Assembly: GCA_949299755.1 (NCBI GenBank)
Contig: CASGBA010000006.1
Coordinates: 1 to 64,000 of the forward strand
Length of the DNA: 64,000 nt
Source of the DNA: an uncultured Treponema sp.
Lineage (GTDB): Bacteria; Spirochaetota; Spirochaetia; Treponematales; Treponemataceae
Reading direction: 5' to 3'
Made by a program: the position numbers and the translations under genes. Below are positions 1-64,000 of the stretch, piece after piece; position 1 is the first letter of the stretch, and each line of letters begins with the position of its first letter. The notes below the pieces were generated by a model. It was not told the origin of the DNA. It saw only the letters and a program-made list of their open reading frames with translations, and ran no database searches.

Positions 1-35
1 CAAAGCCGGCAGACAGCCATCTGGAGGTAATCACT

Positions 36-1394
36 ATGGACATTAAAAAACAATTTACCCCGCAGGACAAATCCCGGGTAAAACTCGAAATTACAATCGG
101 ACAAAAAGATGTTGCCGATTTTTACCAGGGGATTCTCCAAAAATATGCAAAAACCATACAGATTCCAGGTTTCAGGAAAGGAAAAGTTCCTGTCAATATT
201 TTGGAACAAAAATACGGTGAAGCTTTAAAACACGATGCCGAAGGGGATTTAATAAACGATGCCATTGAAAAGGCTGTGGAAAATGCGGATAAATACGAAA
301 AGCCTTTGGCTTACTCCCAGGCAGAAATGGAGGGGACACCGGTTTTTGATCCCGGAAAGGATTTTTCCTTTACCGTCACTTATGATGTTTTTCCAAAGGT
401 CGAATTCAAGAAACTCGAGGGTTTTGAAATAGAAGTCCCCGAGGTTTCCGTAAAAGATGAGGACATGAACAGGGAACTGGAAGCCATCCGGGAAAGGAAC
501 GGTCTTGTTACGGACAAGGAGGACGGAGCGCCGGCCGAAAACGGGGATATCGCCACCATCACTTACTTTGAACTTGACGGCAATGGAAACGAAGTGGAAA
601 ACAGCCGGCGGGACGGCTTTGTTCTGACAATCGGAAAAAGCCTTGACGCCTACAAACTGGACGATTCCATAATCGGAATGAAAAAAGGCGAAACCAAGGA
701 AGTTGAAAAAAAATATCCGGAAGACTACGAATTCCAGGGTCTCGCCGGACAAACAAAAAAATTCAAAATCACCCTGGACGCCCTTAAAAAGAACGAGCTT
801 CCGGCCCTTGATGACGAGCTTGCCCAGGATGTAAGTGAAAAATACAAAACCTTGGATGACCTGAAAGCGGATATAAACAGGAACCTCCAGCTTACAATGG
901 AAAACAAAATTTCAACCATAAAAACCAACAGCCTTCTCGAAAAAATAATAGAAGCCAATGATTTCGACCTTCCAGAATCAATGGTGAATGTGGAGCTGGA
1001 AGCGAGATGGAGAGGTCTTGCCGACCGTTTCAGGACCGATCCCGCAAAGCTGGAAAAACTGATGGCAGCCACAGGTTCCGACAAAAATGCTACCTTCAAC
1101 AGTTGGAAACCGGAAACGGAGAAACTCCTTAAAAGCCGAGTTATAGTGGAAACTCTCATACAAGACAGAGAGATTTCCGTGACCCCGGAGGACGTTGACT
1201 CTGAAATCAGGAAAATAGCGGAAAAAGCAGGGGTTTCAGAAGAAGAAGTAAAAAAACACTATGCGGATCCCAGGGCAAAAGAGTATCTTATAGATGATAT
1301 AAAAGAACAGAGACTTTATGACCAACTGTTGGAGAAATGTTCTGTAAAAAAAGGAAAAGAAATAAGTCTTGAAGAACTTTTGGGAGACAAATAA
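36..1394 (+). CDS. tig: Trigger factor, ribosome-associated chaperone/prolyl isomerase
   Basis: A 452-residue protein of normal trigger-factor length. The N-terminal ribosome-binding domain carries the signature around residues 44-48 (GFRKGKVP). A central FKBP-like PPIase domain follows (about 150-245, with the G-D-I-A-T-I-T-Y strand), then a long helical C-terminal chaperone domain. The family binds ribosomal protein uL23 at the exit tunnel and shields nascent chains in the cytosol. A GGAGGT Shine-Dalgarno lies 8-9 bases before the ATG. It heads a tig-clpP-clpX cluster on the same strand with a 20-base gap to clpP, the usual bacterial arrangement linking nascent-chain folding and proteolysis. 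The promoter must lie left of the window or in the first 20 bases. Confidence 0.97.
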
Positions 1395-1414
1395 AAACAC
1401 AGGTATTAAAAACA

Positions 1415-2020
1415 ATGACTGAAAAAATGAATAATTTTGTGCCGTATGTCATCGAACAAACCGGTAACGGGGAAAGGGCTTATGATATTTATTCCCGCCT
1501 ATTAAAAGACAGGATTATTTTCGTTGACGGGGAAATAACGGATCTTACAGCTGACGCCACGGTTGCCCAGCTGCTTTTCCTTGACTCACAAAATCCAGAG
1601 AAGGACATCAGCCTTTATATCAACAGTCCCGGTGGTTCAGTAACAGCCGGCTTGGCCATTTATGATACAATGCAGCAGGTCCGCTCGGATATACAAACCT
1701 TTTGCTTGGGACAGGCTGCCAGTATGGCTGCAATCCTTTTGGCCGGCGGAACGAAGGGTAAACGCTCCGCTCTTCCATCTTCCAGGGTTTTAATACACCA
1801 GCCTTGGGGAGGGGCACAGGGACAGGCCGTTGACATAGGGATTCAAGCCCGTGAGATTATCAGGTTGAAAAAACTGACCATTGAGTATTTCGCATATCAT
1901 ACCGGCAAAACAGAAAAGCAGATAGCGTCAGATATGGAAAGGGATTTTTTCATGTCCGCTACCGAGGCTCTGGAATACGGTATTGTAGACCAAGTCATGC
2001 AGCGGAGGGAACATGCCTAA
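1415..2020 (+). CDS. clpP: ATP-dependent Clp protease proteolytic subunit
   Basis: A 201-residue serine peptidase that forms the tetradecameric ClpP barrel. The catalytic triad is visible: Ser103 in GQAASMA, His128 in IHQPWGG and Asp177 in MERDFFM. Length and the N-terminal [22 protein letters not shown] segment match the family. Two ATGs are possible, at 1415 and 1427; neither has a strong ribosome site, and the upstream one is reported. Its last 8 bases overlap clpX in another frame, so the protease and its unfoldase are translationally coupled. Confidence 0.97.
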
Positions 2021-3257
2021 GCATAGAACCGGCACCACAGCGGTATGCAGTTTTTGCGGGAAACCGGAAGATGACCAGAGGAAAATGGTTATAGGCCCTG
2101 GGGTAAATATTTGCAGTGAATGTATTGATGTATGCAAAGAGGTGCTGGACAAAACAAGATCGGAAGATGAACCGGAATTTTCAGGGAAAATCCCAACCCC
2201 GAAGGAAATGAAGGAATACCTGGACGGCTATATTGTGGGCCAGGAACAAGCGAAAAAAGCCCTTTCCGTCGCCATATACAACCATTACAAACGGATTACA
2301 AACAAAGCCTCGGAAAATGATGATGTACAGATTGAAAAATCCAACGTGCTTTTAATCGGTCCCACCGGATCCGGAAAAACCCTTTTGGCGAGAACAATAG
2401 CAAAAAGGATGAAAGTCCCATTTGCCATTGCGGACGCCACAACCCTCACTGAGGCAGGTTATGTGGGCGAAGACGTGGAAAACATACTGCTTAAACTGAT
2501 TCAAAACGCCAACGGGAATATAGCGGCGGCGGAACGGGGTATCATATACATCGATGAGATTGATAAAATAGCCCGTAAAGGAGAAAACGTTTCCATTACC
2601 AGGGATGTTTCAGGAGAGGGGGTGCAGCAAGCCCTCCTCAAAATAATAGAAGGCACAATGGCTTCTGTTCCTCCTCAAGGCGGACGGAAACACCCCAACC
2701 AGGAAATGTTGAAAATCGACACCACAAATATCCTCTTTATATGCGGAGGAGCATTTGTCGGACTCGAAAATAAAATCGAAAGCCGGGTGGCGGTCCATCC
2801 GGTGGGTTTCGGGGCTGACATAAAATCCCATAAAGACAAAAAGCTGTCAGAACTCTACAGTCAGTTGATTCCGGATGACCTGACAAAATTCGGTATGATC
2901 CCTGAATTCATAGGGAGGCTTCCCATCACAGTTGCCCTCGATGAACTCAATAAAGATGATTTGAAACGTATTCTTATCGAGCCCAAAAACTCAATCGTGA
3001 AACAATTCCAAGCATCCTTAGGAATGGACAATGTGGAGCTTGTTTTCGACAAAGACGCCTTGGATGCCATAGCGGATCTTGCCATAAAACAGAATACAGG
3101 GGCCAGGGGATTAAGGACAATTGTTGAAAAAATGATGCTTGACTTAATGTATGAAATTCCTTCCATTGAGGGCAGGAAAAAGGTTGTTATTACCAAAAGC
3201 GTCGTTGAAAAGCAAAAAAAACCGGAAATTCTCCGGCTTAACCAAAAATCAGCATAA
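2013..3257 (+). CDS. clpX: ClpX, AAA+ unfoldase of the ClpXP protease
   Basis: A 414-residue AAA+ ATPase. The N-terminal C4 zinc-binding domain has cysteines 12, 15, 34 and 37. Walker A is GPTGSGKT (116-123) and Walker B is IIYIDEID (about 177-184). The IGF loop that docks on ClpP is not sharply visible; an [19 protein letters not shown] segment is present in the usual place. Function by family: recognises degrons, unfolds substrates with ATP and feeds them to ClpP. The ATG lies inside clpP and is preceded by GGAGGG within the clpP coding sequence. The gene converges on a glycosyltransferase gene 34 bases downstream; I see no convincing terminator between them. Confidence 0.97.
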
Positions 3258-3291
3258 ATAAGACGGAAAACCGAAAAGGATCCAAACCTCC

Positions 3292-4446
3292 TCAAAGGGA
3301 ATCCAAGGCCGCCTCAACGGATACATGGAGGGTTTCCATGGAACATCGTGCCCATGTATAGGAGGCCACCCATTTTCCGGCTTTTTCAATGAGCTCCCGG
3401 CGGAATTCATCATTAACGCCGGAATTGAGCCGTACTATTCTTGTTATTGCTTCCGCTATTTCATCCGGGCTGTCCGAATCGAAAAACACAGCGTTGTCGC
3501 CGGTAACCTCCGGCAGGGCCCCGAAACGGGAACAAGCCACAGGAATTCCGCATGCCATTGCTTCCAGTACCGGGAAACCTACCCCCTCGGTCTTGGAGGG
3601 AAAAACGCAGGCATCTGCGGCGGAGTAAAGTTCCGGAAGGTTTTCGTGGGGGAAATAACCTGTAAGAAGGATATCGGAAGAATAAGGTGATTGAAAAACC
3701 TCCCTATGCACCATGTCGGCGTTTTCACCGTCAGCTCCGGCAAGAACAAGACGGTGGGGCGCACCGGTTTTTTCCTTGAAAATAGAAAAACCTTTGATTA
3801 GTTCCACATGGCATTTCGAAGGATAAGAAATCCTGGAAGCATAAATTATATAAGGCCTGCGGATTGAAAAGGGATGGATTAAAACCGAATCCACATCATT
3901 TTGCACCCGGGGAAAAAACAAACCGGTGTCGATTCCATTGTAAACAACAGATATCAGGGATTCCGGGATCTGGAGGTTTACCAGATTGTCACGGACAAAT
4001 TTACTGGCCGCTATGATTCTTGAAGCTTTTTTCAACTGCTGCTTATGAAAAAAAGAAAGGGATGGGATTTCCCCGTTGGATTTATTCTCCGCAAAAAAAG
4101 ACTGGATGACGACCACAGAGGGAATTTCATAGGAAACAGGTAAATAAGAAATTCCGGCAGGAAAAATAACCGCATTGTACCCCCGTTTTTTGACAAAAGA
4201 CTGGTAAGACATCAGATGCCAAAGTTTTTCCGCCGCCGGGGAATCAGAAACAGGAACACCGGCATACTGGACTGAATCAGAATCGGAGGTATACACATAC
4301 CGGTCTATTTCCGGACCGAATATTTCCAGGGATGAATGTCCAAAATCGGAAATATTCCTGATAAAAGATTTCAAATAGGAACCGAAGCCTGAACGGCCGT
4401 GATCACAACCAAAAGCATTTATACCAATTTTTACCTGATTATCCAT
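3292..4446 (-). CDS. Glycosyltransferase, GT4 family
   Basis: About 384 residues with a GT-B fold pattern. The N-terminal strand IGINAFG is followed by a glycine-rich loop. The C-terminal donor-binding domain carries the EX7E motif (EGVGFPVLE) followed by AMACGIPVACSRFGALPEV, the retaining GT4 nucleotide-sugar signature. It probably transfers a sugar to a lipid, glycan or protein; donor and acceptor cannot be read from sequence. The start is uncertain: an in-frame ATG lies 18 bases upstream (4464) and neither has a Shine-Dalgarno. The 4446 ATG is used because the conserved first strand follows directly. It is divergent from the helicase gene across about 46 bases, so promoters must be compact. 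Confidence 0.85.
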   Translation of the reverse strand: MDNQVKIGINAFGCDHGRSGFGSYLKSFIRNISDFGHSSLEIFGPEIDRYVYTSDSDSVQYAGVPVSDSPAAEKLWHLMSYQSFVKKRGYNAVIFPAGISYLPVSYEIPSVVVIQSFFAENKSNGEIPSLSFFHKQQLKKASRIIAASKFVRDNLVNLQIPESLISVVYNGIDTGLFFPRVQNDVDSVLIHPFSIRRPYIIYASRISYPSKCHVELIKGFSIFKEKTGAPHRLVLAGADGENADMVHREVFQSPYSSDILLTGYFPHENLPELYSAADACVFPSKTEGVGFPVLEAMACGIPVACSRFGALPEVTGDNAVFFDSDSPDEIAEAITRIVRLNSGVNDEFRRELIEKAGKWVASYTWARCSMETLHVSVEAALDSL

Positions 4447-4492
4447 ATTCGCAAATAATAGCATTTTTTATTTGTTTATGCTATCCTGAATC

Positions 4493-5665
4493 ATGAATCT
4501 TTTTTCAGATTTGAATATTGCCGGATGTCTTTGTGAAGCCTTGGCTGAAAGAGGAATAACCGATCCCACTCCGGTACAAAAAAAAATCATCCCACTTATA
4601 ACCGGAGGTGAAAACACCGCATTCCGTTCGGAAACAGGAACCGGGAAAACTTTTGCCTATTTGCTTCCGGCAATAACAAAATATTTAGATGAAAAAGACC
4701 ATACACGTATTTTAATTATTGCCCCTACCCACGAACTGGCTGCCCAAATAAAAAACGAAGCGTCATTTTTATTGAACCATTGTCCGCACAAACAAAAGGC
4801 GGCCCTATTTATCGGAGGGGTGCCGCTAAAAAGACAGTGTGACGTTTTAAAGCAAAAACCCCTTGTTGCCGTGGGTTCACCTGTAAGACTTCTGGAATTA
4901 ATCAGAATAAAAAAACTGAAAGTAAAAGAAATCTCCTTTGTGGTTTTTGACGAACTGGACAGACTTTTAAAACCCGAAGTAAAAAACGACCTTGAAAACA
5001 TCATCAAGGAATTACCGCCCACAATCCGGTATGCGGCTTGTTCCGCTACCATCGACAAAAAAAAGGTGGATGACTGGAAAAAAATCCTTCCGCAAAATTT
5101 TTCCGGTGAAATCCGCTTTGAAATTCTTCCGGCGGAAAACATCCTGAAAAACGCCCTAACCCACTGGGCTTTTTTTGCTGAACGCAGGGACAAAACGGAA
5201 GAATTACGGAAATTCCTTAATGCGGAAAAACCGACGAAGGCCCTGGTATTCACCTCGGAAATTTCAAAGGTCAAGGATATGGTGGAGAAACTTCAACATA
5301 AAAATATAAATTGCGGGGGACTCTATTCTTCAATGGAAAAAACTGAAAGAAAAAAAACACTTGACAGTTTCCGTTCCGGAAAGGTTCCAATATTGATAAC
5401 AAGTGATATTACCGCCAGAGGGCTGGATATTCAGGGAATAACCCATGTTATCCAGCTTGATTTGCCGGGAGACAAAGATTTTTTCATACACAGGGCAGGA
5501 CGGACAGGAAGAGCCGGCAACAAAGGAATTAACATTGTTTTCGGGGATGAATTCGAATTAAGGAAGCTGTCCGGTTTGGAGAAAACCCTGGGCATAACGG
5601 TTTACCCTAAAATCCTGAGGAGCGGCAAAATATATGCGCCGGAAAGTATTCAGGATACGGATTAA
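4493..5665 (+). CDS. DEAD-box ATP-dependent RNA helicase (DELD variant)
   Basis: A 390-residue two-domain superfamily 2 helicase. Motifs in order: Q motif PTPVQ (25-29), motif I SETGTGKT (46-53), Ia PTHELA, motif II DELD (153-156), motif III SAT (184-186), motif V TSDITARGLDI (303-313) and motif VI HRAGRTGRAG (333-342). The canonical motif II is DEAD; here Ala-Asp is replaced by Leu-Asp, which still keeps both metal/ATP-contacting acids of the D-E pair. There is no long C-terminal extension such as the DbpA RNA-binding domain. Likely role by family: RNA remodelling in ribosome assembly or decay. The stop codon overlaps that of the convergent outer-membrane gene. Confidence 0.92.
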   Translation: MNLFSDLNIAGCLCEALAERGITDPTPVQKKIIPLITGGENTAFRSETGTGKTFAYLLPAITKYLDEKDHTRILIIAPTHELAAQIKNEASFLLNHCPHKQKAALFIGGVPLKRQCDVLKQKPLVAVGSPVRLLELIRIKKLKVKEISFVVFDELDRLLKPEVKNDLENIIKELPPTIRYAACSATIDKKKVDDWKKILPQNFSGEIRFEILPAENILKNALTHWAFFAERRDKTEELRKFLNAEKPTKALVFTSEISKVKDMVEKLQHKNINCGGLYSSMEKTERKKTLDSFRSGKVPILITSDITARGLDIQGITHVIQLDLPGDKDFFIHRAGRTGRAGNKGINIVFGDEFELRKLSGLEKTLGITVYPKILRSGKIYAPESIQDTD

Positions 5666-7434
5666 TAGAAGTACTCAAAACCGGCGGAAATGTAATTGTT
5701 AAATTCCGCCGTACCGGAAACCCTGTCCCTCCATTTCTGCAACTGGCTTTCCGCCTCGTTTTTAAGATCCGACTCGGTGGGGGTTTCCGGCAAAGATTCC
5801 GAGTAACTGTAAATATTGTTGCCTCTTTTACCCACATCTTTATTCAGGTTAGCTTCAAAACGGTATCCTAGTTTAAACACCATGTAACCGCCGCTTTTCA
5901 AAACGGGAAGCCGGCACACAACATCAAAACCTGCCTGCCACACATACTGGATTGTATCCTGGGTTAAAAAAGGAGTGTCGTAAAACCTGGCATGGCCGGC
6001 ATCTGTGGATGAAGAATTTGCGATTGTGCCGTCAGTTATGTATCCCGGATTGGATATATATTCCTTGATGAATTTCCATTCCATGTCTTCGTTCACATTG
6101 GCGTGCCTTATGAGGGAACCTACGATATCCACATCAACGCATTCCAGCGGGCGGGTTTTAACCCTCAGGGTAAAGCGGTCGGAATTTGGTTCCAGGGCGG
6201 CGCCTAGGGAAGTCCCCGCGTGGAGATAATTCTGGTAATTGGGCGCAGAGTAATTATGGTCGTCACTTTCCTTATGGGTATAGGTATAGGGCGTCACCAT
6301 CGTATAATTAAAAGAAATCATTGAAAGGATGTTCCCCCGGCTTGGCGCATAGGAAACACCCAGCTGGCCTGCCAAACGCCATTTAGTATCCCACTGGAAC
6401 CTGACAATGTCGTTAAAGCTCAGGTCGTCAGCATAAAGAACCCCGTCTATTTTCCAACCGGCGGCGGGCTTTACCGTAAACATACCGCCCATAAAACTGT
6501 TGTCATTGAAGCCCGTCAAACCCTGGTTCAGGAAATACACTGTCAGGGGCAGCATATACATCGGCTCAATCCGGCCGCCATACATGACGGATTCCACGAA
6601 GGAAACGGAAAGCCAATCGAAGGGATGGAAATCCAGGGAATGGACGGAAAAGAATTTCTCCGGGTAATAGTTCAAATCATACATGTCGACACTATTGGAG
6701 TAATCATTGTCCGTCGTGGCACTCAAGCCGTAAAAACCTGAATTGAACGTCCACTTGGGCCTGCGGAAAACAAAGGAAAACTGGCCGGAATGGGTCGCAG
6801 TGGGGCTGACGATAACCCCGTCCTCATGGAAGGGACCGAAGGAACCCCTCATCAGTCCTGCAATGAGGTAATAATTGGAATTCCCCAGGGCCACGGAGGA
6901 ATTGAATGAAGGCAGTATCCAGAAAGGCCCCACCTTGGAATTGTCGGCGACAACATCCTTCAATGAGGCAGTCCCCACCGGAATCAGCTCTTCATCCGGA
7001 AGATTGTTTGTGACCCATAAATCAAAAGAGCCGCTTATAGACAAAAGCTCCTTAAAAAGATAGTGGTTGAAGTCAGCTGACACAATTGAAATATCAAGCT
7101 GTTTGTCCATATCTTCAGTAACAGTGGCGGAAATTTTTCCACCCACGGTAAAAGACTTTCCGAAAAGGCGTTTATAATGGGCTTGTGCCACCCGCCTTTC
7201 CCGTTCCGGTGCCTTGTTTATAACTTCCTCAAGGATTTCCTCCACAAGAGGCATGGGATAGGGTCTGGCAGCGGGAAGGTTATTCACAAGCCCCATGGCT
7301 TCCCAGACAGACAAATCGGTATAAAAATAATCATTTGGATCAGCTGAAACCTGGGCAAAAATAAAAGGAAGGCAAAAAAACAACAAAAAAACAGATAAAA
7401 AGCCTTTAATTAAAAAGTTCTTCATAGAGAACAT
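5662..7434 (-). CDS. Predicted outer-membrane beta-barrel protein, function unknown
   Basis: A 590-residue protein with a Sec signal peptide (MKNFLIKGF... ending near FIFAQ), starting at the fourth codon (7425) if the internal ATG is used. A short helical N-terminal region (WEAMGLVNNLPAARPYPMPLVEEILEEV) is followed by roughly 450 residues of alternating aromatic/polar strands with tight turns. The protein ends SAGFEYFY, an aromatic C-terminus fitting a BAM-dependent barrel. The N-terminal region resembles that of Wzi-like or other capsule-assembly barrels only loosely, so I do not assign a function. It is flanked by two glycosyltransferase genes and a helicase, and its 3' end overlaps the helicase stop. 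Confidence 0.7.
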   Translation of the reverse strand: MFSMKNFLIKGFLSVFLLFFCLPFIFAQVSADPNDYFYTDLSVWEAMGLVNNLPAARPYPMPLVEEILEEVINKAPERERRVAQAHYKRLFGKSFTVGGKISATVTEDMDKQLDISIVSADFNHYLFKELLSISGSFDLWVTNNLPDEELIPVGTASLKDVVADNSKVGPFWILPSFNSSVALGNSNYYLIAGLMRGSFGPFHEDGVIVSPTATHSGQFSFVFRRPKWTFNSGFYGLSATTDNDYSNSVDMYDLNYYPEKFFSVHSLDFHPFDWLSVSFVESVMYGGRIEPMYMLPLTVYFLNQGLTGFNDNSFMGGMFTVKPAAGWKIDGVLYADDLSFNDIVRFQWDTKWRLAGQLGVSYAPSRGNILSMISFNYTMVTPYTYTHKESDDHNYSAPNYQNYLHAGTSLGAALEPNSDRFTLRVKTRPLECVDVDIVGSLIRHANVNEDMEWKFIKEYISNPGYITDGTIANSSSTDAGHARFYDTPFLTQDTIQYVWQAGFDVVCRLPVLKSGGYMVFKLGYRFEANLNKDVGKRGNNIYSYSESLPETPTESDLKNEAESQLQKWRDRVSGTAEFNNYISAGFEYFY

Positions 7435-7513
7435 ATTTTATCATATTTTTATATTATTCTCCAGTATAATTTTGTGTTTGATTAAACTTTCACCTATGAT
7501 ATATAATAGGGGC

Positions 7514-8758
7514 ATGAATATAGCTCTGTTTTCAGACTGTTATTACCCGACAAAAAACGGCGTGGTAACCGTTGTAATCCAATTGAGATCCATTCTGGAA
7601 AAGATGGGGCATCATGTTGTAATTGTTACTGTTGAGAACTCAAAGCTTGAAGATTCTAAAACAGGCGAAGATACAAAACCAGGAGGGGATCCTTGTATTT
7701 TCCGAACTCCCTCAATACCATTGGGGCTGGGGACAGATCAATTCATTGGATTCCCGCACAAAAAAAAGATCCTTAAATTCCTGAGACAGCATAAAATAGA
7801 AATCATTCACAGCCACACGGAATTTTATATTGCCCATGCGGCGAAAATTACGGCAAAGGCCCTGCATGTCCCGGCAATTGTTACAACCCATACAATGTGG
7901 GAGGATTTTTATCCTTATTACCTTCCCATGGCAAAACTTATACCTGTAAAACTCGTGAGGAAAATAACGAAAAGGCTTTACAAAAAATTTTATGCGATGA
8001 TAAATGTTTCCCAAAAAGCCCAGAACTATTTCAAGCAACCCTGGATGCTTCCTGATACCCCATCGGCGGTAATTCCCAATGCCATTGATACATCATCCTT
8101 TGAAAATGAAAAAGACACAAAGGATGATTTGGAAAACATGAGGAAGAATTGGGGCATAGAAAAGGATGATGTCCTCCTTCTTTTCGTGGGAAGAATAGGC
8201 GAAGAAAAGCGGGTTTTTGAACTTCTCAATATCTGCATAAATGTACTGGGTAAAACCAAAGAAAAGGTCAAAGTCCTATTTGTGGGTAACGGATCCGCTC
8301 TGGAAGATATGAAAGCCCAGGTCCGGCAGTCAAATTTGGGAAGTTCCATAATATTCACCGGTTTTGTTAACTGGACAAAGCTCCACACTTATTACAGAAT
8401 GAGCGATATTTTTATTACCGCATCACTTTCGGAAATGCATTCCATGACCATACTTGAAGCTATGATATGCGAGCTGCCGGTTGTTGTACGGGATGATGTG
8501 AGTTACCATGATACAGTCATAGACGGCAAAAACGGATTTTTAGCTTCAACTGACGATGAAATGGAGACAAGAATCATTGAGTTGATCGAAGACAGCGGCA
8601 AACGTAAAAAATTCGGGAAAACCAGCTTGAAACTATCCCAAAATTTCTCACTGGAAACCCACGGCCGGAAAACGGAAATTTTTTATGAGGAAGTATTAAA
8701 AGCTTATCCGGGGCCGCTTAATGAAAAACTGCTCAGGGAAAAAATAATGCAAATATAA
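7514..8758 (+). CDS. Glycosyltransferase, GT4 family (diacylglycerol glucosyltransferase-like)
   Basis: 414 residues from the ATG at 7514, which is preceded by TAGGGG; an in-frame ATG at 7472 would add 14 residues without family character. The N-terminus (MNIALFSDCYYPTKNGV) is the glycine-rich acceptor-domain loop typical of GT4 enzymes acting on lipid acceptors. SHTEFYIAHAA is the next conserved block. The donor domain has FVGRIGEEKR, the FTGFV strand and an EX7E motif (EMHSMTILE). By family it may add glucose or galactose to diacylglycerol to make membrane glycolipids, but the acceptor is inferred. A uracil-DNA glycosylase gene follows closely downstream. Confidence 0.88.
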   Translation: MNIALFSDCYYPTKNGVVTVVIQLRSILEKMGHHVVIVTVENSKLEDSKTGEDTKPGGDPCIFRTPSIPLGLGTDQFIGFPHKKKILKFLRQHKIEIIHSHTEFYIAHAAKITAKALHVPAIVTTHTMWEDFYPYYLPMAKLIPVKLVRKITKRLYKKFYAMINVSQKAQNYFKQPWMLPDTPSAVIPNAIDTSSFENEKDTKDDLENMRKNWGIEKDDVLLLFVGRIGEEKRVFELLNICINVLGKTKEKVKVLFVGNGSALEDMKAQVRQSNLGSSIIFTGFVNWTKLHTYYRMSDIFITASLSEMHSMTILEAMICELPVVVRDDVSYHDTVIDGKNGFLASTDDEMETRIIELIEDSGKRKKFGKTSLKLSQNFSLETHGRKTEIFYEEVLKAYPGPLNEKLLREKIMQI

Positions 8759-8771
8759 TCTTCCCCAACGG

Positions 8772-9605
8772 TTGAAACTACAAACAGCAAAGGTTATTCT
8801 ATACAACGTGGAAATAAAAGAAACCCTTTTTACCTTTTTTGATACAGCGTCCCGTTTCATTTCAGCTTACGGGGAAAAGGCCGCTCCTGTTCCGGAATTC
8901 CAGGAAACGGAACTGAGGCGGAATACTCCCGGAAATCCAGAAAAAAACCCAGCCTCATGCGGAGAATTCCAAACCCTGGAAGAAATTTCGGAGGCGGTAA
9001 AAGCCTGTAAAAATTGTGGTCTGGCAGAGGGAAGAAAAAACGCGGTGCCGGGGCTTGGAGCTGAATCAGCTTTTGTCCTCATTGTGGGAGAAGGCCCGGG
9101 TGCAGAAGAGGATTTACGTGGACAGCCTTTTGTAGGGCGGTCGGGGCAGCTTTTGGATAAAATGCTGGAAGCAATTTCCCTTTCAAGGGTTTTGAATGTA
9201 TATATAGCAAATATCGTAAAATGCAGGCCGCCGGGGAACAGGGATCCCCTGCCCCAGGAATCCTCAGCCTGCTCAAAATTCTTAAAGGCCCAGATAAATC
9301 TCATAAAACCGAAAGCGATACTGGTGGTGGGCAGGATTGCCGCACAAAACCTTTTGGAAACAAAAGAAGGCATAAACAAACTGAGGGGACGTTTTTTCGA
9401 TTATAAAGGCATACCCCTGATGGCTACATATCACCCCAGCGCTCTTTTAAGGGACGAGAATTTAAAACGCCCGGCTTGGGAGGATTTAAAACTTTTCAGG
9501 GAAAAACTCAGGACCCTTGAACCCGGTTATGAGCAAAAGTTTGCGGACGGAAAAATAAAAAACTCTTTCGCCGGTGATAACCCTGTTCCCGACGGGGGAA
9601 AGTGA
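8772..9605 (+). CDS. Uracil-DNA glycosylase, family 4 (iron-sulfur)
   Basis: 277 residues from a TTG at 8772; a GTG at 8808 is an alternative start giving MEIKETLF. Neither has a good Shine-Dalgarno, so the N-terminus is uncertain. Motif A is VGEGPGAEEDLRGQPFVGRSGQLLDKML (about 105-132). The four cluster cysteines are C79, C82, C151 and C167, and the active-site loop is HPSALLR (221-227). Function by family: removes uracil from DNA arising from cytosine deamination, starting base-excision repair. The TGA stop overlaps the priA start, so the pair is coupled. Confidence 0.93.
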   Translation: MKLQTAKVILYNVEIKETLFTFFDTASRFISAYGEKAAPVPEFQETELRRNTPGNPEKNPASCGEFQTLEEISEAVKACKNCGLAEGRKNAVPGLGAESAFVLIVGEGPGAEEDLRGQPFVGRSGQLLDKMLEAISLSRVLNVYIANIVKCRPPGNRDPLPQESSACSKFLKAQINLIKPKAILVVGRIAAQNLLETKEGINKLRGRFFDYKGIPLMATYHPSALLRDENLKRPAWEDLKLFREKLRTLEPGYEQKFADGKIKNSFAGDNPVPDGGK

Positions 9606-11611
9606 TGGGCGGTTCCATCCGCTGGCTTGAGCTGGCATTCAATATCCCTCTGGGAAATTCCTTTTGGTATAAAAAAGAGATTTCAAAACCGGAAGAATCT
9701 TTTTCAGGAAAAAGAGCTGAAGTTATGTTGGGCTCCAGGAAGTCCTGTGGATTTATAATTTCTGAAAGGAACAGCATACCTGACAATCTGCCGGTAACAG
9801 AAAATGAAGCGAAATATGTTCTTCGCATTATAGATGAGGAACCATTTTTCGGAGAACAGGAGATAAAATTAGCCGGATGGATTTCTTCGTTTTATCTTTG
9901 CACTTTCGGTGAAGCATTGTCTTCAATGCTTCCTTCCGGAAGAAGGGAAAAACCACTGGCAGACGATTTTTTTTCATCGGATGAAAGTTTCATGCAATCC
10001 GGCAAACATTTATCTGATGAACAAAAAAAAGCGGTCGAAGGAATTATTTCAGAGGAAGAAAACGGAAATTCAACGAGAGGAAAAATATTGTACTTGCAGG
10101 GGATAACAGGTTCAGGAAAAACAGAGGTTTTCCTCCGGGCAGCCCAAACAATGATTGAACACGGAAAATCCGTAATTTACCTTGTGCCGGAAATATCCCT
10201 TACCCATCAGGTTGTGGAAGATGTGATAAACCGTTTCGGTGAATGCGCGGCAGTCCTCCACTCGGGTTTAACCCAAGCCCAAAAGCTCGCTCAATGGAGA
10301 CGCATAAGCAGGGGAGAAGCCAAAATAATCGTAGGAGCCAGAAGCGCGGTTTTCGCACCGGCGGAAAACCTGGGATTGATAATAATAGACGAGGAGCAGG
10401 ACAGCTCCTATAAATCAGGAAATACTCCGAGGTATCATGCCAGACAGGTTGCAATGAAAAGATGCGCCGATTCAAATTGTGTTCTTGTAATGGGCAGCGC
10501 CACCCCGTCCCTGGAAGCCTGGTACCAGATAAAACAGGGAAAAATAAAGGCTTTCAATCTGACACGCAGACTGGCAGGAGGGGAGCCTCCTGAAGTTTCA
10601 ATCATCCCCCTCAAACCAGGGGACAATGTTTTGTCCGCAGAACTAAAGAAAGCGGTTTTTGAAACAAAACAAAAAGGAAAACAAAGCATCCTGTTTTTAA
10701 ATAGAAGGGGATTCACCCATTTATTCCAATGCAAAACCTGCGGCTTTGAATTAAAATGCAAAAACTGCTCCGTCCCGATGACATGGCATAAAGCAAAAAA
10801 CCGTATGCAGTGCCATTATTGCGGATGGCAGACAATCCCGCCGACATCATGCCCCGAGTGCGGTTCCCTTGATGTGAGTTATCACGGATTCGGGACGGAA
10901 TATGTGGAAAGCGAAATAAAAAAAGCTTTCCCCGGGTTTTCAATACAAAGGGCGGATACAGATTCTGTGAAAAATAAAGGATCCTTGAAAACAATCCTCT
11001 CGGATTTCAAGGACGGGAAAACAGATATTTTGCTGGGGACACAAATGATTACAAAAGGATTGAACTTCCCCGGAGTAGAGTTAGTCGGCGTTATTTCCGC
11101 TGATTCAACCTTAAAGATGCCGGATTTCAGGGCGGCAGAAAGAACCTTTTCGCAATTAGTACAGGTGTCCGGCAGGGCCGGAAGATTTTCCTCAGGCGGA
11201 AAAGTGCTGATTCAAGCAAAGGATACAAAATCTCCGGCTATACTTAATGCGGTTTCAGGCAATATGGAGGAATTTTACAGCAGGGAAATAGAGGAAAGAA
11301 AAATGCTTGATTTTCCGCCCTTTACAAGACTGGTTCGGTTTTTATTCAGGAGCAAAAAAGCCGGGGACGCGGAAAAAAGCGCAGAGGAAGCGGCCGTAGT
11401 ATTAAGGAACATGATTACCGAAGAAAATGCTGTCTTGGGGCCGGCGGAATGTCCCCTCGCAATGATAGCCGGCAATTACCGTTTCCACATCCTGATAAAG
11501 ACAAAAAACATTAAAGAAATCCTAAGGATTTCCTCACGGTTCATGGCATCATTCAAAACACCCCACGGGGTATACCTTGAAACAGATGTGGATCCTGCCA
11601 GCATTATGTAG
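9605..11611 (+). CDS. priA: Primosomal protein N', replication-restart helicase
   Basis: 668 residues from the ATG at 9605; a GTG at 9602 is also possible. GGGGG sits 6 bases before the ATG. An N-terminal 3'-DNA-end binding domain is shorter than in E. coli PriA. Walker A is GITGSGKT (about 166-173), followed by DEEQDSSYK as motif II, then a zinc-binding insertion with repeated CxxC pairs (CKTCGFELKCKNC ... CHYC ... CPEC) and the C-terminal helicase lobe with TQMITKGLNFP. Motif II reads DEEQ where DEEH is usual. Role: reloads DnaB at stalled forks. TGATG overlap couples it to the glycosylase gene. Confidence 0.95.
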   Translation: MGGSIRWLELAFNIPLGNSFWYKKEISKPEESFSGKRAEVMLGSRKSCGFIISERNSIPDNLPVTENEAKYVLRIIDEEPFFGEQEIKLAGWISSFYLCTFGEALSSMLPSGRREKPLADDFFSSDESFMQSGKHLSDEQKKAVEGIISEEENGNSTRGKILYLQGITGSGKTEVFLRAAQTMIEHGKSVIYLVPEISLTHQVVEDVINRFGECAAVLHSGLTQAQKLAQWRRISRGEAKIIVGARSAVFAPAENLGLIIIDEEQDSSYKSGNTPRYHARQVAMKRCADSNCVLVMGSATPSLEAWYQIKQGKIKAFNLTRRLAGGEPPEVSIIPLKPGDNVLSAELKKAVFETKQKGKQSILFLNRRGFTHLFQCKTCGFELKCKNCSVPMTWHKAKNRMQCHYCGWQTIPPTSCPECGSLDVSYHGFGTEYVESEIKKAFPGFSIQRADTDSVKNKGSLKTILSDFKDGKTDILLGTQMITKGLNFPGVELVGVISADSTLKMPDFRAAERTFSQLVQVSGRAGRFSSGGKVLIQAKDTKSPAILNAVSGNMEEFYSREIEERKMLDFPPFTRLVRFLFRSKKAGDAEKSAEEAAVVLRNMITEENAVLGPAECPLAMIAGNYRFHILIKTKNIKEILRISSRFMASFKTPHGVYLETDVDPASIM

Positions 11612-11663
11612 CATGGATACATGATACATAAAACGGAAACAACAGAAAACAGATATATAAATC

Positions 11664-12437
11664 CTAATAACGGACATTCCAAAGGAAAAGACCTTTCGCC
11701 GGCGCGGTTTGCCCGGCCTTGTGTCTTTCCCCGCTATTTATCAGGGCTAAGAAATCATCCCGACCCTTTCCGCTTTTTTCAAAATCAATTATTGTCCCCA
11801 AAATTGAGCGCACCATTTTCCATAAAAAAGCATTGGCCGAAATCTCAAAAACAAGCTTTGATCCTTCAGGGAAAAAATGTGCGCCGTAAAAAAACCTGGA
11901 ACGGCTCAAACTTTTATCACCGGCGGCGGCAAAAACAGAACAATCCATTTCCCCGGAAAGAACAGAAGCCATGTCATTGAGACGGTGTATATCAAGCCTG
12001 CGGAAAAGAGGCCAGCAGTAGGGGAACTCATGGGCAGGTATGGCAGAAAGACTGTGGATGAAATACCGGTAGGTGCGTTCCCTGGCGTCAAATCGGGAAT
12101 GGAAACCGGAATGCACTTCGGAGGATTCAAGTATCCTGATATCCGGAGGCAAAATGGAATTCAAGGCAGGAACAAAATTTTCAGCAGGAATTGAAAGAAT
12201 GTCTGTGTGAAAATTCGCCACCTGGCCTACTGCATGAACCCCGGCATCTGTGCGTCCTGATCCGATTAAAGGGATTGATTTTTTATGTATTTTCTCCAAA
12301 GCCCGCTCAATCTCGTTTTGAACAGTACGGGAACCATTGGAAAGGCTCTGCCTCTGCCATCCGGAAAAATTTGTCCCGTCATAGGAAATTTTAAGCTTTA
12401 TGTTACGGAGTAAATTACATCCATCGGGAACAGTCAA
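11664..12437 (-). CDS. truA: tRNA pseudouridine(38-40) synthase
   Basis: 257 residues. The catalytic aspartate is D64 in the conserved GSGRTDAGVHA block; KISYDGTNFSGWQRQ near the N-terminus is the family opening. It isomerises uridine to pseudouridine at positions 38-40 of the tRNA anticodon arm. The only usable start is a TTG at 12437, which overlaps the DUF2225 stop (TTGA) and has GAGG seven bases upstream. It is the last gene of the minus-strand dxs-to-truA run. About 50 bases separate its stop from the convergent priA stop. Confidence 0.95.
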   Translation of the reverse strand: MTVPDGCNLLRNIKLKISYDGTNFSGWQRQSLSNGSRTVQNEIERALEKIHKKSIPLIGSGRTDAGVHAVGQVANFHTDILSIPAENFVPALNSILPPDIRILESSEVHSGFHSRFDARERTYRYFIHSLSAIPAHEFPYCWPLFRRLDIHRLNDMASVLSGEMDCSVFAAAGDKSLSRSRFFYGAHFFPEGSKLVFEISANAFLWKMVRSILGTIIDFEKSGKGRDDFLALINSGERHKAGQTAPAKGLFLWNVRY

Positions 12438-13327
12438 TCGTTTTCCTCTTCACCGCTTTCCGCAAGCTCCGCAACTATGGCATCATAAAGTTCACGGGCA
12501 TGTTCCAAAAGCGGACCCGGTTTGTTTTTTGAAGAACGCCCCAGTCCGAACATTTTCGCCAGAGAACGTCTTTGGGAAGCAAGGAGCTTATTACGGGTTT
12601 CAAGATTCTCTTTTGAACCATACTTGAATTCAAGAAGGGCTGAAAGATAAAGCACCCCGTCAAATCCGTAATTTTTATCCAAATCCGGACCAAAGGATTT
12701 TAAGCTGGCTATCATTTCCTTTCCGCCTGTTTCCAATTCCACTGCCCGCCGGTAAAAAAACAAGGCCTTGTGGTAAAAGAGAGAAGAAACATAACCGTAA
12801 TTCTCCTCAGGGTACTTTTTGTCCAAATCCGAAAAAAGCCATGCGGCGCGGAGAGAACACAAACCCCTCTTTATTGTAGGCGAAAATTTCAAGTTTATAT
12901 GTTCATAACAAAGGATAGCGAGATAATAAGAAGCGGCTCCTTCTTTCAATGTCCTGTTTTGAACAAAATCCAAAGGACCGCATAAATTTTTTATTGACTG
13001 ATACCTGTCCTGCATCCTTTCATATATGGCATTCAAACTGTCCTTATCCAAAACCAGGAAATCCTGGGGAAACGCCGCATAATTACATTTAGGACAAACG
13101 GTTATTGCATATATCAACGGATAAACTTCACCGTATTTTGCGGAAGGCTCATAAAGACGGCGCAACTCATCGGTTAAATTGCCTGCAATGAGTCTTCCTC
13201 CTCCACTTTTCAATTCTTCACGTTTAAAATGAGTGTTACATATGGGACAAACAATCTGATCTTTGGAATAATAAGTAAGGGTAGAAACCTTATCATCTTT
13301 TTGCTGGGCTGAAGACGCCTTTATCAC
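12434..13327 (-). CDS. DUF2225 family zinc-binding protein
   Basis: About 297 residues from a GTG at 13327. The GTG is supported by GGAGG seven bases upstream and by the 4-base GTGA overlap with acpS; an upstream in-frame ATG at 13363 would intrude 40 bases into acpS. Two CxxC pairs, CPICNTHF and CPKCNYAAF, probably bind one zinc. The rest is helical and TPR-like, ending in an acidic tail (AESGEEEND). The family is common in Firmicutes and spirochaetes and has no established function known to me. Position between acpS and truA in an overlapping operon suggests constitutive expression with housekeeping genes. Confidence 0.85.
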   Translation of the reverse strand: MIKASSAQQKDDKVSTLTYYSKDQIVCPICNTHFKREELKSGGGRLIAGNLTDELRRLYEPSAKYGEVYPLIYAITVCPKCNYAAFPQDFLVLDKDSLNAIYERMQDRYQSIKNLCGPLDFVQNRTLKEGAASYYLAILCYEHINLKFSPTIKRGLCSLRAAWLFSDLDKKYPEENYGYVSSLFYHKALFFYRRAVELETGGKEMIASLKSFGPDLDKNYGFDGVLYLSALLEFKYGSKENLETRNKLLASQRRSLAKMFGLGRSSKNKPGPLLEHARELYDAIVAELAESGEEEND

Positions 13328-13758
13328 TTCTTTACCTCCGGAAAAATACAGTTTTCCATACAAGGATTATTTACCGCATTATATCTCTCTATCACAACAA
13401 AAGCAGCCGCAATACCACCGTCATGGGACAATGACAAATGAATGATACCCTGCCCGCCCTTATTAAAAACTTCCATAGCATCACCGTAAAGCAAAAGTTC
13501 CGGTTTACCGGACTGCATAAGGCCAACCCGGATATTGCGCAAACTCATTCCACACAACCCGCAACCAAGGGCCTTTCCGAAGGCTTCTTTCGCCGCGAAT
13601 CTTGCGGCAAGGGATTCCAATCCCCGGTTATTGAAGCGTTTTTTCATCACGTCCTTTATTTCTTCAGGATGAAAATAACGTTCCAACAAATCTTCATTGG
13701 ATATCCACCGCTTCATTCTGTCAATTTTCACAACATCTATCCCGACTCCGGAAATCAT
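13324..13758 (-). CDS. acpS: Holo-[acyl-carrier-protein] synthase
   Basis: 144 residues, AcpS-type phosphopantetheinyl transferase. The metal-binding residues are D8 in GIDVV and E58 in FAAKEAFGKALG, both in conserved context, and LSLSHDGGIAAAFV is the third family block. It moves 4'-phosphopantetheine from CoA to apo-ACP, activating fatty-acid synthesis. A C-terminal extension of about 20 residues (NNPCMENCIFPEVKK) goes beyond the usual end. The gene overlaps cdaR (ATGA) upstream and DUF2225 (GTGA) downstream, so it is expressed as part of the coupled operon. Confidence 0.95.
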   Translation of the reverse strand: MISGVGIDVVKIDRMKRWISNEDLLERYFHPEEIKDVMKKRFNNRGLESLAARFAAKEAFGKALGCGLCGMSLRNIRVGLMQSGKPELLLYGDAMEVFNKGGQGIIHLSLSHDGGIAAAFVVIERYNAVNNPCMENCIFPEVKK

Positions 13759-14705
13759 TCCTCTTTCTCCCTGAAAGTAACTGTAATTTCCTCGGGATCA
13801 ACTTGAAGGACCGTAAATTGCGGCGGCACATTCGCCTGGACTTTAAGTGTATATTCCCCGGGTTCCGTAATTTCCGTACAGGATACGGAAAGTAAATCCG
13901 GTGGTGGCAGCCAGGCATTCAACCCTAAATCAGGACCGATAATTCTCAGGGAACCATTTTCCACAGAAGATTCCGCTTCAAAATCAGGATTCAGGAAAAG
14001 AAATGAAAAATTGATGTTTTCGAATTTTCTTTCGGATGTCGCCTGATTGATTATAACCCGGTAGCTGACTTTTGAAAGTCCTGTCAATGACACAAGTTCA
14101 TTTCCCGTGATGACATCGGCAGAACCGTCAAAATCCGTGTTCCATCCGGCCAAACTGACGGGTTCAGTTTTTAGCTCCGTCATATTTTCAATCAGGGAAC
14201 GGGGACCTGTCACTTCCACAGCGGGAGGATTCACCGCGGAAGATTCAAATTCATAGCCTTCTGAGGGGAAACCTGTAAAAACAACTGAAACAGGAAGTGT
14301 TTTTGTCATCTTGCGCTCCAACTTGACGGTAACCTCAGGAGGATCCACAATCATTTCAAGGGGATCTATTCCTACAGCAATACCGGAAAGCCTGGTCTTT
14401 ACAGGGACCGTGTATTCTCCCTCTTCTTCAAATGAAGAAAGATCTATAAAAGACACAATATCTTCTTCCAGAACAGGATAAATTTCATTCTGTTCCCCTT
14501 TCAGGGAAATCTTGACGTTACGCAAAAACGGGGCAGCTGGAGTCAAGGCACCGGAGGCTTCCGTCCTCAAAGGGACAGAAAAATACCTTTGTTCCAAATT
14601 GCTTATTTTATAGAACAAGAAAAGGAACAATGCCAGTGTCAGACAACTGACTTTTTCCGGCCAGTTTTTAACAAGGATTTTAAAAAAATTCTTAAAACTA
14701 TTCAT
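13755..14705 (-). CDS. cdaR: YbbR-domain protein, regulator/partner of CdaA
   Basis: 316 residues from the ATG at 14705, which overlaps the cdaA stop by 8 bases and has GAAGG just upstream. One N-terminal membrane segment (LTLALFLFLFYKIS) is followed by repeated YbbR beta domains carrying PPEVTV and PPAVEVTGP-type turns. In Firmicutes the orthologue (CdaR) contacts CdaA and modulates cyclic di-AMP synthesis; the same role here is inferred from the adjacent overlapping gene. The bulk of the protein is predicted extracytoplasmic. Confidence 0.85.
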   Translation of the reverse strand: MNSFKNFFKILVKNWPEKVSCLTLALFLFLFYKISNLEQRYFSVPLRTEASGALTPAAPFLRNVKISLKGEQNEIYPVLEEDIVSFIDLSSFEEEGEYTVPVKTRLSGIAVGIDPLEMIVDPPEVTVKLERKMTKTLPVSVVFTGFPSEGYEFESSAVNPPAVEVTGPRSLIENMTELKTEPVSLAGWNTDFDGSADVITGNELVSLTGLSKVSYRVIINQATSERKFENINFSFLFLNPDFEAESSVENGSLRIIGPDLGLNAWLPPPDLLSVSCTEITEPGEYTLKVQANVPPQFTVLQVDPEEITVTFREKEE

Positions 14706-15504
14706 TTTTGCCTTCATTGTCAGAAGATTCGGTTCCCACATCCAAAAGATTTTCCAGCTGCCTTGTTATTTCAGCAGAGGACAAATCGTAATACAGCTTG
14801 GAGTCATAAGCAAGGCTCATTGCCCCGGTTTCCTCGGAAACAATCACCACAACGGCATCCGTCTGTTCAGCAATGCCCAAGGCGGCCCTGTGCCTTGTAC
14901 CAAAAGTTTTCCGGATATCCTGCTGTTCAGACAGAGGAAGATAACAGGCAGCCGCCAGGATGCATCCTCCGTGAATGACCACAGCACCGTCATGAAGGGG
15001 TGTATCATGACCGAAAATCGTCACAATCAGACTTGAAGAAATTTTTGCGTCAAGCCGCGTCCCCGATTCAGATTCAACAATATCCTTTAAAGTATTCTTT
15101 CTTATGAATACAACCAGCATTCCTCGTCTGTAACTTGAAAGTTTTTCGGCACTTGCAACAACTGCGTCAATATAGGAATGCTTAGATCTTTTTCCGATTT
15201 TAAATAAATCGCTTTGACCGATTTGTAAAAAAATCTTGCGCAATTCAGGCTGGAAAACAATGGCAATACCGATTAAAAGCCCTGGGGCCAGAGCATTCAA
15301 AATCCAAAGAAGGGTCTCAAGCCTTAAAATAAATGCGGCGGCATATATTATAAACAGGGCGACGATACCCTTAAAAAGCTGTATTGCCTGGGTTTTTACG
15401 AGTATACCGTATACAGAATACAAAAGGAGGGCAAGAAAAAAAACGTCAAGGAAAGGATTTATTAAATCATAAAAACCTTTCAATTGGTTGAGAAAATCCA
15501 TCAT
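14698..15504 (-). CDS. cdaA: Diadenylate cyclase (c-di-AMP synthase)
   Basis: 268 residues. Three N-terminal transmembrane helices (about 19-90) precede a DAC domain. The catalytic signatures are DGA (172-174) and RHRAA (204-208). It condenses two ATP into cyclic di-AMP, which in other bacteria controls K+ and osmolyte transport and wall homeostasis. The ATG overlaps the folP stop (ATGA) and the 3' end overlaps cdaR. The usual third partner, glmM, is absent; folP and acpS take the flanking places. Confidence 0.95.
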   Translation of the reverse strand: MMDFLNQLKGFYDLINPFLDVFFLALLLYSVYGILVKTQAIQLFKGIVALFIIYAAAFILRLETLLWILNALAPGLLIGIAIVFQPELRKIFLQIGQSDLFKIGKRSKHSYIDAVVASAEKLSSYRRGMLVVFIRKNTLKDIVESESGTRLDAKISSSLIVTIFGHDTPLHDGAVVIHGGCILAAACYLPLSEQQDIRKTFGTRHRAALGIAEQTDAVVVIVSEETGAMSLAYDSKLYYDLSSAEITRQLENLLDVGTESSDNEGKNE

Positions 15505-16346
15505 TTTTTCAACTCCTGAAGAACAGAAAGCATATCCTTTGTTTCTTTCACATCATGAACCCGGAGAACAGAAACCCCGTGCATAACTGAAAACATTTCC
15601 GCGGCAAGGGTTCCGGCCAACCTGTCCTCAACATTACGCCCGGTCATTCCGCCAATGCAGGTTTTTCTCGAAAGACCCATAACCACATTGTAACCGCTTT
15701 CAGCAAAAATATCGATATGTTTAATAACAGCAAGGTTATCTTCATATTGTTTACCGAAACCTATTCCGGGGTCAAGAATAATTTTCTCCTTTTTTATTCC
15801 ATACCCCATGGCAAAATCCGCCCGGGAAAGCAAATAACGCAGTATTTCTTCAGGGGCATCGGTGTATTTTTCCAAGGAAACCTGCATGGTTTTCGGAACA
15901 CCCCGTTTGTGCATCAATATTACCGGTATGCCGGCGGTTGCGGCAAAGGAAGCCATATCACAATCGTCTTCCAGAGCTGAAATATCATTCAAAATATCCG
16001 CCCCGGCTTCAAAGGCAGCTTTCATCACGGAAGCTTTACGTGTATCCACGGAAACAGGAACGGAACTGTATTTTCGGATTTCCTGAATAAGGGGAATAAG
16101 CCTTGAAATTTCATCTTCAGCCGGGACATAATCCGCTCCAGGCCGGCTTGACTCAGCACCGATATCAAGGATATCACAACCTTCTTCCACCAGGGAAAGG
16201 GCAAATTCCGCGTTTTCTTTCACAGAAGAAAGGGATGGCAGGCGGCTCCCTTCCCAAAAAGAATCAGGAGTGGCATTCACAATCCCCATTATATAAGCCG
16301 GCAGTGGACGGGGAATCACCGTCCCTCCAGAGAGTTCGATCAACAC
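15501..16346 (-). CDS. folP: Dihydropteroate synthase
   Basis: 281 residues, TIM-barrel pterin-binding enzyme. Visible blocks: MGIVNATPDSF, DIGAESSRPGA, SVDTRKASV, NDISALE, LMHKRG, DPGIGFGK and GLSRK. It joins p-aminobenzoate to hydroxymethyldihydropterin diphosphate in folate synthesis and is the sulfonamide target. The start is a GTG at 16346 with AGGAG nine bases upstream. It sits 28 bases downstream of dxs and overlaps cdaA by 4 bases. Confidence 0.96.
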   Translation of the reverse strand: MLIELSGGTVIPRPLPAYIMGIVNATPDSFWEGSRLPSLSSVKENAEFALSLVEEGCDILDIGAESSRPGADYVPAEDEISRLIPLIQEIRKYSSVPVSVDTRKASVMKAAFEAGADILNDISALEDDCDMASFAATAGIPVILMHKRGVPKTMQVSLEKYTDAPEEILRYLLSRADFAMGYGIKKEKIILDPGIGFGKQYEDNLAVIKHIDIFAESGYNVVMGLSRKTCIGGMTGRNVEDRLAGTLAAEMFSVMHGVSVLRVHDVKETKDMLSVLQELKK

Positions 16347-16374
16347 AGACTCATTCTCCTTTTCACGGAAAACA

Positions 16375-18327
16375 TCAGATTTTCATACCGGAAGGAAAAA
16401 ATCCGGGAAACCGGCTTTTTATCCCGGCAGACAGGGATCTGAGTCTTTTTACCTCGCCGGCTATGTGCTCCGGGGACAAGGATGCGGCCGCAAGGATTTC
16501 CTGTCTGGATCCCACCCCTCCCGGCAAACCACCTTTCCCGGAATCAAAAATATTTTCCGGGAAGGCCATGGAACTGACATTCAATCCTGGACGGGCAGAA
16601 CGTAACAATTCCTCCAAATACACGGCTATACCGCCGGTTTTTATTCCATCCTCCACAATCACAATCGAAGAATAGGGATTTGTAATTTCAAGGAAGTACT
16701 CTTCATCCAAAGGTTTTATAAATCTAAGGTTATAAATATCCACCGGGGAATCTTTCCTGGCCAATATGTTAGCAGCCTCATGAACCTCACCATAAATTCC
16801 TCCGGTACATACAATCAATGCATCGGAACCTTCCTGTTCCGCAAAAACACCTCTCCCTTCACCTATGGGAAAAGAAAACGAAGGGATTTCCGTGGGACAA
16901 GTTGTTTTAGGATACCTGACGATAACAGGAGCCCGGCGGGCGAAAGCCCATTTAAACATAAGTTTCATTTCTTCCGCGGATACCGGAGCGAGGATGGAAA
17001 TTCCAGGCACAGACCTGAACAGGGCAATATCATATATCCCCTGATGGGTTTCCCCGTCATCAGGAACAGCCCCTGACCGGTCCAAGGCAAAAACCACGGG
17101 CAAAGACTGAAGGGCCACATCATGTATAACCTGATCCACAGCCCGTTGCATGAAAGTACTGTAAATTGCAACAACAGGAAGCATCCCTCCCGCTGAAAGT
17201 CCGGCGGCAAAGGTAACCGCATGGGGTTCAGCAATGCCCACGTCAAAGAACCTGTCCGGGAAACGGTGGGCGAAAGGGGCCAAACCGGTTCCCTTTGCCA
17301 TAGCAGCGGTAACAGCCACAATGTCCGGCCTTGAAGCGGCTTCCTCCGACATTAAATTTGAAAAAGCTTCGGTAAAACTTACCCGGTCAAATTTTTCCAC
17401 CTGGCCGTCACTGGTACAAAAGGGGCCTACCCCGTGAAACAGTGCGGGATCGTTTTCCGCATAACTGTAGCCGCAACCTTTTTTTGTTACCACATGAACC
17501 ACGACCGGATGGTCAAGCTTCTTCACATCGGCGAGAACCTTTTTCAACTCCCCTATCTTGTGGCCATTCAAAGGCCCCACATACTCAAACCCTAAATCCA
17601 TGAAAAAATTATCATTAAGGAGAAAACTTTTCAAACCGCTTTTCATCTTGCTGATAATCCTGTAGAGCTTTTCCCCGGCGAAGGGAATGGCCCGGACAAA
17701 ACGTTCCACATGATACTTCAAGGTCTGATAGTTTTTCCGCATTGAAAGTCTGGACAAATACTCGGAAAGGGCGCCCGTATTCCTGCTGATGGACATCTTG
17801 TTGTCATTCAAAATCACAATTAAATCCCGCCCATCCTGGCCGGCATGGGAAAGAGCTTCGAAAGCCATCCCCCCTGTAAGGGCTCCGTCACCTATAACGG
17901 CGACAACCTTGCCTTTTTCACCCCGCATACGGCGGGCTGTCAATATACCATAGGCACTGGAAATTGAAGTGGAAGAATGTCCTGTACCGAAAACATCATG
18001 GGGACTTTCATCCCTTCTGGGGAAACCGGAAATCCCACCCTTTTTACGGATTGTATCAAACCTGTCATAACGTCCGGTTAAAAGTTTATGGGTATAACAC
18101 TGGTGTCCCACATCCCACACGATGGAATCTTCCGGGCTGGAGAAAACACTGTGCAGCGCTATTGTCAACTCAATTACACCCAGATTGCTCGAAAGGTGTC
18201 CGCCGTTGCGGCTTACAGTGGTGATGATTTTTTTCCGTATTTCCTCCACAAGGGAAGACACTTCCTCAGCCGACAGTTTTTTCAAATCTTCAGGGGATTT
18301 AATTTCAGATAAAATTGCACGGCTCAT
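16375..18327 (-). CDS. dxs: 1-deoxy-D-xylulose-5-phosphate synthase
   Basis: 650 residues from the ATG at 18327 (GGTGG eight bases upstream); an upstream in-frame start at 18354 would add MYLMLVVQK without family support. Thiamine-diphosphate motif GDGALTGGMAFEAL ... NDNKMSIS, the GHQCYTHK loop and the transketolase C-terminal domain are present. It condenses pyruvate and glyceraldehyde 3-phosphate, the first step of the MEP isoprenoid pathway; ispE of the same pathway lies at 39189. First gene of the coupled minus-strand run; a terminator for the preceding small gene lies just upstream. Confidence 0.96.
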   Translation of the reverse strand: MSRAILSEIKSPEDLKKLSAEEVSSLVEEIRKKIITTVSRNGGHLSSNLGVIELTIALHSVFSSPEDSIVWDVGHQCYTHKLLTGRYDRFDTIRKKGGISGFPRRDESPHDVFGTGHSSTSISSAYGILTARRMRGEKGKVVAVIGDGALTGGMAFEALSHAGQDGRDLIVILNDNKMSISRNTGALSEYLSRLSMRKNYQTLKYHVERFVRAIPFAGEKLYRIISKMKSGLKSFLLNDNFFMDLGFEYVGPLNGHKIGELKKVLADVKKLDHPVVVHVVTKKGCGYSYAENDPALFHGVGPFCTSDGQVEKFDRVSFTEAFSNLMSEEAASRPDIVAVTAAMAKGTGLAPFAHRFPDRFFDVGIAEPHAVTFAAGLSAGGMLPVVAIYSTFMQRAVDQVIHDVALQSLPVVFALDRSGAVPDDGETHQGIYDIALFRSVPGISILAPVSAEEMKLMFKWAFARRAPVIVRYPKTTCPTEIPSFSFPIGEGRGVFAEQEGSDALIVCTGGIYGEVHEAANILARKDSPVDIYNLRFIKPLDEEYFLEITNPYSSIVIVEDGIKTGGIAVYLEELLRSARPGLNVSSMAFPENIFDSGKGGLPGGVGSRQEILAAASLSPEHIAGEVKRLRSLSAGIKSRFPGFFPSGMKI

Positions 18328-18393
18328 TTTTTGCACCACCAGCATCAGATACAAATTTAAAAATACAACCCCCGGGCTAACCGGCGGTTACAT

Positions 18394-18426
18394 AAAAAAA
18401 AAGACCGCAAACATCGTTTACGGTCG
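18394..18426 (-). terminator. Rho-independent terminator after the mS38-type gene
   Basis: A 10-bp stem at 18403-18412 and 18416-18425 with one G-U pair and a 3-base loop, followed on the minus strand by nine T. It isolates the small ribosomal-protein gene from dxs. Confidence 0.9.
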
Positions 18427-18479
18427 CAGGCACATCCAAAGCGAAACATTGCCGCAAAGGAATCAGCAAAAGCCGCCGG

Positions 18480-18569
18480 CTATTTCTTTTTGTGCCGATT
18501 TCTTCTAAGCTTTTTTTTACGTTTGTGCGTGGCGATTTTCTGTGCTTTTCTTTTTCTTCCGCAGGGCAC
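18480..18569 (-). CDS. Tiny basic ribosomal protein, mS38/AURKAIP1 type (bS22-like)
   Basis: A 29-residue protein reading MPCGRKRKAQKIATH followed by a run of Lys/Arg and ending in RNRHKKK. The repeated K-R-K-K and R-x-R-H-K-K-K pattern is that of the AURKAIP1/COX24 domain, which is mitochondrial mS38 and the short bacterial bS22 protein near the decoding centre of the small subunit. The start is GTG at 18569 with GGAG seven bases upstream. A near-consensus promoter lies 30-58 bases upstream and a strong terminator 54 bases downstream, so it is a monocistronic highly expressed unit. It is too short for most gene finders. The family assignment rests on composition and pattern, since little else can be read from 29 residues. 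Confidence 0.85.
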   Translation of the reverse strand: MPCGRKRKAQKIATHKRKKKLRRNRHKKK

Positions 18570-18598
18570 GTCAAAACTCCTTTTTGTTAAGTCGGATA

Positions 18599-18627
18599 AT
18601 TATGGCAAAAAAATCGCAATACGTCAA
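18599..18627 (-). promoter_or_regulatory. Sigma-70-type promoter of the mS38-type gene
   Basis: Minus strand -35 TTGACG (18622-18627), 17-base spacer, -10 CATAAT (18599-18604). Only one mismatch in each hexamer. The spacer is T-rich. Confidence 0.75.
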
Positions 18628-18650
18628 TAGAAACTAAAAACACAAAAAAA

Positions 18651-19310
18651 CTAAAAATCTTTCTGTTTTTTCCGTCCTATCAACAGGGAAGCAACCAAAA
18701 CAACAAAGAGGAAACCCGCTGAAACCGAAATAAAAATAAAAGGCGGCATAGCAAAATACCAGAAAGCCGTAAGGACGGAATAACAAGCCAGGGAAACAAA
18801 AGGAAGGATAATGGCTTTGAACAAATCCAAGGGATCCCGTACAAATCCAGTATTGGAACGCATAAAAACAGCCCTAAGAAGGAAAACAGCAAGTATCGAT
18901 GAAAAAGAGAAAAAGAAAAGGAACCAGGAATCCGCAGGGGAATACCGTTTCAGAATACTGTAGGGCACATATATGGAAAAAAGGCCGAAAAGCTGGGGGA
19001 CGAACCAACCGGCAAACCCTCCAGGCTCCCCGGAAGCCATTGCAGAGGAAAAGAAAAGGCAATTCAGGACGGCGGCAAAAGCCAAGGGCAAAAAACCGTC
19101 AAAAAGAACATTTTCCAAGGCCTTAAAAAGCACGGAGGACGGGTTAAAATCAAAAAGACCGTAAAGCCCATACTGAATAAAGGACAGAATGATTCCGGTT
19201 AAAATACCCAGAAAAAAAGCCGGAATCGATTTAAATAAAGACGGGGCACTTCTTCCAAAAGCATAAAAAAAGAAGCTGGAAATAAACATCATGAACACAA
19301 GATAAATCAT
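18651..19310 (-). CDS. Polytopic membrane protein, unknown function
   Basis: 219 residues from the ATG at 19310; a TTG at 19346 would extend it by 12 residues. About six or seven hydrophobic helices separated by short loops, with a basic C-terminal end (GRKKQKDF). No recognised motif. Phe and Ser are unusually frequent. It lies alone on the minus strand between the infC promoter region, from which it diverges, and the mS38-type gene. I cannot propose a substrate or partner. Confidence 0.65.
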   Translation of the reverse strand: MIYLVFMMFISSFFFYAFGRSAPSLFKSIPAFFLGILTGIILSFIQYGLYGLFDFNPSSVLFKALENVLFDGFLPLAFAAVLNCLFFSSAMASGEPGGFAGWFVPQLFGLFSIYVPYSILKRYSPADSWFLFFFSFSSILAVFLLRAVFMRSNTGFVRDPLDLFKAIILPFVSLACYSVLTAFWYFAMPPFIFISVSAGFLFVVLVASLLIGRKKQKDF

Positions 19311-19405
19311 AGCCTTAAGCCTAACAGACACAGCAAGGAAAAGCAAGTGTCATACATTCAATGAATAAAACGGGAGACCGTACCAGCCTGAAAATTTTCA
19401 GGTCG

Positions 19406-19435
19406 TTGACATAATTCATATATTTTTGGTATATT
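19406..19435 (+). promoter_or_regulatory. Sigma-70-type promoter of the infC operon
   Basis: -35 TTGACA (19406-19411), 18-base spacer, -10 TATATT (19430-19435). The transcript would have a leader of roughly 50 bases with two small stems: CTAAG/CTTAG (19452-19463) and GTACAG/CTGTAC (19463-19478), the latter ending two bases before the AGGAGG of infC. Confidence 0.75.
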
Positions 19436-19490
19436 GTTTGCCGTAACTTTTCTAAGAACTTAGTACAGATAACTGTACACAGGAGGATTT

Positions 19491-20015
19491 TTGGCGGACA
19501 ACAACAGAGGTTTGCGGGTGAATGGACAAATCCGCGTGAGAGAGGTCAGGCTTGTTGATGAAAACGGAGAGCAGAAAGGAGTCGTCCCTACTCCTACTGC
19601 GCTTAAACTTGCCCAGGAAGCTGACCTTGATTTAGTCGAAGTTGCTCCGCAGGCGAATCCGCCCGTGTGCAAAATTCTGGATTACGGCAAGTACCGTTTT
19701 GAAATGGAGAAAAAGCTCCGTGACTCCAAGAAAAAACAGAAACTTCAGGTACTTAAAGAAATCCGTATGCAGCCTAAAATTGACAGTCATGACCTTGATT
19801 TCAAGTCAAAGCATATACGGGAATTTCTTGCCGGAGGGGATAAAGTCAAGGTAACAGTGCGTTTCCGGGGACGGGAGCTGGCACATACGGAACTTGGCCT
19901 CGATGTTCTTAAAAATGTGTTAACAAGGCTGGGAGATGAGTTTACGGTGGAAAAACAACCTTCGATGGAAGGGCGTTTTATGTCTATGACACTGGCTCCC
20001 AAAGCAAAAAAATAA
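19491..20015 (+). CDS. infC: Translation initiation factor IF-3
   Basis: 174 residues. N-terminal domain [20 protein letters not shown] and linker, then the C-terminal 30S-binding domain with [19 protein letters not shown]-3 keeps 30S free and proofreads the start codon. The start is TTG at 19491 with AGGAGG only four bases upstream; rare start codons at infC are a known device for autogenous control, because IF-3 rejects non-canonical starts. First gene of infC-rpmI-rplT. Confidence 0.96.
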
Positions 20016-20027
20016 AGAGGTAGCGGT

Positions 20028-20228
20028 ATGCCAAAGATGAAGTCAAAACGGTGTGCGGCGAAAAGATTTTCTTTCACCGCAGGCGGAAAAGTAAAATACA
20101 AGAAAATGAATCTCCGCCATATTCTCACTAAAAAATCGGCTAAACGTAAAAGAAACCTGCGGAAAGCGGGTATTCTTTCCGACGCTGATTCAGCGAAAGT
20201 ACGTAAGCAGCTTCTGCCTTACGGATAA
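20028..20228 (+). CDS. rpmI: 50S ribosomal protein bL35
   Basis: 66 residues, basic, opening [21 protein letters not shown] with [18 protein letters not shown] in the middle, the bL35 signature. It lies 12 bases after infC with GAGGTAG upstream, and 29 bases before rplT. Confidence 0.97.
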
Positions 20229-20257
20229 GAACCGACAACCTATTCAGGAGATATAAA

Positions 20258-20617
20258 ATGCCTAGAGCAGTAGACGGAAGTAAAAGAAAAAACCACCGCA
20301 AGAAAATATTAAAACTTGCGAAAGGATTCCGCGGAAGACGCGGCACCAACTATAAGGCGGCAAAAGACGCAACCGTAAAAGCCCTTGTACACAGCTACGT
20401 TTCAAGACGAGACCGCAAAGGCGATATGAGAAGCCTGTGGATTACACGTATAAACGCGGCGGTACGTGCCGAAGGAATTTCTTATTCCCGCTTTATTGAA
20501 GGATTGGAAAAAGCCGGAGTGGCTATCAACAGGAAAGCCCTGTCCAACATGGCTATTGAAGACCCCGTGGCTTTCAAAACAGTTGTGGATGTCTCCAAGA
20601 AAGCCCTGGAAGCTTAA
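20258..20617 (+). CDS. rplT: 50S ribosomal protein bL20
   Basis: 119 residues, opening MPRAVDGSKRKNHRKKILKLAKGFRGRR with RRDRKGDMRSLWITRINAAVR, all typical of bL20, an early 50S assembly protein that represses its operon in several bacteria. CAGGAG lies upstream of the ATG. Three bases separate it from the next gene. Confidence 0.97.
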   Translation: MPRAVDGSKRKNHRKKILKLAKGFRGRRGTNYKAAKDATVKALVHSYVSRRDRKGDMRSLWITRINAAVRAEGISYSRFIEGLEKAGVAINRKALSNMAIEDPVAFKTVVDVSKKALEA

Positions 20618-20620
20618 TCT

Positions 20621-21001
20621 ATGTTAACTATTGATCAAGTACGTCAGCTTGAAAACCGCGTTGAAAAAGCAGTTGTAAAAATCACTTCCCTCATGGAAGA
20701 AAAAGAACAGCTGTATGAGGAGAATTCAAAGTTGCGGGAGCAGCTTTCTTCCCTTCAGAACAGGTTGAATGAACTTGAAAAAGTTGTTCAAGCTTTCAAA
20801 GAAGATCAAGGAAAAATCGAAGAAGGAATCCTCAGCGCCCTTGATAAACTGAGCGCTTTTGAGGATTCACTTCTTTCCCAAAACGACAGCCTGTCCGGAA
20901 CCGATTCCAGATTCTCTTTTGATGACTCCGGAATACAAGGTTCCGACAGCACATCTTCCCAGTCCCTTGGCAATGCTGACGGACAGATGGATATTTTTTG
21001 A
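20621..21001 (+). CDS. Coiled-coil protein, ZapB-like
   Basis: 126 residues. Residues 4-75 are a continuous heptad-rich coiled coil (DQVRQLENRVEKAVVKI and following); the tail from about 85 is Ser/Asp/Gly-rich and probably disordered. No catalytic motif. Small coiled-coil proteins of this kind in front of zapA are often annotated as ZapB-like; the name is an inference from structure and neighbour. It is packed between rplT (3-base gap) and zapA (3-base gap), so it is co-transcribed with ribosomal genes. Confidence 0.8.
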   Translation: MLTIDQVRQLENRVEKAVVKITSLMEEKEQLYEENSKLREQLSSLQNRLNELEKVVQAFKEDQGKIEEGILSALDKLSAFEDSLLSQNDSLSGTDSRFSFDDSGIQGSDSTSSQSLGNADGQMDIF

Positions 21002-21004
21002 CGA

Positions 21005-21307
21005 ATGGCGAAAAACGAAGGTCTTCTTCAAATAGATATTCTGGGAACATCCTTCACCCTCCAAACCGATGAAACACCCCAGTACCTGGAGGTTCTGTAC
21101 AATCATTACAAAATAATGCTCAGACAGGTTGAAAATGTAACAGGCACCTCGGATCCCCTTAAAAGTGCAATAATCGCCGGAATATTGGTTACAGATGAAT
21201 TGTTCAAGGAAAAAATGAAACACCCCGAGGATGTCAGGGCTGTGGATCTCAATGAAATTGAACAGCGTGCGCTTTATATGATATCGCGCATAGATCAGGT
21301 TGTTTGA
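21005..21307 (+). CDS. zapA: Cell division protein ZapA
   Basis: 100 residues. The opening (LLQIDILGTSFTLQTDETPQYLEVLYNHY) matches the ZapA beta-hairpin and first helix, and the rest is a long coiled coil (ILVTDELFKEKMK ... IEQRALYMISRID). ZapA bundles FtsZ filaments at midcell. Its stop overlaps the next start (TGATG). Confidence 0.88.
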   Translation: MAKNEGLLQIDILGTSFTLQTDETPQYLEVLYNHYKIMLRQVENVTGTSDPLKSAIIAGILVTDELFKEKMKHPEDVRAVDLNEIEQRALYMISRIDQVV

Positions 21308-21795
21308 TGAAACTTTGGGTGGATGCTGATTCCTGCCCTAAACCGGTAAGGGATATTGTGTGCCGGGCAGGAAAAAGGCTTTCCATTCCCGTTATTTTTG
21401 CTGCCAATCACCCTGTCAGCTTTTCAAAGGAATTCAAGGTTAAAATGGTTGTCCTCCCCAGTGAAGCCGATGCCGCGGACAATTATATCGTCGAAAATGC
21501 GCAACCCGGGGATCTCGTAGTCACCAGAGACATTCCCCTGGCAAAAAGGCTTGTGGACAAAAACCTGGATGTAATCAACGACAGGGGTAATTTGTACACA
21601 AAAGAGAACATACAAGAAAGGCTTTCGATAAGGAATTTCATGCTGGATTTGTACAAGAGCGGGCTTTCCCCGGAAAGCACATCGAAATTCAGCGCAAAAG
21701 ACATAAAGCTGTTTGCGGATACCTTTGACCGTACCCTGACAAAACTGATAAAGGGAAAGGAAGTTCCCCTTAGTCCGGATAACGCTCCTGAATAG
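21307..21795 (+). CDS. YaiI/YqxD family protein (DUF188, PIN-like)
   Basis: 162 residues from the ATG at 21307, which overlaps the zapA stop. Family signature LWVDADSCPKPVRDI at the N-terminus, then ADNYIVENAQPGDLVVTRDIPLA and NDRGNLYTKENI. The acidic residues in DAD, D-N-Y and TRDIPLA form a PIN-like metal site; nuclease activity is suspected for the family but not established. The 3' end overlaps the convergent HD-GYP gene by 26 bases. Confidence 0.9.
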   Translation: MKLWVDADSCPKPVRDIVCRAGKRLSIPVIFAANHPVSFSKEFKVKMVVLPSEADAADNYIVENAQPGDLVVTRDIPLAKRLVDKNLDVINDRGNLYTKENIQERLSIRNFMLDLYKSGLSPESTSKFSAKDIKLFADTFDRTLTKLIKGKEVPLSPDNAPE

Positions 21796-23017
21796 CCTTT
21801 ATCTGCGGGAGAATCTCAAAAAAAGCGTCCACAACTTCCGGATCAAATTTTTTCCCGCTCATGGAACGAATCTCTTCCAAAACCTGATCTTCCGTCCACT
21901 TTTCCTTGTAAACCCGTTTGCAGGAAAGGGCGTCAAAAACATCAGCCACCGCCACAATACGTCCGGCCAAAGGAATATCCTCGCCGGCAACAGGTTTCAG
22001 TGTATTGTCCGGTAACAAGGCATCGGGCAGAGGCTCTCCTGTTTCCAAATCAACACGTCCAGGATACCCGGAACCGTCCCAGTTTTCGTGGTGGAACAGA
22101 GCCACATCCTTCGACATGGAGTCAATGGAGGAGGTTTCCTCACTGAAAAGAAGCCCGCCAACCCTTGTATGGCTTTGTATAACTTTGAATTCTTCATCGG
22201 AAAGCCGGCCCGGTTTTTTCAGGATTACATCCGAAACCGCAATTTTACCCACATCATGGAGCATGGCGGCAATTTTCAGCAAGTCCCTGTATTTGGAAGC
22301 TTCTTCCTGCCCTATCCCGTGGTTAAAAGCCCACCGGTCATAAATTTCAACGGCATAGCTGGACACCCTGTTTACATGGGCGCCTGTTTCCTTGGGATCG
22401 CGGAACTCAGCCATTTTAATCATGCGGGAAATCATGGACCTGGTTAAAAGGGTACGTTCAAGCGCGAAGGCAGCAGAGGCTGCGAACCGGCTGAGATAAA
22501 TTTCATCATTTTTATCAAAGGCCACAACATTCCCGTCATCGTCAAGGGCATTCAATACCTGGAGAACCCCCAGAACACGGCCTGAAGCGGATTTCAGGGG
22601 AAGTGACAGGTTGGAACAGGATCTATATCCTGAAAGCAAATCACTCTGACGCCCGAATTTGTAGGGACTCTCCGGGGAAATATTGTAAACATCAGGTTCA
22701 TTCACAATACAACCGTTGACGGCCACATATCCGGCAATGGTTTTTTCGTCCAAAGGGAAAGAAAAATAAGAAAATATCATTTTCTGTCCCGGTGGTATCC
22801 GTTTTTGTATTGTATCGTTTTGGGCATATTTTATGGCAAGCTTTTCATCTTCCACAACATAAATAGAGCCTGCATCTGCATTTACAACAGCCCTGGATTC
22901 CGCAAGAATACTTTCCAAAAGAATATCTATATCCTGAATAGAATTGAGCCGTTTTTCCGCTTCTGCTATAAAAGCAAGAACATCATCTCTGTTTCTTTCA
23001 GACCTTCTTAACCCCAT
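21770..23017 (-). CDS. GAF - HD-GYP protein, predicted cyclic di-GMP phosphodiesterase
   Basis: 415 residues. An N-terminal helix leads into a GAF domain (about 25-190), then an HD-GYP domain. Catalytic signatures are all present: HDVGK (254-258), SH at 282-283, HHE (309-311), DGSGYPG (314-320) and DVFDAL (359-364). By family it hydrolyses cyclic di-GMP to pGpG or GMP, with the GAF domain sensing a small ligand. No membrane segment, so cytosolic. Start ATG has CGGAG seven bases before. A plausible promoter lies at 23044-23072, with an A13 tract just upstream of it. Confidence 0.92.
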   Translation of the reverse strand: MGLRRSERNRDDVLAFIAEAEKRLNSIQDIDILLESILAESRAVVNADAGSIYVVEDEKLAIKYAQNDTIQKRIPPGQKMIFSYFSFPLDEKTIAGYVAVNGCIVNEPDVYNISPESPYKFGRQSDLLSGYRSCSNLSLPLKSASGRVLGVLQVLNALDDDGNVVAFDKNDEIYLSRFAASAAFALERTLLTRSMISRMIKMAEFRDPKETGAHVNRVSSYAVEIYDRWAFNHGIGQEEASKYRDLLKIAAMLHDVGKIAVSDVILKKPGRLSDEEFKVIQSHTRVGGLLFSEETSSIDSMSKDVALFHHENWDGSGYPGRVDLETGEPLPDALLPDNTLKPVAGEDIPLAGRIVAVADVFDALSCKRVYKEKWTEDQVLEEIRSMSGKKFDPEVVDAFFEILPQIKAIQERYPD

Positions 23018-23043
23018 AAAATCTCCGTTTACAAACTTTAAAT

Positions 23044-23072
23044 AATATACATTACCTTATATAAAACACCAA
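23044..23072 (-). promoter_or_regulatory. Possible promoter of the HD-GYP gene
   Basis: Minus strand -35 TTGGTG (23067-23072), 17-base spacer, -10 TATATT (23044-23049). The -35 is weak. A run of 13 A on the minus strand (23087-23099) begins 14 bases upstream of the -35, where an UP-type element would act. Confidence 0.45.
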
Positions 23073-23180
23073 TATATAGAATACTATTTTTTTTTTTTTG
23101 CGTCCACCCTTTTATTGTAAAAGAATTTGTATAAATTCAAAAGCCTTTGCTTTATGTTCATTTTCAGTCGAAGTATTCTG

Positions 23181-24056
23181 TTACCCGGAGTCATCAAAAG
23201 AAGCGTTTTTCCTTATAACCGAAAAAAACATCGGCCCCGCCCCACAGGAAGTGTCCGGCAGAATATTAATCCCTGAAGAAGTGTATTCAGGGCAAATTCC
23301 AACCATCAGTGGATTGGAAAAAAATTCCTTTTCAGGAAGGCACAAAACAGCATCGTTGTATTTGTCCAAAAGCTTTTCCACCACCTCCCCATTCTCCCTG
23401 GGGGAAAGAGCACAGGTTGAATAGACAAGGGAACCCCCTGGCCGGAGAAGGAGCCAGGCCCCTGACAAAAGGGCCCATTGTTTAACAGCCAGGTTCTTTA
23501 TTCTGGAAGGAGTCCACTGGGATAGGCAGGTCTTATCAGAAAGTACATGCCTTTCAGAAGAACAGGGGGCATCCAGCAAAATACAGTCAAAACAGGCCCT
23601 CTCATATCTGCTCCACCTGGTTCCGTCGTATCCGGTGACGGAAATCCTCCCGGCTTTTTCCCCGGGAAGATATTCATCCAAAACTTTTTTCAAGCGGGCA
23701 CGCCGGGCCCGGGAGAATTCATTGGCGGTGAGCTTTGCCCCCTCATCCATCCGGGAGGCGATAACCAGGGTTTTACCTCCCGGAGCCGCGCACATGTCCA
23801 GAATATCGGTCTTTCCCTCTACCAGGAGAGCGCTGGCGGAAGCTATACTTGCGGCACTGAGGTGGTAGGGTTTCAAAAGCCCGGAAGAAAAAGGAGGCTT
23901 TGTCTCTTCTTTTGTAAGGGCATCCAGGAGGACGGGCCATCTTTCCCTGAAAATGCCGGAATAAAATTCATAAAAGCCATCCGGCCCGCTGACAGGAAGC
24001 TTTTTTATTCCTTTTATTTTTGTCCCGCCCGGTTTATTATTTTTATTTTTTTTCAT
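23181..24056 (-). CDS. RsmB/NOP-family RNA (cytosine-C5)-methyltransferase
   Basis: 291 residues. Rossmann SAM-binding motif DMCAAPGGKT (about 86-95), motif IV LLDAPCSSERH with the release cysteine, and motif VI YSTCALSPRENGEVV with the nucleophilic cysteine. It transfers methyl from SAM to C5 of a cytosine, probably in 16S rRNA. It is short, without the NusB-like N-terminal domain of RsmB, and resembles the NSUN4 layout. A Lys/Asn-rich N-terminus may aid RNA binding. It overlaps the upstream GH3 gene by 14 bases. The exact target base is unknown. Confidence 0.9.
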   Translation of the reverse strand: MKKNKNNKPGGTKIKGIKKLPVSGPDGFYEFYSGIFRERWPVLLDALTKEETKPPFSSGLLKPYHLSAASIASASALLVEGKTDILDMCAAPGGKTLVIASRMDEGAKLTANEFSRARRARLKKVLDEYLPGEKAGRISVTGYDGTRWSRYERACFDCILLDAPCSSERHVLSDKTCLSQWTPSRIKNLAVKQWALLSGAWLLLRPGGSLVYSTCALSPRENGEVVEKLLDKYNDAVLCLPEKEFFSNPLMVGICPEYTSSGINILPDTSCGAGPMFFSVIRKNASFDDSG

Positions 24057-25260
24057 ATATCCCCGGATAATCCATTATACCAGCAGTCATTTTTAAAAAA
24101 ACAACTTTAGCCGCGGCCTGCTCCAACCTGGCCGCAAATTCATCATTTCTTTCAGCTTCAGAGACAATTGCACCGGCTATTTTTTTTATTCCGGTGGACG
24201 ATGTCATCACAAGATCGCAGCCTGCAGCCAGGGCAGAAACCGCTGCCTTGTCTTCCGGCCATCCAGCCTGCGAAAGGGCTCCCATTGAAATATCATCCGT
24301 AAGAACCAAACCCTTAAATCCCAGGGAAGAACGTAAAATACCGGTCACGCCTTTTTTTGAAAGACAAAACGGGACATTGTCCACCGCGAAAAAAACCACA
24401 TGGGAAACAAGGACCGCAGCCGGGTTTTCTTTCAAAACATCACGGAAAGGAGCGAAATACCTGTCTTCGCATTCATCCAGGGATGCATTGACAACCGGCA
24501 AAAAAGAATGGGGATCGCCGCCGCCATTACCAGGAAAGTGTTTAACAGCACATAAAACCCCGGAAGATTGGAATCCGCGCACAGCGGCGGCGGCGTAAGC
24601 GGAAGATACCGCCGGCTCCGGGGAAAAAATCCTACTACCCATAAAAGAGGAATTTTCCGGGTAGGATTCAAAAACAGGCGCTAAATTCAGTTTTATTCCC
24701 AAAGCAGCCAGTTCTCTTCCTGCAGAGGCATACAGAGCTTCCGCCCCGTCAATATCCAGAGTGGAGGCGACTTTTTCCGCAGAAGGCAAAAACGAGGTCA
24801 CACCCCTGGTTCTAAAAACATCCCCCCCTTCATGGTCAATGGCAAAAATCACCGGAACCGGAGTTCCTATTTTCTGAAAGGCAGAAGAACATCCGGATAA
24901 AAAGGATTTCACCTGTGCACCAGTTCCGCCTATGTTATAACCAAAAAGCAAAATGGCACCGGGAACAGTTCCCTCAAAATGAGCGTAAAGGTAAGATGCA
25001 AAGGATTTGTTGCCGTCTATGCCGGTCATTAAAACCTGGTTCGCCCTCTGCCGGTTTGTCATAAAAGAGGCCATCCGTTCCGCATGAATCCAGCGGATGT
25101 CTTCAAAGGGTGTCAGACTGTCAGAAATAAAAAGACCTGGATTTTCTATAATTCCGGAAGAAGAGCCGCTATCCCATTTTCCGGAACAGGAAAAAAAAAG
25201 GCAGAAACAAAACAAGAGGCAAGGAAAAAAAAGGAAACCGCCCCGGTAATATTTTTCCAT
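24043..25260 (-). CDS. GH3 family lipoprotein, beta-N-acetylhexosaminidase (NagZ) like
   Basis: 405 residues from the ATG at 25260, chosen because it starts a lipoprotein signal peptide with the lipobox cysteine at residue 25 (LFFSC). A longer frame to 25329 would run through the palindromic element. GH3 catalytic features: KHFPGNGGGDPHSFLP with the Asp-His acid/base dyad, and LTDDISMGAL with the nucleophile Asp. NagZ enzymes remove GlcNAc from muropeptides or beta-linked sugars. A lipoprotein location would place it in the periplasm, unlike cytosolic E. coli NagZ. The HFPGNG sequence differs slightly from the usual HFPGHG. Confidence 0.88.
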   Translation of the reverse strand: MEKYYRGGFLFFPCLLFCFCLFFSCSGKWDSGSSSGIIENPGLFISDSLTPFEDIRWIHAERMASFMTNRQRANQVLMTGIDGNKSFASYLYAHFEGTVPGAILLFGYNIGGTGAQVKSFLSGCSSAFQKIGTPVPVIFAIDHEGGDVFRTRGVTSFLPSAEKVASTLDIDGAEALYASAGRELAALGIKLNLAPVFESYPENSSFMGSRIFSPEPAVSSAYAAAAVRGFQSSGVLCAVKHFPGNGGGDPHSFLPVVNASLDECEDRYFAPFRDVLKENPAAVLVSHVVFFAVDNVPFCLSKKGVTGILRSSLGFKGLVLTDDISMGALSQAGWPEDKAAVSALAAGCDLVMTSSTGIKKIAGAIVSEAERNDEFAARLEQAAAKVVFLKMTAGIMDYPGIYEKK

Positions 25261-25280
25261 AAAGTCAAATTTTATATAAA

Positions 25281-25334
25281 GGGATTTGGGGTCCACCCCC
25301 GGCTCCGCAGCACGGCTGCTCCGCTTCAAATCCC
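25281..25334. repeat. Nested extragenic palindromic element
   Basis: An outer 8-bp inverted repeat, GGGATTTG (25281-25288) with CAAATCCC (25327-25334), encloses a GGGG/CCCC hairpin (25288-25299) and a GCAGC/GCTGC hairpin (25307-25319). It is much richer in G+C than the flanks and resembles REP-type elements. A separate hairpin (ggcttta/taaagcc, 25338-25357) lies next to it. It sits between the tRNA-Pro gene and the GH3 gene. No second copy was noticed in this window. Confidence 0.5.
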
Positions 25335-25368
25335 GTCGGCTTTACTGTCGTAAAGCCTTAGAGGAACC

Positions 25369-25440
25369 TCGGGCAGGCGGGATTTGAACCCGCGGCCTCT
25401 TGGTCCCGAACCAAGCGCGCTACCCCTGCGCTACTGCCCG
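25369..25440 (-). tRNA. tRNA-Pro (anticodon CGG)
   Basis: A full cloverleaf can be drawn: acceptor CGGGCAG/CTGCCCG, anticodon stem CTTGG/CCAAG around loop TTCGGGA (anticodon CGG, codon CCG), T arm GCGGG-TTCAAAT-CCCGC, discriminator A. 72 bases; CCA is not encoded. A terminator hairpin lies immediately upstream, so transcription must read through it or the hairpin is processed. Confidence 0.96.
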
Positions 25441-25475
25441 AAAAAAAACGGAGCTTGCATATATACAAGCTCCGT
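25441..25475 (-). terminator. Strong terminator hairpin between tRNA-Asp and tRNA-Pro
   Basis: Minus strand 9-bp stem CGGAGCTTG/CAAGCTCCG with an 8-base loop, followed by eight T. The T run ends exactly at the base before tRNA-Pro. Confidence 0.85.
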
Positions 25476-25478
25476 GGA

Positions 25479-25552
25479 CGGGAGCGACGGGGCTTGAACC
25501 CGCGATCTCCGGCTTGACAGGCCGGCGCGATAACCAGCTTCGCTACGCCCCC
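25479..25552 (-). tRNA. tRNA-Asp (anticodon GTC)
   Basis: 74-base cloverleaf: acceptor GGGGGCG/CGCTCCC with one G-U pair, anticodon stem CCGGC/GCCGG around loop CTGTCAA (anticodon GTC), T arm GCGGG-TTCAAGC-CCCGT, discriminator G, no encoded CCA. Confidence 0.96.
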
Positions 25553-25563
25553 AGTGATTAAAG

Positions 25564-25592
25564 ACTCTATACGACAAATAAAAAAATGTCAA
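25564..25592 (-). promoter_or_regulatory. Promoter of the tRNA-Asp transcript
   Basis: Minus strand -35 TTGACA (25587-25592), 17-base T-rich spacer, -10 TAGAGT (25564-25569), ending 11 bases before the tRNA 5' end. Confidence 0.65.
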
Positions 25593-25626
25593 CACCCTTG
25601 GAGAACAAGATGGGAAGAAAGGCTCG

Positions 25627-25655
25627 TTGACACTAATTTTTCAGCATGTTATTCT
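25627..25655 (+). promoter_or_regulatory. Promoter of the PPIase - DUF115 genes
   Basis: -35 TTGACA (25627-25632), 17-base spacer, -10 TATTCT (25650-25655). The divergent tRNA-Asp promoter lies 35 bases away. Confidence 0.65.
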
Positions 25656-25690
25656 AAAAAAGACATAGAAATTTATAAAGAAGGAAATTT

Positions 25691-27160
25691 ATGACCACTG
25701 TCAAAAAAAGCCTCATTTTTATCGGCACGGTGTTTATACTTGTGCTTTCAATCATCTCCTTTGTTTTTATTCCCACCTTTGGCGGAGCTTCATCCGGACC
25801 GGTTGTATTCGGGGAATGGGACGGAACTCCTGTTGAATATGTGCAGGATTCTTTTTTTACAAGGCAAATTGAAAATATCTCAACCAATTTTACTAATAGT
25901 GGACTGCAAATCAACACCCAGAATTTATACCAGATAATGAGACAAGCCTATGAAGCTTCCATCATACGGCTGGCAATCCTTGACGAAATGAAAAAATCCG
26001 GATATGTCCCTTCGGATAAGGAGATAAATAAAACACTCATCCAGCAATATTACAGTGATGAAAACGGGAATTATTCCACAGCCCTATATAATGAAACGCC
26101 TGAAACCTTGAAAATATCCAGAAGGGCCATGATAACTGATGAAATTATTGCGGGGAAATATTTTACCGATTTAATCGGTAATTACAAGGGACTTTTTGGA
26201 ATGAAGTCTTCTTCCAAGGAACTGGATCTGATAAAAGAAATGCGAACCCCTGAGCGCAGTTTTTATTACGTTTCCTTTGATGCATCAGCCTATCCTGACA
26301 AAGAAGTTGAAAATTTTGGACGTGAAAATGCGGATCTCTTTGCCACGATGAATCTTTCAATGATCACCGTTGACAGCGAAACCGAGGCGGCTAAAATCCA
26401 CAATATGCTGGCCTCCGGGGAAACAACCTTTGAAGAAGCGGTGTCCACATACTCCACTAAAAAAAGAACGGACAGTGACGGCAAAATACTTCAGAACATG
26501 AGGAAAGATATAAACACACTCTTCCCTGACGCAGCGGATTTGGAGGCGGTGATTTCTTTGGGCAAGGGTGAAATAAGTGAGCCTGTCCGCTCGGGAATTT
26601 CATACGTAATTGTACGATGTGATGATTCCAAAACGGATGCTGATTTTTCAAATCCTGAAACGATTGCCGTTGTAAGAAATTACATGGAAACCAATGAACG
26701 TGGGACCATAGAAGATTACCTGACGGCCATGGCCCAGGATTTTTCAGCGAAGGCAACTACAGATGGTTTTGATAAAACCATTGAATCCATGTCCCTGACA
26801 AAAAATGAGACCCTGCCCCTTTGCATAAACTACGGGAATGTGGATGTTTTTAATTCGGCGGCGGCCTCTTCAGACAGTATGTTGGCTTCGGCGGTTTACG
26901 ACGAACAGTTTTTCAAAACCGCATTCAGGCTGGAAAGAGGAGATGTTTCAGAACCGGTAATATTGGATAACCAGGTTGTTGTCTTAACCTTAAAGGAAGA
27001 ATCCGCCGCCGATTCTGAAATGGAGGACACTTACCAACAGGCATTCAAAGGGAATGTCATGAATTGGACAATCATGGCCTTCTGGGACACTTACCTTTCA
27101 AGCAGCAAACATAAAAATAATTTTGATGCCACTTTCTTGAATTATTTTATCCCAAGATAA
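25691..27160 (+). CDS. Membrane-anchored SurA/PpiD-like peptidyl-prolyl isomerase
   Basis: 489 residues. One N-terminal transmembrane anchor (about 8-29), then a helical SurA-N-like region (about 45-165). A PPIC (parvulin) domain follows about 220-320 (AAKIHNMLASGETTFEEAVSTYS ... LGKGEISEPVRSGISYVIVR), and the C-terminal half carries a second weaker repeat (LERGDVSEPVILDNQVVVLTL). Architecture matches periplasmic chaperones that help outer-membrane proteins fold. AAGGAA precedes the ATG. The DUF115 gene follows after 12 bases. Catalytic activity of the degenerate parvulin domain is uncertain. Confidence 0.8.
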   Translation: MTTVKKSLIFIGTVFILVLSIISFVFIPTFGGASSGPVVFGEWDGTPVEYVQDSFFTRQIENISTNFTNSGLQINTQNLYQIMRQAYEASIIRLAILDEMKKSGYVPSDKEINKTLIQQYYSDENGNYSTALYNETPETLKISRRAMITDEIIAGKYFTDLIGNYKGLFGMKSSSKELDLIKEMRTPERSFYYVSFDASAYPDKEVENFGRENADLFATMNLSMITVDSETEAAKIHNMLASGETTFEEAVSTYSTKKRTDSDGKILQNMRKDINTLFPDAADLEAVISLGKGEISEPVRSGISYVIVRCDDSKTDADFSNPETIAVVRNYMETNERGTIEDYLTAMAQDFSAKATTDGFDKTIESMSLTKNETLPLCINYGNVDVFNSAAASSDSMLASAVYDEQFFKTAFRLERGDVSEPVILDNQVVVLTLKEESAADSEMEDTYQQAFKGNVMNWTIMAFWDTYLSSSKHKNNFDATFLNYFIPR

Positions 27161-27172
27161 ATTATAAAAAAC

Positions 27173-28852
27173 ATGGAAGGCAGAACACTTTCCAACGGGA
27201 ACAGTGATCCCATTCCTGTAAATACAGGGAACGGCTTTACGGTTTCATACCGGGGCCGGTTCCTGTATTCACGCAGATATCCCGCAAAAAACCCGGAAAT
27301 GATTGCAAAAGAACTGGCGCTTCTTCCGGGAACACTGATTCTTCTTGTTTCCCCTGTTTTGGATTACGGTATACAGATTTTGCTGGATAAGCTTCCGGAG
27401 AATTCTTTTATTCTTGGAATAGAACACGAAAAAAAATTATTTGATTTTTCCGGAAAAAACAAAAAAATTGATCGCCCTCAGTTTAAATCACTTTATGTAA
27501 ACTCGCCGGAAGAAACAGTAAGATTTATAGATGAACACATCATGAGTAAAATTTATTCTTTTAGAAGATGTGTTAGGATTGATTTTTCCGCAGGAGGAAT
27601 GCTTCATCCTGAATTTTATAAACAAACTGAGAACCTTCTTTCAGAATATATTTCAACCTTTTGGAAAAACCGGATAACACTGATTAAGTTGGGAAGAAAT
27701 TACGCTAAAAACATTTTCAGAAACTGCGGTAAATTACATAAAAATGTTTTATCTTTTGATTGTGAAAAAATAAAAAAACCCGTAATTGTGGCAGGAGCCG
27801 GCCCGTCCCTGGACACTTTCATGCCATTTATAAAAAAAAACAGAAGTTCTGTTTTTTTAATTGCTGTTGATGCGGCTCTTTCCTCTTTTCGAAATGAAAA
27901 CATAAACCCGGATTTAGCGGTTACCGTCGAATCCCAAATATGGATTGACAGCGCCTTTTGCGGGCTAAAAGGAAAAACACCTGTACTTGCCGACCTGTCT
28001 TCAAGACCCGGGAGCCGGGGAAAAACGGAAACCTTGTATTTTTTTTTAACTCCATATACAAAAGCCTCATTTTTGAATCGTGTACGCTCCTTTGGTTTGG
28101 CGGACTTTGATGTTCCGCCGCTTGGATCCGTGGGTCTTTCCGCGTTGTTCGTAGCCGGAAAAATCCGGGAGGCAGGTAAATGTCAGTTTCCAGTTTTTTT
28201 CACCGGCCTGGATTTTTCATGGGGAAAAGGATTTTCACATTCAAAAGGAAGTTTTCAAACAACAAATGTATTTTCCGGTTCCAATCGTTTCTCCACCCAG
28301 GAACAAAAAAGAGGGGAACTATTATATTCCGCTCTAAAAAGAAAAAATCCAGACCTTTACACAACAGCCACACTGGCAGGATATGCTGAACAATGTGCCG
28401 CACATTTTTCGGGAGGCGGATTTTTCAGGCTGGGGAACGCAGGGCTTCCTGTGGATTTTCCTTCAATCACCATGGAGGAGGCGGAGGAACGAATCAAATA
28501 TTTTCACGCCAACCTTTCAACTAATTTCCGCGCGGAAACAAACGGGGAAACGGAGAACACCGGGGAAACAGCTTTTTCCGTAAAAACAAAGGAAGAAGCG
28601 GCTGTTGTTTTTTTGGAAACCGAAGAAAAAAAATTACAGGAATTAAAGGCAATACTTACAGGAGAAAAAAAGGAAAACAAGGAAAAACTGTCCGCACTTA
28701 TAAAAGAAGCTGACTATTTATACATACATTTTCCGGACTTTACAGGAGAACCTTCCATGCGGCCTGATTTTCTGAACAGAATCCGTGTGGAAACAGACTT
28801 TTTTCTCAAGACAATCCGTATCGCCATTAAAGAAGCAAAGGGGCTCCGATAA
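27173..28852 (+). CDS. DUF115 / MptE-like protein (motility-associated glycosyltransferase family)
   Basis: 559 residues. The Rossmann-like core is VIVAGAGPSLDTFMPFI (about 205-221) followed by LIAVDAALSSFRNENINPDLAVTVES, the family signature. The C-terminal part is helical and charged. Relatives are annotated either as 6-hydroxymethylpterin diphosphokinase MptE-like or as Maf flagellin glycosyltransferases; in motile spirochaetes the second role is more plausible, but this is inference. No Shine-Dalgarno is obvious; it probably follows the PPIase gene on one transcript. Confidence 0.75.
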   Translation: MEGRTLSNGNSDPIPVNTGNGFTVSYRGRFLYSRRYPAKNPEMIAKELALLPGTLILLVSPVLDYGIQILLDKLPENSFILGIEHEKKLFDFSGKNKKIDRPQFKSLYVNSPEETVRFIDEHIMSKIYSFRRCVRIDFSAGGMLHPEFYKQTENLLSEYISTFWKNRITLIKLGRNYAKNIFRNCGKLHKNVLSFDCEKIKKPVIVAGAGPSLDTFMPFIKKNRSSVFLIAVDAALSSFRNENINPDLAVTVESQIWIDSAFCGLKGKTPVLADLSSRPGSRGKTETLYFFLTPYTKASFLNRVRSFGLADFDVPPLGSVGLSALFVAGKIREAGKCQFPVFFTGLDFSWGKGFSHSKGSFQTTNVFSGSNRFSTQEQKRGELLYSALKRKNPDLYTTATLAGYAEQCAAHFSGGGFFRLGNAGLPVDFPSITMEEAEERIKYFHANLSTNFRAETNGETENTGETAFSVKTKEEAAVVFLETEEKKLQELKAILTGEKKENKEKLSALIKEADYLYIHFPDFTGEPSMRPDFLNRIRVETDFFLKTIRIAIKEAKGLR

Positions 28853-28878
28853 AATTTGAATCCTTGCCACTTATCTTA

Positions 28879-30684
28879 TTATTCTTCTTTTGAACGCAAA
28901 ACAGCAAGAAAAGCGGATTGAGGAAGTTCCACATCGCCAATCATTTTCATGCGTTTTTTCCCTTCCTTTTGTTTTTCAAGTAGTTTGCGCTTCCGGGTTA
29001 TATCACCTCCATAACACTTTGCAAGAACATCCTTACGAACAGGATTAACTGTTTCCCTGGCTATAATTTGACTTCCTATTGCTCCCTGAATCGCTATCTT
29101 AAATTGCTGGCGGCTTATTTCCTCTTTCAATTGTTCACAAACATGACGGGCCTTTGGATAGGCATTTCCTTTGTATGCCAGCTGTGAAAGTGCGTCCACC
29201 GGTTTTGAATTTATTAGAATATCGATTTTGACAAGTTCTGTGGGTTTAAACCCGATAACATCATAATCAAAGGATGCATACCCGCGGCTTATACTTTTCA
29301 GTTTATCATAAAAATCAAAGAGAACTTCCGCCAAGGGCATTTCATAAACAACCTCCACCCTTTTTTCATCCAGATATTGAAGGTTAGTCTGTATGCCCCT
29401 TTTTTCAATGCATAGTGACATTACGTTTCCCAAATACTGGGAAGGAGTAATGATTGATGCACGGATATAGGGTTCCTCCGCTGACTCAATATTTCCCTCG
29501 TCAGGATAATCAGCCGGATTATCACAAAAAATGTCGTCTCCATGGCGGAGATGTATTTTATACTGGACAGAAGGAGCCGTGAAAATAACAGATTGATTGA
29601 ATTCACGCTCAAGCCGTTCCTGGACAACCTCAAGATGCAAAAGCCCAAGAAACCCGCAACGGAATCCATGCCCCAAAGCGACGGAGGAATCTTTTTCCCA
29701 GGACAAACTGGCGTCATTGAGCTTTAATTTTTCTATTGATTCTTTCAGTTCCTCATAATCATTTGTGTCCACAGGATAAATTGAAGAGAAAACCACAGGC
29801 TTTATTTGTTTAAATCCCGGCAAGGGGGAATCACAGGGAGAAGTGGCGGAAGTTACAGTGTCTCCCACAGCCACATCGCTTATGTTTTTTATTCCTGCTA
29901 TTATATACCCCACATCACCGGAGTAAAGTCCATCGGAGGGCACAAGTTTCAGAATGAAAATTCCTGTTTCTTCAACCTTATAATCCGCCTCAGAATTCAT
30001 GAAGCGAACCGTATCGCCGGGTTTTATTACACCGGAAAACACCCGGATATGAACCACCACTCCCCTGTAAGGGTCATAATGGGAATCAAAAATCAAAGCC
30101 TGGAGGTTGTCCTCATTAGAACCGGAAGGAGGCGGGAAGAATTTCACAATCGCCTCAAAAAGGCTGTCTATTCCTTCACCGGTTTTTGCGGAAATGCAAA
30201 CAGCTGTTTCCGGGTCCAATCCCAAATCTTTTTCAATTTGCTTCAATGTGGCCGGTACATCGGCGGCGGGAAGATCTATTTTATTCAAAACCGGAAGAAT
30301 CTCCAGATTATGTTCAAGAGCCAGATACATATTTGACAGGGTTTGGGATTCAACCCCTTGGGAAGCATCTATAATCAAAACCGCGCCCTCACAGGAAGCG
30401 ATTGCCCTGGAAACCTCGTAAGTAAAGTCAACATGACCCGGGGTATCAACAAAATTAAGCAGATATTTATTACCGTCTGCAGCCGTATAGGGAATTGACA
30501 CTGCCTGACTCTTAATCGTTATTCCCCTTTCCCTTTCAATATCCATATTATCAGTCATCTGGGCATGAATATTGCGGGCATCTATAACTTCAGCTTTTTC
30601 AATGAGTCTGTCCGCAAGGGTGGATTTTCCGTGGTCAATATGGGCAACAATACAAAAATTTCGGATATATCGGGATTCAGTCAT
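28879..30684 (-). CDS. lepA: Elongation factor 4 (LepA), translational GTPase
   Basis: 601 residues, normal length. GTPase motifs AHIDHGKST (G1), the RERGITIKSQ switch I block, DTPGHVDF (G3), NKIDLP (G4), then EF-G-like domains and the LepA-specific C-terminal domain (CYGGDITRKRKLLEKQKEGKKRMK). It back-translocates or remodels ribosomes and affects initiation. It lies 12 bases downstream of the HtrA-like gene with no clear Shine-Dalgarno, so expression is probably coupled to it. Confidence 0.97.
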   Translation of the reverse strand: MTESRYIRNFCIVAHIDHGKSTLADRLIEKAEVIDARNIHAQMTDNMDIERERGITIKSQAVSIPYTAADGNKYLLNFVDTPGHVDFTYEVSRAIASCEGAVLIIDASQGVESQTLSNMYLALEHNLEILPVLNKIDLPAADVPATLKQIEKDLGLDPETAVCISAKTGEGIDSLFEAIVKFFPPPSGSNEDNLQALIFDSHYDPYRGVVVHIRVFSGVIKPGDTVRFMNSEADYKVEETGIFILKLVPSDGLYSGDVGYIIAGIKNISDVAVGDTVTSATSPCDSPLPGFKQIKPVVFSSIYPVDTNDYEELKESIEKLKLNDASLSWEKDSSVALGHGFRCGFLGLLHLEVVQERLEREFNQSVIFTAPSVQYKIHLRHGDDIFCDNPADYPDEGNIESAEEPYIRASIITPSQYLGNVMSLCIEKRGIQTNLQYLDEKRVEVVYEMPLAEVLFDFYDKLKSISRGYASFDYDVIGFKPTELVKIDILINSKPVDALSQLAYKGNAYPKARHVCEQLKEEISRQQFKIAIQGAIGSQIIARETVNPVRKDVLAKCYGGDITRKRKLLEKQKEGKKRMKMIGDVELPQSAFLAVLRSKEE

Positions 30685-30696
30685 GAGAAAACTATA

Positions 30697-32481
30697 TTAG
30701 AAATACGAAGGGCTGTCCAGAGAGGCCCCCAATCCGATAAAGGATTCCATATAGCCGCTTTTTCGCCTTTTGGCATAAATCTGGGTGAAAAGAATCCCCG
30801 TTTTCAAATCAGCTTGAAAATCCCGGATTTCAACAACATCGTTCTGGGAAAAACCCGATTCATCAGCTATGCTTCCAGGAATAAGATAGGACACAGAATA
30901 CTGACGCTTTGAACCTATTTTCTGAAGCTTCATCCCGAACAAGGGGAGGAATGCGCGGCTTTGCAAATCCCTTTCGATTATCATCGCACCTGGTTTTTCC
31001 GGCCTTGCATAAAGGACAGCGTACCATTCTTTGTTCTCGGAAGAGCCGTCATTGTCAGTGGCAGGCAAATAACCTGAAAGTCTGACAATGGTACCCGGAT
31101 ATTCATTAAGAAGATAATACTGAAGTTCTTCCAGGGTTTTGACGGCAGCTCCGTTTACAGCGGTTATAACGGCATTCTCCGGAACTCCGGCCTGGGAAAG
31201 GGAAAGCCCGGGAACATTATATACAGCCGAAACCCCGGCAATTTCCGACAGGGATGAAGGTGCGAAAGTTTTTCCGTAAGCCCCCAGCCAAGAATGGGAG
31301 ACTATTCCTCCGGAATAAAGTTGGGGGAGAATCAATTTCAACAATTCAACAGGTATGGCAAAATTCAAACCTTCGTAGGATTCAATACCAGCGAAAACCA
31401 CAGCCTGAACCAGACCGGCTTCATCTATTATAGGCCCTCCGGAGTTACCATGGTTGATGGGAGCGTCAATCTGAAGTACATCTCCCAAAGACAACAATCT
31501 TCTTCCTTGGGCTGAAACTATACCGGAAGTTAAAGTTTGTTCAAGACCGGCAGGAGAACCAATAGCGTAAATGCGTGTCCCCAGACGCAAATCCTTTGAG
31601 GATCCCAACTGGAAAATTTCAGGAGGTGAGATTTCAGTTTTTACAAGAGCCAAATCGAACACAGGATCCCATCCTACAACCTTTGCGGGAATCCTTTTAT
31701 CTGGATTATCCGCCAATTTAATGTAAAGCCTTGAATACCCTTCGTAATCAGGATCAACTTCACTGGCAATAACATGATAATTTGTAACGAGATATCCACG
31801 ATTGTCTATGAAAAAACCGGAACCGATTACAATATCCGCATAACCGATACCACGCTGGATTGAAAGGCCCCTGTCCACCCAGATTGTCACCACAGCGGGG
31901 ATTTTTTTGGAAATAACATCCCTGCCGGGTGCCTCGTCTTCAGGAGTGGAAGAACGAACCGAATGTAAACCTGCAAGGGTGTAGTTACCTTCATCTTCCC
32001 AACTCCTTATTTGATTTTCTTTTATGCGTTTCTCTGTCCATCCATCCGGTGACAGATTGAAAACAGACAGGGATCTGTAAAACCTGAAGGCATCAACCCA
32101 GTTTGACTCAGAAACAGAGGAATAGAAATTATCTTCCACAATTTTCAGGGAGTCATCATAAAGTTTTTCAACCTCTTCACTTAATTCCAGGGAATATTCA
32201 TCTCCCCCGCTGGAGTTGTTTTTTGAAATAATGTTATCGAAAAGATTACGGGCCCTGGCAAGAGCCTGCACAGAATCAGTCATTTGCAGAGAAACAATTT
32301 GTTCCATTTCATAGCGGACACTTCTTTCATTGGAGTAATCCACGAAATTCTCATAATCTTCGCCGGAAGACGCACAGGATGCAAAAGCGCATATAAAAAC
32401 AGACAATAAAAATAAAATAAAAAAACTCCGGGCAATTTTATTTAAATTATCAAATCTATCATGCATATATAATTTCAGCAA
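30697..32481 (-). CDS. Trypsin-like (HtrA-type) serine protease, lipoprotein
   Basis: 594 residues from a TTG at 32481 with GGAGG eight bases upstream. Lipoprotein signal with lipobox cysteine C36 (FASC). Residues 40-185 are a helical extension absent from DegP. The chymotrypsin-fold domain has an intact triad: H236 in TNYHVI, D276 in DLALV and S347 in HGNSGGP. A PDZ-like domain (about 395-480) and a second PDZ-like end domain follow. Probably a periplasmic quality-control protease tethered to a membrane. It overlaps the upstream envelope-protein gene by 23 bases. Confidence 0.9.
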   Translation of the reverse strand: MLKLYMHDRFDNLNKIARSFFILFLLSVFICAFASCASSGEDYENFVDYSNERSVRYEMEQIVSLQMTDSVQALARARNLFDNIISKNNSSGGDEYSLELSEEVEKLYDDSLKIVEDNFYSSVSESNWVDAFRFYRSLSVFNLSPDGWTEKRIKENQIRSWEDEGNYTLAGLHSVRSSTPEDEAPGRDVISKKIPAVVTIWVDRGLSIQRGIGYADIVIGSGFFIDNRGYLVTNYHVIASEVDPDYEGYSRLYIKLADNPDKRIPAKVVGWDPVFDLALVKTEISPPEIFQLGSSKDLRLGTRIYAIGSPAGLEQTLTSGIVSAQGRRLLSLGDVLQIDAPINHGNSGGPIIDEAGLVQAVVFAGIESYEGLNFAIPVELLKLILPQLYSGGIVSHSWLGAYGKTFAPSSLSEIAGVSAVYNVPGLSLSQAGVPENAVITAVNGAAVKTLEELQYYLLNEYPGTIVRLSGYLPATDNDGSSENKEWYAVLYARPEKPGAMIIERDLQSRAFLPLFGMKLQKIGSKRQYSVSYLIPGSIADESGFSQNDVVEIRDFQADLKTGILFTQIYAKRRKSGYMESFIGLGASLDSPSYF

Positions 32482-34513
32482 AAATACGTCCTCCTATTTT
32501 TACCACATAAACAAAACCTTTTTCCAATTCCACAGTTAAAGAAACAACCGGAGAATCTATCAGGTTAATCCTGGAATTAACTAAAGATGCAATTTCAATA
32601 CTTTTCTGGGGAATATTGTCAAACCACCAGAAGCCCGATGCTTCATCGTAAATTATTTTCCTGGAATTCCCCCTGTAGGACACAGTAAAACTACCGCCGG
32701 TTTCCTTCCCGTCTCCGTCCTGAAACAAAACGGTCACAGGAATTGATGTCTCAGGATGGAGCCATACAGCGGAAGAACTTCCGTCCGGCATTTTTGTCCA
32801 CTGCACGGCAGGAAGGGATTTACCGTCCTCAAACCAACTTATATGCAGGGAACCGTCTTCATTAAAGTTTTCAGTATAATCAGGGAATTTGTCACAGTCA
32901 GTGTCCACTGAAATGGAAAGCACCTTTCCCTCATCATCATAAAATATTTTCCTTTCAAAAAAATTATCCCCATTTTCATCCCTTTCACTTTCAAAAGGGA
33001 TTCCGTTTTTGTAAACGGTTCTGGAAAAAACAGCTCCATTTTTTATTTGTCTGGAAGAAAGAGGGTTCCCCTGTCCGTCATACACGGTTTCCACAAAAAT
33101 TTCATTATATGCATTTTCCTGTTCGGAAAATGAAGGCTCGTATTCAACCGCCACAGAGGAAACAGCCGCAGAAGCTAAATTTTTATGGGAAGGGAAAACA
33201 AAATCTTCGGAAGGATTTAAAAAGAAAAATGATGAAGTTAAAAAACCGAAGTTAAATTGCGCAGGTTCAACAGGGGATATTTGCACCGACTTACGGCGGA
33301 GGGAATACATCATGCTTCCGGTTTTAACGGAAGAAGGGAAAGGGTAAGTATCATATTCCACCGCAATGTCTCCGGAAGGAATAATGACTGAAACCGGCTC
33401 TCCAAATCCGCATTCAATTATCATATCCTGGTATCCATCCTGATTTAAATCATAAACAGCGGAAGAAGGCCGTCCAAGCCGGTAGGATACAAAGGAATCG
33501 GGTATACAGTCATTGTTGCTGTCTTCGGAAATAAGACCGTCGTATTGGGAAAGTTTCTCCGCTATTTTTACACAGGCTTCCTCATCATTCAATGCAGCGG
33601 AACAAAAGGCGGATAAATCCCGGAGTGATATACCGGAAGCACCGTATTCAAAAAAAGTATTTACAGCTTCCTCCCCTGCGATTAGTCCTGCCTTGAATGC
33701 TTCCAGAACAGCCTTTGCCGCATAATAATCCGGCAGAGACTTAGTGCCGTCCATATACCAGATTCTGCGCATAACCATCCGTGCTGAGTCAGGATCCAGA
33801 GTATTTATGAAAGGAACAGCCGCAAGGGACAATTCGGCACTGACATCCGGATTAAAAACAATATTCCATGCTGAAATAATCCAGGAAGCTGTTTCCATGA
33901 CCAGTTTCTCAGGAGAATCGGTGTCAAGAAGAGGTTCTTCAAACTGGAAAAATAAAAGTGGGAACCGGTCATCCGAACTCCAGCGTTTTGATGCGGCGGT
34001 GAAAAAATTCCTGGCTGCAGAAACAGCTCCTTCAGAATAGTAAATCCTGCACCTTAATAAATCCGCATCGGGGGAAGGATAAAGAACCCTGCTGTCCAGG
34101 AGGGACAGAGCCTCCTGATAACGTCTGGTTTCCACCAACAAGTCCGATGTAAATACAGCGGCCGGCCCCGGATCAAAACGGAACCAGGTTCGTTTTTTTT
34201 CAAAGGCTTCTGAGGCTGATTTCAGAATATCAGCGGCAGGATAGTTTTCTTCCTCGTACAACAAAGCCCGCAAATAAAAAAGATCCGCAACAGTGTCAGA
34301 ACATGAAATACCCTCATTCACGGCAGTATGGGCGTATTCAAATTTGCCGGAAGTATAAAAAGAATAAGCCCTGTTTAAATAAACCAGGGCGCTATCCACA
34401 TCATCCGATTCCGTAAGGGCATTCAAATACCATTTTGGGAAAAAAGATACAAAGAAACACAATAGAATCCTTAAAATCACAGGCACAGGAACTTTAAAGA
34501 ACCGTTTCGCCAT
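32459..34513 (-). CDS. Secreted/envelope TPR-like protein with calcium-binding-type loops
   Basis: 684 residues from the ATG at 34513, which has GGAGGG eight bases upstream inside ftsH. An N-terminal signal or anchor (VPVILRILLCFFVSFF) is followed by a TPR-like helical region (about 30-320). The second half is beta-rich with four EF-hand or thrombospondin-3-type loops: DSNNDCIPD, DLNQDGYQD, DENGDNFFE and DTDCDKFPD. No enzymatic motif. The translational overlaps with ftsH (20 bases) and the HtrA-like gene (23 bases) place it in an envelope quality-control operon. Function unknown. Confidence 0.78.
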   Translation of the reverse strand: MAKRFFKVPVPVILRILLCFFVSFFPKWYLNALTESDDVDSALVYLNRAYSFYTSGKFEYAHTAVNEGISCSDTVADLFYLRALLYEEENYPAADILKSASEAFEKKRTWFRFDPGPAAVFTSDLLVETRRYQEALSLLDSRVLYPSPDADLLRCRIYYSEGAVSAARNFFTAASKRWSSDDRFPLLFFQFEEPLLDTDSPEKLVMETASWIISAWNIVFNPDVSAELSLAAVPFINTLDPDSARMVMRRIWYMDGTKSLPDYYAAKAVLEAFKAGLIAGEEAVNTFFEYGASGISLRDLSAFCSAALNDEEACVKIAEKLSQYDGLISEDSNNDCIPDSFVSYRLGRPSSAVYDLNQDGYQDMIIECGFGEPVSVIIPSGDIAVEYDTYPFPSSVKTGSMMYSLRRKSVQISPVEPAQFNFGFLTSSFFFLNPSEDFVFPSHKNLASAAVSSVAVEYEPSFSEQENAYNEIFVETVYDGQGNPLSSRQIKNGAVFSRTVYKNGIPFESERDENGDNFFERKIFYDDEGKVLSISVDTDCDKFPDYTENFNEDGSLHISWFEDGKSLPAVQWTKMPDGSSSAVWLHPETSIPVTVLFQDGDGKETGGSFTVSYRGNSRKIIYDEASGFWWFDNIPQKSIEIASLVNSRINLIDSPVVSLTVELEKGFVYVVKIGGRIFAEIIYA

Positions 34514-36431
34514 CTGAGGCGCCCTCCTTAATTTCCCTTGCGCCTTCCGTTCCCTCCCCGTTTTCATTCGGCTCTGGAAGCGGCGGTAAATTCAAAAGCC
34601 GTCTGATTTCCCCATTATCAAGGGTTTCTTTTTCCAAAAGGCTTTCAGTTAAAATATCCATCTCTTTTTTGTGGGCGGACAATATTGAAACAGCTTTTTC
34701 CTTCATTTCTGTAAGGATTTGTTTTATGGCATTATCTATAAGTCTGGCCGTTTCCTCGGAATAATCTTTGTGGCGGGCTATTTCTTTCCCGATAAAAATT
34801 GGTTCATCCTCAGTCCCGAAAGCAACTGCACCCACTTTGTCAGACATACCGAACTGGCATACCATTTTCCTGGCCATTTCAGTGGCCTGACTTAAATCAC
34901 CTTTTGTTCCCGTGGTGGTTTCACCGTACACAATTGTTTCTGCGGCATAACCTCCAAAACAAATACAAATCCTGTCAAGAATCCAGGATTTTGTTTTGGA
35001 ATAGGTATCTTTTTCTGGAAGTGAAAAAGCCACCCCCAAAGCCTGTCCACGGGGAACAATTGTAACTTTATGGAGCGGATCCGCATGGTCAAGGTAAAAA
35101 TGAAGGAGGGCATGACCGGATTCATGGACAGCGGTCATTTTCCGTTCAGAATCCGGCATCACAATGGATTTACGGGCAACTCCCATAAGAATTTTATCCC
35201 TAGCCTCTTCAAAATCCCTGGCATCCACAAATTCCTTGTTTTTAACCGCAGCGGAAAGAGCCGCTTCATTCACAAGGTTTTCCAAATCCGCTCCGCTCAT
35301 CCCCGGGGTTGCTCTGGCAAAATGATTCAAATCCACATCTTTCCCCAAAGGGATTTTCGCGGCATGGATTGACAGGATTGCCTCCCGTTCCTTTATGTCG
35401 GGCATGGCAACTGTAACCTGCCGGTCAAATCTGCCCGGACGTAAAAGAGCGGGATCCAGAACATCCGGACGGTTGGTGGCAGCCAGAACTATAATACCGT
35501 CTTTTGTTTCAAATCCGTCCATCTCCACAAGCATTTGATTAAGAGTTTGTTCCCTTTCATCATGCCCCCCGCCATAACCCAGTCCGCGGGTACGGCCCAC
35601 ACCGTCAAGCTCATCGATAAAAATTATGCAGGGTGAGTTTTTGCGGGCCTGATCAAATAAATCCCGGACACGGCTTGCACCTACCCCCACAAACATTTCC
35701 ACAAAATCACTTCCTGAAATTGAAAAATAAGAAACACCTGCCTCCCCGGCCACAGCCCTGGCCATCAGGGTTTTGCCGGTACCTGGCATACCCACAAGGA
35801 GTATTCCTTTGGGTATGCGTGCCCCCATTTTCACATATTTCTTAGGATTTTTAAGGAAATCAACAACTTCTTTCAGCTCGTTTTTAGCCTCCACCTGTCC
35901 GGCCACATCGGCAAAGGTTATCCGTTGTTTCCCTTCATATTTTCTTGCCCTGCTTGTACCAAACTGAAGGGCAGAATTCCCGCCCCTCATCTGTTTTATA
36001 ATCAACAGAAGAATAATTATAAAAAGAATAACCGGAGCAAATTCCAATACAAGAGCCAGAGGGGAAATCTCCGGGGAAGCCCCTTTTATCCGTACATTGT
36101 GCTCTTCAAGGAGGGGAATCAAATCGGAATCCGCATAGGGGATACGGGTATAAAAACGCCCGTCCTCGTTGTAAACACCCCTCAAAACACCGTAGATTTT
36201 TTCCTGACCGGAAATCACCACGGATTCAATTTGATCTTGCCTGACCCTTGCCAGAAATTCCGTATATGAAAATTCAGTACCATGCCTGTTGTTTGTGCCG
36301 GAAAAAATCATAAAAAGAAAAATAAGCAGGATAAAAATGAAAAAGAAAAAACCAAATCTGCTGGTTTTCTTTTCAGGGGAATTTCCTCTGCCATTACCAT
36401 CATGATTCCTGTCAAAATTATCCCTAGCCAT
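34494..36431 (-). CDS. ftsH: FtsH, membrane AAA+ zinc metalloprotease
   Basis: 645 residues. Two membrane helices (about 27-43 and 129-146) flank a periplasmic domain. Walker A GMPGTGKT (214-221), Walker B FIDELD (271-276), the second region of homology with RPGRFDRQV, and the zinc site HESGH (436-440). The C-terminal tail is acidic and disordered. It degrades misfolded membrane proteins and regulators. It lies 18 bases after tilS, as in many bacteria. Confidence 0.97.
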   Translation of the reverse strand: MARDNFDRNHDGNGRGNSPEKKTSRFGFFFFIFILLIFLFMIFSGTNNRHGTEFSYTEFLARVRQDQIESVVISGQEKIYGVLRGVYNEDGRFYTRIPYADSDLIPLLEEHNVRIKGASPEISPLALVLEFAPVILFIIILLLIIKQMRGGNSALQFGTSRARKYEGKQRITFADVAGQVEAKNELKEVVDFLKNPKKYVKMGARIPKGILLVGMPGTGKTLMARAVAGEAGVSYFSISGSDFVEMFVGVGASRVRDLFDQARKNSPCIIFIDELDGVGRTRGLGYGGGHDEREQTLNQMLVEMDGFETKDGIIVLAATNRPDVLDPALLRPGRFDRQVTVAMPDIKEREAILSIHAAKIPLGKDVDLNHFARATPGMSGADLENLVNEAALSAAVKNKEFVDARDFEEARDKILMGVARKSIVMPDSERKMTAVHESGHALLHFYLDHADPLHKVTIVPRGQALGVAFSLPEKDTYSKTKSWILDRICICFGGYAAETIVYGETTTGTKGDLSQATEMARKMVCQFGMSDKVGAVAFGTEDEPIFIGKEIARHKDYSEETARLIDNAIKQILTEMKEKAVSILSAHKKEMDILTESLLEKETLDNGEIRRLLNLPPLPEPNENGEGTEGAREIKEGASDGETVL

Positions 36432-36449
36432 AAAACCTCACAATACTGT

Positions 36450-37862
36450 TTATCTCCAACTGAAATAATCAGGGAACCCTAAAAAAGAACCCAATACGGC
36501 GAATATTCCTCCGCAATCCTCCACGACAGGCACAAGATTGCGTTGGAAACCCGGAATTCCCCAACAGTTGAATAACTTTTTCAAACTGCGCCGGTTACCG
36601 TCACCGGCAACAACATAGTCATCCGAAAGCCTTGACCTGATAACAAAGGGAAGGGTCATAACCCTTTCGGGAAACTTTTCAAAAACAACCTCTTTTTCCT
36701 TCCCCGGAATCTTTACCAATTTGATTTTTCCGGAAGGGAGGCATATATCCCCTGCCCCTGTCACATATACAAGATATCCGTTTTTATGGTTATGCACAAT
36801 ATCGCGCCCAAAAAAAATACGGTTCTTCCCGGTTTCAAAAAAAATACCGCTTCCCCTCACTGAAAATCCTGTCCTGAAAGCTTTTTTTTCATCCGGCCCC
36901 CGAAAATCCCCGGTAAAAACACTGTTTTCACGGGAACCGTAAATCATGTTTTTTATTAACCTGAATGGGATTCTTTTTTTTATCCCCAGCATGGAGAGTC
37001 CTTTGTACAAAAACCTTAACCTGAATGCGGGAAGCATGGAAAAATATTCTTCAGGTGAACAGGAAAAAAAAGAGTCTCCTGAACAGGAAAATTTATGTTC
37101 TTTCCATTCCGGCAGTGGAAAAGAAGAAAGAGCCTGGGAATCAATCCAAGTTTTTTCCAATCCGCACAAAACCGCCTTCCTCCAGCCAGGGAAATCCCGA
37201 TCAAGGGCCGGAACGAGTTTCAGCCGTATTTTATTCCTTAAAAAATTTTCCTCCCGGTTGGTTTTATCCTCCCTCCAATGGATTCCCTGTGAACGTAAAA
37301 ATTCCCGAATCTCTTCCCCGGGAATGGAAAGCATTGGACGGAATAAAATCCCCTGTTCAGGATTAATCCCTGAGGCGGAAAACCCAGATCCTTGTAAAAA
37401 CCTCATTAAAAGCGTTTCGATTTGATCCGAAGCCGTGTGCCCTGTCATCAGGGCGCAGGCATCCCATTCCCCGGCTTTCTCGTACAAAGCCCTGTACCTT
37501 AAAAAACGGGCGGCTTCTTCTATACCCATGCCGCGTTTTTCCGCCTCTGCGTAAACCTCTCCTTCCCCAAGAATTATCCGGAAACAGGGTACAGGAGGGG
37601 AAAAAGAAACGCAAAGTTTTTCCACAAAATCAGCATCGGAAGAGCTTTCTTCCGGCGGACGGATACGGTGATCCACAGTGGCAGCCCCCGGATAAAAATT
37701 AAATTCCCGGGACAACTCAGCCAACATTTCCAATAAAAAAACAGAATCAGCTCCGCCGGAAACAGCGGCTAAAATACGCCTGGATCCGGTTTTCCCTGAA
37801 GCTTCCAGATTGCGGAAAAAAAGCTTTAGATTTTCTCTGAAAATTTGTTTAAGGGGATGCAT
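36450..37862 (-). CDS. tilS: tRNA(Ile)-lysidine synthase
   Basis: 470 residues. The PP-loop SGGADS (about 35-40) binds ATP, VDHRIRPPEESSSDADFV is the second family block, and the C-terminal TilS domain has RRSLKKLFNCWGIPGFQRN. It adds lysine to C34 of tRNA-Ile(CAU), changing its reading from AUG to AUA. The ATG follows AGGAA, which directly abuts the U-tract of the terminator after rplY. Four nearby genes (tilS, ftsH, rplY, spoVG) keep the order known in Borrelia. Confidence 0.95.
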   Translation of the reverse strand: MHPLKQIFRENLKLFFRNLEASGKTGSRRILAAVSGGADSVFLLEMLAELSREFNFYPGAATVDHRIRPPEESSSDADFVEKLCVSFSPPVPCFRIILGEGEVYAEAEKRGMGIEEAARFLRYRALYEKAGEWDACALMTGHTASDQIETLLMRFLQGSGFSASGINPEQGILFRPMLSIPGEEIREFLRSQGIHWREDKTNREENFLRNKIRLKLVPALDRDFPGWRKAVLCGLEKTWIDSQALSSFPLPEWKEHKFSCSGDSFFSCSPEEYFSMLPAFRLRFLYKGLSMLGIKKRIPFRLIKNMIYGSRENSVFTGDFRGPDEKKAFRTGFSVRGSGIFFETGKNRIFFGRDIVHNHKNGYLVYVTGAGDICLPSGKIKLVKIPGKEKEVVFEKFPERVMTLPFVIRSRLSDDYVVAGDGNRRSLKKLFNCWGIPGFQRNLVPVVEDCGGIFAVLGSFLGFPDYFSWR

Positions 37863-37868
37863 TTCCTA

Positions 37869-37900
37869 TAAAAATAATGCGCCACATATTGTGACGCATT
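37869..37900 (-). terminator. Terminator between rplY and tilS
   Basis: Minus strand 10-bp stem at 37876-37885 and 37891-37900 (one G-U pair, 5-base loop) then ATTTTTA. It ends seven bases before the tilS start codon, so tilS depends on read-through, attenuation control or an unseen promoter. Confidence 0.8.
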
Positions 37901-37945
37901 CTTAATTAGCTTGAAATTAACCGTAACAAAATTTTTTCCGGAAAA

Positions 37946-38575
37946 TCAAGTGGCCGCAGCCGGCTCTGCCGCTGCCTCCCCTTCAGATGCGGAGCTTTCC
38001 TCTGACTCGGAAGTCACATTGGAACGGACATGTTTTACGCTTGCCACAGGGAATTCCCCGTTGGAAAGGATTTTCACACCTTCACCTAATTTCAAATCCC
38101 GGACAAATATGGTTTCATTCAATCCAAGTTTCGTCACATCCACAGCGATCCGCTCCGGAAGGGCTTTGGGTAAACATTCAATTTCAATTTCGGATACACC
38201 GGCTTCAAGGATACCTCCGAGCCTGACCGCATCAGGGGCACCTGTAATATGAATACGGATTTTTGTCCTGATAGTTTTATCCGGATCCACAGCGTAGAAA
38301 TCAACATGGCGTACCCGGTCAGAAATAATATCATGCTGGGCGTCCTTGACAAAGGCGATTACATCTTTTCCGTCATCCAGTTTTATATCGATGGTTGTGG
38401 TTCTGGTAATTTGATGGAAAAGCTTACTGAAATCACTTTCCAAAATATCAATCAAAATGGATTTTCCGTCTCCATCATAGATAACTGCGGGAATACGACC
38501 TTCCCCGCGGAGATGCTTTGCAGCACTCTTCCCGGTAACCTTGCGGATACGGGCTTCAAGAATTTTCCTGTCCAT
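37946..38575 (-). CDS. rplY: 50S ribosomal protein bL25, CTC form
   Basis: 209 residues. N-terminal bL25 domain (GKSAAKHLRGEGRIPAVIYDGDGKS) that binds 5S rRNA, then the TL5/CTC beta domain, and a Ser/Glu/Ala-rich acidic tail. AAGGAG lies upstream of the ATG. A near-consensus promoter and a leader of roughly 100 bases with two hairpins precede it. Confidence 0.95.
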   Translation of the reverse strand: MDRKILEARIRKVTGKSAAKHLRGEGRIPAVIYDGDGKSILIDILESDFSKLFHQITRTTTIDIKLDDGKDVIAFVKDAQHDIISDRVRHVDFYAVDPDKTIRTKIRIHITGAPDAVRLGGILEAGVSEIEIECLPKALPERIAVDVTKLGLNETIFVRDLKLGEGVKILSNGEFPVASVKHVRSNVTSESEESSASEGEAAAEPAAAT

Positions 38576-38683
38576 TTTTAGGACTCCTTACATATTGTTG
38601 CGGCCCTCCCTTCGTCATTTAAGAAGGTATTGCACACAAGAATATAACCCGGCAACGCCGGACTTTTGCCAAAATACGGGAAA

Positions 38684-38712
38684 TATATACCATAAAAACA
38701 AAAAAACATCAA
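38684..38712 (-). promoter_or_regulatory. Promoter of rplY
   Basis: Minus strand -35 TTGATG (38707-38712), 17-base T-rich spacer, -10 TATATA (38684-38689). The predicted leader contains CCGGC-GTT-GCCGG and CCTTC/GAAGG hairpins before the AAGGAG. Confidence 0.6.
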
Positions 38713-38757
38713 TCGGACTTTATTTTATAAAGGGCGTAAGAGCAGACAAATATTTTA

Positions 38758-38830
38758 CTGGGACGGCAGGATTCGAACCTGCGGAATGACGGGATCAAAA
38801 CCCGTTGACTTACCACTTGTCGACGTCCCA
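38758..38830 (-). tRNA. tRNA-Gln (anticodon TTG)
   Basis: 73-base cloverleaf: acceptor TGGGACG/CGTCCCA, anticodon stem ACGGG/CCCGT around loop TTTTGAT (anticodon TTG), T arm GCAGG-TTCGAAT-CCTGC, discriminator G, U at position 1 as in other tRNA-Gln. It follows spoVG by 27 bases with no clear promoter of its own. Confidence 0.96.
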
Positions 38831-38857
38831 AAAAGCCGGATAAAATTGAAACTGGTT

Positions 38858-39151
38858 TTAAATTTCACCCATGTCGTCAGAAGGATCAGCTTCCTCGACA
38901 TGACCGGCTTCATACTCGGCAAGTATTTTATCCTGCATTTTTGTACGAAAGTCAAGACTTATAGGATGTGCCACATCCTTAAAATCACCGGTCCGTATCT
39001 TTCTACTAGGCATAGCGATGAACATACCGGATTTGCCTTCAATGATTTTAACATTATGTACAACAAAGCAGTCATCAAAAGTAACGGTGACATAAGCCTT
39101 TAGTTTTCCTTCCGCAGCCACTTTTCTAATCCGGATATCGGTAATTTCCAT
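38858..39151 (-). CDS. spoVG: SpoVG family nucleic-acid-binding regulator
   Basis: 97 residues from the ATG at 39151, which has AAAGGAG eight bases upstream; an upstream extension of the frame into ispE is not coding. Family blocks: MEITDIRIRK, AYVTVTFDDCFVVHNVKIIEG, MPSRK and HPI in VAHPISLDFR. In Borrelia and Staphylococcus SpoVG binds specific DNA/RNA and regulates other genes. A 37-base gap separates it from ispE, and tRNA-Gln follows. Confidence 0.96.
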   Translation of the reverse strand: MEITDIRIRKVAAEGKLKAYVTVTFDDCFVVHNVKIIEGKSGMFIAMPSRKIRTGDFKDVAHPISLDFRTKMQDKILAEYEAGHVEEADPSDDMGEI

Positions 39152-39188
39152 AGCCAAGTCTCCTTTTAAGCATGCGAACTTCCAATTT

Positions 39189-40085
39189 TTAATTATGGAG
39201 CGACATTGGTGAAAAAGCAAGCAAAAAAAATGAATAGCAGTTTTCCCATTTTTCAGAAAGAATCCGGAAAGCTTTTGACATTTTTTCCTCGTTATCAAAA
39301 ATTCCGAAGACAGATGCCCCCGAACCGCTCATTTCGCAAAAAAGAGCCCCCATATCCTTTATATCGTCCATAGCTGCCTTTATTGGAGGATATTTTTCAG
39401 AAATAACCGGTGTAAAGCTGTTGAAAAATGTCCATTTTTCCGGTGAAAGGGCATATTCCCGGGATAAAAGTGTAAAAACTTCCTCCGCCTCCCTTGTTTC
39501 ATGCTCCATACCCTTCCGGGAAGAATCCAAAAGGGAATAAGCTTCCCCCGTACCGGAATGAACACCCGGCCATATAAGGACACCGGGAAAAAGGCGGGGT
39601 TTGTCCAAACGGCGGATAAATTCCCCACGGCCGGAAACAAAAGAGGGGCATCCTTTTATGAAAAAGGGAGCGTCGCTGCCTATTTCCAGGGCAAGCTTCT
39701 CCAGTTCCCCTGAGGAAAGTCCCGGGGAAAACAGTTTATCCAAAGCCCTGAGGACAGCGGCACCGTCAGAGGATCCGCCTCCAAGTCCTGCCCCGGATGG
39801 AACCCTTTTAGTAAGATTGATTTCAAGACCGGTTTTTATTCCGGTTTTTTCCCTAAAAGCCATGACAGCCCTGGACACTGTATTATCTTCTGGTAAATCC
39901 ATACCACCGCAATTTAAAATTAAACCGCCGGCCTCATTTGTCGTGCTGACCGATATGGAATCGTAAAGGGATATCAACTGGAAAATACTTTCAATGTCGT
40001 GATATCCATCTGAACGGATCCCTTTCACATTTAAATGGAGATTAATCTTGCAGGGTGCATCAATTTCAATTTTTTTACCGAACAT
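39189..40085 (-). CDS. ispE: 4-(cytidine 5'-diphospho)-2-C-methyl-D-erythritol kinase
   Basis: 298 residues, GHMP kinase. N-terminal APCKINLHLNVKGIRSDGYHDIESIF, ATP loop RVPSGAGLGGGSSDGAAVLRAL and the end motif EMSGSGASVFGIF. It phosphorylates CDP-methylerythritol in the MEP pathway, the same pathway as dxs at 16375. Its promoter region is shared with the divergent Asp-rich gene. Confidence 0.95.
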   Translation of the reverse strand: MFGKKIEIDAPCKINLHLNVKGIRSDGYHDIESIFQLISLYDSISVSTTNEAGGLILNCGGMDLPEDNTVSRAVMAFREKTGIKTGLEINLTKRVPSGAGLGGGSSDGAAVLRALDKLFSPGLSSGELEKLALEIGSDAPFFIKGCPSFVSGRGEFIRRLDKPRLFPGVLIWPGVHSGTGEAYSLLDSSRKGMEHETREAEEVFTLLSREYALSPEKWTFFNSFTPVISEKYPPIKAAMDDIKDMGALFCEMSGSGASVFGIFDNEEKMSKAFRILSEKWENCYSFFLLAFSPMSLHN

Positions 40086-40129
40086 ACCTTAATCATAAAC
40101 AAAAAATGCTAAAAAATGAAAGATATATG

Positions 40130-40158
40130 TTGACAGAATGTATGTCTCTCTTTAATCT
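40130..40158 (+). promoter_or_regulatory. Possible promoter of the Asp-rich gene
   Basis: -35 TTGACA (40130-40135). The -10 is either TTTAAT (40151-40156, 15-base spacer) or TAATCT (40153-40158, 17-base spacer); neither combination is ideal. The leader to the ATG at 40229 would be about 65 bases. Confidence 0.45.
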
Positions 40159-40228
40159 GAAATAGACGTTCCGCGCAAGCGCCAGTCAATCTAGTCCGGA
40201 CGACCGGGAAACCTACAGGATGCGATAG

Positions 40229-40492
40229 ATGTTTACACAGCTTGATCTGGAAAATGAATCCTCTCCGAAAGCGTACATGTTTCAGGACGCATATGACGAT
40301 TACGAAGACGATGACTTTGAAGACGATGCGGAAGGCGACTTTGATGACTATGATGATGAGGACGATTTCGGCATAGACGAAGACGACTTTGACGACTACG
40401 ACGACGAAGACGATTACGACGACGAAGACGATGAAGACGATGGTTTTGATTATGACGATGACGACCTCGATTATGATGACTTTGACGAATAA
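40229..40492 (+). CDS. Extremely acidic small protein, function unknown
   Basis: 87 residues, about 40 Asp and 11 Glu with a single Lys and regularly spaced Tyr/Phe. From residue 19 on it is a run of DDY, DED, DDF and similar units encoded by GAC/GAT/GAA/GAG triplets. AGGA lies eight bases before the ATG, and a TTGACA is upstream, so it is probably a real gene. Mixed GAC/GAT use argues against simple replication slippage. It may bind cations or basic proteins (histone-like or ribosomal), but no function can be assigned. It is divergent from ispE. Confidence 0.65.
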   Translation: MFTQLDLENESSPKAYMFQDAYDDYEDDDFEDDAEGDFDDYDDEDDFGIDEDDFDDYDDEDDYDDEDDEDDGFDYDDDDLDYDDFDE

Positions 40493-40543
40493 GTTTTCTG
40501 CCGCCATCCTATAACACGTTTTACAAATTTCAGATGCGTTGGA

Positions 40544-41774
40544 ATGACACTCACTTTTAAACACACCAAATATGCCTGTTATTTAGGCTATGTCACCCAG
40601 GCGGCGGTTAACAATCTGCCTCCCCTGCTTTTTACCGCCTTCATGAGGGATTTTGGAATTCCCCCTGAAAAAATCGGACTGCTTATAGCGATAAATTTCG
40701 GTACCCAGATTCTGGTGGATCTTTTCGGTGCAAAATACGCGGACAGAATAGGCTACAAGCCCCTCCTGGCCGCCGCCCACGGCTTTTCGGCAGCGGGAAT
40801 GGCCGCTTTTTCTTTTCTGCCATTTTTACTTCCTCCTTTCGCCGGATTGACAGCCGCCATAGTTTTAACAGCCATAGGGGGCGGTTTGATAGAAGTTCTG
40901 ATAAGCCCAGTAATTGAGGCCATTCCGGCGGAAAATTCAAAGAGAGCTTCTGAAATGAGCCTGCTGCATTCCTTTTATTGCTGGGGGCACATGGCAGTGG
41001 TCTTGCTTTCCACAGTATATTTTATTTCCTCCGGGACGGAAAATTGGAAATTCCTGCCTCCCTTATGGGCAGTCCTTCCCTTGTTCAATTGTTTTTTATT
41101 CCTGAAGGTTCCTGTTAAAAATTTAAGTGAAAAACAGGAACCGGCGGACAATCAGGGAACCGGGAATGCCTGGGCCGGGAAAACCATGTTCAAAACTTCA
41201 GCCTTCTGGATTCTGGCGGCCATGATGTTTTTTTTCCGCGGCCTCGGAACAGGGAATGTCCCAATGGGCTTCCTTTTTCGCTGAAACAGGCTTGGAAATC
41301 CCGAAAACAGCTGGAGACATTCTCGGTCCATGTGCTTTCGCCTTTTTAATGGGATTCTCAAGAATTTTATTTTCAAAATACGCCGAAAACAAGAACCTGC
41401 ATATAACACTGTTTTCTGCGGGACTGGGATGTACTCTGAGTTACATAACCGCTTCCTTTGCACCCCACCCTTTGATATCCCTGGCAGGCTGTGCCGGTTG
41501 CGGCTTTTTTGCGGGAGTTATGTGGCCGGGAACATTCAGCATGGCATCGCAAATTTTTCCCTTTGGCGGAACAAAAATGTTCGCTTTGCCTGCTTTCGCC
41601 GGAGATATAGGATGCGGCACAGGCCCGGCCATGGTAGGTTATATTTCAGGTTTAACAAAACGTTCCCTGGCCGGAGCCCTGTCCATGGCGGCCCTTTTTC
41701 CCCTGGCACTTTCCGTAGCGGTGGCCCTACTGGAAATACGCAGAAGGCAGAAACTGAAAAAACTGTATCCTTGA
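40544..41774 (+). pseudogene. MFS transporter interrupted by a frameshift at a T8 tract
   Basis: Two adjoining frames, 40544-41284 (246 residues) and a second from 41256 to 41774, together form one major facilitator of about 409 residues and roughly 12 helices. The first ends early at RGLGTGNVPMG...FR. Removing one T from the run of eight at 41228-41235 restores a continuous reading MMFFSAASEQGMSQWASFF, which is a normal MFS helix 7. The first half contains the MFS loop ADRIGYKPLL after helix 2. The substrate is unknown. It could be a decaying gene, a phase-variable gene, a case of slippage during expression, or a sequencing error. aroC follows after about 60 bases. Confidence 0.85.
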
Positions 41775-41837
41775 CAGCCCATGCCCGGAAAACTATATTA
41801 TCCGCAGTGTACTGTTTTTATAGTGAAAGGAAAAACT

Positions 41838-42917
41838 GTGTCAGGGAATACATTCGGGAATATTTTCAGAATAACCACCTTCGGGGAAAGCCATGGCCCG
41901 GCTCTGGGAGTCATTATTGACGGCTGTCCGGCGGGACTTCTTCTGGACGAAAATGTCATTCAAAAGGAACTGGACCGCCGCCGTCCCGGGGAGCCTGGGA
42001 ATCCGGCCGCAACCCCCAGGTTTGAGCCGGACAAGGCGGAAATCCTATCCGGGGTTTTTAACGGAACAACAACGGGTACTCCCATTGCCATTTTAATTAA
42101 AAACACATCCCAGCATTCCAAAGATTACACGGATATTTCTGAAAAATTCCGACCGGGACACGCGGATTTTTCATATTTTGAAAAATACGGTTTACGGGAT
42201 TACAGGGGAGGAGGACGTTCCTCCGGCAGGGAAACCGCGGCAAGGGTGGCGGCAGGTGCGGTGGCAAAAGCTTTTTTGAGGGAAAAGGGGATTTTTATAA
42301 AAGCCTGGACAGAAGAGGCGGCCGGTATAAAATGCGGAACCTATGATGAATCTGAAATAGATAACAACAGCATGAAGGCCCCGGACAAGGAGGCCGCAGG
42401 ACGGATGCTTGAATCCATTGACAAACTGCGGATGGACGGCGATTCCGCAGGAGGAATCGTCGCCGCAAGGATTCACGGGAAAATCCCCGCCGGTTTGGGG
42501 GAACCTGTTTTTGACAAACTGGACGCCCTGCTGGGACAAGCTGTCCTTTCAATAGGAGCTGTAAAGGGAATAGAATTCGGAGCCGGATTTGAAACAGCGC
42601 GCATGAAAGGTTCTGAATCCAATGATCCATTATCCACCGGCAGCGAAGGGGAAATCCTTTTCGGAAAAAACAACGCAGGCGGGATTTTGGGCGGGATTTC
42701 TTCCGGAGCGGAAATAAGATTCAGGGTTGCCGTAAAGCCGGTTCCTTCCATCAGAAAAGTCCAAAAAACAATAAACACCGCAAAAAAAGAAGCGGAAATA
42801 GCGGTGCATGGACGCCATGATGTATGTTTGTGTCCCAGGATTGTACCTGTAGTGGAGGCGATGGCCGCCCTGGTTATCACAGACTTATACCTGCGTAATC
42901 TGGCTTCCAGAATTTAA
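41838..42917 (+). CDS. aroC: Chorismate synthase
   Basis: 359 residues from the GTG at 41838 (AAAGGA six bases upstream), giving the typical opening MSGNTFGNIFRITTFGESHG; a longer frame to 41781 has no family support. Further blocks: RRRPGEP, RPGHADF with YRGGGRSSGRETAARVAAG, DSAGGIV and GRHDVCLCPRIVPVVEAM. It converts EPSP to chorismate using reduced FMN, the last common step of aromatic synthesis. No other shikimate gene is nearby. Confidence 0.96.
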   Translation: MSGNTFGNIFRITTFGESHGPALGVIIDGCPAGLLLDENVIQKELDRRRPGEPGNPAATPRFEPDKAEILSGVFNGTTTGTPIAILIKNTSQHSKDYTDISEKFRPGHADFSYFEKYGLRDYRGGGRSSGRETAARVAAGAVAKAFLREKGIFIKAWTEEAAGIKCGTYDESEIDNNSMKAPDKEAAGRMLESIDKLRMDGDSAGGIVAARIHGKIPAGLGEPVFDKLDALLGQAVLSIGAVKGIEFGAGFETARMKGSESNDPLSTGSEGEILFGKNNAGGILGGISSGAEIRFRVAVKPVPSIRKVQKTINTAKKEAEIAVHGRHDVCLCPRIVPVVEAMAALVITDLYLRNLASRI

Positions 42918-42972
42918 TCACTACAGCATTTTATCTCTTTACCGCCATAAATTTGCATGGTATCATTCTCTC

Positions 42973-43332
42973 ATGAATATAAATGACATACGGCAGGCTA
43001 TAGAGGCCGAAATAGTCGAGGGAACAGAGGACTCCGGTATAGAAATACTATCAGCGTGCGGAGCGGATTTAATGAGTGATGTTATGGCCTTTGTAAAGGA
43101 TCAGGTACTTCTTTTGACAGGGCTCATAAATGTACAGGTTATCAGGACCGCCATGCTGATGGATATTCAGGCAGTTTGTTTCGTCAGGGGAAAGTCCCCA
43201 AGTCCGGAAATGATTTCACTTGCAAAAGAAAACGGCATTGTCCTTCTCAGAACAAAACTGCCGATGTTCCTTGCATGCGGAAAACTTTACGAAGCAGGGG
43301 TACGTCAGGGGGGCGTGCGTAAAATAGACTGA
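42973..43332 (+). CDS. DRTGG-domain protein
   Basis: 119 residues, a single DRTGG domain. Visible: ACGADLMSDVMAFVKDQVLLLTGLINVQVIRTAMLMDIQAVCFVRGKSPSPEMISLAKENGIVLL read in segments, matching the small stand-alone DRTGG proteins of clostridia and Thermotogales. The domain occurs in phosphotransacetylases and CBS-domain pyrophosphatases and probably binds a ligand. It is the first gene of the module with the HATPase and the hydrogenase-like protein; 30 bases separate it from the HATPase gene. Confidence 0.8.
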   Translation: MNINDIRQAIEAEIVEGTEDSGIEILSACGADLMSDVMAFVKDQVLLLTGLINVQVIRTAMLMDIQAVCFVRGKSPSPEMISLAKENGIVLLRTKLPMFLACGKLYEAGVRQGGVRKID

Positions 43333-43362
43333 AACTTCAATGAAGCACAGTATCATTATAAC

Positions 43363-43788
43363 ATGAAATACCACTACATGATTCCTGGGGATGACATCAC
43401 CTGCGCAGGAAAAGCTTCTTCGGAAATAAAAAAGGTTCTCCAACGGTTAGGCGTTGACCCTGAGGTTATAAAACGTACCGCAGTGGCAATGTACGAGGCT
43501 GAAATGAATATGGTGGTACATGCCGGAGGCGGAAACGCGGATATAGTCATTGAAAATGATACCATAACCATCACCATGAAGGATAACGGTCCCGGAATAG
43601 AAAACATTGAGCTGGCTATGCAGGACGGTTATTCCACGGCACCGGAAATAGCCCGGGAAATGGGTTTCGGAGCAGGAATGGGACTGCCGAACATGAAAAG
43701 AAATGCAGATGATTTCAAAATAGAATCGGAGCCGGGGAAGGGAACCACGGTAACAATGAAAATAAAAATACAAGGATCTCCTTCATGA
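43363..43788 (+). CDS. Anti-sigma-factor-type HATPase (RsbW/SpoIIAB-like)
   Basis: 141 residues of GHKL ATPase fold. N box AEMNMVVHA, G1 box DNGPGIEN, G2 box GFGAGMGLPNM and the G-K-G-T strand are intact, so ATP binding is expected. No His-kinase phosphoacceptor or sensor domain. In other bacteria such stand-alone proteins phosphorylate anti-anti-sigma factors or partner proteins; here the partner is probably the product of the next gene, whose ATG overlaps its stop (ATGA). No sigma or STAS gene is nearby. Confidence 0.85.
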   Translation: MKYHYMIPGDDITCAGKASSEIKKVLQRLGVDPEVIKRTAVAMYEAEMNMVVHAGGGNADIVIENDTITITMKDNGPGIENIELAMQDGYSTAPEIAREMGFGAGMGLPNMKRNADDFKIESEPGKGTTVTMKIKIQGSPS

Positions 43789-45137
43789 ACCCGGTCCGTT
43801 TTCACTCGGTTCTTTTGGAAGAAGAATCCTGCAAAGGGTGTACAATATGTGTCACCGCCTGCCCCGTGCAAGCTATCCGTGTAAGGAACGGAAAAGCATG
43901 CATCATAGAGGAAAGATGCATTGACTGCGGGGAATGCATAAGAAGGTGTCCAAATCAGGCAAAAAAAGCAAGGGCCGATAGTTTTTCCGATTTTCAGAGG
44001 AATCTTCTGAAAGAAGATTTTTTTCAATACAGGATTGCCTTGCCGGCTCCTTCGCTGTACGGACAAATACCTTCAAAATATACAATACAGGAAATCCATG
44101 AAGCCCTTTTAACCATGGGATTTAATTATGTTTTTCCGGTGGCTGCCGCCACCCCGGGGATAACCGCAGCCACACGGTTTATATTGGATTCCCCGGGAAA
44201 CATGGAACTTCCACGGCCCCTTATTTCCGCAAGCTGTCCCACAATAATAAAATTCATAAGCATAAGGTTTCCGACTCTTTTGAAGAATATCTCCCCTGTC
44301 ATCGCCCCGGTTGAATTGGCGGCGAAGCTGGCCGTCAAGGCCCTTGAAGAATCAGAAGGGAAAAAAATACCCCGGAACAAAATCAGTCTGTATTTTATTT
44401 CCCCCTGTCCCGGGAAAATCACGGAAACATTGGCACCCATGAGCGGAAAAGGACAGATTGTTAATGGTGTATTCAGCATGAAAGGGATACACCTCCAACT
44501 TTTATCCGCCCTCAAAAAAAACAGCGGCGGCAAAACAAAAAGTTCCGGAACAAACGGAGAAAAACAACCGGGGATATTCCAGGATGAAATTGCCTGGGGT
44601 CGGACAGGAGGAGAAGCGGAAGCAGCTTCAGCAGGCAAACATTACGCCCGAATATCTGTCGACGGAATCGTCCAGTGCGAAAAAATACTTGAAGCGGTGG
44701 AAGACGGTAAACTGGAAAACATAGACTTTCTGGAGCTGACAGCCTGTCCCGGAGGATGTACAGGAGGGGTTTTGACAGTGGAAAACCCTTCAATTGCGGA
44801 ATACACCATACGTTCCAGGGAAGGGCAAATAGCCGTGACACCGCAAAATATCGGGGAAAATCAATTTCAGGGAGAAAAACCCATACGTAAAGATCATATA
44901 CAACCCCGCCCCGCTTTGCTTTTGGATCCTAATTTCCAAAAAGCTGCCGCGATGATGGAAGAAATGGAGGAAATTTACAATCAGCTTCCAGGGTTGGATT
45001 GCGGATGTTGCGGCGCACCAAATTGCAGGGGGTTGGCGGAAGATATTGTCAGGGGCACAGCAAAAAAAACAGACTGCATAATTATCCTAAAAGAACAGTA
45101 CAAAGAACTTCTGGATCATGAGCGCAGAAAAGAATAA
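43785..45137 (+). CDS. [FeFe]-hydrogenase-like iron-sulfur protein with three extra cluster sites, putative sensor
   Basis: 450 residues. Two N-terminal [4Fe-4S] ferredoxin motifs (C16-C26 and C45-C55). The H-cluster region keeps L1 as SCP (C151), L2 as PCPGKITE (C208, K211, E214) and L3 as ACPGGC (C321, C325). L1 has Ser in place of the proton-shuttle cysteine next to C151, and L2 lacks the Met of MPC. These changes are typical of non-catalytic or sensory hydrogenases. A C-terminal CGCCGxPxC (C406-C414) plus C431 suggests another [4Fe-4S] cluster. Cytosolic, no twin-arginine signal. Overlaps the HATPase gene by 4 bases and the next gene by 20. No hydE/F/G maturation gene is in the window. 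Confidence 0.85.
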   Translation: MNPVRFHSVLLEEESCKGCTICVTACPVQAIRVRNGKACIIEERCIDCGECIRRCPNQAKKARADSFSDFQRNLLKEDFFQYRIALPAPSLYGQIPSKYTIQEIHEALLTMGFNYVFPVAAATPGITAATRFILDSPGNMELPRPLISASCPTIIKFISIRFPTLLKNISPVIAPVELAAKLAVKALEESEGKKIPRNKISLYFISPCPGKITETLAPMSGKGQIVNGVFSMKGIHLQLLSALKKNSGGKTKSSGTNGEKQPGIFQDEIAWGRTGGEAEAASAGKHYARISVDGIVQCEKILEAVEDGKLENIDFLELTACPGGCTGGVLTVENPSIAEYTIRSREGQIAVTPQNIGENQFQGEKPIRKDHIQPRPALLLDPNFQKAAAMMEEMEEIYNQLPGLDCGCCGAPNCRGLAEDIVRGTAKKTDCIIILKEQYKELLDHERRKE

Positions 45138-45801
45138 CAGCGGGAACCTGCCATTTCCAGGAAATCCTTCGGCCAGTGAAAAAGTCCTCCTTCGAAAACG
45201 GATGAGAGAGGAATGCCTGAAATCAAATCCGGATTTTTCATTTCCAGCGGGAGAAAACCCTGGCTTGAAAAAAACGGCCGCCACAATCGCAAAAGAATTC
45301 AACACGGTTTTTGCCTTCATTTCTGTAAAGGGGGAACCGGACACTTCGTTTTTTATCAAAGCGGCGGTCAAAGAAAGGAAAACAATTTTAGTTCCGAAGA
45401 TAAACGGAAAGGATATGTATTTTCTGCCATTTCCCTTAAATCCCGAGAAACTGGCACCAAACAAATTCGGCATACCGGAACCGACAGAAGGTGAACCGGT
45501 TTTCCCCTGTGCCGCCGGATTACCGGGTGAAAAGGCTTTCCCCTTCCCCGCCTTTATTTTAGTTCCAGGTTCCGCATTCACAAAAAAAGGGGAAAGGCTT
45601 GGGCGCGGGGGAGGATATTATGACCGGTTCCTGGAAGTTTTTCTGGACAGGTATTCAATGACAAATTTGAAATTCAAAACCGCCGGATTTTGCTTTCCAG
45701 GCCAAATACTTCAAACCATTCCTGTTGAAAAACATGATGTGAAAATGGATTGCCTGCTTCTGCCGGATGGTAGTATTATTGATACAGGAACCATACATTA
45801 A
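45118..45801 (+). CDS. 5-formyltetrahydrofolate cyclo-ligase
   Basis: 227 residues. Family signature GERLGRGGGYYDRFL (about 161-175) with the preceding LVPGSAFTKKG. The N-terminal LRKRMREE block is the usual first helix; the first 20 residues are low-complexity. It uses ATP to convert 5-formyl-THF to 5,10-methenyl-THF. The ATG lies within the hydrogenase-like gene, so it is translationally coupled to the module. Whether the link is functional (one-carbon and H2 metabolism in acetogens) or chance is unknown. Confidence 0.9.
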   Translation: MSAEKNNSGNLPFPGNPSASEKVLLRKRMREECLKSNPDFSFPAGENPGLKKTAATIAKEFNTVFAFISVKGEPDTSFFIKAAVKERKTILVPKINGKDMYFLPFPLNPEKLAPNKFGIPEPTEGEPVFPCAAGLPGEKAFPFPAFILVPGSAFTKKGERLGRGGGYYDRFLEVFLDRYSMTNLKFKTAGFCFPGQILQTIPVEKHDVKMDCLLLPDGSIIDTGTIH

Positions 45802-45823
45802 AAATTTTTCAGGAGATTTATTT

Positions 45824-46411
45824 ATGGGCGAAATACGTTCAGCCATTGACATAGCGATGGAAAAAACATCCGGAATAAAGGGAGATAAAAACGCCCTTGT
45901 AAACAGCCAGATGAAAAACGCCGGGAAAAAAGCCGCCGCGGTTTTTCTTGATACAAGCAAGGCGGAGGATTTTTTGAAAGCATTCAATGATTCCCCCGAC
46001 AAAATGAAATTCAGAGAGGGAGCCGTTCCCGTGTTTTGTACAGCCATACGTCTTCCGGAAACAGAGGACGATATTGAAAAAAACTCGCTTTGGCAACGGG
46101 GTATTGAAATTATCCTCCCGGGATCGAATTTGAACTCCCTGTTTTCCCAGTCTCAGATAATATTCAAACAATATCTGGATGACAGGGAAAATCTATATAA
46201 AGCTTTGGAGCAGCAGTTTATGCCCAGATTAAGGGCAAAGCAGGAGGAACTTTCAAAAAGGTACAACCAGAATATTACCCTCAGTCTGGCACAGGATCCC
46301 GAATACAATTCAGCCCTTTCAAAAAATCTGAAAGCCCTTCAAAGCCAATACGAAACCGTTGTTGAGGAAATGCGTTCCAGGATAATGGAAGCGTATGATA
46401 ATGAGAACTAA
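45824..46411 (+). CDS. Hypothetical protein with C-terminal coiled coil
   Basis: 195 residues from the ATG at 45824 with AGGAG eight bases upstream; a longer frame to 45767 would overlap the previous gene. Residues 1-60 are Lys/Ala-rich helical (AIDIAMEKTSGIKGD ... KKAAAVFLDTS), the middle has a strand WQRGIEIILPGSNLNSLFSQ, and about 135-190 is predicted coiled coil (RLRAKQEELSKRYNQN ... QSQYETVVEEMRSRIM). No signal peptide or membrane segment. No family recognised. Confidence 0.75.
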   Translation: MGEIRSAIDIAMEKTSGIKGDKNALVNSQMKNAGKKAAAVFLDTSKAEDFLKAFNDSPDKMKFREGAVPVFCTAIRLPETEDDIEKNSLWQRGIEIILPGSNLNSLFSQSQIIFKQYLDDRENLYKALEQQFMPRLRAKQEELSKRYNQNITLSLAQDPEYNSALSKNLKALQSQYETVVEEMRSRIMEAYDNEN

Positions 46412-46435
46412 AGGAACCCGGTCAAGCTTTAAAAC

Positions 46436-46465
46436 AAAAAACGGCGCCGATTTATTCAGCGCCGT
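46436..46465 (-). terminator. Terminator of tRNA-Asn
   Basis: Minus strand stem ACGGCGC/GCGCCGT (46441-46447 and 46459-46465) with an 11-base loop, then TTTTT. Confidence 0.85.
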
Positions 46466-46469
46466 AGAG

Positions 46470-46542
46470 CTCCCCCGAGGTGGCTCGAACACCTGACCCA
46501 GTGGTTAACAGCCACTTGCTCTGCCGACTGAGCTACAGGGGA
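46470..46542 (-). tRNA. tRNA-Asn (anticodon GTT)
   Basis: 73-base cloverleaf: acceptor TCCCCTG/CGGGGGA with one G-U pair, anticodon stem AGTGG/CCACT around loop CTGTTAA (anticodon GTT), T arm CAGGTG-TTCGAGC-CACCT, discriminator G, no encoded CCA. Confidence 0.96.
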
Positions 46543-46553
46543 ATGATAGGAAC

Positions 46554-46582
46554 ACTATATCCGTCATTAAAAAAAAAGTCAA
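46554..46582 (-). promoter_or_regulatory. Promoter of tRNA-Asn
   Basis: Minus strand -35 TTGACT (46577-46582), 17-base T-rich spacer, -10 TATAGT (46554-46559). The -35 ends seven bases from the ffh stop. Confidence 0.75.
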
Positions 46583-46588
46583 TAGCTA

Positions 46589-47920
46589 TCATTGTCCAAA
46601 CATACCTGAAAATTTTCCTGAAAGACCCTTGTTTTTTGCCACTTTCCGCATGGTCTGGCGGGTTTTTTCGAACTGTTTTATCAGCCTGTTTACTTCCGCC
46701 ACGGAGGTACCGGATCCTTTGGCGATTCTTTTCCGCCTGGAAGGACCGATTATAAGGTGGTTTGACCTTTCCTTCGCCGTCATAGACTGTATAATGGCTT
46801 TTTGGGTTTTTAAGCCGGAAGTATCCATCTGGCTTTCATCAATCTGACCAGCCAAGCCGGGTATCATTTCCAGCATGGATTGGATTGAACCCATTTTTGA
46901 AACCCGTTCCAATTGATCAAGCATATCCTGCAAGGTAAAGCTTTCCCCGGCCATCTTTTTCTGGAGACGCTCCGCTTCCTTGGCATCGATTGTTTCCTGG
47001 GCTTTTTCCACAAGAGAGACAATATCACCCATACCAAGGATACGGCTGGCAATCCGGTCAGGATAAAAAGGCTCCAAATCTTCGGTTTTTTCTCCTGTAC
47101 CGATAAAAAGAATGGGTTTTCCTGTAACGCTTTTAAGGGAAATTGCAGCGCCACCCCTGGCGTCGGAATCAAACTTTGTTAGGATAACTCCTGTCAAGCC
47201 GGTTCTTTCGTCAAAAGCCTTGGCAACCTCAACCGCATTTTGTCCGGTCATGGCATCAGCCACAAGGATGGTTTCCACCGGATCAAGGGCTTTTTTCACG
47301 GCTTCAATTTCATCCATCATCGAATCGTCAATCTGCAGGCGGCCTGCGGTGTCCGTAATCAAAACATCGTACCCGCCCCTTTTGGCAAAGTTGAGGGCAT
47401 TTTTCGCCACCTTAACAGCGTTTTTCTCGCCTGGCTCAGAATAAACGGGAACCCCTATTTTTTCCCCAAGAACAGTCAATTGCTCCACAGCGGCAGGACG
47501 AACCAAATCACAGGCGGCAAGAACGGGACGCCTACCCTGTTTAAGAAGCCTGGCGGCAAGTTTTGCGGCTGACGTCGTTTTTCCGGATCCCTGGAGACCC
47601 AAAAACAATATGACGGATTGGGTGTCCGGTCCCTTCAACTGCAAGTCCTTTTTAGTATCTCCGAGAAGAGCTACAATCTTATCATGGACAATTTTGACAA
47701 ACTGCTGCCCAGGATTAACAGACCGGAGAACTTTTTCCCCTTTAGCCTCTTCTATAGTGGAATTCACAAACCTGCGGACTACCCGCAGATTCACATCGGA
47801 CTCCAACAGGGCTATTTTTATTTCTTCTACGGCATCTTCAATATTTTTTTCTGAAATAGACGCATTGCCGCTAATCCGGCGGATAATACCGCCGAGAGCA
47901 GAAGTAACCTTTTCAAGCAT
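46589..47920 (-). CDS. ffh: Signal recognition particle protein Ffh (SRP54)
   Basis: 443 residues. N domain, G domain with GLQGSGKTTSAAKLA (about 107-121), DTAGRL and TKFDSDARGG, then a methionine-rich M domain that binds SRP RNA and signal peptides (TMRKVAKNKGLSGKF). It targets nascent membrane proteins to FtsY/SecYEG. Its ATG shares a base with the gpsA stop. Confidence 0.96.
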   Translation of the reverse strand: MLEKVTSALGGIIRRISGNASISEKNIEDAVEEIKIALLESDVNLRVVRRFVNSTIEEAKGEKVLRSVNPGQQFVKIVHDKIVALLGDTKKDLQLKGPDTQSVILFLGLQGSGKTTSAAKLAARLLKQGRRPVLAACDLVRPAAVEQLTVLGEKIGVPVYSEPGEKNAVKVAKNALNFAKRGGYDVLITDTAGRLQIDDSMMDEIEAVKKALDPVETILVADAMTGQNAVEVAKAFDERTGLTGVILTKFDSDARGGAAISLKSVTGKPILFIGTGEKTEDLEPFYPDRIASRILGMGDIVSLVEKAQETIDAKEAERLQKKMAGESFTLQDMLDQLERVSKMGSIQSMLEMIPGLAGQIDESQMDTSGLKTQKAIIQSMTAKERSNHLIIGPSRRKRIAKGSGTSVAEVNRLIKQFEKTRQTMRKVAKNKGLSGKFSGMFGQ

Positions 47921-48972
47921 TAAATTTCTCCGTCAAGAAGTTTTTCAATGAATTCAACCGGGGCTAATTCCTTATTCAAAATCCTGAAAAGCCCGTTGGA
48001 TATCGGCATTTTCAAATCATACATACCCGAAATAATATGCACATATTTACAAGCTACAGCCCCTTCAGGAAGATAACCTATTTCTGATATTCGGGAAATC
48101 AAATCGTCAATATCTGAAAATTTGTCAAGGATACGGTCCCGTATTATTTCCTGTCCGAATTTTCTGTTTCTTCCGAATTTACTGCGGCAGGTAACGTCCA
48201 AATCCCCTACCCCGGCAATGGAAGTGAAGGTTTCAGGATGGGAAGCATTCATGGCCCGGCCAAGAATAAGCATTTCGTTCAAACCTGCGGCAAGCAGAAG
48301 GGACTGGGTGTTGTCTCCGAAATCACGGGATTTTTCAGAAATTGCGTCCAATATGCCAAAAGCAACGGCTATTACGTTTTTTGCCGCGGCACAAATTTGC
48401 ACCCCGATAACATCCAGGCTTGAATACACCAAAAGCCCCTTTGAACGCATAACTTCCCTGAAACGGATGGAATTCATTGGGTTTTCACTGGCGGCAACAA
48501 GACCTGTAACCTTGCCCATGGCGACCTCTTCCGCATGGCTGGGACCGGCAATATAAACAAGGTTATGCCTGTACACGTCCGGAAGAACATCTTCCAGGGT
48601 TTCAACTATAAGTTTCGGTCCTGTTTCAGAAGGTATGAAACCTTTGGTTAAAATACCAATATAGGTTGAACCATCCTGGATATTCGGGATATCCAATAAA
48701 CCCTGCATGGTCTTAGCCAAATAAAGAGAGGGGCTGGCAAGAATCAAAAAATTTTTCCCGGCAGCCACTTCCTTTATGTTATTTGAAGCCGTCAGATTTT
48801 CCGGTGTTTTATATCCAGCCAGGAACCTGGTGTTTTCATGCTTTTGGTTTATATCTTCACATACATCCTGCTCAAGGGCCCATATTTCAACAGAATGTCC
48901 GGCCCGGGCAAGGGAAATCGCCACAGCGGTCCCCCAAGCACCCGCTCCAATAACGCCTATTGTCTGTCCCAT
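47920..48972 (-). CDS. gpsA: Glycerol-3-phosphate dehydrogenase [NAD(P)+]
   Basis: 350 residues. N-terminal NAD-binding IGVIGAGAWGTAVA, the YIAGPSHAEEVA substrate loop, KNVIAVAFGILDA with the catalytic lysine, and FTSIAGVGDLDVTCRS. It reduces dihydroxyacetone phosphate to sn-glycerol 3-phosphate, the entry to phospholipid synthesis. TAATG overlap couples it to ffh. AGGAGG lies before its ATG; ndk is 12 bases upstream. Confidence 0.95.
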   Translation of the reverse strand: MGQTIGVIGAGAWGTAVAISLARAGHSVEIWALEQDVCEDINQKHENTRFLAGYKTPENLTASNNIKEVAAGKNFLILASPSLYLAKTMQGLLDIPNIQDGSTYIGILTKGFIPSETGPKLIVETLEDVLPDVYRHNLVYIAGPSHAEEVAMGKVTGLVAASENPMNSIRFREVMRSKGLLVYSSLDVIGVQICAAAKNVIAVAFGILDAISEKSRDFGDNTQSLLLAAGLNEMLILGRAMNASHPETFTSIAGVGDLDVTCRSKFGRNRKFGQEIIRDRILDKFSDIDDLISRISEIGYLPEGAVACKYVHIISGMYDLKMPISNGLFRILNKELAPVEFIEKLLDGEI

Positions 48973-48984
48973 ATCAAGAACCTC

Positions 48985-49434
48985 CTAGAACCACATGGAA
49001 TTTCCATCAGTCCAAGAAAAAATTTCTTCAGGCTTAAAAAAAAGATTTACTTCTTTTTCCGCACTTTCCAGGGAATCTGAAGCATGGACGATGTTTTGAG
49101 CTGTGTGCATGGAAAAATCCCCCCTGATTGTTCCGGGAGGAGCCTCATCCACACGGGTGGGGCCGCAGATTTTCCTGATTATAGGAACTGCGAATTCACC
49201 TTCAAAAACCATTGCGACAACAGGCCCGGATGTTATATAGGAAACCAAATGTTGGAAAAAATCCTTGTTGGAATGTTCCGCATAGTGGGCACAAGCGAGA
49301 GCAGGCGGAATTGTAAGTATTTTAATACCCACAAGATTCAACCCTTTTTTTTCAAAACGTGAAATAATGTCACCTACGATACGCCGTTGCAAAACACCAG
49401 GTTTGAGCATAACAAAAGAGCGCTGCGTCTCCAT
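48985..49434 (-). CDS. ndk: Nucleoside-diphosphate kinase, divergent
   Basis: 149 residues from the ATG at 49434, supported by GGAGG five bases upstream; a longer frame to 49494 is not supported. N-terminal FVMLKPGVLQRRIVGDIISRFE, GPVVAMVFEGE, GTIRGDFSMHTAQNIVHASDS with catalytic H117. The active-site segment reads IVHASDS where IHGSDS is usual. It balances NTP pools by phosphate transfer through a phosphohistidine. Confidence 0.92.
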   Translation of the reverse strand: METQRSFVMLKPGVLQRRIVGDIISRFEKKGLNLVGIKILTIPPALACAHYAEHSNKDFFQHLVSYITSGPVVAMVFEGEFAVPIIRKICGPTRVDEAPPGTIRGDFSMHTAQNIVHASDSLESAEKEVNLFFKPEEIFSWTDGNSMWF

Positions 49435-49530
49435 CCAATCCTCCGTAACTCGAAAAACCCAAAAAGGGCGATTATTATACATAGATAGTAACATAAAAGA
49501 TATTTTTCGGAAAGCCTGAATATATACATA

Positions 49531-51093
49531 TTAAACCTCCGTTTCGCCGTAATCTTTGGCGGAATCAAGGACAGAGTCCGCATCGAATTCTGTCCCGGCG
49601 GCCGGCTTTTCTCCGGTTTGCGCCTCTTCCCCGGCAGGAATGACGGAGGCGGAATTCCAGTCATTCTCCATGGAATCATCAAAGGGAGTCCCATTTTTTT
49701 CCGGGGAAGAGGCTTCCGCTAAAATACCGGAAACGGAAGGTTTTTCCTCTGGAGAAGATGAATGCAGACGGCAGGATTCAATGCGTTCCTTCATGTTTAT
49801 GCCTTCAGTGCGGATTTTTTCAGTACGCAGCTTGAAATCGGCAATCACGTCTTTTAAGCCGCCCATCATCATGGTGACAGCTTCAACACCGTCGCTAACC
49901 CGGTTGGAAATCATGTCAAGTTCATTCATGGAATTCTCTATTTCCTTTGACCCTTCGGACATGGAGACCGAGTTTTTTGCCACATCATCGGCTATTTCCC
50001 GGAGGGTTCTCATTACGTCAAGGACATCTTTGTTGCCTTTATTTGATTCCCCCAAATCAGTAGACAGCTTTGTCATTGTATTGGAAAAGGTAGAAATATC
50101 GCCGGAAATTTTCAGGAAAGCTGAGTCAAGTTCCCTGCTGGAAGATACCATCGAATTGATATTCTCGACGATATCGGAGATAGACACAGTTATGGCGGAG
50201 GAATTTTCCGCACAGGCTTCCGCAAGTCTGGCCATTTCCTCGGCAACCACGGCGAATCCCTTTCCCAAATCACCGGCATGGGCCGCTTCAATGGCGGCAT
50301 TGAGGGAAAGCAAATCTGTTCTTTCCGCTATATCCTGAATTACACTGACTATTTCCTGGATTTTTGTAACCCGGGAACCGATGTCTATAATCTGCTCATG
50401 GGTTGAAGAAAAAATATTCCTGCCTTCCTCTGAAGAGCGGACAAGCCCATACACATCCTGGGCATCCTGTACGGCCGTGGAAACCATGGAATCCATATTG
50501 GAAATCATTTTTTCCACGGAACTCACGGAACCACTGACTGCCCGGCGCTGGTTTTCAACTTCGCCGTCCAAATCCCCCAAACCGGCCACAACCTTTGCCA
50601 AACCACTTTTCACTGTCTCCACCTGGGATTTCAGGATTGAAGCCTCTTTATTCATATCCGAAATAAATCCGTCCAATATGGTAAAAGTGGAATCCGTGTC
50701 TGAAATGGCTGCGGATAAATCCGATATTGATGAAATATTCTCCTGTATATCCTTGTAAACCTGTTCGGCGGTAAACTGCATATTTCCAGCCACATCACTG
50801 ATAACACTCTTCACATCCTCCGGAATATCGGCGGAATTGATATTTTTATTTCCTTCAGCGACACCCCGGAAAACATCTGAAAACCGGGAAGAAAAACGTA
50901 TTTCAGGCCGGAAAAAAACATAAGGCGCGTCTATAAAAAGAATCAGGGTAATGATAAATACCACAGCAAAAAAAACGTTTTTTAAGACGGGATCCTGACA
51001 TTTGTCAGAAATAATAAAAAACAAGGCGGAAGCTAAAGCTAAAACCAGGAATACAACAAAAGCGTAAAACAACCCGCGGCGATTTTTTTTCAT
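49531..51093 (-). CDS. Methyl-accepting chemotaxis protein without a periplasmic sensor domain
   Basis: 520 residues from the ATG at 51093 (AAGGG seven bases upstream). Two N-terminal membrane helices (about 8-28 and 38-58) are joined by only about 10 residues, so no ligand-binding domain is present. A long coiled-coil signalling domain follows, with hairpin tip [30 protein letters not shown], an intact CheA/CheW contact region. Residues about 430-520 are an acidic Pro/Ser-rich tail that ends YGETEV without a CheR-binding pentapeptide. It probably senses membrane state, or signals through another protein. Confidence 0.9.
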
Positions 51094-51139
51094 AAAACAA
51101 CCCTTTACAGAATACAACTTTCATTTTAAAGTGTACGAC

Positions 51140-52384
51140 ATGAAATTACTTCATACCGGTGATTTACATCTGGGGAAAATCTTCCATGAGACGTCCCTTT
51201 TGGAAGATCAACGCCATATCCTAGGCCAATTACTGGATGAACTGGGAAAGGACAACTACAGCGCCCTATTGATTGCCGGTGACATCTATGACAGAAGCAT
51301 CCCGCCGGCGGAAGCTGTAGAAGTTTTCAGTGCTTTTTTAGCAGAAACAAAGGAAAAATTCCCGGATTTGGCTGTTTTTATCATACCGGGGAACCATGAT
51401 TCTGCCCAGCGGCTGGCATTCGCCTCAAGCATTCTACGCCGGCAAAATATCTATATCACCTGCAATCCTGAAGATGCATTCACTCCAATAATTATATCAC
51501 AAAAAGATGAAAAGGTGGCTTTTTTTTTACTCCCTTTTATGGCTCCCGGAAGTCTCCAGGCTGAGAAAAATGGTATAAATCCGGAATTGCCTCTGTTTCC
51601 AGGAAATTGTCCGGAAGCCCCTGGAAAAAGCCTTTTTTCACAGGAGGAGATGGCTGAGGAGGCTTCGAGGCGTTTCAAAGAAATACTCAAATCCACGGAA
51701 TTAAAAAACATACCGGCTGTACTGGTTTCCCACTGTTTCACCCTGGGAGGAGCGGAATCCTCTTCCGAGAGAATATTCATCGGTAATGCGGAGAAAATCC
51801 ATCACCGGCTTTTCAAGGATTTTTCCTACACAGCCCTGGGCCATCTCCATAAGTTCCAAAAAGTCACGGACAGGATGTATTATTCCGGCTCTCCCCTCGC
51901 CTATGCTTTTGATGAGGCTGGAAGCGACAAATTTTTCATTAAGGTGGAGATAGACGCTAAAGGAACCGGATTCCCGGTAAAAACAACCCCCGTGAAAATT
52001 TCCCCCCGCAAAAAGGTGACAAGACTGAAAGGGGAATTCAAGGACTTTTTTGATTCACAAAAATATTCCGGTTATGCAGACGATTATTTGGAAATAGAGT
52101 TGACGGATAAAACCATCCGGATAAATCCCATGCAGGCATTAAAGCAGAATTTCCCCAATCTCCTCAGTATAAAACAAAATCTCCAATATAACACTGAAGA
52201 AACAAAGACAAAAATAAAAAGTGACGAAAGGGAAAATATGGATCCAGTGCATAATTTCAAAGAGTTTGAAAAATATTTATATCCTTCTCAGCCGGATGAA
52301 GAGTTAAAAAGTAAAACAGATTTTTTTTCGTCTATAATTAAACAATGCACACAAAAGGAGGATGCAGGGGAATATGAAGCCTGA
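51140..52384 (+). CDS. sbcD: SbcD, nuclease subunit of the SbcCD complex
   Basis: 414 residues from the ATG at 51140; a GTG at 51131 is a possible alternative. Calcineurin-like phosphoesterase motifs HTGDLHLGK, AGDIYD, PGNHD, SHCFTLGG and GHLHKF give the two-metal Mre11-type site. With SbcC it cleaves hairpins and processes DNA ends. It overlaps sbcC by 11 bases. Confidence 0.94.
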   Translation: MKLLHTGDLHLGKIFHETSLLEDQRHILGQLLDELGKDNYSALLIAGDIYDRSIPPAEAVEVFSAFLAETKEKFPDLAVFIIPGNHDSAQRLAFASSILRRQNIYITCNPEDAFTPIIISQKDEKVAFFLLPFMAPGSLQAEKNGINPELPLFPGNCPEAPGKSLFSQEEMAEEASRRFKEILKSTELKNIPAVLVSHCFTLGGAESSSERIFIGNAEKIHHRLFKDFSYTALGHLHKFQKVTDRMYYSGSPLAYAFDEAGSDKFFIKVEIDAKGTGFPVKTTPVKISPRKKVTRLKGEFKDFFDSQKYSGYADDYLEIELTDKTIRINPMQALKQNFPNLLSIKQNLQYNTEETKTKIKSDERENMDPVHNFKEFEKYLYPSQPDEELKSKTDFFSSIIKQCTQKEDAGEYEA

Positions 52385-55300
52385 AACACTCCTATTGAAA
52401 AATTTCGGTCCATTTTATGGTGAACACAAAGCTGATTTCAGCGTTCTGGGTGACTTCTTCCTTATCTGCGGGGAAACGGGGGCAGGTAAAACAACAATTT
52501 TTGACGGGATTTCCTACGCCTTCTACGGGGAAGCGCCTGGCAGCCGGAAAGGCTTGTCAAAACAAATGAGAAGCCAGTATGCGGAAAACGAGGACGAAAG
52601 CTATGTGGAGCTTGTTTTCTCCATGGGAAAAACCAAATGGAAAATAAAAAGAACACTGCCCTACGAAAAGCTGGGAATCCGCTCAAAAAAAACACAGACA
52701 GTTCCCGAAGAAGTTTCCCTGGAAATGCTGGCCGGATCACAATGGCGGAATGAATCCTGCACCAACAAAAATGAAACAGATAAAAAAATTTTATCGCTGA
52801 TAAAACTTTCAGCGGATGAATTTTCAAGGATTGTCCTTTTACCACAGGGGGAGTTCTCACGTTTTTTGCGGCAGAGCTCCGAAGAACGTAAAGAAATTCT
52901 TTCAAAGCTTTTTCCTGTTTCGATATACAGGGAAGCCGCCGAAACAGCAAAAGAAAAAACAAAGGAAGCGGAAACGATCATTGACGGAATCGGAACAAAG
53001 ATTTCCGCCTTACGAACAGAATTCAATCCGGAAACCTTTGATACGGAAAAAAACACTTTGGAAAAAAGGCTTCATGAATTGAAAGAAAAATACAGCTCCT
53101 GCCAAAAAATGTTAATTGAAAAATTCAAGCTCCTTGAAACAGCAAAACGAATTGCAAAAAATATTAAGGAACTTAATGAATTGGAGGAAGAATACGAAAG
53201 GGAAATAAAAAGCAAAAATAATTTGTACGAGGAATGGGAAAAACAACTTTCCGATGCGGAAAAGGCGGCGCCTGTTGCAGCTTTAATCTCACAACATAAG
53301 ACGAATAAAAAAATTCTGGAAGAAAATAAGGAAAAATACCAGGAAAAAAAAATGCACTTTGATCTGGCAGAAATAGAATGCCGGAAATTGGAAACAGAAA
53401 GCAAAAACATAAACGGGCAGCGACAGAAACTGAATGAATTAATTCAAAGAGAGCCGCTCATTGAAGCAGCGGTAAAAGCCGCAGGAGAAATAAAAGAATC
53501 AGAAAAAAGCCTGAAGGAATTTGAAAATAAATTAAAAAATGGGGAAAGAATACTGCAGGAATCAGAAAGTAAATTAAAAACCTTAGAAGAAAACCTTGAA
53601 GGAGCGGCAAAAGAAAAAATAAATATAGAAATCCTGACAGAAGATAAAACAAAGGCCGAAAGCAACTATGAATCCATAAAAAACAAATGCGGCGCCACTT
53701 TGGAATATCTGCAAAAAAAAGAAAAAACAGAAAAAAACAAAGATGAATTGGATAAACTTTTTTTGGAGATAGAAAGAAAAGAAGAAGAGAAAAAAAAAGC
53801 TGATACTGATATTATAGAATTAAGGAATAAATACAATGAGCAAAAAAATTATGACATGGCGGCAGCCCTGGCTTCTGTTTTAAAAGACAACGAACCCTGT
53901 CCAGTATGCGGTTCGCTGCACCATCCTTCACCCGCAGTAAAAAAAACGGACAAACTTCTGTTTTACGAAAACAAAATCCTGGAAATGGAAGCGAAAAGGA
54001 ACAAACTGGAACAGGAACTGAAAGAAATCCGGGAAATCCATACAAAAACCAATGCAGATTACATGGTGTCCATTTCTTATTTGAAAAATCAGGAAGAAAA
54101 AGGGCAGATTTTTTTGACAAAGGAAGAAGCTGAAAAAAACAAAACCCTTGCCGAAAAAGAAATGAAAAAAAAACTTGAAGATTATTTCAAAGCAAAGAAG
54201 CAGCTGAATCTCATAAATGAATTACAAACGGAAAAAGAAAAACTGGAAAAAGAAGCGGGCGAAAAAATAAAAGAAAACATGGAAATAGAAAAAGCCATAA
54301 GTACCCGGCGAGTGGAAATAAAAAATATGAAAACACGGTTTAATGATGCTTTTCCGGGAAAGGAAGCGGATGAGAAAGAGGCGGAACTGGCTCTGGCATT
54401 TTGCAGGTCGGAAAAAAAACGTTTGCAGGACTCAATCTCATCCTTTGAGGAAAGAGATAAAAAAGCCCGCAACGATAAAAGTATGTACGAAGGTTCAATG
54501 AGAGAACTGGAAACCCTGTGCTTGGAAATGGAAAAAAAAACTGAGGAATCCGAAAAAAATCTGAAAAAAGAATATTTATCCGCAGGATTCACTGACTATG
54601 CTGATGCTGAAAAAGCTGTAATGATGCGGGAAGAAAAAGAAGCATTGGCGGAGAAAGTATCATCTTTTAAACAGAAAAAAATGGAAATTGAAAACAGAAT
54701 TTCTTTTTTGGAAAACCAATTGGAAAAAGAAGGAGGAAAAGAAAACCGGATAAGTGAAGATGAAGCTGAAATGGAGTACAGGAACGCAGGTCTTTTACTC
54801 GAAGAAAATAAAACTGAAACAGAAAAAATCAACATAGAATTAATTACATTAAAAGGAAAAATGCAGCAGTGGAAATCCCTTTTGGAAGAACAGGAAAGGA
54901 AAACAAATGAACTTTCAGTTCTCAAAAAAGTGACGGACGACCTTCTGGGAAAAAATCCCAATAATATTAAATTTGAGGCATGGATATTGAATAAATATCT
55001 TGAAGAAGTGACAGAATATGCCAATATGCGTATTGGAAGAATGAGCAACGACCGATACAGAATCCAAACAGGAAGCACCTTCCGACGGGGAAATGCCATG
55101 ACCGGTTTGGATTTGGAAATATTCGACAGCTATACCGGTAAAACACGTCCTACCGGAACCCTTTCAGGAGGCGAAACATTCATGGCCTCCATCAGTCTGG
55201 CTTTAGGACTGGCTGATTCCATTCAATCCAGGGCCGGCGGTATCCAGCTGGAGGCGGTTTTTATAGATGAGGGATTCGGTTCCTTGGATGAATCCTGTCT

Positions 55301-55448
55301 TGAGCTGGCAATGAATATTTTTGATGAAATACGGGGACATAGAATGGTCGGCATTATTTCCCACGTCAAAGACTTGCAGGATAGAATACCAAGTAAACTT
55401 GAAGTGAAGAAAAAAACAGAGGGTTCATATATACAACAAAAAATATAA
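52374..55448 (+). CDS. sbcC: SbcC, SMC-like ATPase of the SbcCD complex
   Basis: 1024 residues from the ATG at 52374; an ATG at 52362 is abutted by the AAAGGAGG and is less likely. Walker A GETGAGKTTIFDGISYAF, Q-loop LPQGEFSRFL, two very long Lys/Glu-rich coiled-coil arms around the zinc hook CPVCGSLHHPSP (near 53900), signature LSGGETFMASISLAL and Walker B AVFIDEGFGSLDE. Rad50-type partner of SbcD. The arms are A-rich in DNA sequence, with frequent A7-A9 runs. Confidence 0.95.
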   Translation: MKPETLLLKNFGPFYGEHKADFSVLGDFFLICGETGAGKTTIFDGISYAFYGEAPGSRKGLSKQMRSQYAENEDESYVELVFSMGKTKWKIKRTLPYEKLGIRSKKTQTVPEEVSLEMLAGSQWRNESCTNKNETDKKILSLIKLSADEFSRIVLLPQGEFSRFLRQSSEERKEILSKLFPVSIYREAAETAKEKTKEAETIIDGIGTKISALRTEFNPETFDTEKNTLEKRLHELKEKYSSCQKMLIEKFKLLETAKRIAKNIKELNELEEEYEREIKSKNNLYEEWEKQLSDAEKAAPVAALISQHKTNKKILEENKEKYQEKKMHFDLAEIECRKLETESKNINGQRQKLNELIQREPLIEAAVKAAGEIKESEKSLKEFENKLKNGERILQESESKLKTLEENLEGAAKEKINIEILTEDKTKAESNYESIKNKCGATLEYLQKKEKTEKNKDELDKLFLEIERKEEEKKKADTDIIELRNKYNEQKNYDMAAALASVLKDNEPCPVCGSLHHPSPAVKKTDKLLFYENKILEMEAKRNKLEQELKEIREIHTKTNADYMVSISYLKNQEEKGQIFLTKEEAEKNKTLAEKEMKKKLEDYFKAKKQLNLINELQTEKEKLEKEAGEKIKENMEIEKAISTRRVEIKNMKTRFNDAFPGKEADEKEAELALAFCRSEKKRLQDSISSFEERDKKARNDKSMYEGSMRELETLCLEMEKKTEESEKNLKKEYLSAGFTDYADAEKAVMMREEKEALAEKVSSFKQKKMEIENRISFLENQLEKEGGKENRISEDEAEMEYRNAGLLLEENKTETEKINIELITLKGKMQQWKSLLEEQERKTNELSVLKKVTDDLLGKNPNNIKFEAWILNKYLEEVTEYANMRIGRMSNDRYRIQTGSTFRRGNAMTGLDLEIFDSYTGKTRPTGTLSGGETFMASISLALGLADSIQSRAGGIQLEAVFIDEGFGSLDESCLELAMNIFDEIRGHRMVGIISHVKDLQDRIPSKLEVKKKTEGSYIQQKI

Positions 55449-55487
55449 AAGGGAAAGAATTGTAATATTACATTTCAGGAGGAAAAA

Positions 55488-56921
55488 ATGATAACAAGCG
55501 CCTTGTTTACGGATTATTATGAATTAACGATGGCCCAGGGTTTTTGGAAAAAAAACAAAAATACCCGTTCGGTTTTTGATATGTTTTTCCGCAGGCAACC
55601 TTTCAACGGAGGTTTCTCGGTTTTTGCCGGAATTGAACCGTTGATAAATACCATTGAAAAATTCAGTTTTTCGAAATCAGACATTGAATATCTTAAAACC
55701 ACCGGAATATTTGAAGACGATTTTCTTTATTTTCTTGAAAAGTTCAAATTTTCCGGTGATATTTGGACAATGGAAGAAGGAACGGTGGTGTTTCCCAATG
55801 AACCTCTTCTGCGTATACATGGAAACGTGATTGAATGCGCCCTCCTTGAAGGGTTGATTTTAAACACGATAAATTTCCAAAGCTTAATAGCGACGAAAAC
55901 CGCACGAATCTGGCTCGCTTCAAAAAAAGGTTCCATCATGGAATTCGGATTGCGCAGGGCACAAGGTTGCGATGGCGCAATGAGCGCCACCAGGGCAGCA
56001 TACATAGGCGGTGCGGCGGGAACAAGCAACACTTTGGCTGGCAAGGAATTCTCCATTCCTGTGATGGGAACGATAGCCCATTCATGGGTTATGTCCTTCC
56101 CCAGTGAAGAAGAAGCCTTTGATGCCTATGCGGAGATTTATCCGGAAAACACTTGTTTCCTGCTGGACACCTACGACACACTTGAATCGGGTGTAAAAGC
56201 GGCGATTGTTTCGGGAAAGAAGCTGAAAGACAGGGGAATGAATTTTGCTGTCAGATTGGATTCTGGCGACATACAATACCTCAGCACCAAAGTCCGTGAA
56301 GAATTAGATAAAGCCGGCTTTCCTGACGCAAAGATAACAGTGTCCAATGAGCTTACAGAAGAAATTATCGAATCATTGGTGAATAACCATACCCCAATTG
56401 ACTCCTGGGGAGTCGGCACCCATATGGTAACCGGCGGAAGCGAGGCTTCGTTCACCGGGGTATATAAACTTGCAGCCAGAACAGATGATTCCAACGGTAA
56501 AGATTTGATTCCCGCCATGAAATTTTCCGACAATCCGGAAAAAACAACAAATCCGGGGATAAAGCAGGTATGGAGACTTTACAATGCGGACGGAACATTC
56601 AAAGCGGATATTTTGTCCAAAGACAATGAAAAAATCCCGCTGAGGGAAACCATAAAATACTTCCATCCTTCAAATGATTGGAAAAGCTTTTCTTTCGCCG
56701 CGGATTATGCTGAACCGCTTTTAAAAATGAAAATGCAAAACGGAAAACGGTGCATGCCTGAAAAAACAATAAAAGAAAGCAGACGCAATATGGAAGAAAA
56801 CCTGGACAAACTGGATAATTCCTACAAACGCATCCTCAATCCCCACATTTACAAAGTATCCCTGACGGAAAAATTGAGGGAAGAAAAACTTAACTTTTTG
56901 CGGGGAAAACGGGGACACTGA
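55488..56921 (+). CDS. pncB: Nicotinate phosphoribosyltransferase
   Basis: 477 residues. Family blocks: TDYYELTMAQGFWK at the N-terminus, FGLRRAQGCDGAMSATRAAYIGG, GTIAHSWVMSF with the phosphorylated histidine, LDTYDT, FAVRLDSGD, and GVGTHMVTG. It makes nicotinate mononucleotide from nicotinate and PRPP in NAD salvage. AGGAGG precedes the ATG, and a terminator hairpin follows at 56943. Confidence 0.95.
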   Translation: MITSALFTDYYELTMAQGFWKKNKNTRSVFDMFFRRQPFNGGFSVFAGIEPLINTIEKFSFSKSDIEYLKTTGIFEDDFLYFLEKFKFSGDIWTMEEGTVVFPNEPLLRIHGNVIECALLEGLILNTINFQSLIATKTARIWLASKKGSIMEFGLRRAQGCDGAMSATRAAYIGGAAGTSNTLAGKEFSIPVMGTIAHSWVMSFPSEEEAFDAYAEIYPENTCFLLDTYDTLESGVKAAIVSGKKLKDRGMNFAVRLDSGDIQYLSTKVREELDKAGFPDAKITVSNELTEEIIESLVNNHTPIDSWGVGTHMVTGGSEASFTGVYKLAARTDDSNGKDLIPAMKFSDNPEKTTNPGIKQVWRLYNADGTFKADILSKDNEKIPLRETIKYFHPSNDWKSFSFAADYAEPLLKMKMQNGKRCMPEKTIKESRRNMEENLDKLDNSYKRILNPHIYKVSLTEKLREEKLNFLRGKRGH

Positions 56922-56942
56922 CCAAACAACCCGGCAGTCTCA

Positions 56943-56980
56943 AACCCGGTAATTTTGTGAAAAGATTGCCGGGTTATTTT
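56943..56980 (+). terminator. Terminator of pncB
   Basis: 11-bp stem AACCCGGTAAT/ATTGCCGGGTT (56943-56953 and 56965-56975, one wobble pair) then ATTTT. It overlaps the last two bases of the convergent parC-like gene. Confidence 0.75.
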
Positions 56981-59124
56981 CCCTTGCTTCTTTTCCTGTC
57001 AGCCTCTTTGATTTTGGATGCGGCGGCCCTCAATCCCTTTCCGGAAGATGCCGCCACAGAGTTTTTTTTCACTTCCGTCTTCACTTCTGACTTTGGAGCC
57101 GTTTTCACCGCAGTTTTTCCGGAGGATTCTCTGGAAACTTTCTTTCCAGCTTCCACCTTTGATTTCTTTTCTGCCTGTACGGAGGGGCTTTTTACTGTAT
57201 CTTCCGACAAATCTCCAGGCGTAACAGAAACGGCTTTCCTGACAGCGAGCCTTACCCCGAGGGTTTTTAAGCCTTTTTCTGCGTAATCCTGCGCCTTGAA
57301 AACCTGAAAATCTTTTTTTACACGGGCCTTAGGTTCATAGTGAACAGTAAAAGAGAATTTTGGTTTTGTTCCGACATACAAAACTTCAGCAGAATCGGGA
57401 ACAATCAAATAATCCCTATTTAAAATATATCCTTCTACCCTGCACCTTTTTATATACGGATACCCAGTATTGGTATCACGGTAAATAACTGTAAAAAGGA
57501 CCTTGGACAAAACCTCTTTTTCCGAAAAACCAGCATACCACAAACCTTTATCCACAAAAAGCTTATCAGGTACATCTGTAACAGTATAAACACCGTTACG
57601 GCGCATTACAATAATCCTGTCATAAGGGGATACTTTCATCAGCTCCCTGCCGGAAGAAACAGATGTGCCAAGATATCCGGTGTTGTCGTCATAACGCAAA
57701 GGCATATCACGGGAAACAGCTTCTTTTACATCCACCTTGGAAAATCTGGCTATTTTTGTTTTTCTGGAAGTTATCTCATCAGGAAGCATTTCAAGAATAT
57801 CATCCAAAACGGAAATAGCGTAAGCGGTAAGATTTTTCAGGAGTTTATTTATCTCTTTTATACGGTTCTTTATATCCTCAACTTCCTGACGGTTTTTATT
57901 TATATCATAAAGAGAAATTCTGCGTATCGGAATTTTCAAAAGACGGTCAACATCATCCTCAGTGACGGGACGGATCAGTTCATCCTTATAAGGTTCAAAT
58001 CCTTTGAGAACAGCCTTGATCACTCCTTCCGCGGTTTTCATGGTTTCGATTTTCTTGTAAATGCGCTCTTCAATAAAAATACGCTCAAGAGTGCGCATAT
58101 GAAGCCTGTCAAAAAGCCCTTCCTTTTCATCCTCCAATTCATCTTTCAGAATTTTAACAAGACGTTTTGCGCTGTCCTTTATTACCTCTGAAACAGTCAT
58201 CAAGGATGGCATATTATCTTTTATGACAAGAAGATTGCAGGAAACAGACTGTTCACATTCAGTGAAAGCATAAAGCGCGTCAACCACGTCCTGGGCATAA
58301 ACGCCACGCTGGAGTTTTATCTCGATGTTCGCCTTGTCTTTTGTATAATCATTAATACCACCTTCCGAGATTTTTATACGGCCGGATTTAGCGGCATTTT
58401 CAATTGAAGTAAGGACGCTTTCAGAAGTGCATCCGAAAGGAATTTCCTTTATGACGATTTTTTTCGGATCACTTAAATCAAGTTTTGCCCGGACGATAAC
58501 CTTCCCCATCCCATCCTCGTAACCGGAAACATCCATTTCGCCTCCGGTGGGGAAATCCGGATAAAGCTGGAAAGGCTTCCCGGAAAGACAGGCTTTTTCC
58601 GCCTCGATTACTTCCTTGATATTATGGGGTAGTATCTTGGTAGACATACCGACAGCGATGCCTTCAGCGCCCATAATTAGAACAAGGGGAAGTTTCGCCC
58701 GGAAAGTCACCGGCTCTTTTTTGCGCCCGTCATAAGAAGGCACATAATTTGTAATCGCAGGGTTAAGAAGGATTTTCTTCGCGAAAGGACGGATCCTGCA
58801 TTCAATATAACGGGATGCGGCGGCACTGTCCCCGGTAAGAATATTCCCGAAGTTTCCCTGCTTCTCGATGAAAATCTCTTTGTTTGCCAAAACAACAAGG
58901 GCGCTGGCTATGGACTGGTCACCGTGAGGATGTATCTTCATACATTCGCCAACAACGCTGGCAACCTTATGCATCCTGCCGTCATCCATTTCAAAAAGCG
59001 TGTGAAGGATGCGGCGCTGGACAGGCTTCAAACCGTCTTCCACATCAGGGATTGCACGGTCCCTGATAACGTAACTGGCATATTCAAGAAAATTATTATT
59101 AAAAAGACTTTCGATATAATCCAT
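56974..59124 (-). CDS. Type IIA topoisomerase subunit A (ParC/GyrA-like) with lysine-rich tail
   Basis: 716 residues. Winged-helix and tower region with the catalytic tyrosine Y106 in AAASRYIECR and the quinolone-site segment IHPHGDQSIASALV. The C-terminal beta-pinwheel is much reduced; there is no clear GyrA box. Residues about 640-716 are Lys/Ser/Ala-rich and end KIKEADRKRSKGK, like a histone-H1 tail. Together with the next gene it forms the short second topoisomerase of spirochaetes and chlamydiae, perhaps a decatenase. Its ATG shares one base with the parE-like stop. Confidence 0.88.
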   Translation of the reverse strand: MDYIESLFNNNFLEYASYVIRDRAIPDVEDGLKPVQRRILHTLFEMDDGRMHKVASVVGECMKIHPHGDQSIASALVVLANKEIFIEKQGNFGNILTGDSAAASRYIECRIRPFAKKILLNPAITNYVPSYDGRKKEPVTFRAKLPLVLIMGAEGIAVGMSTKILPHNIKEVIEAEKACLSGKPFQLYPDFPTGGEMDVSGYEDGMGKVIVRAKLDLSDPKKIVIKEIPFGCTSESVLTSIENAAKSGRIKISEGGINDYTKDKANIEIKLQRGVYAQDVVDALYAFTECEQSVSCNLLVIKDNMPSLMTVSEVIKDSAKRLVKILKDELEDEKEGLFDRLHMRTLERIFIEERIYKKIETMKTAEGVIKAVLKGFEPYKDELIRPVTEDDVDRLLKIPIRRISLYDINKNRQEVEDIKNRIKEINKLLKNLTAYAISVLDDILEMLPDEITSRKTKIARFSKVDVKEAVSRDMPLRYDDNTGYLGTSVSSGRELMKVSPYDRIIVMRRNGVYTVTDVPDKLFVDKGLWYAGFSEKEVLSKVLFTVIYRDTNTGYPYIKRCRVEGYILNRDYLIVPDSAEVLYVGTKPKFSFTVHYEPKARVKKDFQVFKAQDYAEKGLKTLGVRLAVRKAVSVTPGDLSEDTVKSPSVQAEKKSKVEAGKKVSRESSGKTAVKTAPKSEVKTEVKKNSVAASSGKGLRAAASKIKEADRKRSKGK

Positions 59125-60938
59125 CAGGCGTCAATCTCCGCAAGCAGATTTTTCATAATAAAGTCCCGGCGTGCCGGAGTGTTTTTTCCCATATAGAATT
59201 CCAGTATACCGGGAATTTTTTTTAAGCTTTGTACAGATACCGGAAGGAGCCTGATATCAGGACCAATAAACTGAGCGAATTCTTTTTGGCTTATTTCCCC
59301 CAAACCTTTGAACCGGGTGACTTCACTCTGGACCCCGAGCTTCTCAATGGCGTCGTCCCTTTCCTTTTCAGAATAACAATATTCCGTCTCTTTCTTCGTC
59401 CTGACACGGAAAAGAGGGGTTTCAAGAATATAAATATGACCTGTCACCACAAGTTCTTCAAAGTAATTCAGAAAAAAAGTCAGCAAAAGATTCCTGATAT
59501 GGAAACCGTCATTGTCCGCATCCGTGGCGATTACAATTTTTTCATACCGTAATCCATTCACATCATTTTCAATACCCAGAGCCATCATCATATTATACAA
59601 CTCAGCGTTCCGATAAATGTCCGCCCGTTTTTTACCGTACATATTTTCCGGTTTTCCCCGGAGACTGAATACAGCCTGGGTGTCCACATCCCTGCTGGGT
59701 TTTATGGAACCGGCGGCCGAATCACCTTCGGTTAAAAAAATCATTGTATTTTCACCCTTGGGGCCATCACCGAAATGATACCGGCACTCCGTAAGCTTAG
59801 GGATTCTAAGGGCAACCTTTTTTGCAGCCTCCTTGGCTTCCTTCTTCACAGAGTTTAATTCTGTACGCAGACGCTCGTTGGCGATTATTTTATCCTCAAG
59901 CTTCCTTGCAGCCTCCGTATTTTTATGAAGCCAAGAGACGACAGCAGCCTTTGTCTCATTCACAATCCAGGAACGTATTTCCGTATTACCAAGTTTATTT
60001 TTAGTCTGACTTTCAAAAACAGGTGCTTGAATCTTCACAGCCACAGCAGCGGCAGTACCTTCGCGGACATCCTCACTTTTATAGTTTTTACGGAAATATT
60101 CGTTTACACCCTTCAGCAAACCTTCCTTAAAAGAAGAAAGGTGTGTCCCGCCATCGGATGTATACTGTCCATTCACAAAGGAAAGATAGGTTTCACCGTA
60201 ATTGTTTGTGTGGGTAAAAGCGAATTCCAGCTGTTTCCCCTTATAATGACAAACGGGATACAAAGTATTGTTTGTCTCAGCACCAAGAAGATCTAAAAGA
60301 CCGTTCTCTGAAAAGTATTTTTTTCCGTTGAAATTTATTACAAGGCCGGCATTGAGGCAAGCGTAATTCCAGAATCTCTTTTCAAGGAAATCAATATTGA
60401 ATTTATAATTCTGGAAAAGTTTTTCATCCGGAAGAAATTCCACCAATGTACCGTCTTTTATACCAGGCTTTGTATTTCCGGTTTTCTGGCTTTTTAAGAC
60501 ACCGCGTTCAAAAACAGCCTCGGAAAATTTACCTGATCGGACGGAAACAACCCTGAAAAAAGATGACAATGCGTTTACAGCCTTTGTACCTACGCCGTTA
60601 AGACCCACAGAAAACTGAAATACTTCATCATTATATTTAGCGCCGGTATTTATAACCGATACACATTCAACAACTTTCCCCAGAGGGATACCACGTCCGA
60701 AATCCCTCACGGACACTTTGTCATCCTGAAGGACAATATCTATCTGGGTTCCGTTCCCCATAATGAATTCATCAATGGAATTGTCCACAACTTCCTTGAC
60801 AAGAATATAGATACCGTCATCCGGATTGGAACCATCCCCCAACCTTCCAATATACATACCGGTCCGGAGTCTTATGTGTTCCAAAGAGCTCAGGGTTTTT
60901 ATTTTCGATTCATCATATGAAGCAGTTTTTTTAGCCAT
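59124..60938 (-). CDS. Type IIA topoisomerase subunit B (ParE/GyrB-like)
   Basis: 604 residues. GHKL ATPase with RTGMYIGR, VVDNSIDEF, DFGRGIP and GLNGVGTKAVNAL; the transducer has QTKNKLG; the Toprim domain has TEGDSAAG and ATDADNDGFHI, where DADVDG is usual. It supplies ATP-driven strand passage to the ParC-like partner. It has no GyrB-specific long insertion. A terminator separates it from lon, so it needs its own promoter. Confidence 0.92.
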   Translation of the reverse strand: MAKKTASYDESKIKTLSSLEHIRLRTGMYIGRLGDGSNPDDGIYILVKEVVDNSIDEFIMGNGTQIDIVLQDDKVSVRDFGRGIPLGKVVECVSVINTGAKYNDEVFQFSVGLNGVGTKAVNALSSFFRVVSVRSGKFSEAVFERGVLKSQKTGNTKPGIKDGTLVEFLPDEKLFQNYKFNIDFLEKRFWNYACLNAGLVINFNGKKYFSENGLLDLLGAETNNTLYPVCHYKGKQLEFAFTHTNNYGETYLSFVNGQYTSDGGTHLSSFKEGLLKGVNEYFRKNYKSEDVREGTAAAVAVKIQAPVFESQTKNKLGNTEIRSWIVNETKAAVVSWLHKNTEAARKLEDKIIANERLRTELNSVKKEAKEAAKKVALRIPKLTECRYHFGDGPKGENTMIFLTEGDSAAGSIKPSRDVDTQAVFSLRGKPENMYGKKRADIYRNAELYNMMMALGIENDVNGLRYEKIVIATDADNDGFHIRNLLLTFFLNYFEELVVTGHIYILETPLFRVRTKKETEYCYSEKERDDAIEKLGVQSEVTRFKGLGEISQKEFAQFIGPDIRLLPVSVQSLKKIPGILEFYMGKNTPARRDFIMKNLLAEIDA

Positions 60939-60996
60939 GAAAAAAGTATATCAAAAAAAGGAGAAAACAGTCCAGAGTAAAAAATTTAAAATAAAT

Positions 60997-61021
60997 GCCA
61001 GGGAAGGGGCCCTTCCCTGGC
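60997..61021. terminator. Terminator hairpin between lon and the parE-like gene
   Basis: Perfect 11-bp stem GCCAGGGAAGG/CCTTCCCTGGC around a 3-base loop. T-rich sequence follows on both strands, but its main function is to end the minus-strand lon transcript. Confidence 0.85.
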
Positions 61022-61053
61022 GTATTTTTAATTTTCAGGCGACCAGCACGGCG

Positions 61054-63444
61054 TTATGAGGACTTGGCCGGAGTGGATTTTTTTCCTGCGGATGGAGACA
61101 ATAAAACAAAATCCGCGACTTCTTTCATCGATGTAACCGGATGGAAACGTATGCCTTTAAGGATATATTCAGGTATTTCATCTAAATCACGCATATTGGC
61201 TTTTGGAATTATAATATCTTTCACTCCGTTCCTCCGTGCAGCGATTGTCTTTTCTTTCAAACCGCCGATAGGAAGAACCTGTCCGGTAAGGGACAATTCG
61301 CCTGTCATCGCAACAGAACATTTTATGGGTTTCTGAATCACAAGGGATAACAGAGCTGTCGCCATGGTTATACCGGCACTGGGTCCATCTTTTGGTGTAG
61401 CACCTTCCGGCACATGCAGATGTATGCTACGCTTGTCAAACCAGTCAGAATCAGCGAGTTTGTTTTCCGCCACATAATGTTTAACCCAGGAAAAAGCGAT
61501 TGCCGCTGATTCCTTCATCACATCGCCGAGCTGGCCTGTAAGGTTAAGGCTGTCTTTGCCGGGATTCGACAAAGCCTCAATGAGAAGGGTATCACCTCCC
61601 ATGCTTGTCCATGCCAAACCCACCGCAGTTCCAGGATATAAAGCAACCTTGATATCATCCTCCCGGAAAACAGGTTTCCCGAGAAATTTTTTTATCATGT
61701 CCGTATCGACTGAGATTTTTTCACCCTCTTTCCTTTCCCCAAGAACAATTTCAGTGGCAAGCTTCCTGTTTATTTTATCCAAACTCTTCTCCAGGTTCCT
61801 GACTCCAGCTTCCCTGGCATAACCATCCGCAATAAAAAGGATTTCCTTTGAACCTATGGCTACCTGCTTTTTTTTCAATCCGTTCCTTTCAAGACTTTTC
61901 GGCATAAGATATTTTTTTGCTATTTCAAGTTTTTCAGAATTTATATAACCTGAAAGACTGATTATTTCCGCCCGGTCCCTGAGCGGGCCGGGAATTGAGT
62001 CCAATGTGTTTGCGGTTAGAATAAAAAGAATATTGGAAAGGTCAAAGGGCAAATCAAGGTAATGGTCCCGGAATGCAACATTTTGCTCCGGATCCAAAAC
62101 CTCCAGAAGGGCGCTGGAAGGGTCTCCCTGATAACTTGCTCCCATCTTATCCACTTCGTCAATCATAAAAACAGGCGCCCGGGTTTTCACGATTTTAAGT
62201 CCCTGAAGGATTTTTCCGGGCATTGCGCCGATATAAGTGCGCCTGTGGCCTTTGATTTCAGCTTCGTCCCTCATGCCGCCCACGGAGAATCTGAAAAAGG
62301 GTTTATTCATTGCCCGGGCAACTGAACGGCCCACACTGGTTTTACCCACTCCTGGAGGTCCTACAAGAAGTATTATGGAACCTTTTGTATCCTGCCTGAG
62401 TTGCCTTACCGCAAGATATTCAACGATACGTCTTTTAACATCATCCAACCCGAAATGATCTTCATCCAGTATCTTTCTGGATGCCTGGATATCATAGTTT
62501 TCCTTCTCCGGTTCACCCCACGGCAGATTTATTATTGTCTCAAGGTAATTCCGTGTAACAATATATTCCCCGGAACTGGGTTCCATCAGGGCAAATTTTT
62601 CCAGCTCACTTTCCACCGTTTCTTTAATTTCACCGGTAAAATTAAATGCGTCCAGTTTTTCCTTGAACTTCTGGTAATCAGACGAACGGGCATCAGTTGT
62701 CATTCCCAGTTCTTCTTTAATCGCTTTTAATTCTTCCCGGAGGAAATATTCCCGCTGGTTTTTTTCTATGCTTTTATTTATTTCATTTTGAATTTTCTTT
62801 TGAATCTGAAGAAGCTCCTGTTCTTTCTTTATGAACACAAGAACCTTTTCCATTCTCAAACGGACATTTGTTGTTTCGAGTATACGCTGCTGATCATATT
62901 TATCTATATTCAGAATACTGGCGATAAAATCCGCGATTTTTCCAGGTTGATCAATATTCACCATATTCAAGCGCATCTCTTCGGAAAAAAGCGGATTGTT
63001 TTCGGAAAGCTCCTTCATTTCGCTTAAAAGGGCACGGGTAAGGGCCTTTACTTCAAAAGTGTCGTATTCCTCATCATCAATATAATCCACAATCGCAACC
63101 ATGGGCAGCCTGGGATTAACAGCCTTTCTTATTCTGAACCGCTTCAAGGTGGAAACAAAAACATTTATACCGCCATCGGGGAGGTTTATTTTTTTTACGA
63201 TTCTTGCTACAGTACCCACCTCATACAAATCATCGGTCGCGGGGCTTTCAGTTTCTTTTTTTACAAGGGATATGCCCACAAAACCCGATTCAGAATAAGC
63301 TTCCTCCACGGATTTAACGTCGTCCGGATTATTTACCATAATCGGCATAAAGACACCGGGGAAAACCGGACGGCCGGACAGTGGAATTATAAACAGTTTA
63401 TTGGGAAGAAGTTGTTCAATGGGCACGATGTTACGTTCACTCAT
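61054..63444 (-). CDS. lon: ATP-dependent protease La (Lon)
   Basis: 796 residues. N-terminal substrate domain (PLSGRPVFPGVFMPIMV), coiled coil, AAA+ domain with GPPGVGKTS and MIDEVDKMG, and the proteolytic domain with catalytic Ser in PKDGPSAGITMATAL and Lys in GGLKEKTIAARRNG. It degrades misfolded and regulatory proteins in the cytosol. The C-terminal tail is short and Ser/Lys-rich. Its stop lies 33 bases from the terminator hairpin. Confidence 0.96.
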   Translation of the reverse strand: MSERNIVPIEQLLPNKLFIIPLSGRPVFPGVFMPIMVNNPDDVKSVEEAYSESGFVGISLVKKETESPATDDLYEVGTVARIVKKINLPDGGINVFVSTLKRFRIRKAVNPRLPMVAIVDYIDDEEYDTFEVKALTRALLSEMKELSENNPLFSEEMRLNMVNIDQPGKIADFIASILNIDKYDQQRILETTNVRLRMEKVLVFIKKEQELLQIQKKIQNEINKSIEKNQREYFLREELKAIKEELGMTTDARSSDYQKFKEKLDAFNFTGEIKETVESELEKFALMEPSSGEYIVTRNYLETIINLPWGEPEKENYDIQASRKILDEDHFGLDDVKRRIVEYLAVRQLRQDTKGSIILLVGPPGVGKTSVGRSVARAMNKPFFRFSVGGMRDEAEIKGHRRTYIGAMPGKILQGLKIVKTRAPVFMIDEVDKMGASYQGDPSSALLEVLDPEQNVAFRDHYLDLPFDLSNILFILTANTLDSIPGPLRDRAEIISLSGYINSEKLEIAKKYLMPKSLERNGLKKKQVAIGSKEILFIADGYAREAGVRNLEKSLDKINRKLATEIVLGERKEGEKISVDTDMIKKFLGKPVFREDDIKVALYPGTAVGLAWTSMGGDTLLIEALSNPGKDSLNLTGQLGDVMKESAAIAFSWVKHYVAENKLADSDWFDKRSIHLHVPEGATPKDGPSAGITMATALLSLVIQKPIKCSVAMTGELSLTGQVLPIGGLKEKTIAARRNGVKDIIIPKANMRDLDEIPEYILKGIRFHPVTSMKEVADFVLLSPSAGKKSTPAKSS

Positions 63445-63493
63445 GTTTTAAATATCACCATAAATATATTAAAAGTCAAACGTACAAAAACAC

Positions 63494-63519
63494 AAAAAAC
63501 GGCGCGTAATCCGCGCCGT
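63494..63519 (-). terminator. Terminator after secF
   Basis: Minus strand stem ACGGCGCG/CGCGCCGT (63499-63506 and 63512-63519) with a 5-base loop, then TTTTTT. It closes the secF transcript ahead of lon. Confidence 0.85.
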
Positions 63520-63538
63520 CAATGTACAGCCAATGCAG

Positions 63539-64000
63539 TTACAAGCTTTCGCCGATTCGAACCGGTTTCTTTTGATCCTGCTTTATCAGCCCTTTATCCT
63601 TGCGGAAACGGCCCACAAAACTTATGAATGCGCTTGCGATATAAATTGTGGAATAAACACCGCTGATAAGACCTACAATAAGAGCAAGCGCAAAATTCTT
63701 TATATCCCCGGAAGTGAAGAAATAAAGAGACAGAACAGCCAGCATGGTCGTTATTGTAGTGATAAGGGTTCTTCCCAAACATTCACTTTGGGACAGGTTC
63801 AGGATTTCCGTCAGATTTTTATCCGGATGAAGTCTCTTGTTTTCCCTGATCCTGTCAAATATAACAACTGTGTCATTTATTGAATACCCGACTATGGTTA
63901 AAACCGCCGCCAATGTAGTCGAATTAAACTGCATCCGGGTCCAGACAATAAACGCAACCATTATCAACGCATCGTGGATAATGGCAAGAACCGCACCGAA
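63539..64000 (-). CDS. secF: Protein-export membrane protein SecF, C-terminal part
   Basis: The last 153 residues; the gene continues past the right edge of the window with no visible start. Helices of the SecDF family are clear: FGAVLAIIHDALIMVAFI at the edge, TTLAAVLTIVGYSINDTVVIFDRIREN, then SLYFFTSGDIKNFALALIVGLISGVYSTIYIA. It acts with SecD to drive late steps of preprotein translocation. secD is expected just beyond the edge. Confidence 0.93.
   Translation of the reverse strand, partial: FGAVLAIIHDALIMVAFIVWTRMQFNSTTLAAVLTIVGYSINDTVVIFDRIRENKRLHPDKNLTEILNLSQSECLGRTLITTITTMLAVLSLYFFTSGDIKNFALALIVGLISGVYSTIYIASAFISFVGRFRKDKGLIKQDQKKPVRIGESL

Follow-up and report, generated by a model that had tools for sequence, protein, structure and literature searches.

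The window, a stretch of 64,000 nucleotides from an uncultured Treponema, carries at 42973-45137 three tandem genes for a DRTGG-domain protein, a stand-alone ATPase and a hydrogenase-like iron-sulfur protein, all of them present as the first-pass annotation had described. The genes of this locus, and the motifs within the hydrogenase gene, are as follows:

42973..43332, + strand: protein of 119 aa with a DRTGG domain, which may regulate the ATPase through an adenylate ligand (Pfam; fold of an orthologue)
43363..43788, + strand: stand-alone ATPase of the GHKL family, 141 aa, SpoIIAB/RsbW-type putative Ser/Thr protein kinase (HATPase_c)
43785..45137, + strand: Group D (M2e) putative sensory [FeFe]-hydrogenase HydS, 450 aa (Fe_hyd_lg_C)
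43830..43949, + strand: two N-terminal [4Fe-4S] motifs, hydS codons 16-55 (C16, C19, C22, C26; C45, C48, C51, C55)
44226..44240, + strand: H-cluster L1 motif SASCP, hydS codons 148-152, with ligand C151 and with S150 at the shuttle-Cys position
44400..44426, + strand: H-cluster L2 motif SPCPGKITE, hydS codons 206-214, with ligand C208, K211, and S206 in place of Met
44604..44615, + strand: TGGE, hydS codons 274-277; E277 corresponds to TamHydS E252, the proton-path Glu nearest the diiron site
44733..44759, + strand: H-cluster L3 motif ELTACPGGC, hydS codons 317-325; E317 corresponds to TamHydS E289, ligands C321 and C325
45000..45077, + strand: C-terminal cluster motif Cx2Cx4Cx16C, hydS codons 406-431
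45118..45801, + strand: 5-formyltetrahydrofolate cyclo-ligase (PF01812, 2e-27)

The coordinates of the open reading frames bear out the 30-nt gap reported earlier between the DRTGG and ATPase genes, but what had been given as a 4-base spacing between the ATPase gene and hydS is a 4-nt overlap, ATGA. The cyclo-ligase gene starts inside the 3' end of hydS, with a 20-nt overlap, and is probably co-transcribed with the trio. About 20 spirochaete loci have this gene after hydS, nearly all clostridial loci lack an equivalent, and we do not count it as part of the signalling unit. Upstream of the trio lies a gene for chorismate synthase. Two further open reading frames were noted in the vicinity: one of 214 aa (45767-46411), after the cyclo-ligase on the 3' side of hydS and likewise found in several related spirochaetes, and one of 87 aa (40229-40492), which encodes a very acidic, Asp/Glu/Tyr-rich product without a Pfam match.

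Pfam matches in HydS comprise Fe_hyd_lg_C (PF02906, 6e-25), two Fer4 modules and a C-terminal iron-sulfur module (PF04060, 4e-11). All four ligand cysteines of the H-cluster, C151, C208, C321 and C325, occur at the positions first assigned to them; the replacement of the shuttle cysteine by serine (S150) and the loss of the L2 methionine (S206) are equally evident, T319 occupies the position of the L3 methionine, and the additional C-terminal cluster motif was recovered as C406, C409, C414 and C431. The cysteines of the N-terminal [4Fe-4S] motifs are each 100% conserved in 103 sequences, as is the C-terminal motif. The H-cluster ligands, K211 and the proton-path glutamates are invariant in about 100 HydS homologues, with Glu at the positions of both E277 and E317 in 100 of 100, and the position of S206 is held by Ser or Thr in 99 of 102. 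The AlphaFold model of HydS (pLDDT 89.9, pTM 0.88) matches the solved [FeFe]-hydrogenases DdH, CbA5H, HydABC and CpI.

According to Land et al. (PMC8163306), M2e or Group D hydrogenases combine two N-terminal [4Fe-4S] motifs, the H-domain and a C-terminal Cx2Cx4Cx16C motif, lack a PAS domain, and have a residue other than Cys at C299 and Ser or Thr at M353. Schumann et al. (PMC13104023) further point to conserved charged residues around the Group D clusters, which correspond in HydS to D405, D430, E419, D420, R32 and K60. Cabotaje et al. (PMC10407848) trace the Group D proton path through S249-G-G-E252, E289 and D265 in TamHydS numbering, the first of these elements being taken here from the primers and text of that paper; its counterparts in HydS are T274 and E277, E317 and D293. 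A Pfam scan detected no PAS domain in HydS, which ends 19 residues past C431, and the PAS that follows the C-terminal cluster in Group C (M2f) was likewise not found. Every Group D feature that we checked (cysteines, clusters, lack of PAS, S150 at C299 and S206 at M353, proton path) is present, and the hydrogenase is therefore a Group D HydS. Its identity as a putative sensor is well supported at the level of the family.

The ATPase is recognized by the HATPase_c model (5e-13), and its nearest relatives of solved structure are SpoIIAB (1TIL, 1L0O, 1TH8) and also RsbW. The N-box Glu and Asn that typify GHKL ATP sites are present, together with the remaining residues of the site (E45, N49, D74, G76, G78, G105, G107 and T128), and the positions E45, N49, D74, G76, G78, G101-G107 and G127-T128 are 99-100% conserved in 105 sequences. 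Judged by these residues the ATP site is intact. The protein scores well below the equivalog cut-offs for SpoIIAB (66 against 135 bits) and for RsbW (25 against 145 and 16 against 155 bits).

The product of the first gene matches Pfam DRTGG (PF07085) at 1.2e-4 and 22.3 bits, just under the cut-off of 25.2, and is weakly similar in sequence to the CBS-DRTGG part of the Clostridium perfringens pyrophosphatase. Residues D32, S35, D36 and R72-G73-K74 are at least 99% conserved among 99 sequences. The fold was read not from the protein of the window but from the orthologous domain of a natural DRTGG-ATPase fusion in Thermosediminibacteraceae (L076), modelled mostly with pLDDT >85, for which Foldseek returned 2IOJ as the best match (TM 0.79 by target), followed by 3L2B and 3L31. 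A second such fusion occurs in Tepidanaerobacter (L046). The model of the DRTGG-ATPase fusion has a pTM of 0.55, with low confidence in the ATPase half and no confident DRTGG-ATPase interface. The idea that CBS domains stand in for DRTGG upstream of HydS at L046 and L076 was considered and rejected, both being DRTGG-ATPase fusions. Fusions of HydS to the ATPase were not seen among the loci.

To survey the unit we used 59 genomes related to that of the window, counting as HydS relatives proteins of at least 36% identity, and a scan of 84,980 species genomes, which yielded 80 further HydS loci, mostly in Clostridia and spirochaetes. HydS relatives were found in 26 of the 59 genomes, and at every complete locus among them the order was DRTGG-ATPase-HydS. 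The search for homologous three-gene sets proposed in the first-pass annotation thus uncovered a trio common to related spirochaetes and Clostridia; that order and strand agree at all complete loci of the relatives is far beyond chance. The ATPase gene lies immediately upstream of hydS on the same strand at all 102 readable loci. A DRTGG gene was found at about 96 of 103 HydS loci, and some of the remainder are cut by contig ends: L114 is truncated in this way, at L061 the DRTGG gene sits downstream, and at L067, L085, L086 and L120 the same search found none upstream. Of the 26 HydS-bearing genomes in the set of 59, 25 encode the stand-alone ATPase, the sole exception having its locus cut by a contig end; of the 33 without HydS, 0 do (Fisher p = 9e-16, a value that overstates independence because the genomes are phylogenetically related). 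These comparisons indicate that the DRTGG protein and the ATPase are near-invariant partners of HydS in the bacteria examined, and, with the Group D features, they support at family level the earlier proposal that a hydrogenase of the H2/redox-sensor type is tied to an anti-sigma-type ATPase.

Beyond the trio, a second DRTGG gene and a PHP-domain gene often follow the unit in Clostridia (63 of 80 loci), and hydC or hydB lies within 6 kb in about 40 of the 80 distant loci; no other conserved neighbours were found at these loci, and within 6 kb of the unit none of them conserves a STAS protein, a sigma factor or a response regulator. Mirror-tree correlations among the genes of the unit, computed on family-level distances without randomisation, range from 0.79 to 0.86 and are weak evidence; the PHP gene next to them shows correlated distances too, so that co-evolution is no specific pointer to direct contact.

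The observation that the window contains neither hydABC nor maturase genes holds, but the conclusion drawn from it, that the module might be a stand-alone system, does not. A search of the remaining genome recovered hydA as part of an electron-bifurcating-type hydABC locus (L039), as well as HydE, HydG and HydF in one cluster (G000:C2:168188-172016), and the idea of a stand-alone system in a genome lacking maturases and hydABC was accordingly rejected. Since all three maturases are encoded, the H-cluster can be made in the source organism. The unit itself does not adjoin hydABC, either here or in the relatives of this spirochaete. Near hydABC itself (L039:14708-16776, on G000:C10) lies a gene for a CBS-CBS-HATPase fusion, followed by a second DRTGG protein and a PHP-domain protein; many related genomes, some of them without HydS, also have an ATPase of this CBS-HATPase type. 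A second stand-alone HATPase is encoded between hydC and the 2Fe-2S gene of hydABC (L039:6369-7004), an arrangement also seen in about 40 of the 80 distant loci. The genome further contains four STAS proteins unlinked to the unit, and an hfsBCD-like locus (L040:6414-11160, on G000:C3) that encodes a PAS-containing Group-C-type hydrogenase, a SpoIIE-type phosphatase and a second [FeFe]-hydrogenase-like protein.

The distribution of maturases among the relatives is less regular. In 29 of the 59 related spirochaete genomes HydE, HydF and HydG all fall below the family cut-off, a result on which four independent models agree. Seven genomes at least 90% complete (G005, G040, G047, G049, G054, G055 and G057) encode HydS without detectable maturases, and their HydS proteins keep every ligand as well as K211, E277 and E317. 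A strong HydA match without maturases was found in 17 genomes, each at least 90% complete. The HydA proteins retrieved from maturase-less genomes (for example G016, G032, G005, G040 and G055; loci L122-L140, L022, L021 and L031) mostly have the canonical motifs TSCCPxW, MPCxAKxxE and ExMACxGGC, and these include two single-contig genomes, G016 and G032; four paralogues (L126, L130, L132 and L134) have TSCSPGW, with Ser for the L1 ligand Cys, and L2 and L3 largely intact. Among the mostly clostridial HydS genomes, 33 of 39 contain HydE. The limited set of papers searched contained no report of intact HydS or HydA without maturases in spirochaetes. The combination named beforehand as speaking against an H2 sensor, lack of maturases along with loss of the cluster site in relatives, was not encountered, the source genome having its maturases and the HydS site being intact in the seven maturase-less relatives. 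We raise only tentatively the thought that a large part of the Treponema-related spirochaetes might have HydS, with its DRTGG-ATPase unit, and HydA with intact active-site residues but without HydEFG, building the H-cluster by an unknown route or using an altered cofactor; if confirmed, this would put the assembly of the H-cluster in question again. The seven near-complete genomes without detectable maturases do call into question H2 sensing as a universal input of the unit.

Taking these observations together, we lean towards the operon being a soluble signalling unit, namely a kinase switch that is gated by H2 or redox state and by adenylate and serves HydABC-linked metabolism. HydS would probably be given a complete H-cluster by the HydEFG of the cell, and H2 or the low-potential electron pool would reduce this cluster and an N-terminal [4Fe-4S] cluster, leading to a change of conformation. 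A second input would come from the DRTGG protein, a probable sensor of a ligand of the adenine-nucleotide type, as suggested by the fusions, the CBS-ATPase paralogue and the occurrence of CBS and DRTGG in nucleotide-regulated pyrophosphatases. It is predicted to dock on the ATPase because the two are fused in some clostridia and CBS domains replace DRTGG on the ATPase paralogue. The output would be the ATP-dependent protein kinase or binding activity of the SpoIIAB/RsbW-like ATPase, gated by HydS and DRTGG, which may act through a partner encoded outside the operon to regulate hydrogen, ferredoxin and NADH metabolism, with HydABC and related genes; the four unlinked STAS proteins and HydABC itself are candidates for this partner. 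The complex of the three proteins, the DRTGG ligand, the kinase activity and the downstream target are the parts of the scheme that we infer.

Other readings of the trio differ chiefly in the role assigned to the ATPase. It could be the anti-sigma factor and kinase of a classical partner switch, holding a sigma factor and phosphorylating a STAS anti-anti-sigma factor encoded elsewhere, with HydS setting the kinase and the SpoIIE-type phosphatase encoded at the hfsBCD-like locus opposing it. The fold and motifs shared with SpoIIAB and RsbW, the four STAS proteins of the genome and the position of the SpoIIE-like phosphatase at L040, where two other [FeFe]-hydrogenase genes flank it (the class listed in HydDB as phosphatase-linked C3), are in keeping with such a switch. 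However, it would be one without local partners, because the 80 distant loci show no conserved gene for a sigma factor, a STAS protein or a response regulator next to the unit, and the ATPase stays under the SpoIIAB and RsbW equivalog cut-offs; we consider it unlikely. It is rather improbable, too, that regulation is exclusively post-translational, the DRTGG protein, the ATPase and HydS, with PHP, binding and gating HydABC or the ferredoxin pool without any regulation of genes: the unit does lie beside hydABC in many clostridia, where the cluster has no conserved transcription factor, but in the source spirochaete and its relatives the two are detached, and binding to HydABC is hypothetical.

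The remaining alternatives concern HydS itself. The seven near-complete spirochaete genomes lacking detectable HydE, HydF and HydG would accord with a [4Fe-4S]-only redox protein that has the cubane alone in its H-cluster site and does not sense H2. Against this stand the residues K211, E277 and E317, which would serve a diiron site only and are invariant even in the maturase-less genomes, the full set of maturases in the source genome, the HydE found in most (33 of 39) of the mainly clostridial HydS genomes, and the catalytic activity that TamHydS displays after insertion of the diiron site (PMC8163306); we judge this reading quite improbable. Least of all do we expect the trio to be an ordinary metabolic hydrogenase operon with the ATPase and DRTGG protein as assembly factors. 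Stand-alone GHKL ATPases and DRTGG proteins do occur inside hydABC clusters too, but HydS lacks the proton shuttle and framing methionines of Group A, the characterised Group D enzyme is described as having a low turnover (PMC8163306), and the ATPase has an intact kinase-type ATP site. The gated kinase switch is the reading that we retain.

Among known systems the closest is TamHydS of Thermoanaerobacter mathranii, the model putative sensory [FeFe]-hydrogenase of Group D (PMC8163306, PMC10407848, PMC13104023). It shares with HydS the succession of two [4Fe-4S] motifs, H-domain and Cx2Cx4Cx16C without PAS, the non-Cys residue at C299 and Ser at M353, and the Ser/Thr-Gly-Gly-Glu and Glu-x-x-Ala-Cys elements of the proton path; at M497 it has Leu, whereas HydS has Thr. 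Its gene is likewise adjoined by one for a histidine-kinase-like ATPase (PMC8163306). TamHydS is encoded upstream of hydABC, unlike the unit of the window, which is detached and followed by the 5-formyltetrahydrofolate cyclo-ligase gene, and the DRTGG gene present here goes without mention in what is available of the published description. TamHydS is reported to combine affinity for H2 with low turnover and to become catalytic on insertion of the diiron site (PMC8163306); H2 alters its secondary structure and reduces an N-terminal cluster but not the C-terminal one (PMC8163306, PMC13104023). How Group D transmits its signal is stated there to be not known, because the PAS of Group C is lacking (PMC8163306) and H2 elicits no response from the C-terminal cluster (PMC13104023). 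The Group C proteins TmHydS and HfsB resemble HydS in the layout of the accessory clusters and the non-Cys residue at C299, but have the C-terminal PAS that HydS lacks.

With SpoIIAB and RsbW the ATPase shares the GHKL fold, the Glu and Asn of the N-box, and both G boxes (G1 and G2), but it has extra residues between the G boxes (GYSTAP...MGFGAGMGLPN) and lacks their linked STAS or sigma gene (80 loci, 6 kb). The DRTGG fold, as compared with Foldseek, is that of the CBS-DRTGG insert of the Clostridium perfringens pyrophosphatase (3L2B, 3L31) and of the stand-alone DRTGG protein AF1212 (2IOJ). In that pyrophosphatase, as in the unit, DRTGG and CBS are linked to the same function; there the nucleotide is bound by the CBS domains and DRTGG is needed for the effect of diadenosine polyphosphate. 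DRTGG is part of an insert in the pyrophosphatase, whereas here it is a separate protein beside the ATPase. A literature search for DRTGG and hydrogenase returned a single paper, in which each term appears once, and no description of a DRTGG-hydrogenase unit. What was known already, in part, is the Group D kind of HydS and the ATPase beside hydS of T. mathranii (PMC8163306); to this the present analysis adds the DRTGG protein and the ATPase as near-invariant partners, their fusion, the exchange with CBS and the detached arrangement in spirochaetes. The DRTGG-ATPase pair with its natural fusions, the replacement of DRTGG by CBS and the one-to-one occurrence with HydS would name the transmitter proteins of the Group D sensor, and make the question of its signal testable with three small soluble proteins.
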